A stretch of DNA of 25,919 bases from a virus. Every line of letters begins with the position of its first letter. Position 1 is the first letter of the stretch. The stretch is taken from the IMG/VR virus record IMGVR_UViG_3300025012_000267, positions 1 to 25,919 of that record. The stretch is one strand, 5' to 3'. The position numbers and the translations under genes are program-made. Shown here in pieces: positions 1 through 25,919 of this stretch. The notes below the pieces were generated by a model. The model had not been told where the DNA came from. It saw only the letters and a program-made list of their open reading frames with translations, and did no database searches.

Positions 1-120
1 CGGCTGATCGGACTCGACCGCCTGGCGCACCGGCCCACCAGGGTCGATGCTGGCACCCGGCTTGCTGTGCAGCAGCGATCCGTCCAGCTTGATCTTCACT
101 ATTCCGATGGCTTTAGGCAT
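1..120 (-). CDS. Phage tail tube protein, Mu gpM-like (C-terminus cut by window edge)
   Basis: Only the first 40 residues are present. They begin MPKAIGIVKIKLDGSLL and continue through SKPGASIDPGG, a pattern typical of the Mu-type contractile tail tube family (Pfam Tail_tube). The start at 118-120 has a strong AAGGAG ribosome site seven bases upstream. The tube protein forms the inner hollow cylinder of the contractile tail, inside the sheath encoded just upstream at 161-1627. The gap between the two genes is about 40 bases, as expected for a shared late transcript. The family call rests on a short N-terminus and on gene order. Confidence 0.8.
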   Translation of the reverse strand, partial: MPKAIGIVKIKLDGSLLHSKPGASIDPGGPVRQAVESDQP

Positions 121-160
121 CTTTACTTCTCCTTAAGCGGCGCGTGGCCGGGTCAAATGA

Positions 161-1627
161 CTACAGGATGAACTGCACCTGGGCCGCGAAGACGCGGAAC
201 TGGTTGACGATGTTGGGCGGGCAGAGCACATCCACCCGGTCGCGATCCGTGGCGTTGCGCTCGACCACCAGGTCGGTGCGGTACTGGGCCAGATCCTCGA
301 TCAGCCCGGCGCTGGCCCACTCTTCGGCCAGGGCGATCAGCTCGGCGCGGATGATCTTGGGCGTCACGATGGCCTGACCCGGGCCGTAGTCGATGCCGTC
401 GTCGGCCAGCTTGTGGCGCGGAAACTTTTGGGTGATGCGCGCCCGCAGGCTGTAGCGCAGGTATTCCAGGGTGGCCGGCGTGGTCAAGTTCAGATAGCTG
501 GGATCCGGCAGCCCGTAGGCGTTTTCCTGGTACATGGTGATCAGCCGCTCGATGCGCACCACGCCGCCGGCGTCCACGTACCAGGTGGCCATGCCGTCCC
601 ACAGCAGCAGGTTGCGCTCTTCGGAGGTCCAGCGGCTGGTTTCGGGCGGCGGCAGAATGCCGGTCAAAGGCAGGGTCTGCATCGGCCGGGCCGGGTCGAT
701 CGAAAGGCTCAAGCTGGCCTGGGAGGCCACCGCCGCGGCCCAGAGGTAGGGCGGGTCGGGCGTTTGGGCGCAGGCCACACAGCACACCAGCGGGCTGTTG
801 CGGCCGTCGCCGAAGGTTATCGCGTTGGCGTGCGTGCCGCGGAAGGCGCAGTAGGCGATGCCGCCGATCTGGCGCGTGCCGCTCCAGCGCGAAAGCAGTT
901 CGGCCTCCAGGGCCGTCATGTTGGCCGTATCGGTGTAGGGCATGACGATGCCCTGGAACCACTGATCGCCCATCGCCGTGATGGCGTCGGCCACGTCCGG
1001 GTTGTTCGCGCCCGTGCTCATGGCCACCAGCGTGGCGCCGATGCCGGCCGGGGTCGCGTCTTCCGAGTAGTAATTCAGGCGCAGGTCGATGTCGTTGCCC
1101 ACCAGGCCTTCGTGTTTGGCGGTAAAGGTCACCACCGCATCGGCCGCCAAGGCCGTGACCGGCAAGGTGGTATCGGCCGTGACCGCAGCCGCCACGGCCG
1201 TGGCCGCCTGGGCCGCCGTCATGCCGGAGGTGATGGCGGTCAGTACCCGATCTCCGCCGATGTAAAGGGCCAGCGTGCCGGCCGCCGTGGCCGGTCCGGT
1301 GAGGGTCAAGGTGCCCGCCGCCGCCGCGCCCGAGGCATGGTCGGCCAGGGCGATGGCCCAGCAGTCGATGTACCGGTTGGCGGCCTTGAACTGCTCGATC
1401 ATGCGGGTCAGCATGGAACCGGCGCCGAACAGCACCACGGCCGCATCGGTGGTGGCCACGCGCAGCAGCGTGTTGACCGTGGCCGTGCCGGCCGCAACCT
1501 TCTGGCCGATAAAGAGCACGCGGTACTGCATGGCGGGCGTGCCCACCACGGCCCGGCTGTTGTCGAACTCCACGTAGGCCAGCGGCACGCGCAGGTTTCC
1601 CGGAATGGTGTTAAAGGAAATCGTCAT
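161..1627 (-). CDS. Contractile tail sheath protein, Mu gpL-like
   Basis: A 488-residue protein whose length and N-terminus (MTISFNTIPGNLRVPLAYVEF) match the Mu gpL sheath family. Sheath subunits polymerise around the tail tube and contract to drive it through the host envelope. Residues about 95-175 are rich in Ala and Thr (AAGTLTLTG, TAAQAATAVAAAV), typical of the variable outer domain. The C-terminal part, with phrases such as NRDRVDVL-like ATDRDRVDVLCPP, is the conserved core that interlocks neighbouring subunits. The start codon overlaps the end of the upstream DUF2635 gene by 4 bp, suggesting coupled translation. It lies between gp38-like and tube genes exactly as in Mu. Confidence 0.93.
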   Translation of the reverse strand: MTISFNTIPGNLRVPLAYVEFDNSRAVVGTPAMQYRVLFIGQKVAAGTATVNTLLRVATTDAAVVLFGAGSMLTRMIEQFKAANRYIDCWAIALADHASGAAAAGTLTLTGPATAAGTLALYIGGDRVLTAITSGMTAAQAATAVAAAVTADTTLPVTALAADAVVTFTAKHEGLVGNDIDLRLNYYSEDATPAGIGATLVAMSTGANNPDVADAITAMGDQWFQGIVMPYTDTANMTALEAELLSRWSGTRQIGGIAYCAFRGTHANAITFGDGRNSPLVCCVACAQTPDPPYLWAAAVASQASLSLSIDPARPMQTLPLTGILPPPETSRWTSEERNLLLWDGMATWYVDAGGVVRIERLITMYQENAYGLPDPSYLNLTTPATLEYLRYSLRARITQKFPRHKLADDGIDYGPGQAIVTPKIIRAELIALAEEWASAGLIEDLAQYRTDLVVERNATDRDRVDVLCPPNIVNQFRVFAAQVQFIL

Positions 1628-1818
1628 TTGCTTTTACCTCCCTTGGTTGGGGCCGGCTCGCTGACCGATGCAAAGAGCGCATCCCCGTCACGCAGGCGCC
1701 GGCGCCAATACGTCGTATCGGGCTTGTTTTCGCCTTCCGCGGCCAGCGGATTTCCGGTGGCCGGATCGCGCACGATCAGGCCCGGCGCGGGTTTGATGTG
1801 CAGGGTGGGAATGGTCAT
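1624..1818 (-). CDS. Mu gp38-like small protein (DUF2635)
   Basis: A 64-residue protein beginning MTIPTLHIKPAPGLIVRDP with a central YWRRRLRDGD motif; both are hallmarks of the DUF2635 family found next to tail sheath genes in Mu-like phages. Its role is not established; position suggests tail assembly. It overlaps the upstream gp37-like gene and the downstream sheath gene by 4 bp each (ATGA-type junctions), so the three are probably translationally coupled. The C-terminus is lysine-rich (TKGGKSK). The family call is confident; the function is not known. Confidence 0.85.
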   Translation of the reverse strand: MTIPTLHIKPAPGLIVRDPATGNPLAAEGENKPDTTYWRRRLRDGDALFASVSEPAPTKGGKSK

Positions 1819-2363
1819 ACAGAGCCTCCTTCCAGTTCGATGGTGTCGGTGGGCGTGGGCTCACCGTCTTGTTCCGTGTCCAGATCCCAGGTCGCGAGCA
1901 CGCGCAGCAGGTCGTCTATGCTGCTGGAATCTGCCACCGGCCGCCAATTCTGGCGCCAGGTAACGGCCCACAGGGCCACGGCGCGCTGATCGAGTTTGCC
2001 GCTGTACAAATTGTCGGCGCGGATCGCGTCCGGTGTGTCCAGATCCTCGCGTCCCCACACGTTGCTCACCACCAGGCGCCCGACAGCGGCAGCCAGGGTC
2101 ATGGCGGTGGCATCGCGCGGCAGCCCCTGGCCGTCCACGGCCAGGATGAAGGCGGCCAGATGGGTCTCCAGCTCAACGCCCACCGAGGTGTATTCGATGC
2201 GCGGCAAGCCCAGGCAGCCCACGCACACCGTGGAGCGGCCGCGCACCACCAGGCGTTTTAGGTCGTCGATCGACATGCGGCCCGGGTGGCTCTGGACGTG
2301 ATCACCCAGGCCGGCGGCCGACAGGGCGGAAACGATCGCTTGTTGAATGGCGGGAAGCGTCAT
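1815..2363 (-). CDS. Mu gp37-like tail-region protein (DUF1834)
   Basis: A 182-residue protein starting MTLPAIQQAIVSALSAAGLGDHVQSHPG, matching DUF1834 (Mu gp37) in length, position and general sequence. It carries a central stretch (RSTVCVGCLGLP) followed by an acidic, aromatic C-terminal half. It overlaps its neighbours by 4 bp on both sides. By analogy with Mu it is a virion or assembly component around the head-tail junction or tail terminator, but its exact role is not demonstrated. No motif gives an enzymatic function. Confidence 0.82.
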   Translation of the reverse strand: MTLPAIQQAIVSALSAAGLGDHVQSHPGRMSIDDLKRLVVRGRSTVCVGCLGLPRIEYTSVGVELETHLAAFILAVDGQGLPRDATAMTLAAAVGRLVVSNVWGREDLDTPDAIRADNLYSGKLDQRAVALWAVTWRQNWRPVADSSSIDDLLRVLATWDLDTEQDGEPTPTDTIELEGGSV

Positions 2364-2806
2364 GCGCCGACTCCTATCTCCCTGAACCAGTCAAGGATGG
2401 TGCGCTCGATCTCGGCCTCATCGCCCGCCGAAAGCCCCAGGTAAGGACGGGCCTGGATGTTGCGCTCTTCGTCGCCGAACTGGTGCGTGGCGGCATAGAT
2501 CAGGTTGCTGCCGATCTCCACTTCGTTGCCCGACACCACGTGATCCAGCGAGCCGATCAAATCGCCTTCGCCTTCGAGCAGGCTGTGGCCGCTGTGGCGC
2601 GTGGCGGCATATTCTTCAGACCAGTTCGGCCAGGCCGCGCCGTCGGGCGCCTGTTTTTCTTCGGAGATGCGCCGGCGGGCCTGGCTTTCGACTTGCGCTC
2701 CGATCACGTCCAGCAGATCGCCGGCATCAAAACCGCCCAGGGCGGCCAGGCGGCGCTCCAGGGCCTTGATTCCGGATAGATCGATGTGGATGCCGGCACC
2801 GGCCAT
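2360..2806 (-). CDS. Phage virion morphogenesis protein, Mu gpG-like
   Basis: A 148-residue protein of the Mu gpG / P2 gpS-like virion morphogenesis family (Pfam Phage_tail_S). Diagnostic features are an N-terminal helix on an IDLSGIKALERRLAAL pattern, the ESQARRRISEEKQAPDGAAW segment around residues 54-74, the later THQFGDEERNIQARPYLGLS stretch, and a short C-terminal helix (IERTILDWFR). Proteins of this family complete the tail or head-tail connection. The start at 2806 follows a G-rich ribosome site partly formed by the end of the upstream DUF1320 gene, whose stop is one base away, so the two are probably coupled. Confidence 0.88.
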   Translation of the reverse strand: MAGAGIHIDLSGIKALERRLAALGGFDAGDLLDVIGAQVESQARRRISEEKQAPDGAAWPNWSEEYAATRHSGHSLLEGEGDLIGSLDHVVSGNEVEIGSNLIYAATHQFGDEERNIQARPYLGLSAGDEAEIERTILDWFREIGVGA

Positions 2807-2807
2807 G

Positions 2808-3221
2808 CTAAAACCCCCCCTTTAAATCCGTGCGCGTCATGAGCCGCTCGCCGCCGGCGAAACTTGCGCCGCCGCCCGAGGGCGCCGCCGGGCTGTCGCC
2901 CAGGGTGGCCACGCCCTTTGCAATGTCGCGCAGCCAGGCGATGGCGTTCTTGTAGCGCTTTTCCACCTCTTCGGTGGTGCGGTTGCCGCTCAGGTGGTAC
3001 ATGGCGATGTCGATGCACACGCGCTTGACGGCCGCCGGAGCGGCCGCAAGCGGCAGCGTGTAGCGCGCGGCCAGGTAGCTGTCGATATCGGCGCTGGCAT
3101 CGTCCAGGGCGTGTGTGACCGCCTCGTCTTCGATGACGGCATCGCCGTCTCTATCGGACACGGCGGCCAGGGCATCGCTGCCCACCCGGTCGCTTAATTC
3201 CTGTGCGGTGGCGTAGGCCAT
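2808..3221 (-). CDS. Mu gp36-like protein (DUF1320), probable head-completion/adaptor protein
   Basis: A 137-residue protein opening MAYATAQELSDRVGSDALAAVSDRD and including DIDSYLAARYTLPL, the signature of DUF1320, which is Mu gp36. Members are small helical proteins thought to be head-tail adaptors, like the gp6/gp15 adaptor class. The C-terminal part (RLMTRTDLKGGF) contains a run of G residues in DNA that doubles as the ribosome site of the next gene. It follows the gp35-like gene by only 3 bases. The family call is firm; the adaptor role is inferred from the family and from position. Confidence 0.87.
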   Translation of the reverse strand: MAYATAQELSDRVGSDALAAVSDRDGDAVIEDEAVTHALDDASADIDSYLAARYTLPLAAAPAAVKRVCIDIAMYHLSGNRTTEEVEKRYKNAIAWLRDIAKGVATLGDSPAAPSGGGASFAGGERLMTRTDLKGGF

Positions 3222-3224
3222 CGA

Positions 3225-3449
3225 TTACTCCTTGGCGCCTTTTTTGGCCTTGCCGTTGGCGTTGCTTTTCTCTCCGGATTTTTCTCCCGGTTTTTCTTCC
3301 GTGGAAACGGTGACCTTCAGCATGGGCTCGGCCTTCAATACGGCCAGCTCGGCCTTGCTGAAGCGGTTATCGGCATACTGCTTGGGGGACACGCTGTGGG
3401 CCACGCCGCAGCGCCGGAAGCCTTCTTTCTGGGAGGTGATGGTGATCAT
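3225..3449 (-). CDS. Mu gp35-like (HI1506-related) protein
   Basis: A 74-residue protein starting MITITSQKEGFRRCGVAHS, followed by a YADNRFSKAELAVLKAEPML motif; this is the pattern of the HI1506/Mu gp35-like family found directly downstream of the major capsid gene. The tail is highly charged (EEKPGEKSGEKSNANGKAKKGAKE) and probably disordered. An ATG eleven codons upstream is in frame, but the chosen start at 3447-3449 has an AAAGGAGA ribosome site at good spacing. A stable hairpin (3470-3495) separates it from the capsid gene. Function unknown; probably a minor head protein. Confidence 0.8.
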   Translation of the reverse strand: MITITSQKEGFRRCGVAHSVSPKQYADNRFSKAELAVLKAEPMLKVTVSTEEKPGEKSGEKSNANGKAKKGAKE

Positions 3450-3469
3450 GCGCGTTCTCCTTTGGAAAG

Positions 3470-3495
3470 GCCCCCGGGCCATTGCGCCCGGGGGC
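3470..3495 (-). terminator. GC-rich hairpin after the capsid gene (partial terminator or processing stem)
   Basis: Two perfectly complementary 10-base arms (GCCCCCGGGC at 3470-3479 and GCCCGGGGGC at 3486-3495) enclose a 6-base loop in the gap between the major capsid gene and the gp35-like gene. There is no clear U tract on the minus strand, so it may be a partial terminator or an RNA-stabilising stem. It would let capsid mRNA outnumber downstream mRNA. The hairpin is seen directly; the role is inferred. Confidence 0.55.
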
Positions 3496-3533
3496 TTATC
3501 GCGATTGGGGATGCCCCGTGTGCGGTCTAAAGA

Positions 3534-4439
3534 TTAACCAAGCCCGGTGGATCCATAGCTCATCTGCCAGAAGCCGTAGCCGCCGGCGCAGCGCGCCTCG
3601 GCGCCGAACTTGAAGGTGGCGCGCATGAAGACATCGTCGCTGTCGGGCATGGTCTGCTGCACGAATACCGGTTTTTTTCGCTCCTGGTAGATGAACGGCT
3701 TGACCGGCATGCTGGTCACGTGCAGGAACCAGGCGGTGCGCGAGGTCAATCGCGGGTTGACCAGCAGCTTGGCCGTTCCCTTGTAGGGGTTGGGGGTGTC
3801 GTCGGCCAGCTTGTCGTTTTCCAGCAGCATGCGGCCGACGGCCTCCAGGGCGGGCGGCACTTCCAGGACATCGGGCACCAGCGCCAGGGGCCGGCCCTCA
3901 TCGTCTTTGAACTCCATGATGGCGGTGCGGGCCGCACCGTAGCTGGCCGCCGCGGCGGCCTGGGTGGCGTTGGAGAGCGCCGCCGTGCCGGTATTGGAGA
4001 CGCTGGCGCCGGCCACCGGATGATCGGTGTCGTAGAAGTACTGGCCATCGTAGCAAAGAGCAGCGAAGGCGTCGTTTTTCAGGTCGGCGTCGATCTCGTC
4101 GGGCAACTGCTTGGCGCTGTATCCGGCGCTCTGGGCCCGGGGGGCGTAAATGCCCAGGGTGTCGTCGTCGATGTCGTTGCGCTTGACCTCGACGGTGGCC
4201 TCCCAGTCATCGTTGACGATGGCGTACTTGAAGGCCTCGAACTGTTTGACGACCTTGTCGCCGATCCACTTGCGCATGCGCGGGAACTGGCTCAGCCAGT
4301 TGTAATTGTTCTGGCTGCTGCCGCTGGGAACCAGCATGGTGGTCTTTTCCCAGAGGGAAGGGGCGGCCTCGAAGGCCTTGTTGAAGATGGTCTTCAGGTT
4401 CAGGAAGACCGCTTCCAGATTGGCTTTATTGACGATCAT
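3534..4439 (-). CDS. Major capsid protein, Mu gpT-like
   Basis: A 301-residue protein of the Mu gpT major head subunit family. It begins MIVNKANLEAVFLNLKTIFNKAF, then has the conserved SQFPRMRKWIGDKV (about residues 50-63) and NDIDDDTLGIYAPRA (about 85-99) segments of this family, with LVNPRLTSRTAWFL later. It forms the icosahedral shell and has the HK97 fold in related phages. It lies just downstream of a decoration-like gene and the protease/scaffold gene, as in Mu. Length is close to Mu gpT (about 305). A stable hairpin follows the stop codon, fitting a highly expressed gene. Confidence 0.94.
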   Translation of the reverse strand: MIVNKANLEAVFLNLKTIFNKAFEAAPSLWEKTTMLVPSGSSQNNYNWLSQFPRMRKWIGDKVVKQFEAFKYAIVNDDWEATVEVKRNDIDDDTLGIYAPRAQSAGYSAKQLPDEIDADLKNDAFAALCYDGQYFYDTDHPVAGASVSNTGTAALSNATQAAAAASYGAARTAIMEFKDDEGRPLALVPDVLEVPPALEAVGRMLLENDKLADDTPNPYKGTAKLLVNPRLTSRTAWFLHVTSMPVKPFIYQERKKPVFVQQTMPDSDDVFMRATFKFGAEARCAGGYGFWQMSYGSTGLG

Positions 4440-4494
4440 CGTTCATCCTCCTGTTGTATTGCCGGTTGGCAAAAGTTGCCGTTAAAAGCCTGTG

Positions 4495-5361
4495 TTACAC
4501 GGTGCTCAGGGTGCAGCCGTCGTTGACCACCACGCGCCAGGCCAGCACCGCGCCGACCAGCACCGCCGCCAGCACGATGGTGTCGCCGGCATCCTGCAAA
4601 GCGATGCGGTTGTTGCCGGTCTGGTTGATGGCCGAGGCCACCGCGATGGTGATGGCGCCGCCGCCGTCCACCGCGTGGGAAATGGCCAGCGTGATACCGG
4701 CCAGGCCCGGGATGGCCAGGGTGCGGGTTTCGGCGCTGCCGCCGCTGGTCAGACCCACCGAGCCGCTGCGCGTCACCGGAATGGCGCCGGCGTCGCCGGG
4801 ATCGGCGATGGCCACGGGCGCTTTGGGAAAAATTTCCTGCAACGCGGCCTCTACCGTGGACTGGGCCGTGAAGCTGCCGGCGTCGGCGATGCCGATGGCC
4901 GCGGCCATGTGGGCGTTGCTGGTGTCGGCGATATGGGCCGCCACGTCGGCCTGCAAAATGGCCGGGTCGATATCCACCCACACGTGCGTGGCGTCGATGT
5001 AGCCGGCGATCACGCCGCAGAAAATGGCGTTGGAAACGTCGGCCACCAGTCCCACCGTCTCATCGTCCACCAGGTAGACATGATCGCCCACATTGGCCTG
5101 GGCGGCGGCCGCGATGGCGCATTTAATGAGCCCGCGCCGGCGCACCACGCACTGCTTGGCGCCGTTGGCGCCGGTGTTGGCCACGCGCTCGATGGCGATG
5201 CCCTGGAAGATCAGCCCGGCCGTGTCAGCGCCCGGCAGCAGGTAGCCGGCCGCGTTTACGGCCACCAGGCCGCCGCCGTAAATGGTCGTGGCGCCGGCCA
5301 CCGGGAAGGGCAGCTCCACGCCGTCTTTTCTTTCGATGCCTTTATCCGCTGCTAATGCCAT
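4495..5361 (-). CDS. Putative capsid decoration/stabilisation protein (DUF2190-like N-terminus with added C-terminal region)
   Basis: A 288-residue protein directly upstream of the capsid gene. The N-terminal half, with LPFPVAGATTIYGGGLVAVN, a VANTGANGAKQCVVRRRGL segment and DHVYLVDDETV, resembles small capsid-decoration proteins of the DUF2190 type. The region after about residue 130 (DIDPAILQADVAAHIADTS) contains a helix and then glycine- and alanine-rich beta-like sequence (AGITLAISHAVDGGGAITI), suggesting an exposed extra domain. Typical decoration proteins are about 110-150 residues, so this one is roughly doubled. The start has AAGGAG seven bases upstream. Role on the virion surface is inferred from position and composition. 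Confidence 0.65.
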   Translation of the reverse strand: MALAADKGIERKDGVELPFPVAGATTIYGGGLVAVNAAGYLLPGADTAGLIFQGIAIERVANTGANGAKQCVVRRRGLIKCAIAAAAQANVGDHVYLVDDETVGLVADVSNAIFCGVIAGYIDATHVWVDIDPAILQADVAAHIADTSNAHMAAAIGIADAGSFTAQSTVEAALQEIFPKAPVAIADPGDAGAIPVTRSGSVGLTSGGSAETRTLAIPGLAGITLAISHAVDGGGAITIAVASAINQTGNNRIALQDAGDTIVLAAVLVGAVLAWRVVVNDGCTLSTV

Positions 5362-5430
5362 GTTTTTTCTCCTTGTTTTGCGTTCTTACCGCCGTCCCGC
5401 CGGCGTCCGCCGCGCTGGTTTGGCGCGGGA

Positions 5431-5919
5431 TTATTTGCCGTATTTTTTCAGGTCGTCGGCCGTGTTGCCGAACATCTGGGCGATCTTGGTCTGGTCGGCA
5501 TTAAGCGCCAGGCCCTGCTCAGGCGGCTGGCGGTCCAGTTGGCTGGGGTCGCCGATCACCGGGGCGCTGGCCACGAACTTTTTGAACGACTCCAGGCCGC
5601 CCTGCTGGCGGCAGGTGGCCAGGTAAAAGTCCTTGGTGGCCGGGGTGATCTTGCCGGCCTTCAGGGCCGCATCGATCTCGCGGGAGATTTCGGCCTCCAG
5701 CTCGGCCTGGGCGCGATCGGACAACGCCTTTTCGGCGTTGATGGCGCGGGTCTGCATCTGATCGTAGTCCGCGCGGGGCACGAACAATTGCAGATCCGGC
5801 GTCTTGGCGCGGTTGAGCGCCGTGGCCAGATCGGTGCGCAGGGAGCCGATGGCGTTCAGGGCCTGTTCTTCCGTGGCGTTCTCGGCCAGACCGAGGGCCA
5901 AAAGCAGTTTTTTGAGCAT
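5431..5919 (-). CDS. Internal-start scaffold protein, Mu gpZ-like (in frame within the protease gene)
   Basis: Within the protease gene, codon 181 is an ATG (5917-5919) preceded by a strong AGGAGG site with six-base spacing, in the same frame. Translation from here would give a 162-residue protein beginning MLKKLLLALGLAENATEEQ with a long helical, charged middle (AINAEKALSDRAQAELEAEI) and the LPARADYDQM-like LFVPRADYDQMQ segment. This mirrors Mu, where gene Z is nested in gene I and supplies scaffold. The ribosome site and start are seen directly; the nested product is inferred by analogy. Confidence 0.72.
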   Translation of the reverse strand: MLKKLLLALGLAENATEEQALNAIGSLRTDLATALNRAKTPDLQLFVPRADYDQMQTRAINAEKALSDRAQAELEAEISREIDAALKAGKITPATKDFYLATCRQQGGLESFKKFVASAPVIGDPSQLDRQPPEQGLALNADQTKIAQMFGNTADDLKKYGK

Positions 5920-6459
5920 GTCATCCTCCTGTGAGCGGGTGGATTCCCGCCCGATTTGATTGAGCGCCGTAAGGCGCAGGTTGGGCCGGTTGGTCAGGCC
6001 GATGGATACGAGCTGGGCGATGCGCCCGCTGCGCTCTTCGTAGGTAAAGACCGGCGAAATATAGCGATATTCGCGGTTGGCCACGGCCAGGGCGCCGCCC
6101 GGGGTCCACTCCGCGCGCCCCCAGATAGCGCCGTTTTCGCGCGTTTCCAGCGCCTTGATCCACCCGGCCGCCGGGGCCGGCTCGCCGTTGGGCGCCTTTA
6201 GCTGGGTGGCGTGCTCGGTATCGATCACCAGGTCGCGGGCATCGGCGTTAAAGGCTGCCATGATGTCCGCCGGCCGGTCGTTGAGCCACTTGCGGCCGTC
6301 GCGGCCCACCACCGATACGCCGGCCGGGATCAGTTCCAGCCACTCGGGCGCCGGGCCGGCCGGCAGTTCGAAATTCAAGGCATCGAGCAGCTCGTCGCCG
6401 GTCAGGCGGTTCAGGGCTTGGCAAAGTTTCGGGCGGTCTTCGACGATGATGATCTGCAT
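5431..6459 (-). CDS. Head maturation protease with C-terminal scaffold, Mu gpI-like
   Basis: A 342-residue protein of the Mu I family. Residues 1-170 form the protease, with the conserved DLVIDTEHAT (His83), a PAAGWIKAL segment and the REYRYISPVF / LVSIGLTNRPNL block (Ser152 is the likely nucleophile). Residues 181-342 are helical and charged, as expected for scaffold. During head assembly the protease cleaves scaffold and itself. An internal start at 5919 makes the scaffold alone. The gene abuts gpF (3-base gap) upstream and a decoration-like gene downstream. Catalytic residues are assigned by family resemblance only. Confidence 0.9.
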   Translation of the reverse strand: MQIIIVEDRPKLCQALNRLTGDELLDALNFELPAGPAPEWLELIPAGVSVVGRDGRKWLNDRPADIMAAFNADARDLVIDTEHATQLKAPNGEPAPAAGWIKALETRENGAIWGRAEWTPGGALAVANREYRYISPVFTYEERSGRIAQLVSIGLTNRPNLRLTALNQIGRESTRSQEDDMLKKLLLALGLAENATEEQALNAIGSLRTDLATALNRAKTPDLQLFVPRADYDQMQTRAINAEKALSDRAQAELEAEISREIDAALKAGKITPATKDFYLATCRQQGGLESFKKFVASAPVIGDPSQLDRQPPEQGLALNADQTKIAQMFGNTADDLKKYGK

Positions 6460-6462
6460 GCC

Positions 6463-7359
6463 TTATGCTCCTCGGTAAAAAGCCAGATCGCTGCGGGCCG
6501 CGGCCTCGGCCTGGGGGCTCAGGGCGGCCAGTTTTTCGTTCAAAAGCGCCTCCAAATTTTGGAGCCGCGTCTTTCCCGGGTTGCTGTCCCAGCCCGGATC
6601 GATGCCGGCTGGCACCATTTCCACGCGCCCGGTGCGCTTGTTTTCCCAGGGCACGCGCACGATGGGCGGCGCCTGGGTCTTTACCGGCACGCGCCGCTTT
6701 TCGAGCTGGCCGGTGGGCAGGCCCGTTTGCGCGTCGATGATCTGGGCACGGCCGGGCGCCATGACGCCCTCTTGGCGCATGCGCTCGGCTTCGGCGCGGC
6801 TGACCTGCCGCACGCGGCACTTGCAGCCCCATCCGTTGGGCGGCATGTGGGTTTCCCACCAGGGATCGTCGATAGGAAGCAGCGTGCCGTGCCAGGCCAC
6901 ATGCTCTTCGCGGTGCTCGCGGCTGGGCCCCAGCTCGTAGAGCAAATAGGGCAGCGCGGCCTTGGTTCGCTCGGCGCGGTTCCACTGGCCGGCGGCGCGC
7001 GCCGTGCGCAGGTTGGCCCGAAAGATCGTTTTAAGCCGGCGCGGGCTGCCCAGCTTGGCGGCCACGGTTTTGCCGGTCACAGGATCGACCATCATCTGCT
7101 CGCCCCACCAGCCCAGCTCTTGCAGGGTCGGCGTCAACTCGGCGGCAAACTGGCGGTAGGTGCGCCCTTCGGCCAGGGCCTTGTCCAGGGCCTCGCGGAT
7201 GCTGGTAAGCACGTCGGCCTGGGTGGCCTTGGCCACGGTAAAGGCGCTGGCGTGCTCGGTGCGCCATATGTCGCGCCAGTCAAAGCCGGGCGTTGCAATC
7301 TTGGCTCTGAAATATTGCAGGGCATCCTTGGGGATCGGTCCCGGCCCGCTAATTCGCAT
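6463..7359 (-). CDS. Minor head protein, Mu gpF-like (SPP1 gp7 family)
   Basis: A 298-residue protein with the head morphogenesis family signature: DVLTSIREALDKALAEG, then RLKTIFRANLRTARAAGQW around residues 110-130, and H-E-E-H-V-A-W-H-G-T with WETHMPPNGWGCKCRVRQVS further on. The WGCKCRV motif near residue 190 is the hallmark of Mu gpF. Such proteins are injected or sit near the portal and help DNA entry. The start at 7357-7359 is chosen because it has a GGAGG site and starts MRISGPGP; it overlaps the portal gene end by 11 bp. A longer reading would extend 17 codons upstream without a good ribosome site. Confidence 0.9.
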   Translation of the reverse strand: MRISGPGPIPKDALQYFRAKIATPGFDWRDIWRTEHASAFTVAKATQADVLTSIREALDKALAEGRTYRQFAAELTPTLQELGWWGEQMMVDPVTGKTVAAKLGSPRRLKTIFRANLRTARAAGQWNRAERTKAALPYLLYELGPSREHREEHVAWHGTLLPIDDPWWETHMPPNGWGCKCRVRQVSRAEAERMRQEGVMAPGRAQIIDAQTGLPTGQLEKRRVPVKTQAPPIVRVPWENKRTGRVEMVPAGIDPGWDSNPGKTRLQNLEALLNEKLAALSPQAEAAARSDLAFYRGA

Positions 7360-8893
7360 CGCCGACCTCCCCAATGCCGCGCTGGCGGAACAACGCCCGG
7401 GCCAGGGCATTCACCAGGGCCGAAGGGTCCTGCTCGGCGACCACGTCGGCCAGCCGGCGGGTAAAGTCGTCGGCGTCCACGGCGGCGTCGAGCGCCGCGC
7501 GCACCGGGTCGATCAGCGGCGCCAGCATGGGGCGCCATTCGGCAGCGGCCTCGTCGGCCGCCAGATCGATATCGTCGAGTAACGTTTCCTGCCGGTTCAG
7601 CGCGCGGTTCAACGCCTCTTTTTCCGGAGGGGCGGCCGGGGCTGCCGTCGGTGCCAGCACTTCGGCCCCTTCGGGCGGATCGGGCAGGCCCAGCTTGTCG
7701 CGGATCACGGAGGCCTCCACGCGCAGGCCCAGCGGCACCAACTTTTCCAGAGCGTCGGCCAGCGCCACGATGTCTTCGGGCTGCGGCGCGCGCAGTTGGA
7801 TCTGGGGATAGCTTTCCTGGGGGCCGAAGTTCAGGTCGATGAACGGCTGAATCAGGTCGCGCTGCACCGTCTCTTCGAGCTGCTCGGCGTCGTCGTCGCG
7901 AAAATCGTGGCGCACCTCGTTCTGGGCCTCTTCGTTACCCAGCTTTCCCGGGGTGCCCTGGGTGGTGGCTGTCTGGCCCAGAAGCCCCTTGGTGACCTGG
8001 TTGTCCAGGTACTGCGCCAGGCGCTCGAAAAAGTCGGTGGAGCCGCTTTTGGTGGCCTCCACCAGCTCGATCTCCATGCCCTGGGGAAAGACCGCCGCGG
8101 CATCCGTGCCCAGATTGGCCACCGCCAGCTTGAGCACATCGATATCGGCGGTCGAGGCGCCGGGCAGGTATTTTCCCAGACGCAGCGGCATGCCGAACAC
8201 TTCGGCAAAGGCCAGCCAGTCTTTGAGCGTGTAGCCCTTGCACATGTAGGCCCAGGCCGCCAGGCGCGCAAATCCGCTGCGGATGGGGATGCCGCTCTTG
8301 ATGCGCGGCGTGTGGCGTATGAACTTGAACGGGGCCAGCTCGATGCCGTCAAAAGCGTCGATCTCGTCACGCAGGCGGATCTGCCGCCGGCTGACGCGGT
8401 CCCAGCAAAACCAGCGCGGATCTCGGTGCTCATAGGCCCGCGGCATCCACTGGGCGCCCGAGCGGTCCCACATGATTTCGCAAACCGCAAAGCCCTTGCC
8501 CAGTGCGTCGAGCAAATCTTTTAGCAGCCAGCGAAAGCCGGCTTTTTTGGTCATCGCGCGCACGGCCTCGGCCAGCTCCGTGTCGCGGGCCGAGTCGCTG
8601 GCGGCCTCGACCGTGATCGGCAGGCGCGATACGGCCAGCTTGCGCTTGCCCAGCTCGCAGGCATAGTGCAGGTCGCGCTCTTCCATCTCTTCGGCCAGGG
8701 TCAAAAAGCTGTCGTGATCGCCGTCGGCCGCGCTGCGCAGCAGGGCCGCAAGGCCCGTCGGCGTCAGCCCGCTGGCCACGGTTTCGTTCCACACCGTGCG
8801 CACGCCGGTCATCGAAGCCCCTGCGATTTCGCGGGTAAGCGCCTGGCGCCGGATGGGCCGGTTGTATGCGTCGTACAGCGTCACGTCCGCCAT
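7349..8893 (-). CDS. Portal protein, Mu gp29-like (DUF935)
   Basis: A 514-residue protein of the DUF935 portal family. Signatures include the early DGDHDSFLTLAEEMEERDLH segment, ELGKRKLAVSRLPI, the FAVCEIMWDRSG block and PLRLGKYLPGAS, FPQGMEIELVEATKSG and KGLLGQTATTQG stretches. Portals form the dodecameric ring through which DNA is packaged and released. The ATG at 8891-8893 overlaps the terminase stop (TAATG), with GGAGG upstream, so I take it rather than a TTG two codons earlier. The C-terminal 60 residues are alanine-rich and helical. Length agrees with Mu gp29 (about 510). Confidence 0.94.
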   Translation of the reverse strand: MADVTLYDAYNRPIRRQALTREIAGASMTGVRTVWNETVASGLTPTGLAALLRSAADGDHDSFLTLAEEMEERDLHYACELGKRKLAVSRLPITVEAASDSARDTELAEAVRAMTKKAGFRWLLKDLLDALGKGFAVCEIMWDRSGAQWMPRAYEHRDPRWFCWDRVSRRQIRLRDEIDAFDGIELAPFKFIRHTPRIKSGIPIRSGFARLAAWAYMCKGYTLKDWLAFAEVFGMPLRLGKYLPGASTADIDVLKLAVANLGTDAAAVFPQGMEIELVEATKSGSTDFFERLAQYLDNQVTKGLLGQTATTQGTPGKLGNEEAQNEVRHDFRDDDAEQLEETVQRDLIQPFIDLNFGPQESYPQIQLRAPQPEDIVALADALEKLVPLGLRVEASVIRDKLGLPDPPEGAEVLAPTAAPAAPPEKEALNRALNRQETLLDDIDLAADEAAAEWRPMLAPLIDPVRAALDAAVDADDFTRRLADVVAEQDPSALVNALARALFRQRGIGEVGDAN

Positions 8894-10365
8894 TACCAAA
8901 GCCCTCCGCAGCGTCCCAATCCGGCGGTGACCTTCACCGGCCGGTTGTCTTCAGCATCCATGCGGCCGGCGCGGCGCACGGGGTGATAGGCATACTCCAC
9001 GGCCGGGTTGGCGGCCGCGTGCTTGGCCAGGGCCAGCGCCCAGAAGCGGTCGCTGTGGCCGTCCGGGCCGCTTTCGGCCAGAAAGCGGATATTGCCCGCC
9101 GCCGTGGTCGTCTTGCGAATGGCGCGCAGGTCGGCGCGGATCTTGTCGTCATGCGGGATCCGGATCGATTTATCCTCGAAGGCCGCGCGCACCGGGTAGG
9201 CCAGCGCCTCTTTGACGTTGGCCGTAAAGCGCACCGGCTCGACGCGGTAGGTGCCGAACTTTTCCTGGGCGCGTTCGGCCAACTGCATGCCCAGGCCCGT
9301 GTCATCAATGCAGCAGCGCCGCACGGCCGGCAGGGCCATGATCTCGTAAAGATGGGCTTCCTGCTCGGAAAACGTCATGTTTTGCAGGCAGATCACGGCC
9401 CGGGTAAAGAGCATCGCGCCGATGCGCTCGATCACCCAGATCACGGTCAAGTCGCGGGTGCGGCCCACATCCACGCCGACATAAAGCTCGGTGGGCTTGC
9501 GTCCGTCGGCCAGCATGCCGTCGGCAAATAACTGCCAGGCCTCGCCGCCGCGATACTCGCACCCGGCGATCAAATCGAACGACAAAAAGGCGCCTTCGTC
9601 GTCGGCCGGCACACACATGTACTCTTGCAGGAAGATCTCTTCGCTGGCGCAGCCCGACTTGATAAAGTCGAAGTATTCGCCTTCGTCCATCGCCAGGCGC
9701 TCGTCGCCGGCCGGAAGGGCCTGCTGCAACTTGAACAAAAAGCCCTGATCCAGGGCGTTTTGCAGCGATACCGTGTGCAGCGAAAAACCCTTGGGATTGC
9801 CGCGGTGCTTGACATCTTCCACCAGCTCGTTGAAAAAATTGGCGCTTCCGCGATGGGTGGAAACGATCTCCAACTGACCGCCCCAGGTAATGCCTGGATA
9901 TGCGATGGAGTAAAGTTTGCGCGGGTCCGGGTGCAGGGCGAATTCATCGAGCACGCGCCCGCCGCGCTTGCCGGCCTGCGCATCCGGATTGCTGCTCATG
10001 GAGTGGATCCGCCGGCCGTTGGCAAAGTGCAGCACGTAGGCCGAGATCTTCTTGTCGTCATCAAGGACCAGCGCGCCCAGGTCGCGGGCCGCCACGTTCA
10101 GGATGCCGGCAAAGCGCTTGCAGTCTTCCAGGAAGAGCCGTGCCTGAATATCGTCGCGCGATGACACCCACTGATCATTGCGGTTCTCCTTGGGGGCCGT
10201 GCGCTCGACGGCCGCATAGCCGGTGGACCATGAAACGCCGATCTGACGCGATTTTTCCATGAGCTTGAGGCGGCTCGTATCGTCAATCCAGCGCTGCTGG
10301 AACGGCAAAAATAGCCGGTCCGGCTCGGGTGGAACTATTTTGGCTTTGCCGCGTGGCTGGTTCAC
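8893..10365 (-). CDS. Terminase large subunit, Mu gp28-like
   Basis: A 490-residue packaging motor. The ATPase half has a Walker A-like KSRQIGVSW (about residues 38-46) and Walker B with catalytic acid GGRVLDEFALH (D140, E141). The nuclease half shows the RNase H-like acidic residues in VGVDVGRTRD (D299, D305), CCIDDTGLG (D354) and PDGHSDRFWALALA (D439). It cuts and pumps the replicated, host-linked DNA by headful packaging in Mu-type phages. The stop overlaps the portal start; its own start overlaps the small-subunit gene by 4 bp. Motif residues were located by eye. Confidence 0.95.
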   Translation of the reverse strand: MNQPRGKAKIVPPEPDRLFLPFQQRWIDDTSRLKLMEKSRQIGVSWSTGYAAVERTAPKENRNDQWVSSRDDIQARLFLEDCKRFAGILNVAARDLGALVLDDDKKISAYVLHFANGRRIHSMSSNPDAQAGKRGGRVLDEFALHPDPRKLYSIAYPGITWGGQLEIVSTHRGSANFFNELVEDVKHRGNPKGFSLHTVSLQNALDQGFLFKLQQALPAGDERLAMDEGEYFDFIKSGCASEEIFLQEYMCVPADDEGAFLSFDLIAGCEYRGGEAWQLFADGMLADGRKPTELYVGVDVGRTRDLTVIWVIERIGAMLFTRAVICLQNMTFSEQEAHLYEIMALPAVRRCCIDDTGLGMQLAERAQEKFGTYRVEPVRFTANVKEALAYPVRAAFEDKSIRIPHDDKIRADLRAIRKTTTAAGNIRFLAESGPDGHSDRFWALALAKHAAANPAVEYAYHPVRRAGRMDAEDNRPVKVTAGLGRCGGLW

Positions 10366-10961
10366 AGGCTCAACTGCTCCCGAATACTTCGTATGGTTTT
10401 AGCGTCCAGGGCGCGGTCGGACGGGTCCGCCGTCTCCTCGGGCGCCATTTGTGCCCGCATCTGCCCGATCAGTTCCAGACACTGGCGCACCTCTTTGATC
10501 CCGGCCAGATCCACGCCGGCCGGAGATGTGAGCATGCCGTTGATTTTTTTTTGCAGGGCCTCGCCCAGGGCCGCCACCGCATCTTCGGGCGTCTGGATGG
10601 CCCGTTGCTCGACCCCCTCGCAGATCTCGGCCCCTGGGGCCTCCGGCTGCGTTTTGGCCGCCGCGGCCGCCGCCACCTGCTCGATGCGCGCAAAGGCATA
10701 CACGTCCTGGGGGTCGGGCTCAGGCGAATCGAGCACCTTGCGCAAAAGTTTGGCCCGCAACTGCACCGTGCCGCGCCGGATGTCGGAAAGCTCGCGCCGG
10801 TATTCTGCGCGCCTCTCGCCCCATCCTCCGTCGGCGCCCCAGCGCTTCAACTGGGTTACCGAAACCCCGGTCCGCGCGGCGGTTTGCTCGTAGGTCAGGC
10901 CGTCGATGATATACAGCCCCTCGGCGCGCTCGCGGATTTCCCAGGAGATTTCGGTGGGCAT
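10362..10961 (-). CDS. Probable terminase small subunit, Mu gp27-like (DUF1804-like, HTH)
   Basis: A 199-residue protein immediately upstream of the large terminase with 4-bp overlap. Residues about 15-42 form an HTH (AEGLYIIDGLTYEQTAARTGVSVTQLKRWG), matching the DNA-recognition domain of phage small terminases and Mu gp27. The middle is helical and alanine-rich; a later part (PEDAVAALGEALQKKINGML) is probably the oligomerisation region. The start at 10959-10961 has only a weak upstream G-rich site, so coupling from the preceding gene (stop at 10967) is likely. The alternative start 20 codons upstream lies inside the preceding gene and is less likely. Confidence 0.78.
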   Translation of the reverse strand: MPTEISWEIRERAEGLYIIDGLTYEQTAARTGVSVTQLKRWGADGGWGERRAEYRRELSDIRRGTVQLRAKLLRKVLDSPEPDPQDVYAFARIEQVAAAAAAKTQPEAPGAEICEGVEQRAIQTPEDAVAALGEALQKKINGMLTSPAGVDLAGIKEVRQCLELIGQMRAQMAPEETADPSDRALDAKTIRSIREQLSL

Positions 10962-10966
10962 GGGCT

Positions 10967-11212
10967 TTACATCCCCAACGCTTTGCGGATGGCCACGATT
11001 TCGTGGCTCAGTTCGTTCCAATGGATGCGCAGGTTGGCCAGCTCAACCGACTGCTGGGCGGCCATTTCAGCCTGCAAATCCTCGATGGGCGCGAATGGGT
11101 CTAGGCAATCGCGGATCGATTTGACCAGCCCCTTGATGCGCAGTTCCACCCGATCGCGCTCGTTTTGCTTCTCCAGCAGCCGACCCTGGAATTTGAGGCG
11201 CTCTTCGCTCAT
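10967..11212 (-). CDS. Small coiled-coil protein, Mu gp26-like position
   Basis: An 81-residue, mostly helical and charged protein (MSEERLKFQGRLLEKQNERD, later IEDLQAEMAAQQSVELANL). Heptad-like spacing of Leu, Ile and Val suggests a coiled coil. The start at 11210-11212 has a GAGGGG site and overlaps the end of the upstream DUF2730-like gene by 4 bp. In Mu a similar small protein (gp26) lies between gp25 and the small terminase, and this gene occupies that place. Function unknown. Confidence 0.72.
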   Translation of the reverse strand: MSEERLKFQGRLLEKQNERDRVELRIKGLVKSIRDCLDPFAPIEDLQAEMAAQQSVELANLRIHWNELSHEIVAIRKALGM

Positions 11213-11562
11213 ATTTTCCCCTCTGTCGCCACCTGCACGCGCTGTTTGTGGACGCGCAACTGCGGGCAGTATTGGTTTTCGCGGATATCGTGCGTCAAGT
11301 TGGTCATGGCCTGGGTGTTGAGCACCACCAAGTCCTTTAAATCTTTGGCGACACACGAATAGTCTTCCACCAGCTTCACGTTGTTGTTGTAATTCATGCG
11401 CAATTCATCCATATAGGCCCGGTGCTCTTTCAGGATTGCATCGAAGCGGCGCGCATCCAGCCACCAGATCACCAAGAGCAACCCATACGGCCCGTAATAT
11501 TTGAGCACCTCGATCATCGATGTCAGCGTGACGACGCCTTGCTCCAAAAGCCATCCCCCCAT
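11209..11562 (-). CDS. Membrane-anchored coiled-coil protein, Mu gp25-like (DUF2730-like)
   Basis: A 117-residue protein with one hydrophobic segment near the N-terminus (YYGPYGLLLVIWWLDARRF, about residues 24-42) followed by a charged, helical region (ILKEHRAYMDELRMNYNNNV and KDLKDLVVLNTQAMTNL). The topology, size and place between holin-like and terminase genes agree with Mu gp25/DUF2730. It may assist lysis or membrane processes late in infection, but no activity is shown. The start at 11560-11562 overlaps the holin-like stop (TGATG-type). A TTG codon one position earlier is also possible. Confidence 0.68.
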   Translation of the reverse strand: MGGWLLEQGVVTLTSMIEVLKYYGPYGLLLVIWWLDARRFDAILKEHRAYMDELRMNYNNNVKLVEDYSCVAKDLKDLVVLNTQAMTNLTHDIRENQYCPQLRVHKQRVQVATEGKI

Positions 11563-11768
11563 CAATTTGTGGCCTTGCCGCCCATAATGGCGATTCCGCC
11601 CTTGGTCACGAACCGCAGCACGATGTTGGCCAGCGGCACGGCCGCCAGCAGCGCCTGGTACACATAATCGGGCACATCGACCCCAAAGCCCGCCAACACG
11701 CCGGCCACGGCCAGCATTACGGCGTTAAAATCGATGGTCTTGCTTTTGATCGCCGGTTTTACTTCCAT
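11562..11768 (-). CDS. Putative small holin
   Basis: A 68-residue protein with a short charged N-terminus (MEVKPAIKSKTIDFNAV), two hydrophobic stretches (AVMLAVAGVLAGFGV about residues 16-32, then YQALLAAVPLANIVLRFV about 38-56) and a basic C-terminus. This two-segment layout, with the phrase ANIVLRFVTKGGI, is common in phage holins that lie beside endolysin genes. Holins make the lesions that let the amidase reach the wall. The start at 11766-11768 has a GAGGTG site; an in-frame GTG two codons upstream lacks one. The family is inferred from composition and context. Confidence 0.7.
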   Translation of the reverse strand: MEVKPAIKSKTIDFNAVMLAVAGVLAGFGVDVPDYVYQALLAAVPLANIVLRFVTKGGIAIMGGKATN

Positions 11769-11780
11769 ACTCACCTCGCT

Positions 11781-12164
11781 TTATGCCGCGCCCATCTCTT
11801 CCGGAAGGTTTTTGCCGTGCCAGAAAGCCGGCCCGCCGAAGGCGCACACCGCCGCGTAATAGGTCCGAGCGCGCAAGGCCCGCAGACGCCTGAGCCAGTC
11901 CCAGCGCGTACCCGCCGCGATCAGGCGCAGAAGGTTGTTCAAAAACACGCGGTCGGCGGCATCCTTGTCTTCGATGCCGTCTCCGATAAAGTACATGTAG
12001 TCGTGGATGTCGCACGCCGCAGTCACGCGCAGGCCATAGATCGTGTCGGGCACAAACCACGTGCCTGGCGATCCGCACCCGTTGCACACCGTGGCGCGTT
12101 GTCCGTCCGAAAGGCGCCAGTATGGCTCAGGGGCAAAGAGGATGGCTTTTTGCGTCGGGGGCAT
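11781..12164 (-). CDS. Phospholipase A2-like phage protein
   Basis: A 127-residue protein in the lysis block. Residues about 26-33 (VCNGCGSPG) resemble a calcium-binding loop, and VTAACDIHDYMYFIG (about 46-60) resembles the helical Cys-x-x-His-Asp active-site motif of secreted phospholipase A2. A second helix (AADRVFLNNLLRLIAAGTRW) and an aromatic C-terminus (YYAAVCAFGGPAFWHG) follow. I recall similar proteins in Mu-like phages of sulfate reducers but cannot verify this here. It may help membrane or envelope disruption at lysis. No signal peptide is seen. Enzyme activity is a hypothesis from the motif only. Confidence 0.55.
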   Translation of the reverse strand: MPPTQKAILFAPEPYWRLSDGQRATVCNGCGSPGTWFVPDTIYGLRVTAACDIHDYMYFIGDGIEDKDAADRVFLNNLLRLIAAGTRWDWLRRLRALRARTYYAAVCAFGGPAFWHGKNLPEEMGAA

Positions 12165-12173
12165 GGCGTAACC

Positions 12174-12572
12174 TTACTGGACCGCCTGATCGGCGTATTG
12201 TTTGAGCGTTTGCAGGCCCAAGATCAGTTGGTCGATGGCCTGGAGCAGCAGGTTTTTGGGCGCCGGCGGCTTGGTCAGCGCAAACACCTCGTTACTGTCG
12301 CCGCTCTCTTCGCTGGCCGCGCTGCCCTGGACATAGGCGCGCACCACAAAGTAGGACTCCGCGCCGTCCGGCACCGTGACGGTGCAGGTCGTTTGCGGCC
12401 CGGTCCAAATGGGCTTGGCGTAGTCATAGCCGGCGCCCGCCACCCGTTGAAAAAGACGATACCCCGTGGGCGCCGGGTTGTTGGCGTCCCAGGCCAGCGT
12501 CACCTGCGCGGCTTGAGCTGCGGCGCAGAGCGCGAGCGTTACGATGCAGGCGAGCAATAAAATCTTTTTCAT
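12174..12572 (-). CDS. Exported fibronectin type III-like protein of the lysis block
   Basis: A 132-residue protein with a clear signal peptide (MKKILLLACIVTLALCAAAQ, probable cleavage after AQA at about residue 21). The mature part resembles one FN3 domain: VTLAWDANNPAPTGYRLFQ near the start, then TTCTVTVPDGAESYFVVRAY and EESGDSNEVFAL, the usual ends of such domains. The C-terminus is a helix (LLLQAIDQLILGLQTLKQ). It sits between the amidase and PLA2-like genes, so it probably acts in the periplasm or at the envelope. Spanin function is possible by position only. The cysteine at 16 is a poor lipobox match. Confidence 0.68.
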   Translation of the reverse strand: MKKILLLACIVTLALCAAAQAAQVTLAWDANNPAPTGYRLFQRVAGAGYDYAKPIWTGPQTTCTVTVPDGAESYFVVRAYVQGSAASEESGDSNEVFALTKPPAPKNLLLQAIDQLILGLQTLKQYADQAVQ

Positions 12573-12601
12573 GCGTCGGATCCTTTCCTGTAAAAATGTG
12601 C

Positions 12602-13099
12602 TTATCCCAGCAGATCCGTGCGGAACTGCCGCAGGTCGAACTTCCTGCCCGGACAGCTCTTGTAGGGCGCAAGCTCCCTGTGCCCATAAACCCGCCCGAG
12701 GGTGATGCCGAAGACTTCCATCAACGAACGCACCAGCTTCAATCCCGCGGCCAACTGGGGCACCGGCACCGGCGTTTCGTCGAAGTTGCCTACAAAACAA
12801 ACACCCAGCGCGCGCTGGTTCATGCGCTGCTGGGTGCAGTGGGCGCCCGTTTCGGTCATCATGCGCCCGGTCAAAATCTCGTAGCGTTCACCCACCAGTT
12901 CGATGCCGAAATGGTATCCGATATCGGTCCAGGGCCGCTGCACCGGCATGCCGGCGTCGAGTAGCCCATTGACCTGTGCCGGATCGATCGTGAGCCCTTC
13001 GAGCCGGTATGACGTGTGATAGCGCCGGATGGCATTCCAACTGACGGTCAGCCCGTCAGGCGTAAGACTGTGGTGGATGACGATCGCGTCCGGCCGCAT
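12602..13099 (-). CDS. N-acetylmuramoyl-L-alanine amidase (Amidase_2/PGRP), phage endolysin
   Basis: A 165-residue zinc amidase that cuts the bond between muramic acid and the peptide stem. Zinc ligands fit the T7 lysozyme-like fold: IVIHHSLTPDG near residues 7-17 (His9 or His10), the VYGHRELAPYKSCPGRKFD block near the C-terminus (His and Cys ligands), with IGYHFGIE and ALGVCFVGNFDE between. There is no signal peptide, so it would need the nearby holin. The start at 13097-13099 has AAGGAG at seven bases; an ATG 19 codons upstream lies in the hairpin region and gives a Pro/Ser-rich extension. This is the first gene of the leftward late/lysis series. Confidence 0.9.
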   Translation of the reverse strand: MRPDAIVIHHSLTPDGLTVSWNAIRRYHTSYRLEGLTIDPAQVNGLLDAGMPVQRPWTDIGYHFGIELVGERYEILTGRMMTETGAHCTQQRMNQRALGVCFVGNFDETPVPVPQLAAGLKLVRSLMEVFGITLGRVYGHRELAPYKSCPGRKFDLRQFRTDLLG

Positions 13100-13115
13100 G
13101 GATGCTCCTTTTTTT

Positions 13116-13199
13116 TGAACAGGGGGTGCTGGAGAGGAGGGAGAGGAGACCGGCATCTGAACGGGATGGGTTTCTGCGCCTCTCCAGCACCCCGTTCAG
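13116..13199 (-). promoter_or_regulatory. Leader with alternative hairpins upstream of the lysis amidase
   Basis: A near-perfect inverted repeat pairs 13116-13137 with 13179-13198 (core GGTGCTGGAGAGG and its complement). A 9-base sequence CTGAACGGG at 13157-13165 can instead pair perfectly with 13191-13199. The minus-strand RNA therefore has two exclusive folds just before the amidase ribosome site, which lies in an A-rich stretch at 13100-13116. This could time endolysin translation. The repeats are seen directly; regulation is inferred. Confidence 0.5.
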
Positions 13200-13246
13200 T
13201 TTTCTTCATCCATTAAAGCGGAAAGCAAAACAAGTAGGCGGGAACG

Positions 13247-13280
13247 ATTGTGTGCCAAGGGTTGGCACACAATCTTTTTT
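13247..13280 (+). terminator. Terminator-like hairpin with T tract, plus strand, no gene upstream
   Basis: Perfect 12-base arms (ATTGTGTGCCAA at 13247-13258 and TTGGCACACAAT at 13262-13273) surround GGG, followed by CTTTTTT. That is an intrinsic terminator on the plus strand, yet no plus-strand gene precedes it. It may end a small RNA or antisense transcript. Alternatively the dyad is an operator for the leftward late promoter. Confidence 0.55.
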
Positions 13281-13360
13281 AGGTTGAAAAATGTCTGGTT
13301 GGCTTCGGTAATAAGGTCGTTGCGGACCTAAAAAATTATTTTCCCTGCCTCATTTTTTTC

Positions 13361-13394
13361 TTGACATCATGATTATCATGATGCATATTATAAT
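13361..13394 (+). promoter_or_regulatory. Plus-strand promoter with embedded 19-bp perfect palindrome
   Basis: A consensus -35 TTGACA lies at 13361-13366 and -10 candidates lie at 13386-13394 (TATTAT or TATAAT; spacing 19 or 22, longer than usual). Between them, CATCATGATTATCATGATG at 13365-13383 is a perfect palindrome around one central base. It is well placed as an operator for repression of the two genes at 13426 and 13677. The second of these encodes a ribbon-helix-helix-like protein that may bind it. Confidence 0.62.
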
Positions 13395-13425
13395 CAACAA
13401 ACGGCAACACTAAACGGAGGTCACC

Positions 13426-13629
13426 ATGCAAAAACAACTCATTATCGGCGACGACTACGGAACAATTTTCGGACTCGATCCAAAAAAAGGGCAGCACATC
13501 GTTTACCTGGGCGGTGTAAGATTCCGGCTGGCCCAAGGAGTACGAGAGGCAGAACGCGAATCTCAGGACACCTATGAAAAAATATTGGAGTACATCAACC
13601 AACCGAGCATCCATATGGGCCGCATGTAA
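13426..13629 (+). CDS. Small protein of unknown function, first gene of the plus-strand island
   Basis: A 67-residue protein (start MQKQLIIGDDYGTIFGLDP, then KKGQHIVYLGGVRFRLAQG and a charged helix REAERESQDTYEKILEYIN). The start has GGAGG seven bases upstream and follows a good promoter with a palindromic operator. I do not recognise a family. Beta-rich N-terminus and a helical C-terminus are suggested. It is transcribed against all surrounding phage genes and is paired with a zinc-ribbon/RHH gene 47 bases downstream, a layout seen in regulatory or toxin-antitoxin-like cassettes; that role is only a hypothesis. Confidence 0.72.
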   Translation: MQKQLIIGDDYGTIFGLDPKKGQHIVYLGGVRFRLAQGVREAERESQDTYEKILEYINQPSIHMGRM

Positions 13630-13676
13630 AAAATCTAAGGGGGCTGCGCATCCTACACGCGGAGAAAGATGTTGAT

Positions 13677-13979
13677 ATGCCAACACTTTGCGCAGCGTGT
13701 GGGAATTTGAAAGGCAGCATCGCATTGGGTGGGACACTACTTTGCCGCCAGTGCGAACCGGCGATATCGGCTGAGATAGCCAGCCTTCGGGCGGCAGGTA
13801 AGCCCGTAAACGTGGCGCACATAGCCCATCGGATTTACAAGGAGACAAATAGCGGAGGTAATTACCTGCTTCGGGATATCCCCCAGGAGCTTTGGGACAA
13901 AGCGAAACACCGGGCCGTCGATGACGCCGACTCTCTCCGTGATATAGTTTTAAAAGCCCTTCATGCATACCTAAAATAG
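13677..13979 (+). CDS. Zinc-ribbon plus ribbon-helix-helix-like regulator
   Basis: A 100-residue protein. The N-terminus has two CxxC pairs (C5/C8 and C23/C26) forming a zinc ribbon. The C-terminal 40 residues (GNYLLRDIPQELWDKAKH, then DADSLRDIVLKALHAYLK) fit a ribbon-helix-helix DNA-binding domain: a short beta strand, helix, turn and helix. Such proteins bind short palindromes as dimers, and a perfect 19-bp palindrome lies in the promoter of this two-gene unit, so autoregulation is plausible. The ribosome site GGAG is 12 bases upstream, rather far. A hairpin at 13989-14008 follows the stop. Confidence 0.75.
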   Translation: MPTLCAACGNLKGSIALGGTLLCRQCEPAISAEIASLRAAGKPVNVAHIAHRIYKETNSGGNYLLRDIPQELWDKAKHRAVDDADSLRDIVLKALHAYLK

Positions 13980-13988
13980 CCCCTTCGA

Positions 13989-14008
13989 GGCCCCTCTTTG
14001 GAGGGGCC
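13989..14008. terminator. Hairpin between convergent genes, probable two-way terminator
   Basis: Perfect 8-base arms GGCCCCTC (13989-13996) and GAGGGGCC (14001-14008) flank TTTG, 9 bases after the plus-strand gene at 13677-13979 and 7 bases before the stop of the minus-strand HTH gene. T tracts on either side are weak (CTATCTTTG on plus, CTATTTTAG on minus), so termination may be partial. Confidence 0.55.
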
Positions 14009-14015
14009 GCAACCC

Positions 14016-14231
14016 CTATCTTTGTACACCGTCATTGCCATGATCGAGGCTGACGATACCGTTGACCAGCCGCACCGGCAGTTCCCGTGAAATGGCTTCC
14101 ACATAACGATACACGGACCGTCTCGACAGCCCCGTCTTCTCCTGAATACTGCGCACCGAGACGCGGCCGCCGCAGGCGGATTGCAGCACACATATGATCC
14201 GGGTGGTTTTACTGACGGCGCTGTCGGTCAT
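14016..14231 (-). CDS. Small winged-helix/HTH DNA-binding protein, last gene of the leftward early run
   Basis: A 71-residue protein almost entirely formed by an HTH of the HTH_11/DeoR-like type: TTRIICVLQSACGGRVSVR, then IQEKTGLSRRSVYRYVEAI (recognition helix about residues 34-46), and a short wing (LPVRLVNGIVSLDHG). The start at 14229-14231 has GAGGAGTAATT before it, formed by the end of the preceding frame-split gene. It stands where Mu has its middle/late activators, so it may regulate the late genes, but it is not a Mor/C family member. Confidence 0.75.
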   Translation of the reverse strand: MTDSAVSKTTRIICVLQSACGGRVSVRSIQEKTGLSRRSVYRYVEAISRELPVRLVNGIVSLDHGNDGVQR

Positions 14232-14233
14232 AA

Positions 14234-14432
14234 TTACTCCTCGATCCGTTTCAGATCAGTACCCTTGATGAGCGCCCTGGAAACAGCACTATTGCCGGAT
14301 TTGAAGAACCATTGGCACAAGTATTGCCCCCCCCCAATCACTGAAAAACTCTTGCTGGACGGCCTTGATCACGCCGCTAAAGAACGGTCTCCGCGTCAGC
14401 TTTACTTTATCTCCGACTTTCAAATACTGCAT
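14234..14432 (-). CDS. Small phage protein split by a nine-base G/C run (frameshifted)
   Basis: From an ATG at 14430-14432 with AGGAGG upstream, the frame reads MQYLKVGDKVKLTRRPFFSG and then hits nine G's in the coding strand (14327-14335). In frame it stops at 14289 (47 residues). With one G fewer it would read QYLCQWFFKSGNSAVSRALI, then KGTDLKRIEE and stop at 14234-14236, exactly at the ribosome site of the next gene, giving 65 residues. The latter reading resembles small phage proteins of the VGDxVxLTRRPFFSG type. It could be a slippage-controlled gene, a phase-variable gene, a mutation or a sequence error. Confidence 0.65.
14327..14335. repeat. Nine-base C (plus) / G (minus) homopolymer inside a small gene
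   Basis: Nine consecutive C residues on the plus strand, read as G9 in the minus-strand gene at 14234-14432. Loss of one base restores a longer, better-looking reading frame. Such runs are known sites of replication or transcription slippage and of sequencing errors. Confidence 0.9.
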
Positions 14433-14602
14433 CGATCCTCCTTTCTGCATTCTCCGCATAGATTGAGCCGCCAGGTCTTCGGGTGGTAGGCTTCAGGGCC
14501 GCAAACCAACGGCGGGTAACGGTGGCAAAATCCCCATTCGGGCTTACTCTCTGGATTCATCGTCAGCCAAAAGATACATTCATGGCAGTATCCGATCGGC
14601 AT
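14420..14602 (-). CDS. Small cysteine-rich phage protein
   Basis: A 60-residue protein with seven cysteines: C6 and C9 (YCHECIFWL), C26 (EWGFCHRYPP), C34, C49 and C52 (NLCGECRKED) and C58. The order CxxCxFW ... GxCHRYPP ... CGEC is familiar from small conserved phage proteins that probably bind one or two zinc ions. The start at 14600-14602 has GGGGAG upstream. Its stop overlaps the start of the frame-split gene by 13 bp, so the two are likely coupled. Function unknown. Confidence 0.75.
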   Translation of the reverse strand: MPIGYCHECIFWLTMNPESKPEWGFCHRYPPLVCGPEAYHPKTWRLNLCGECRKEDRCSI

Positions 14603-14603
14603 T

Positions 14604-15146
14604 TCACTCCCCCTTGCGGCGCCGTCCCATGTTGCGCTCCCTGATCGCGCGCATCTGTTCGACGGTCATCAGCGGTTCAACCGGTGTCTCGACGTGCTCC
14701 CTGGTCTGCTCCGGAAGGCGCCCGGTGCGCTCGTCAGCGTTGTGGCGCACTTCCCTGGCGCGGTCCATTTCGTTGGCCAGATCATAGGCTACCTTTTTCA
14801 GGTAGCCGTGGGATGTCAGCGGCAGGCGCGCCGGAGGCCGCTGGGCAATCTGCTCCAGGGCCTGGGCCCATGCCGCAGGGCTGTTGGGCCGGGCCGGCAA
14901 CTTGTCCCACTGGATATGGCTGTCCATCACCATTTGCCGCAGTGAATGCAGCAGGCCCAAAGCCTTGGACCACGACACCCCGCGCTTGCTGCCGTCCGGA
15001 CGGAAAAGCGCCAGGTAAGGCAGCGCCCGCTTGGCCACGTCGGCCGGCATCTCGGCGACTATCATCAGGCACTGGCGGGCGTTGGCATCCGATGACCACG
15101 CCTCGGCGCTATGCATGGCGCCGCACGATGGGCAAACCAGTCTCAT
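14604..15146 (-). CDS. Phage early protein with N-terminal CxxC, function unknown
   Basis: A 180-residue protein starting MRLVCPSCGAMHSAEAWSSD (zinc-knuckle C5/C8), followed by an alpha-helical body (RALPYLALFRP, VSWSKALGLLHSLRQMV) and a charged tail with a REHVETPVEPLMTVEQMRAI segment and a basic end (RNMGRRRKGE). I recall similar proteins from Mu-like phages of deltaproteobacteria near the end of the early region, but no function is established; the tail resembles replication- or loader-associated proteins only in composition. The start overlaps the previous stop by 4 bp (ATGA). A longer reading would begin 29 codons upstream. Confidence 0.72.
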   Translation of the reverse strand: MRLVCPSCGAMHSAEAWSSDANARQCLMIVAEMPADVAKRALPYLALFRPDGSKRGVSWSKALGLLHSLRQMVMDSHIQWDKLPARPNSPAAWAQALEQIAQRPPARLPLTSHGYLKKVAYDLANEMDRAREVRHNADERTGRLPEQTREHVETPVEPLMTVEQMRAIRERNMGRRRKGE

Positions 15147-15367
15147 CGTTGCCCCCCCGTCATCCGCTCGCGTTCGAGGCGCGCAAAAGCGATGTTGATC
15201 CTGCGGTTTTTCTTCAGTCGGCCGACATGCCACCGGCCGCAGATGTCACAACGATAAGCGTGGACGTATTCGCCCCTTCGGTTAAGAACCGCCGCGGAGC
15301 ACCGGGCCGCTTTTTCAGACTGCTTGATTTTGCGCTGACAGGTCTCGAAGGCTTTGCGTTTGTCCAA
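15143..15367 (-). CDS. Small zinc-binding protein with CDICGRWH motif
   Basis: A 74-residue basic protein. The motif YRCDICGRWHVGR (C40, C43, H47) is a common phage pattern for a small zinc-binding fold. Flanking helices are strongly basic (RKIKQSEKAARCSA; RRINIAFARLERERM), suggesting nucleic acid contact. Translation seems to start at TTG (15365-15367), which has GGAGGTG eight bases upstream. It overlaps the downstream gene by 4 bp and follows the membrane/HTH gene by 4 bases. Function unknown. Confidence 0.72.
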   Translation of the reverse strand: MDKRKAFETCQRKIKQSEKAARCSAAVLNRRGEYVHAYRCDICGRWHVGRLKKNRRINIAFARLERERMTGGQR

Positions 15368-15371
15368 CGGC

Positions 15372-16409
15372 TCACCTCCCCACCAACCGGATGGCCGGTT
15401 GAGCGTCTGACCATCGCCGAAGTTCGCGCAGCGCTTTTTCTGGTATCGCCTGATCGCCCTTTAGCCACGAAACCACGGTTTCATACTTTTTGCGGCCCGT
15501 GATGGTGGCGATGTCCGCTGTTTTCAGGTTGTGCCGCCGCACTATGTCTAAAAACGCAATATTTTCAGGTACTGCCGAGTAGCCTGATTCTTTGGCCGTT
15601 TCTGCCGTGACGGTGGCCGTTTTGGCCGTTTCTGCCGTTCCTTTGGCCGTTTCTTCGGCCGTTACGACCGCGATGCTGGCCGCTTCAACGGCCAAAGTAT
15701 CCGACGCCAACGACACCCCGTGCTCGCCCGATGAACACCGCAACCGCATCCATGCCATCGAGGCCGCCACGGCCAAACCGATCGAAAGCGGCTCCATGAT
15801 ACATACCAGCAGCACCACGAAGGATAGCAGAGCCCGGCCGCTGTCCAGCCCGGCCATTTCGGCGAAGGCGAATACCGGTCCTGCCTGGGCGGAGCCGCGG
15901 GACAGTTCGACACCCAAGGCCTGCTGTCGGGTCAGATTGGCCATCAGTTCGCCCTGCAGGCCGTCGTAACCAGCCGCCGCACGCTCGCTGATGCGCCGAC
16001 TCACATGCCCGCCTGGAAGCTGCGCCAGGGTATCGTCAATCACCGCGATGCGATGGCGCAGGGCCTGCTCGTAGGACTCAAGCCCGTCCATTTCAGAGCG
16101 GGCAGCAGACACTCCGGCGCTTGCCTGGTTGTGGCTCTGTATCAGGTAGCCGGCGGCCTCGATGGAGGTCACCATCACCAGGGCCGAGATCACCAAAGCG
16201 TAGAAGCAGCGCGGGCCGTTGCCAATGGTGCGCCAGTTGCGATGCAGGTGCAAAATCGCCAGCAGCTTACCAAGTTCCATGCCGGCCGCCAGCAAGGCGG
16301 TCACGACCGCATGCCCGCCGAAGACGGCCACCAGGCCGCACACACTCATATAGGCGGCCGTGCCCCACACGCACAGCAGCGCCGCCGTGACCATGATGGG
16401 ATAGATCAT
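15372..16409 (-). CDS. Multi-pass membrane protein with C-terminal HTH-like domain
   Basis: A 345-residue protein starting MIYPIMVTAALLCVWGTAAY. Hydrophobic segments lie at about residues 3-20, 24-45, 66-86 and 180-205. GMELGKLLAILHLHRNW follows the second segment and resembles a family of phage membrane proteins with ELGK...HRxW loops. Between them is a helical soluble part. Residues about 225-275 are Ala/Thr/Glu-rich repeats (ETAK). The last 60 residues (IVRRHNLKTADIATITGRKK, VVSWLKGDQAIPEKAL) resemble an Xre-type HTH. The start has AGGAGGTGGCC just upstream and overlaps the small membrane gene by 4 bp. A membrane-bound regulator is an inference. Confidence 0.75.
   Translation of the reverse strand: MIYPIMVTAALLCVWGTAAYMSVCGLVAVFGGHAVVTALLAAGMELGKLLAILHLHRNWRTIGNGPRCFYALVISALVMVTSIEAAGYLIQSHNQASAGVSAARSEMDGLESYEQALRHRIAVIDDTLAQLPGGHVSRRISERAAAGYDGLQGELMANLTRQQALGVELSRGSAQAGPVFAFAEMAGLDSGRALLSFVVLLVCIMEPLSIGLAVAASMAWMRLRCSSGEHGVSLASDTLAVEAASIAVVTAEETAKGTAETAKTATVTAETAKESGYSAVPENIAFLDIVRRHNLKTADIATITGRKKYETVVSWLKGDQAIPEKALRELRRWSDAQPAIRLVGR
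15591..15654. repeat. Short imperfect tandem repeats coding for ETAK units
   Basis: The sequence TTTGGCCGTTTCTGCCGT occurs at 15591-15608 and again at 15621-15638, with a partial third copy at 15642-15654. On the minus strand it encodes Glu-Thr-Ala-Lys units in the linker between the membrane part and the HTH-like end of the 15372-16409 protein. Copy number could vary by slippage. Confidence 0.7.
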
Positions 16410-16552
16410 CGGCCACCTCCTTGCGAGGGCACGATATCGTCCGTTGCGTCGATCTCCTCGTCGCACCACTTGGCCATCGTCAGCGCGGCGCACAATCCAA
16501 AACCAACGATGACGCCCACCGCCATCCCGAACAGAAAACCTGTCAAAAACAT
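16406..16552 (-). CDS. Small single-pass membrane protein
   Basis: A 48-residue protein, MFLTGFLFGMAVGVIVGFGL followed by CAALTMAKWCDEEIDATDDI and VPSQGGGR. Residues 2-26 are hydrophobic and glycine-rich, typical of one membrane helix; the rest is acidic. The start overlaps the end of the TraR-like gene by 10 bp and the stop overlaps the start of the next membrane protein (ATGA), so translation of all three is linked. The end of this gene also provides the ribosome site of the next. It may be a partner of the larger membrane protein. Function unknown. Confidence 0.7.
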   Translation of the reverse strand: MFLTGFLFGMAVGVIVGFGLCAALTMAKWCDEEIDATDDIVPSQGGGR

Positions 16553-16764
16553 GATCCGCTCCTTTCTTGATGGCTCTTACAGGCCGCGCACAGCCGGCAG
16601 CCTGGAACGGCGGCCAGTCTTTCGGCCGGGATCGTCTCGCCGCAGACATCGCACTCGGTGGCCTGCGGCACGGCTTGCAGCGCCAGGATCTCGGCGCGTT
16701 TGGCGCGGATGTGCATGCTGGTTAAAGTCTCTTCGCTGAGCTGGGCGTATTCGGCGTCATCCAT
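16543..16764 (-). CDS. TraR/DksA-type zinc finger protein
   Basis: A 73-residue protein with the four-cysteine finger CDVCGETIPAERL ... CRLCAAC (C38, C41, C59, C62), the pattern of TraR/DksA family C4 fingers. The N-terminus is a helix with acidic residues (MDDAEYAQLSEETLTSMHI), as in TraR, which binds in the RNA polymerase secondary channel. Short TraR-like proteins are frequent in Mu- and P2-like phages. It overlaps the Gam gene by 8 bp and the small membrane gene by 10 bp. It could tune host transcription; this role comes from the family. Confidence 0.85.
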   Translation of the reverse strand: MDDAEYAQLSEETLTSMHIRAKRAEILALQAVPQATECDVCGETIPAERLAAVPGCRLCAACKSHQERSGSCF

Positions 16765-17239
16765 TGTCGGCCCCTTTCAACTCGTATTGGAATCGGTCCA
16801 CCGTTTTGCGCTCGGTGCCCAGCGCGGCCAACGTGGCGTCGTCGAACTTTTCAACCGCATCCCAGTCCACGGCCTCCTTGATGACCCGGATGGCGGCCGC
16901 AAGGCCCGCCGACCGCAGGCGCTCGATCATGCCCTTGATGCGATTGACACGCAGCTCGGCCTTGATCATCACCGACCCGCGTGGCAGATCCGCGCGGTCG
17001 CCGTCACCCAGGATCTCGGCGCGATGCCTTTTGACCAGCCGTTCCAGGGCCTTTTCTCTTTCGGCGATATGATTGGCCGCAAGGGCGATATCCGGCGCAT
17101 AGCGCGCCTCTATCTGCCTCACCTCGCCGGCGGCATCGGCGTGCAGCTCGGCCAGGCGCCGCTTGCCGATGCGGATGTCGGCCAGCAGCAGGTCGGCCTC
17201 CATGCGCGCGCCGTCCGCGCTAAGCTTCGTTCGCTTCAT
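16757..17239 (-). CDS. gam: Host-nuclease inhibitor, Mu Gam-like
   Basis: A 160-residue protein of the Mu Gam family, which binds linear double-stranded DNA ends and blocks RecBCD-type nucleases. It is mainly helical (DIRIGKRRLAELHADAAGEV, AANHIAEREKALERLVKRH) and contains the family phrase LPRGSVMIKAELRVNRIKGM near residues 85-105 and DWDAVEKFDDATLAALG near the end. Usual length is about 170. The start at 17237-17239 (MKRTKLSADG) overlaps the previous gene by 20 bp; an upstream ATG gives an 18-residue extension inside that gene and is less likely. Confidence 0.88.
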   Translation of the reverse strand: MKRTKLSADGARMEADLLLADIRIGKRRLAELHADAAGEVRQIEARYAPDIALAANHIAEREKALERLVKRHRAEILGDGDRADLPRGSVMIKAELRVNRIKGMIERLRSAGLAAAIRVIKEAVDWDAVEKFDDATLAALGTERKTVDRFQYELKGADNG

Positions 17240-17615
17240 CGCCGGCCTCCAGCTCCAGGCGCATCTGCCCGAGGTACTCCGGCAAAGCCACATTTTTCAT
17301 GCGCGAGATGCGCGCCAGCATGGACAACGCGCGCCGTTTGGACTTGTCGCAGTACTGGTTCAGCTCGCTGGAGCTGGCCGACAGCCAGTAGCCGGCGCCG
17401 TCGGAGAGCACCGGCATGCCGTCGGCGCGCATCTCGGTGATGAATTTGCGCAGCATGCGGGTGTCATTGATGCGGTGGTGGTATTTCCGGCCCGGAAAGA
17501 CGGACTCGTACAGCTCGCCCATGCCGATCTTCTTGTCCGGCCCGATGTGCGCGATCATCAGCGCGTAGAGCCGCTGGCGGGCGGCATCCAGTTGCTCCTG
17601 GGTGAATCGTTCCAT
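17220..17615 (-). CDS. Winged-helix-like early protein
   Basis: A 131-residue protein (MERFTQEQLDAARQRLYALM start, then GMGELYESVFPGRKYHHRIN and LRKFITEMRADGMPVLSDGA). This resembles a winged helix: the KFITEMRADGMPV part corresponds to the recognition helix and the DGAGYWLSAS segment to the wing, as in host-side HTH proteins that read GxGYxL wings. The start at 17613-17615 has AGGAGG five bases upstream. It precedes Gam with 20-bp overlap. It may be a DNA-binding regulator of early genes; the partner site is not known. Confidence 0.7.
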   Translation of the reverse strand: MERFTQEQLDAARQRLYALMIAHIGPDKKIGMGELYESVFPGRKYHHRINDTRMLRKFITEMRADGMPVLSDGAGYWLSASSSELNQYCDKSKRRALSMLARISRMKNVALPEYLGQMRLELEAGDEANEA

Positions 17616-17623
17616 ACTGCCTC

Positions 17624-17860
17624 CTATTCTTCGCATTTAATGCGTTTTAAGCGCAGAGTGTTATCAAATGCGTCGCACACGTAATTCGGGTTGATGTCGT
17701 AGGCCCTACCGATATCCAGCCCAATAATCGTGCACCTGAAGTGCGTGGTTACGCGCGGCACAATCGTCGCCCTGACATGATCGCAGACCAGACAGTGCCG
17801 AGCCGTGCCGCCGTGCCGGTAATTCAACTCATTTTTTTTCTTCAGTCGCGGAACGCCCAT
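17624..17860 (-). CDS. Small cysteine-containing protein, possible zinc binder
   Basis: A 78-residue basic protein. Cysteines at 23 and 26 (RHCLVCDHVR) could form a zinc site with C43 (FRCTIIG), C62 and C76; the GLDIGRAYDINPNYVCDAFD phrase is conserved-looking but I do not recognise it. The start at 17858-17860 has GGAGG five bases upstream. It lies 9 bases after the end of the preceding small zinc protein in the same leftward run. Function unknown. Confidence 0.7.
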   Translation of the reverse strand: MGVPRLKKKNELNYRHGGTARHCLVCDHVRATIVPRVTTHFRCTIIGLDIGRAYDINPNYVCDAFDNTLRLKRIKCEE

Positions 17861-17869
17861 CGGAACCTC

Positions 17870-18100
17870 CTATAAATCGTTCAAAAACCTGTAGGCCTCT
17901 TCATAGGCCGCCTCGAAACCCGCGCCAACGCGCCTGTACAAGGCCCGGCGCTGCTCATCCGGCAGGCGCGCGTAGCACTTGAAGCACACCGCCCGTCCGG
18001 GCTGCTTGCGCCGGCCGCACTGGCATTCGTCGCTGGCAAGGGTGTCGGTGAAAAACTTCCGTTCGCCCTGGGTACGGGTCATTTGCGGCTTTTTAAGCAT
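17870..18100 (-). CDS. Small zinc-ribbon protein
   Basis: A 76-residue protein with CQCGRRKQPGRAVCFKCYARL (C26, C28, C39, C42), a rubredoxin-like or zinc-ribbon pattern, followed by a helix (EEAYRFLNDL) that ends the protein. The PDEQRRALYRRVG part is a typical linker seen after such knuckles in phage proteins. The start at 18098-18100 has GGAGG seven bases upstream and overlaps the end of the preceding gene by 8 bp. A long upstream extension in the same frame lies inside that gene and is rejected. Function unknown. Confidence 0.72.
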   Translation of the reverse strand: MLKKPQMTRTQGERKFFTDTLASDECQCGRRKQPGRAVCFKCYARLPDEQRRALYRRVGAGFEAAYEEAYRFLNDL

Positions 18101-18875
18101 GATCGGCACCTCCGCTGAAGATCTGGCGCAGCGACAGATAGGTGTCGATCTGGGCGGCAACCCCCCGGCAAAGGTCGCGGATCTGACTGAGTTGATCGCT
18201 GTCATAGCGCTTGCGGCCGGATAGCAGGGCCGCCAGACGCTTAAACCGGTAAGCGCCATCGTGATCCGTGGCGGCATCCTTTTCGTGGATGCGCTCGTGT
18301 AGCCTTTTCTTTATTTTCGCCAGCTTATTTGCGCGCCGCACTTCGTTGCGGCATTTGCGGCAGGTCCCTTCGCGCCCATCTCGACAATCCGCGGACGGTT
18401 TAAAGGCACCCAGCGGAAGCGGATCTTTGCACCGGTTGCAAATCTTCGTTACTGCCGGCGGCGGAGAGGCCTGCGCTTTTGGCTCTTCAAGCGTCGCCAC
18501 GGGGGCTTGCGTCTTGATTTTTTTCGAGTAGTCCCGCTGCTTTTCTCGCCGGCAATCCTTGCACATATAAGCTTTGCCGTCCTTGCTTCCGCTGTGCGTG
18601 TCAAAATCTTTCAGCGGCTGGGGCTTTCCGCCGTGCCGGCACTCCTTGCGGGAGCAGATCTTGGTGGGCAATATGCTCATGGTCGTATTCTCCTTTTCCT
18701 GGCGCCGCTCAGGGCGCAAGATTTCATCTTGAATCTTTTCCACGACCGGATGCTCCCACCCGGCCACGGCCCGCGCATAGGCCACGCGCTTGGCGCACCC
18801 CATGCACTCCGGGCAATTCTTGTCGCCACCACGCAAGTGGATGGAACATGACCGGCACGGGTTTTTCAGCGTCAT
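18093..18875 (-). CDS. Multi-zinc-ribbon protein with two repeated CxxC modules and a probable internal start
   Basis: A 260-residue protein with three cysteine clusters: CRSC/CPECMGC at residues 7-27; ICSRKEC...MCKDCRREKQ at 74-108; and ICNRCKD...TCRKCRNEVR at 146-175. The second and third are duplicates of one module (C, about 40 residues, CxxC then a basic helix), like the zinc ribbons often joined to phage nucleases, but no nuclease motif is seen. The C-terminus (DQLSQIRDLCRGVAAQIDTYLSL) is helical. An internal ATG at codon 66 (18678-18680) has AAGGAG nine bases upstream, much stronger than the site at 18875, so a 195-residue product may also be made. Probably binds nucleic acid. Confidence 0.75.
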   Translation of the reverse strand: MTLKNPCRSCSIHLRGGDKNCPECMGCAKRVAYARAVAGWEHPVVEKIQDEILRPERRQEKENTTMSILPTKICSRKECRHGGKPQPLKDFDTHSGSKDGKAYMCKDCRREKQRDYSKKIKTQAPVATLEEPKAQASPPPAVTKICNRCKDPLPLGAFKPSADCRDGREGTCRKCRNEVRRANKLAKIKKRLHERIHEKDAATDHDGAYRFKRLAALLSGRKRYDSDQLSQIRDLCRGVAAQIDTYLSLRQIFSGGADHA

Positions 18876-19258
18876 CGAGCGGCCTGCTTTCTCTGGTGGT
18901 AGGTCAGGGCCGCCACCAGCTTGTGGAGCTGGTAGGCCGATAGCCAGCGGTGCGAAGCGACCTTGAACATGCGCTGGGCGATGGCGTCCACGTAGGCCTC
19001 CGTCAAACCAAGGTCGGCGCGGATCGCGGTCACCTTGGCCATCAGCCGCTGTTTGCCGCCGGCCGCCTTCCGGAACGGGTTTTTCGGCTTGAACCCGATC
19101 TTTTCGAAGTGGCTCATGGCCTCTTCGAACGCGGCGCCCGAAAGATCCTTGCTCGATGTCACGCCGAAACCCGCGAGCAGCCCCCGGTATTCGTCTTCGG
19201 TCATGCCGGTGCGCTGCTTGGCCACATGGATCAGTCCGATCTGTTTTTTGCTGATCAT
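18872..19258 (-). CDS. GemA-like regulatory protein (DUF1018, Mu gp16 family)
   Basis: A 128-residue protein with the hallmark N-terminus KQIGLIHVAKQRTGMTEDEYRGLL and a second conserved part LTEAYVDAIAQRMFKVASHR with WLSAYQLHKLVAAL. This is DUF1018, known in Mu as GemA/gp16, which affects host DNA topology and gene expression. Length is within the usual range. The start at 19256-19258 has AGGAGG six bases upstream, and the stop overlaps the next gene by 4 bp. In Mu, GemA precedes the middle-gene activator Mor; here no Mor follows. Confidence 0.9.
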   Translation of the reverse strand: MISKKQIGLIHVAKQRTGMTEDEYRGLLAGFGVTSSKDLSGAAFEEAMSHFEKIGFKPKNPFRKAAGGKQRLMAKVTAIRADLGLTEAYVDAIAQRMFKVASHRWLSAYQLHKLVAALTYHQRKQAAR

Positions 19259-19268
19259 GGGCTACCTC

Positions 19269-19688
19269 CTAAAACCTGAAGCCGACCTCAACGTAATTGG
19301 CCTGGGATACAAACCCGTCGGCATCGATGGGATGCCAGCAAAAATGGCGTGCCGAAGTAAAAAACGAAAGCTTACCAGACAATGGTTTTTCCCAGCCGAT
19401 CCCCACGGTGTAGCGGATGCTCGCCGGGTGAAACGATCCGTCGCCGTTGTACTGGTCCATGAGCGTGATGAAATTCACCCAGGGGCGAAGCTGGCCGCTC
19501 AAAAAAGGCACCCGGTGGCCGACTTCCACCTCCGATTTATAGGTCGCCTCGCCGCCGTCCGGCCGCGAGTAAACGTTTTCCTGGTCGGTGTACGCTCCGA
19601 AAGAAGCAAAGCCATCCACCGCATGAGCCGCGGCCGGCAGGCAGCACAAGGCCGCCGCCACGATGGCGCAGTTAAATGCTCTCTTCAT
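19269..19688 (-). CDS. Exported, probable outer-membrane beta-barrel protein
   Basis: A 139-residue protein with a clear signal peptide (MKRAFNCAIVAAALCCLPAA, cleavage after AHA at about residue 23). The mature part alternates polar and hydrophobic residues (FASFGAYTDQENVYSR, LRPWVNFITLMDQY, SIRYTVGIGWEKPL, LSFFTSARHF) and ends YVEVGFRF, a terminal Phe typical of outer-membrane proteins recognised by BamA. It may alter the host surface, for example to exclude other phages. No lipobox is seen. The start at 19686-19688 overlaps the end of the preceding gene by 17 bp; an ATG 23 codons upstream lacks a signal peptide. Confidence 0.72.
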   Translation of the reverse strand: MKRAFNCAIVAAALCCLPAAAHAVDGFASFGAYTDQENVYSRPDGGEATYKSEVEVGHRVPFLSGQLRPWVNFITLMDQYNGDGSFHPASIRYTVGIGWEKPLSGKLSFFTSARHFCWHPIDADGFVSQANYVEVGFRF

Positions 19689-19953
19689 GGTCGATGCCTC
19701 CAAAAAACGACGGGCACAGATCGCAGCGTCCGCCGCTTGAAATGGTTGGTTTTTCATGACGATCTGCCGGATGATGAAACGGCAGGGACAGCAGCGCGGC
19801 CGGCGCCACCCAGGCCGAAACCGGCCAGACGGCCCGCGACGCGCACAGCGGGCACTGCGACGTTCCTCCGACGTTCACCAGCAGCCCGGCGTAGTTGCAG
19901 TCCAGACAGCAATGGATATCGGTGAGCTTCATGTGGTTTTGGCGTGTTTTCAT
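19672..19953 (-). CDS. Zinc-ribbon protein with hydrophobic middle
   Basis: A 93-residue protein. CLDCNYAGLLVNVGG and QCPLCASRAVWPV (C16/C19 and C34/C37) form a zinc ribbon of the rubredoxin-like type. CDLCPSFFGG (about 77-80) is a further pair. The middle (VSAWVAPAALLSLPF) is hydrophobic. The start at 19951-19953 has GGAAAGG before it; an internal ATG at codon 8 (19932) is also possible. It overlaps its neighbours by 4 bp and 17 bp. Function unknown; together with nearby small zinc proteins it may be regulatory or protein-binding. Confidence 0.68.
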   Translation of the reverse strand: MKTRQNHMKLTDIHCCLDCNYAGLLVNVGGTSQCPLCASRAVWPVSAWVAPAALLSLPFHHPADRHEKPTISSGGRCDLCPSFFGGIDHEESI

Positions 19954-20126
19954 GCGGCCTGCCTTTCCGCGGTGCATACCGCGTTGCGCTCTTCGATCTC
20001 TTCCAGCGCGCCACGCAACCAGGCCTCGCGCGCCACGGATTGCATCGGTATCAATGGGCTGCCGTCCGGCAGCATCTGCTCGAACAAGGCGCGATTTTCA
20101 GCCCACCAGACATCAAATCTCGCCAT
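19950..20126 (-). CDS. Small early protein of unknown function
   Basis: A 58-residue protein (MARFDVWWAENRALFEQMLP, then GSPLIPMQSVAREAWLRGA and LEEIEERNAVCTAERQAA). The helical body with aromatic start is common among small phage early proteins but I do not recognise a family. The start at 20124-20126 has GGAGGTGG upstream and overlaps the end of the preceding gene by 14 bp. A longer reading starts 17 codons upstream within that gene and is rejected. Confidence 0.65.
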   Translation of the reverse strand: MARFDVWWAENRALFEQMLPDGSPLIPMQSVAREAWLRGALEEIEERNAVCTAERQAA

Positions 20127-20715
20127 CGTCCACCTCCGTTTCCTGGATATCCACAACCGCCATGCGCGCCCGCACAATGGCGTGCGTTGCCGCGATCAGC
20201 GCCTGGCCTGCCTCGTCGAGCTGGGCGATGGCCTTTTTCTTGGCCTCACGAATATGGTGCAGACGGTCGGCCTTGGCCGTGTCGGCCGGCGCCTGGGGGC
20301 CGAGATCGTTGATCAGTCGGTAGGTGGGGGATTGGCCGATGCGCCCGATGCGCTCCACACACCCGCGCCGAACGAGCAGCGCCAGAAACTCCTTGGCATA
20401 GCTTTCGGAGGCATTGGCCAGCTCCACCAGGTCGGCCACCGTGACCATCTTACGCATCCGGATCACACTCCACATGGCGCTGCGGATGTCAGGTCCTGCT
20501 CCGGCCTTTCCGCGATAAACCACGACACCCGGGCTCACACGCTCCACCTCTCCGGCGTCGCGCAGGTCGCTCAAGCACCTGTAAAGCGGGCGTTTGTCCT
20601 TGTTCGAAATCATATCCAGGGCCTCGGCCAGCACGGAGATCTTGACCTGCCGGCCGTCGCCGCCAAGCTCTTTGAGCTTGGACCTGACTGTTTCTGCAAA
20701 ATTCGGTCTACGCAT
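20113..20715 (-). CDS. Winged-helix DNA-binding early protein, downstream of MuB
   Basis: A 200-residue protein with two HTH-like parts. The first (ISVLAEALDMISNKDKRPLY, RCLSDLRDAGEVERVSPGVV, about residues 26-67) reads as a winged helix. The second (VTVADLVELANASESYAKEF, LALLVRRGCVERIG, about 90-125) repeats the layout and ends in a wing with SPTYRL. The C-terminal third is a long helix (IREAKKKAIAQLDEAGQAL). The start at 20713-20715 lies after AGGAGG; an ATG seven codons upstream overlaps the MuB stop but lacks a ribosome site. It may regulate early transcription or help replication; neither is shown. Confidence 0.72.
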   Translation of the reverse strand: MRRPNFAETVRSKLKELGGDGRQVKISVLAEALDMISNKDKRPLYRCLSDLRDAGEVERVSPGVVVYRGKAGAGPDIRSAMWSVIRMRKMVTVADLVELANASESYAKEFLALLVRRGCVERIGRIGQSPTYRLINDLGPQAPADTAKADRLHHIREAKKKAIAQLDEAGQALIAATHAIVRARMAVVDIQETEVDDGEI

Positions 20716-20728
20716 TGCCCAAGCCCTC

Positions 20729-21457
20729 CTATTCATCCGCTTCGCTCAGCGCCTGGCGCACGGCGGCCGCCACCGTCTTTTCGTCGGCCTCGGCCGTACC
20801 TTTGGCGTTGAGCACCCGCACCAGGTTGATCAGGTCGCGCCGCACGATGCGGATGTCGCCCTCGCTGGACTTTTGCATGGCTTCCACCGCCGCCGGGCAG
20901 GTGAAGCGCACGGCGGCCGCGGCCGTCACATACTGGACGATGTCGGCCACCCCGAAGGGCTTAAACTGGATCTGCTGATAGGTCCGCGACCACACCCGGC
21001 GCTCCTTGCGCATCATGGCCGGCAGCTCTTCCTCGCCGATCAGCACGATGGGGGCCCCGGTGGCCTCGGTCAGGTCGCGCATGATCTCCAGAAAGGCGAT
21101 CGGCAGCTTTTCCGGCTCGTCAATAAAAAGGGTGGGCTTGGCCTTGACCAGGCGTTCGGCGATTTCGGCGAAAAGAGGGCCCACGCGGTGGGGCGGTTCA
21201 GCGATACCCAGCTCGCGGGCGATTGCCTTTAAAAACTCGCTCTGGCTGTGGCGCCAGATCTTGAGCGCCAGCACATAGTGGCAGCCGCGCGTGTTGGCGA
21301 TGTGATAGTGGGCCGTGCGCGTCTTGCCGCGACCGGCGCGCCCCCAAACCAGGCCGAAGCGCCCTTCGCCGGCCGACGACGCCAGGGCCTCCATCATGGC
21401 CTCAAAGTTGCGTACATTGGCGGTCTTTACAAAGATCGGTTTGATTGATAACGTCAC
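20729..21457 (-). CDS. MuB-like AAA+ ATPase, transposition target-DNA activator (short form)
   Basis: A 242-residue ATPase. Walker A is GRAGRGKT (about residues 39-46) and Walker B LFIDEPEKL (D113, E114). IVLIGEEELPAMMRKERRVW matches the sensor region. MuB coats target DNA with ATP, is stimulated by MuA and prevents the phage inserting into itself. This protein lacks the N-terminal DNA-binding extension of Mu B (312 residues), as in several Mu relatives. I use the GTG at 21455-21457 (AAAGGAG upstream); a TTG six codons earlier is an alternative. It follows the transposase gene by 76 bases. Confidence 0.9.
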   Translation of the reverse strand: MTLSIKPIFVKTANVRNFEAMMEALASSAGEGRFGLVWGRAGRGKTRTAHYHIANTRGCHYVLALKIWRHSQSEFLKAIARELGIAEPPHRVGPLFAEIAERLVKAKPTLFIDEPEKLPIAFLEIMRDLTEATGAPIVLIGEEELPAMMRKERRVWSRTYQQIQFKPFGVADIVQYVTAAAAVRFTCPAAVEAMQKSSEGDIRIVRRDLINLVRVLNAKGTAEADEKTVAAAVRQALSEADE

Positions 21458-21495
21458 TTGCGATACTCCTTTCAACTGTTGGGGGTTTCATCACC

Positions 21496-21528
21496 GTCCG
21501 CCTGGGCGCTGCGAACGCCTGGGCGGAC
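21496..21528. repeat. Imperfect hairpin between transposase and MuB-like genes
   Basis: Arms GTCCGCC-TGGGCG (21496-21508) and CGCCTGGGCGGAC (21516-21528) pair with two internal mismatches across a 7-base loop, in the 76-base gap between the two transposition genes. The unit CGCCTGGGCG also occurs twice in direct orientation. No U tract follows on the minus strand. It may tune B expression or message stability. Confidence 0.5.
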
Positions 21529-21533
21529 ACCTT

Positions 21534-23759
21534 TTATAGATTGCCGGCGCCCTGCCGGTGATCCGCCTGCCACTGCACGGCCAGCATGCCGCGCATCTCC
21601 TCGAAATGGTCCTTGTGGTTCAGGTACGCCAGCGTATCCTCGAAATAGCGCGCAAAATCGCGCCAGCGCTCCGGGATCATCCGGCCGCGCACTTCCATTT
21701 CCATGATGGCCATATAGCGCTCCTCTTCCGGCAACGCCTCCAGGCGCGCGCGCAGGGACACGGCGTCTTCCTCGATCTCCGGCACGCTGACATCGAGGAC
21801 GCTGCAATCGTCTCCAGCGCCGCAATCCACTTCCGTGGCGGCTGCCTGGGCCTGGATCTTTTCCCACTCGGCATCGCTGATCGTTGTCTTTTCAGGGATC
21901 TGCCGAACGGGATTCTTGCTGGCGCCGTCTTTGATCGGTAGCGTCGTAATGCCGACCTGGGCCATCTGCTGGCGGTGGTGCGGCAAAAACTCGTTGGCCA
22001 GAAACTCCTTGGCAAACGATGAGGCCTCTTTTTCCTGGTGCCGGTGCTCTTCGCAGTGCTCTGCCAGGCGCAACCTGTCGGCATCGGTGCCAAGGTGGCG
22101 CGCCGCCGGATGCAGCCGCTCGTATTCCTGGGCAACGCAAATCAACTTACCGCCCAGCTCGCTGACGCGGATGTAGGAGGTGTCCTGGAAGTCGTAATGG
22201 ATCAAAACCTTGTGAGACCGTCCGTGCAGCTCGCGGTGATAGTACTGGCGACCGTTGAACTGGATCGCGCTGCGCCGGATCGATTTAATCTCGCAGGCCA
22301 TCATCATGTCGTCGAGCAGCGCGCGGTCAACACCGGGGCCACGTCCGGCTTCGAACACCTCCAGCGGCGTGCGCCCCTTGAGGTGGCCTTCCTGCTGCGG
22401 CCGGCGCGCATAGCGGTCGAACCAGTCCGCCACCGCAATGTGGGCTTGCTCTAGACTGATGCCGCCGCCCACCATCTGCTCCCGGATCTTGCGGTGCAGA
22501 CGCTCGCCGCGCATCATGCCCGGGGGCTTGTCCGCGATACAGGTGCCGGTAAAGGTCGGCGCCCAGCGCTCCAGCTCTGAAAATGTGCCGAAAAAGCGCT
22601 CCACCGTCTTGGATTGGCCGCGATACGGCCGGGCGTGGATCACCTGCATGCCAAGCCGCTCGAAAAGACCGGAAAAAGCCTCTTGCTCCAGGTCCTTGCC
22701 CTCGAAAAAGCGCGCGCCGAAGGCCTTGCCGTTGTCCAGGTAGGGGATCTTGGGGATCTTGCCCAGGCGCAGGATCGCCCAGCGCAGCGCCGCCGCGATG
22801 GCCTGGGTGTTTTCCGTGGGCATGATCTCCCAGCCCAACGGGAAGCTGGACTTCATGTCCAGCCACAGGATCAGCACCATGCGCTTTGGCTTTCCGGTCC
22901 AGGGATTGACGATGTCGAAGTTGAGCACATGACCGTCGGCCACCACCACGTCGCCGACCTCGATGCGCTCGAAATCGCGCTCGCCGGACAGCGCGCAGTG
23001 ATCGTTCCAGGCCTTCCAGCCGTCGCGGGTGAAGGTCCATATATGATGGTTGCGCTCGCGCCACTCTTTGATCCAGCGCCGATAGGTGGCATCCGAAAAG
23101 CCATTTGATATGCCGCGATCGTGCATGATCTCCCGGGCGTAGCGGATCGCCTCGGATATCTGCGGCTTGTTGGGGTGCAGCAGGCAGGCCAGCAGGATCT
23201 TGGCGTGGGTCTCGTTGATCGATGTCGCTCCGCGCCGCCAGGCGCCGCGCTGATCGGCCAGCACGAAACAATCGTTTCCGGCCGATTGTACATCCAGCTT
23301 CCACCCCTCGATGGTCTTCCAGGACAGCTCCCCGAGCTGCTCGAACAGCTTCGGGTATAGCAACCCGGTGTTGTACGTATCCATGAACGAGTCCCGCACG
23401 GCCACCTTCTGACCGTAGGCCGCCGAGTTCACGCGCTCTTTGTACAGGCGAAGGAGGTCGTACTTTGCCAGGGCCTTTTCCTGCTGGCCCTGGCAAAGTA
23501 CGATGGGGCGGTGGGATGTTGCGGGGGGATATGCAGCGCGCGGCGCCGGCATCAACTCCTTGCCGGCCTCCGCGATTTGCACCTTATTATAGAGAAGCCG
23601 AATATCGTCCGGCAGTCCGGATAAAGGATATCGTTTTTGGGATCCGCCGCGGCAGGATGTTTCTTCGAACGGCCAACCCTCTTTCGTCGCTCGCTTGTGC
23701 ACATATTGAACGCTGACTTGTTTGAGTTCAGCAATCTGTTTGGCCGAAATGGAATCCAT
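21534..23759 (-). CDS. Transposase, MuA-like (DDE recombinase)
   Basis: A 741-residue DDE transposase. Residues 1-60 form the Mu DNA-binding domain (MDSISAKQIAELKQVSVQYV, then GWPFEETSCRGGSQKRYPLS). The catalytic core has VVVADGHVLNF (D275), YLDNGKAFGAR (D342) and SKTVERFFGTF (E387). The C-terminal domain includes SIRRSAIQFNGRQYYHREL and IRVSELGGKLICV, as in the MuA C-terminal beta domain that contacts MuB. It nicks phage ends and joins them to target DNA. The start at 23757-23759 has GGAG upstream. Mu A is 663 residues, so this one is longer. Contains a perfect 18-bp inverted repeat. Confidence 0.95.
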   Translation of the reverse strand: MDSISAKQIAELKQVSVQYVHKRATKEGWPFEETSCRGGSQKRYPLSGLPDDIRLLYNKVQIAEAGKELMPAPRAAYPPATSHRPIVLCQGQQEKALAKYDLLRLYKERVNSAAYGQKVAVRDSFMDTYNTGLLYPKLFEQLGELSWKTIEGWKLDVQSAGNDCFVLADQRGAWRRGATSINETHAKILLACLLHPNKPQISEAIRYAREIMHDRGISNGFSDATYRRWIKEWRERNHHIWTFTRDGWKAWNDHCALSGERDFERIEVGDVVVADGHVLNFDIVNPWTGKPKRMVLILWLDMKSSFPLGWEIMPTENTQAIAAALRWAILRLGKIPKIPYLDNGKAFGARFFEGKDLEQEAFSGLFERLGMQVIHARPYRGQSKTVERFFGTFSELERWAPTFTGTCIADKPPGMMRGERLHRKIREQMVGGGISLEQAHIAVADWFDRYARRPQQEGHLKGRTPLEVFEAGRGPGVDRALLDDMMMACEIKSIRRSAIQFNGRQYYHRELHGRSHKVLIHYDFQDTSYIRVSELGGKLICVAQEYERLHPAARHLGTDADRLRLAEHCEEHRHQEKEASSFAKEFLANEFLPHHRQQMAQVGITTLPIKDGASKNPVRQIPEKTTISDAEWEKIQAQAAATEVDCGAGDDCSVLDVSVPEIEEDAVSLRARLEALPEEERYMAIMEMEVRGRMIPERWRDFARYFEDTLAYLNHKDHFEEMRGMLAVQWQADHRQGAGNL
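23458..23503. repeat. Perfect 18-bp inverted repeat inside the transposase gene
   Basis: Arms at 23458-23475 (TCGTACTTTGCCAGGGCC) and 23486-23503 (GGCCCTGGCAAAGTACGA) are exactly complementary around a 10-base loop. It spans codons of about residues 86-101 (IVLCQGQQEKALAKYD), between the N-terminal DNA-binding part and the catalytic core. In mRNA it would be a very stable stem that could slow ribosomes or block polymerase. Confidence 0.9.
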
Positions 23760-23792
23760 TTAAATCTCCGAAATCAAAAAACGTTTCTGGAG

Positions 23793-24230
23793 CTATAATT
23801 CCGACTCTATCTTTCGAATCTGACGGCTTTTGCGCTGCACCTCTATTTTCGCCTCGGCCCAGGCCAGCATCTTTTGCTCGCGGTCGCCGATCACCATCAG
23901 GCCAAGCGAACGAGCCACGACATCGAGCACCGACCACCGGCCGACCGCCGCACAAAAAACCGTCAACGCCTTCAGCGGGATGTGGCGCGGATCGGACACG
24001 TTCAACCATTTTTCGAGGGTATCAATGGTCAGCCGCTGGCTGTTTCCGTGCGTCAGACAAACGCCATGCCGCTCGGCGATATCGTTCATGCGGTCCACGA
24101 GCTGCTCGCGGGACATTCCGCAGTCGCGGGCATCGTCGGCCATAGCGGCCTTGATCGCTTTGGAGACATTGAGCGTGGGCTGGCTGAACAAGTCTAACTG
24201 GATCGGTGTTCTCATAATTTTGTCCGCCAT
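23793..24230 (-). CDS. Conserved early phage protein between Ner and transposase
   Basis: A 145-residue protein (or 140 from ATG at 24213-24215, which starts MRTPIQLDLFSQPTLNVSKA and has GGCGGA upstream). Segment LTIDTLEKWLNVSDPRHIPL resembles phage regulatory proteins found between regulator and transposase genes in Mu-like phages (BcepMu-type relatives), with a WSVLDVVARSLGLMV helix and a basic helical end (IEVQRKSRQIRKIESEL). The function is unknown; a role in controlling host-cell or transposition response is conceivable. It lies 72 bases after the Ner-like gene, and that gap contains palindromes. Confidence 0.72.
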   Translation of the reverse strand: MADKIMRTPIQLDLFSQPTLNVSKAIKAAMADDARDCGMSREQLVDRMNDIAERHGVCLTHGNSQRLTIDTLEKWLNVSDPRHIPLKALTVFCAAVGRWSVLDVVARSLGLMVIGDREQKMLAWAEAKIEVQRKSRQIRKIESEL

Positions 24231-24243
24231 GATCTATGGTTCC

Positions 24244-24285
24244 GTCCGATCTTGGCATTCCATCGGACATTGACTTGACAAGTCA
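24244..24285. promoter_or_regulatory. Hairpin and palindrome between Ner-like gene and the next early gene
   Basis: A 7-base hairpin GTCCGAT (24244-24250) / ATCGGAC (24262-24268) is followed by the perfect palindrome TGACTTGACAAGTCA at 24271-24285. The latter could be an operator for the Ner-like protein or the repressor. No matching -35/-10 pair was seen, so regulatory function is only suggested. Confidence 0.45.
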
Positions 24286-24302
24286 GGTAGTTTAAAAATC
24301 AA

Positions 24303-24560
24303 TCATTGAGCAGCCGGTCTGCCAGGTTTCCGAGGGCCACCATATAAATAGGTGGACGGCCAAATGCGCTTCAGGTCCATCCCGACCGCATCGGCGATAG
24401 CCTGTCGAATGCGATGACTGACAGCCCGGCCATTGACCACCATATAAACGGTCTGCCTGCTGACGCCGACCTCGCGGGCGACCCTCGAAAGAGATACGCC
24501 AGCTCGCATCAAAGCGATTTTGAGTTCGATCGGATCCATATCTTGGATAGGGTTGGGCAT
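24303..24560 (-). CDS. Ner-like early regulator (HTH)
   Basis: An 85-residue HTH protein placed as Ner is in Mu: first gene of the lytic operon, divergent from the repressor. The HTH spans LKIALMRAGVSLSRVAREVG and VSRQTVYMVVNGRAVSHRIR (about residues 13-53), followed by the MDLKRIWPSTYL ending typical of Ner/Nlp proteins. Ner shuts off repressor transcription and moderates early transcription. The start at 24558-24560 has AAAGGTG five bases upstream, 43 bases beyond the -10 of the promoter at 24603-24631. The basic tail is PRKPGRPAAQ. Confidence 0.85.
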   Translation of the reverse strand: MPNPIQDMDPIELKIALMRAGVSLSRVAREVGVSRQTVYMVVNGRAVSHRIRQAIADAVGMDLKRIWPSTYLYGGPRKPGRPAAQ

Positions 24561-24602
24561 AAGGCACCTTTATGATGTTTGCGTGACAGTCTATTTAAGA
24601 AA

Positions 24603-24631
24603 GTAATAAACCTAAAATATTCAGCGGTCAA
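24603..24631 (-). promoter_or_regulatory. Early lytic promoter (minus strand)
   Basis: On the minus strand, TTGACC (24626-24631) and TATTAC (24603-24608) are spaced by exactly 17 bases, a good sigma70-type promoter for the Ner-transposase operon. The spacer contains AACCTAA, which recurs inverted at 24640-24646, so a regulator bound to that pair would cover the promoter. Confidence 0.75.
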
Positions 24632-24646
24632 TTAAAATATTAGGTT
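24609..24646. promoter_or_regulatory. Inverted repeat overlapping the early promoter (operator candidate)
   Basis: AACCTAAAATATT (24609-24621) and AAAATATTAGGTT (24634-24646) form an imperfect inverted repeat that covers the spacer and -35 of the leftward promoter. AAGCTTAAA follows at 24648-24656, one degenerate copy of the repeat found near the repressor start. Together they look like regulator binding sites. Confidence 0.6.
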
Positions 24647-24713
24647 GAAGCTTAAAAATTTAATTATTGACGCAAAAGCAGACATAAGACCAAATAAAAC
24701 AAACTGTTAAAGA

Positions 24714-24768
24714 AAGCTTAAACCGGTTTAAACTTAGGTTTAAGCTTTAGACAGTGAAAGCTTAAACC
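24714..24768. promoter_or_regulatory. Operator array next to the repressor start: four copies of AAGCTTAAACC
   Basis: AAGCTTAAACC occurs at 24714-24724 and 24758-24768 on the plus strand and at 24737-24747 on the minus strand, and with one mismatch at 24725-24735 on the minus strand. The copies lie directly before the repressor's GTG start, and two are back to back. This matches the clustered operators of Mu, through which the repressor controls both lytic and its own transcription. Confidence 0.72.
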
Positions 24769-24769
24769 A

Positions 24770-25303
24770 GTGAAAACGATTTGTGACCGAATAAAATCGA
24801 TTCGAGGTGAGCTAACACAGAAGGAATTCGCTAAAAAATTAGGTGTAAGTTTGGGGGCCGTTCAATACTGGGAGGCAAACGAACAGATACCAAAAGGGGA
24901 TATCCTTTTAAAATTCAGAAACCATTTCAATATCGACTTAAACTGGTTACTCACAGGACAGGGTGAGCCCTTTGCTGAACGTGAACGAGATAAAGCCGGT
25001 TATCAAGCTATTCAATCTTCAAACATTATAGAGCTTCAACATTTAGACCTGGTGCGGAATTTCAAAGATAAGCCTCGGGCTAAGGCAATAAACCAGGCCC
25101 TTTTGGAGCTGGAGCGCACCAGTCCCAGCGCCTTCGAAGCCATCGAGGCCTATATTAAGGGGATGGTCAGTGGAATCCAACTAATGGTGGCCGAACCTCA
25201 GTCGTCATATAGTGAGCGTAGAAAAAAGGACGCCCCTGAAAATATTCCTCCAGGAGGTGATCGGCGCCGGGGAACGGATCGGCGCAAGGCGGGCGGTGGA
25301 TAG
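24770..25303 (+). CDS. Lysogeny repressor, Xre-type HTH (Mu c-like role)
   Basis: A 177-residue protein. Residues 1-65 are an Xre-type HTH (ICDRIKSIRGELTQKEFAKK, LGVSLGAVQYWEANEQIPKG, FNIDLNWLLTGQG), as in phage CI-like repressors. A helical middle (IELQHLDLVRNFKDKPRAKA) follows, then the tail PPGGDRRRGTDRRKAGGG. There is no S24 peptidase domain, so induction by self-cleavage is unlikely. It is the only long plus-strand gene facing the lytic operon, with operators before its start. Translation starts at GTG 24770-24772 with no clear ribosome site; the transcript may be leaderless or nearly so. Confidence 0.88.
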   Translation: MKTICDRIKSIRGELTQKEFAKKLGVSLGAVQYWEANEQIPKGDILLKFRNHFNIDLNWLLTGQGEPFAERERDKAGYQAIQSSNIIELQHLDLVRNFKDKPRAKAINQALLELERTSPSAFEAIEAYIKGMVSGIQLMVAEPQSSYSERRKKDAPENIPPGGDRRRGTDRRKAGGG

Positions 25304-25424
25304 CAAAACCGCGCTGCGGTGGCATTATCGACTGCAATAAATGCCCTTTCGAGCCCGTTTGCAGAAAAGATGGCGTGGTATGCTATATGCTAATTAAATG
25401 CTATTGTATCAGGAGGCTTGAGCG
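25304..25424. other. Gap between repressor and the small membrane/zinc protein
   Basis: About 120 bases with no ORF of note. The last 50 bases are AT-rich (GGTATGCTATATGCTAATTA around 25375-25395) and end with the AGGAGG ribosome site of the next gene, so a weak promoter is possible (TTTGCA near 25359 and TGCTAT), but spacing and match are poor. No hairpin was seen. Confidence 0.4.
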
Positions 25425-25685
25425 ATGAATGACCAACTTTTTTACATTATTACACTTATATCTGCGCTCGTTTACGGTATCATTTTTATGCTTTTGCCAT
25501 TTTTTGTCCTAAGGATCAGGAACGAAGTGATATCCATCAATAAAAAACTCGGCAAGCTATTACCACAATCGGCTGAACCCGTGAACGAGGAAAAGGTCTG
25601 CACCAAATGCAGCACCCGCAACCGCCATGACGAATTTACCTGCATCAACTGCGGAGAACCGCTTAACGACTTCAAAATGGCTTAA
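25425..25685 (+). CDS. Membrane-anchored zinc-ribbon protein
   Basis: An 86-residue protein with one strongly hydrophobic helix (FYIITLISALVYGIIFMLLP at about residues 6-25 and FFVLRI after it), a short basic linker (NEVISINKKLGKLL), and a zinc ribbon CTKCSTRNRHDEFTCINCGE (two CxxC pairs). The ATG at 25425 has AGGAGG eight bases upstream. It lies between the repressor and the probable phage end, a common place for lysogeny-expressed accessory genes. Possible roles include immunity to related phages; none is shown. Confidence 0.75.
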   Translation: MNDQLFYIITLISALVYGIIFMLLPFFVLRIRNEVISINKKLGKLLPQSAEPVNEEKVCTKCSTRNRHDEFTCINCGEPLNDFKMA

Positions 25686-25686
25686 A

Positions 25687-25913
25687 ACTTTTCTGAGATA
25701 GCGTGCAAAAACATACCCGCCGACACTTCAAAACCATGAACTTTTCTGATTTATCAAATCCACCCACCTTCAGCCACCTGCCAGCGCCGGCCAAAATCCA
25801 CTTCACCCTCATAAGTCCCATTAACCACACACTTTAGTGCCACACCAGCACCATACCCGTCCCCCAAAAGCACCCCCAAATTCACCCCTGCCTACTTTTC
25901 TGAGATAGTGTGC
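25687..25913. repeat. Three short repeats near the phage end, probable transposase binding sites
   Basis: ACTTTTCTGAGATAGCGTGC at 25687-25706 and ACTTTTCTGAGATAGTGTGC at 25894-25913 differ at one base, and ACTTTTCTGATTTATCA at 25740-25757 is a diverged third copy; all face the same way. Mu has three MuA sites (L1-L3) beyond its repressor at the left end, so these probably play that part, with the phage terminus at or just past 25919. The rest of 25686-25919 has no gene. Confidence 0.65.
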
Positions 25914-25919
25914 CCCTCC

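Follow-up and report, generated by a model that had tools for sequence, protein, structure and literature searches.

The plus-strand island and its setting

What is the small group of genes that is read rightward in the middle of a Mu-like phage whose recognisable neighbours are all read leftward, and what might it do for the phage? The window, that is the whole stretch of 25,919 nucleotides analysed here, is a complete IMG/VR record (IMGVR_UViG_3300025012_000267) of a Mu-like phage, in which Gam, GemA, the MuA transposase, and Ner are encoded leftward. The island is flanked by minus-strand genes for a lysis amidase (12602-13156) and for a small HTH protein (14016-14231). An earlier note on this DNA had described all the surroundings as leftward, which is true of every neighbour of recognised function (amidase, small HTH, Gam, GemA, MuA, and Ner); a cI-like repressor gene at 24770 lies on the plus strand, far from the island. 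The GC content of the island is 49.7% as against 61.5% for the window, and GC3 amounts to 0.54 in both island genes as against 0.75-0.79 in the amidase and MuA genes. Because both values depart from the rest of the phage, the island looks foreign.

Several features of the surrounding phage were recorded as well. The small HTH gene adjoining the island (14016-14231) encodes a 71-aa winged-helix/HTH_11-like protein that is a candidate middle/late regulator of the Mu-like phage. Close to the left edge of the island, positions 13246-13274 hold a strong inverted repeat of 13 bp (GATTGTGTGCCAAGGGTTGGCACACAATC) with T6 after it. It lies upstream of the lysis/late genes, which are read leftward, and represents a terminator or, alternatively, a dyad site of the late promoter. 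Between Gam and a membrane-type protein, the minus strand encodes a 73-aa protein (16543-16764) with a C4 zinc motif (CDVCGE...CAACK) resembling the DksA/TraR finger. Matches to MuA, sought for host assignment, all stayed below 60% identity (24-26% among the matches listed).

The island opens with a sigma-70-type promoter (13361-13394, plus strand), whose TTGACA hexamer (13361-13366) is followed by two options for the -10 box, namely CATATT (13384-13389), 17 nt past TTGACA, and the overlapping TATAAT (13389-13394). Its spacer holds the predicted operator CATCATGATTATCATGATG (13365-13383), a perfect 9-1-9 palindrome with the core ATGATWATCAT. Next comes an ORF with a good ribosome site (GGAGG) for a 67-aa orphan protein (13426-13629, plus strand), here called the cargo, and then the gene for a 100-aa zinc-ribbon/ribbon-helix-helix regulator (13677-13979, plus strand), a predicted autorepressor. 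The unit is closed on the same strand by the hairpin GGCCCCTCTTTGGAGGGGCC (about 13989-14010; about -18 kcal/mol by RNAfold), which has no T-run. The earlier note had listed a TTGACA promoter with a perfect 19-bp palindrome, a 67-residue gene, a second gene, and a hairpin, and each of these was confirmed in its place. The palindrome is the sole one in the window with arms of at least nine bases, and 0.38 such palindromes would be expected from dinucleotide shuffles, so that the palindrome by itself is within chance; its significance is drawn from its conservation at other loci and not from its own rarity.

A regulator built from a zinc ribbon and a ribbon-helix-helix domain

The regulator carries four cysteines (CxxCG...CxxC) and combines a predicted beta-hairpin zinc ribbon with two linker helices and a C-terminal ribbon-helix-helix (RHH) domain. 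Its AF2 model, a monomer with a pLDDT of 86.6, leaves the RHH beta strand and the dimer outside the model. No Pfam family covers the protein, and Foldseek, run with the full-length regulator on PDB and BFVD, gave nothing at E <= 0.001. When the halves were considered separately, structural re-ranking placed the Arc repressor first for residues 60-100 (VIA Z 3.5, rmsd 3.8, 40 residues) and uS14 second for residues 2-40 (Z 3.2), the Z values being modest in both cases. Profile matches were obtained to uS14 type Z for the zinc-ribbon half (E about 0.003) and to the antitoxin RHH 7e4j (E 0.005) and a CopG-type RHH (E 0.016) for the other half; the regulator also matched the Arc-like PHROG 6506 (E 0.001) and a FitA-like Pfam family (E 0.015). 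The C-terminal half, with a predicted beta strand followed by two helices, fits the RHH superfamily. Since the four cysteines are kept in 19 of the 20 regulator loci described below and structural comparison ranks uS14 and the Arc repressor at the top for the respective halves, the description of this protein as a zinc ribbon joined to an RHH-like domain is well supported.

Some relatives deviate from this plan. At L074 (6001-6300), an aspartate takes the place of the third zinc-ribbon cysteine, and the promoter palindrome is likewise degenerated (TTGACATAATGCTGTACC). The regulators of L051 (5992-6723) and L052 (4583-5314) continue at the C-terminus for about another 145 aa and may be fusions of regulator and cargo, as are AcrIF24 and AcrIIA1. 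At L063, the operator found in the window stands ahead of four orphan genes, after which an RHH-only protein of 55 aa (MNYTLRDIPPDLW...) is encoded. Phage G001 has, next to its cassette, another unit built in the same way (L019, 976-1368): a TTGACT promoter whose spacer holds the inverted repeat CTTTGTACGCACAAAG, a gene for an orphan of 74 aa, and a gene for an RHH protein of 56 aa from another family. Cassettes run by RHH proteins may be general.

The promoter-operator travels with the regulator gene

Relatives of the regulator were collected by a protein search that gave three distant relatives first, 21 contigs by profile, and further ones by sub-profiles. After duplicates were merged, 20 independent regulator loci were counted, from which L005 (31% identity, RHH only) was left out as it is not a full-length member. 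All relatives are metagenomic. Single-protein scans found none in bacterial genome contigs, phage genomes, or plasmids, an absence that is weak for the genome scans because these used narrow peptide patterns, and the regulator was not found in cultured-phage and plasmid collections at the sensitivity used. Independently, and with no information passed between the two approaches, the DNA alone was scanned. The 17-base promoter TTGACATCATGATTATC recovered L008 and L014 together with chance matches (L009, L010, and L012), and a looser pattern applied to IMG/VR (TTGACA-N1-4-ATGATNATCAT-N2-12-TATA) returned 22 stretches, several of which, from new phages, have a gene for a zinc-ribbon-RHH protein directly downstream (L008, L022, L027, L031, and L033).

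As the DNA-found loci are biased, the operator test was restricted to the 14 protein-found loci. A TTGACA/ATGATNATCAT score of at least 13/16 was reached within 1 kb upstream of the regulator in eight of these, and in nine when 2 kb were allowed for the longer L045 operon; a score of at least 15/16 was reached in 5/14 (1 kb) and 6/14 (2 kb). Background windows from the same contigs reached 13 in 49 out of 2506 cases (2%) and 15 in none of the 2506, and shuffled upstream regions reached the two thresholds in 28 and 0 out of 1400 cases, respectively. In other phages, the promoter ahead of the regulator gene keeps its register, and the conserved motif runs on past the palindrome as GATATATATTATAATCAA, so the entire promoter is conserved. 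The canonical operator is absent from the remaining five protein-found loci (L040, L041, L048, L057, and L074). The idea of an autoregulated cassette with its own promoter-operator is, as a prediction, well supported, since the promoter-palindrome travels with the regulator gene.

The palindrome could also be read as a Fur box of the host, in which case the cassette would be iron-regulated and the RHH protein would have another target. CATCATGATTATCATGATG indeed shares 15 of its 19 positions with the Fur consensus GATAATGATAATCATTATC, and the agreement ranges from 12 to 17 of 19 across sites, with 17/19 at L044. However, the consensus of the family differs from that of Fur in the outer hexamers, and single sites fit the family consensus better than the Fur consensus (equally well at L044). 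Both palindrome arms are altered together at L050 (TCTTGATTATCAAGA), which keeps the symmetry despite the changed arm. Moreover, the site predicts a downstream zinc-ribbon-RHH gene in several unrelated phages, and L057, whose predicted recognition strand reads GVLQIRDVP instead of GNYLLRDIP, carries a different palindrome (ATACATGTAT) in the same place behind TTGACA. We regard regulation by Fur as improbable and take the palindrome to be the putative operator of the regulator itself.

A code relating the RHH strand to the operator was considered and is not claimed, as only L057 fits it cleanly and L048 and L074 obey no simple rule. In two further contigs (L032, 2688, and L020, 259), the same promoter-operator stands ahead of orphan genes and no regulator was found in the contig; these genes may be controlled in trans or by a regulator that is encoded elsewhere in the phage, outside the contig.

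A mobile frame with interchangeable cargo

Positions 13313-14024 of the window and 1186-1897 of L002 share a gapless block of 712 bp with 98.9% identity (eight differences), in which both proteins are identical, and the identity drops to background within about 20 bp of each edge. Outside the block, L002 is an unrelated phage: by inspection, its terminase is of GpA type and its primase of P4 type, and no Mu genes were seen. The closing hairpin lies inside the transferred block; two of the changes fall at the hairpin, in the loop and outside the stem. The island delimited in the earlier note (13361-13979) is hence real, and the natural unit, given by the block common to both phages and by the contrast in GC, is slightly larger (13313-14024, plus strand).

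Elsewhere, the cargo changes. In the sister phages L053 and L054, the left flank with the promoter is 83% identical and the regulator gene 84% identical at the DNA level, whereas the cargo (100 aa vs 63 aa) does not align and has been swapped. Together with the transfer between the window and L002, this swap means that the cassette travels between phages as a unit, with its cargo exchanged. Its carriers possess terminases of at least four types (PHROG groups 2, 9, 38, and 24361/5989) and portals of groups 156 and 21. At many loci, the cassette is antiparallel to its neighbours and adjoins the terminase or a module boundary. The recurrence of the two island genes as a pair in other phages had been set as a test beforehand, and both do recur in L002; co-occurrence proved to be the wrong test, because elsewhere the regulator keeps its promoter and swaps its partner.

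One to five genes lie between the promoter and the regulator, or none (L044 and L049/L050, as well as L040, where no cargo was called), and the cargo stands before the regulator in most of the 20 loci. By BLASTP, 29 cargo proteins with a median length of 102 aa fall into 28 families, and the sole link among them is a short C-terminal motif common to L041 and L057. Of these proteins, 27 come from the regulator loci and L063, and the other two (L020 and L032) stand behind an operator without a regulator. Those scanned against Pfam, PHROGs, and NCBIfam gave no match worth naming except for a terminase small subunit within the L045 operon, so that not every partner is accessory. No cargo protein matches a known anti-CRISPR or other anti-defence family. 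For the 67-aa protein of the window, searches of Pfam, PHROG, NCBIfam, phage genomes, and IMG/VR retrieved the L002 copy only, and a single-sequence AF2 model (pLDDT 54) is too weak for interpretation. The cargo of L056 and L058 found no match among phage genomes. By eye, the first cargo protein of L056 (197-499, plus strand; YYHASQRDLPIGES...) is like the start of small ADP-ribosyltransferase-type proteins; as no family match was found, this likeness is a lead only.

These partners bear directly on a possibility raised in the earlier note, namely a toxin-antitoxin unit in which the upstream protein would be the toxin and the RHH protein both antitoxin and autorepressor. The small size of the unit, its predicted autoregulation, and the likeness of the C-terminal half to antitoxin RHH domains (the FitA-like Pfam family and 7e4j matched above) would suit such a unit. 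Its hallmark, a constant and co-evolving pair, was not what we found: the regulator is conserved, but its partners belong to 28 unrelated families, and at L040, L044, and L049/L050 it occurs without any partner. As one antitoxin could hardly neutralise 28 unrelated partners, with sometimes none present, this explanation is disfavoured and is in our estimation the most improbable of those considered.

A proposed self-limiting cassette with a probable role in counter-defence

We propose that temperate phages carry the island as an accessory-gene cassette that spreads horizontally and limits itself, and whose cargo probably serves counter-defence. The strong promoter would fire on entry of the phage DNA and transcribe the small cargo genes, one or a few in number, together with the regulator gene behind them, after which a dimer of the regulator would bind the palindrome between the -35 and -10 boxes and shut the promoter off. 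The promoter-operator and the regulator would thus form a constant frame, and the cargo (here the 67-aa protein) the interchangeable part, which would most likely act against a host defence such as CRISPR-Cas, restriction, or another system. This last step is the most speculative one. As no cargo protein matches a known anti-defence family, the role is read from the layout, from how diverse and small the cargo proteins are, and from two neighbours of anti-restriction type: beside the L002 cassette lies a 208-aa gene whose product has a Lar-like match (restriction alleviation; E 7.5e-6), and the L057 cassette adjoins a DNA methyltransferase. Most anti-CRISPRs are likewise orphans.

The earlier note had instead placed expression of the island in lysogeny, and the same cassette and autorepressor could serve a self-regulated moron for lysogenic conversion or superinfection exclusion, in which the prophage would express the cargo at a fixed low level to the benefit of the lysogen. 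The antiparallel orientation to the lytic genes, the closing hairpin, and the foreign composition of the island speak for this alternative, and diverse cargo is equally typical of morons. On the other hand, the cargo proteins are small and mostly soluble-looking orphans, in which by inspection no membrane or secreted features are recognisable, and a strong near-consensus promoter with an operator in its core is better matched by a burst followed by repression, although this is not decisive. An early burst with subsequent self-repression would fit the anatomy at least as well as lysogenic expression does. We consider the moron unlikely, if a good deal less so than regulation by Fur, and retain the counter-defence cassette as the preferred reading.

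Guilt-by-association with aca genes has been a productive route to anti-CRISPR genes. The validated Acas are all HTH proteins, and therefore cassettes under other regulators have been missed. The family described here provides a new bait, consisting of the protein and the 34-bp promoter-operator. It has already led to 28 unrelated families of orphan cargo in uncultivated phages, and every one of these offers a small candidate for a new inhibitor of a bacterial defence system that can be tested directly. It is in our judgement evenly balanced whether zinc ribbon-RHH proteins, along with RHH-only relatives like that of L063, form a new class of Aca-like regulators without an HTH that defines a large unseen set of interchangeable counter-defence genes, for which the promoter-operator would be a sufficient bait.

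Comparison with known systems

A literature search found no paper joining anti-CRISPR, zinc ribbon, and ribbon-helix-helix, and nowhere a description of this regulator family, the parts of which can nevertheless be compared with known proteins. Residues 1-40 resemble the zinc knuckles of uS14/S29 (CxxCG..CxxC with a beta hairpin) at the E value given above, but are fused to an RHH and accompanied by no other ribosomal feature, and a ribosomal function is not implied. Residues 60-100 share the short beta strand and two helices of the Arc/CopG repressors and of the FitA/VapB antitoxins; unlike these, the regulator adds an N-terminal four-Cys zinc ribbon and two linker helices, and has no constant toxin neighbour.

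As a whole, the cassette resembles the anti-defence genes of archaeal viruses that are defined by their regulatory sequence, as in both cases diverse orphans stand under one common promoter/operator motif (PMC11065993). The archaeal genes differ in having archaeal promoter elements and the wHTH regulator Aca8 (PMC11065993).

The closest parallel in layout is with the anti-CRISPR/Aca operons (Aca1-12, AcrIIA1, and AcrIF24). In the operons of Aca1-12, small variable genes come first and the regulator last, with one inverted repeat within the core promoter, and reporters are repressed by the cognate Aca (PMC9410906). Only 15% of the aca-like genes adjoin known acr genes (PMC9410906), and the AcaFinder study reports that acr and aca genes recombine frequently (PMC9765179). 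Aca1-12 are HTH proteins, while Aca13 lacks an HTH and is not validated (PMC9765179). The cassette shares with these operons a strong promoter with an inverted repeat in its core, small orphan cargo that is reshuffled, and a conserved regulator in last position (PMC9410906, PMC9765179). Variable small cargo lies upstream of a conserved, predicted DNA-binding regulator in one transcription unit, and the inverted repeat is present in the core promoter of 9/14 protein-found loci (2 kb). The two differ in that no cargo is a known Acr and in that the regulator is a zinc ribbon-RHH protein, belonging to no described Aca family. For this reason we do not call the cassette an Aca operon, although its regulator is predicted to work alike.

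Follow-up and report, generated by a model that had tools for sequence, protein, structure and literature searches.

The two reading frames on either side of a run of nine G's (the G9 run) in a Mu-like phage belong to one small protein, and their joined form is the intact gene. Profile scores, the ranking of open reading frames (ORFs), codon usage and a fold model support this conclusion. The simplest account of the break, with a probability of about 60%, is that the frame of a dispensable accessory gene was lost by accident or through an error in the consensus sequence.

The G9 run and its gene neighbourhood

The window, which is the whole stretch of DNA that was analysed, comprises 25,919 bases of the virus record IMGVR_UViG_3300025012_000267. 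Judged by its gene content, the source of the window is a Mu-like phage. The Mu-like hallmarks all lie on the minus strand and consist of the Mu transposase, an AAA protein, GemA, an amidase, the terminase, the Mu portal, gpT and the tail sheath; the presence of the transposase, GemA, portal, gpT and sheath places the window among the Mu-like phages. The small gene is part of a minus-strand row of small genes, which is given below together with the frames under study.

14604..15152, minus strand: phrog_2161 gene, upstream of the small gene; conserved neighbour, used for finding relatives
14420..14602, minus strand: 60-aa Cys-rich ORF, upstream; 13-base overlap with the start of the small gene
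14234..14432, minus strand: whole small gene, 65 aa with the downstream frame added; weak likeness to DUF2158 (joined reading, profile match)
14289..14432, minus strand: 47-codon frame as written, MQYLKVGDKVKLTRRPFFSGVIKAVQQEFFSDWGGAILVPMVLQIRQ, with its stop (ORF as assembled)
14327..14335, minus strand: G9 run, the point of frame loss, within Trp-Gly-Gly codons; C9 on the plus strand
14016..14231, minus strand: 71-aa HTH protein gene, downstream; PF08279 E 2.5e-5, slightly short of the curated cut-off

The small gene starts with an ATG at 14432-14430, and AAGGAGG lies immediately upstream. An earlier note on this DNA, which named no strand, had stated that nine G's lead to a stop after 47 residues and that the frame one base over continues to KGTDLKRIEE, with its stop in the ribosome site of the HTH gene. 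Both statements are correct: as written, the frame runs for 47 codons before its stop, and the joined reading gives 65 aa with KGTDLKRIEE as its C-terminus and a TAA at 14236-14234. This TAA adjoins GGAG inside the ribosome site of the HTH gene, and two bases separate it from the HTH ATG at 14231.

No G/C run in the window is longer than the G9 run, and no other exceeds 7. Dinucleotide shuffles of the window lead to about two expected G8 matches, so the G9 run is not improbable by composition alone. G/C runs of at least 9 occur seven times in 1.80 Mb of the window and related loci, the G9 run counted, which is about 0.1 per 26 kb. The longest G/C run among the related loci is a C15 run at position 16382 of L106, a Verrucomicrobiota Mu-like locus. 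In another part of the window, at 13426-13979, two small ORFs on the plus strand oppose the direction of the neighbouring genes; one of them encodes 100 aa, Cys-rich at the start and Arc-like at the end (phrog_6506, E 0.00096).

Evidence that the two halves form one gene

A common family signal is present on both sides of the G9 run. The N half and the C half each match their own end of the DUF2158-like (PF09926/phrog_3261) profile. On our own DUF2158 profile, which was built from the proteins of DUF2158 loci after the family had been picked post hoc, the joined protein scored 14.7 bits, compared with 5.1 for the N half, 9.9 for the C half and 4.2 for the 47-aa form. When the N half was fused to random window peptides (2000 chimeras) or the C half was shuffled (1000 shuffles), no sequence reached 14.7 bits. 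When 38,260 six-frame ORFs from the window and relatives were scanned with the same profile, the downstream half ranked first, though with an E-value of 0.53. An independent PHROG scan, which offsets the post-hoc choice of DUF2158 only partly, gave phrog_3261 as the top match of the joined protein (E 0.022, weak taken alone) and no phrog_3261 match for the 47-aa form. phrog_3261 and PF09926 match the same two loci, and phrog_3261 is therefore DUF2158-like.

Codon usage points in the same direction. The downstream frame scored -0.16, compared with -0.66 and -0.57 for the other two frames and an off-frame 95th percentile of about -0.25; its usage is thus favoured over that of the other frames, yet atypical for the phage. 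In addition, C39, W41 and F42, which are invariant in the DUF2158 alignment, all lie past the G9 run. Together with the fold model described below, the profile and chimera tests, ORF ranking and codon usage bear out the earlier proposal that both frames are one gene.

Family membership and predicted fold

The joined protein resembles DUF2158 (PF09926, phrog_3261; E. coli YodC) in its KVGDxVxL start, in a CQWF about 32 residues further on and in its similar length, and GDxVxL and CxWF stand at the spacing of the DUF2158 profile. In contrast to DUF2158, it lacks KSGGPxM, which is replaced by TRRPFFSG in the alignment, and its identity to the family is 17-28%. It matched no Pfam family and fell below the PF09926 cut-off, and its membership of DUF2158 is putative.

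The joined protein is predicted, with moderate confidence, to fold as an SH3-like barrel built from both halves. The model made with the DUF2158 alignment, on which it leans, reached a pLDDT of 69, compared with 47 for the poor single-sequence fold, and contains a five-strand barrel with three strands past the G9 run. The predicted fold weakly resembles SH3-like folds, namely the Lon-enhancing factor 5ycq and NusG/Spt5 domains (best E 0.024). A sequence search for a DUF2158 protein with a solved structure found none.

Copies and relatives

No close homologue of the small protein was found in viral contigs, phages, plasmids or about 670 genomes. Those weak matches to the protein that were inspected had no matching small gene, and an exact search with the flanks returned four matches, all by chance. 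No second copy of the G9 run was found, and a single copy of a single length was seen.

A near-identical phage contig, L036, comes from a MAG labelled Arenimonas and differs from the window by 11 mismatches over 13.1 kb, with zero indels except scaffold joins; the aligned part includes a T9 run. L036 ends at window position 13342, which is 985 bases short of the G9 run, and therefore cannot give the run length. Seven of the 11 mismatches are clustered within about 20 bases of the amidase gene (window 12881-12899), a pattern suggestive of local recombination or a mixed strain. Around 2991 and 11187, L036 has NN where 121 and 103 window bases are missing; these positions are scaffold joins, not deletions.

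Comparison of the tract in relatives, which the earlier note had suggested, showed that the run is not kept in distant homologues. All 40 DUF2158 genes are unbroken, and their longest G/C run is 6; they are distant relatives and bear on the family, not on the present phage lineage. No convincing DUF2158 gene was found inside the related Mu-like loci.

Origin of the frame break

The small gene would be an accessory (moron-like) gene of the Mu-like phage, and its product may be an SH3-like barrel protein of about 65 residues, distantly like DUF2158/YodC. The assembled sequence is one base out of frame at the G run in the Trp-Gly-Gly codons, most probably through ordinary, non-programmed slippage. 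The outcome would be a genuine frameshift allele or, alternatively, a wrong run length in the assembled consensus. We infer an accident rather than a switch, as well as the dispensability of the gene and the fold of its product. Relatives sharing the phrog_2161 neighbour have other genes at the small-gene position, as is expected of accessory genes. Accessory ORFs of Mu-like phages are similarly short and variable, lie among conserved Mu-like genes and differ between relatives (PMC4378225), whereas the small gene here is frameshifted as assembled. Against an accident, related phage loci seldom contain a G/C run of 9, and G/C runs of a similar length class vary in Bordetella (PMC1891110). The zero indels against L036, T9 run included, show that the sequence is not generally indel-prone, which weakens the pure-error version.

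Phase variation, in which slippage of replication at the G run would turn the small protein on and off reversibly and translational coupling may tune the HTH protein, is a rather unlikely alternative to an accident. The run lies inside a coding frame with coding on both sides, and the small-gene stop falls in the ribosome site that serves the HTH start. In Bordetella pertussis, C/G runs of about this length show polymorphism, which is reversible for some of them, and a single base in a G/C run of a coding frame likewise changes the product (PMC1891110); in contrast to that system, no length variants were observed here and the run is not conserved. Nine G's are also short for a dedicated switch, and a small non-surface barrel protein would be an atypical phase-variable target. 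Replication slippage at the run is possible, and an effect of the small gene on the HTH gene is plausible solely because of their two-base spacing. The fuller picture of a temperate Mu-like phage whose G-run switch turns the barrel protein on and off, while coupled translation sets the level of the HTH regulator, is less probable still. The earlier claim of slippage-controlled or phase-variable expression gained no positive support from the single copy, the unbroken distant relatives and the absence of a predicted RNA structure. If run length varied among phage copies, the locus would be a phage-encoded phase switch beside a regulator.

Programmed recoding at the G9 run is unlikely and has a slim chance of being the explanation. 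It would require the ribosome to shift by +1 or -2, or RNA polymerase to slip on the run, so that an unchanged sequence yields both the 47-aa and the longer protein. The length of the run allows re-pairing, and Mu tail genes use a -2 shift (PMC4378225). However, no stimulatory RNA structure, a mark of programmed ribosomal frameshifting, is predicted downstream of the run (z -0.33), and the 47-aa form would be without half of the barrel. G/C runs are reported not to be prone to transcription slippage, with no insertions at such runs in E. coli or Buchnera (PMC5574713), and the lack of conservation among the 40 DUF2158 genes counts against recoding as well. The least probable reading takes the 47-aa frame, with its strong ribosome site and its stop, as the real gene and the downstream open frame as a product of chance. 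The profile, chimera and codon tests favour the joined reading. As things stand, gene callers would give a 47-aa protein where the family relatives point to one of 65 aa.
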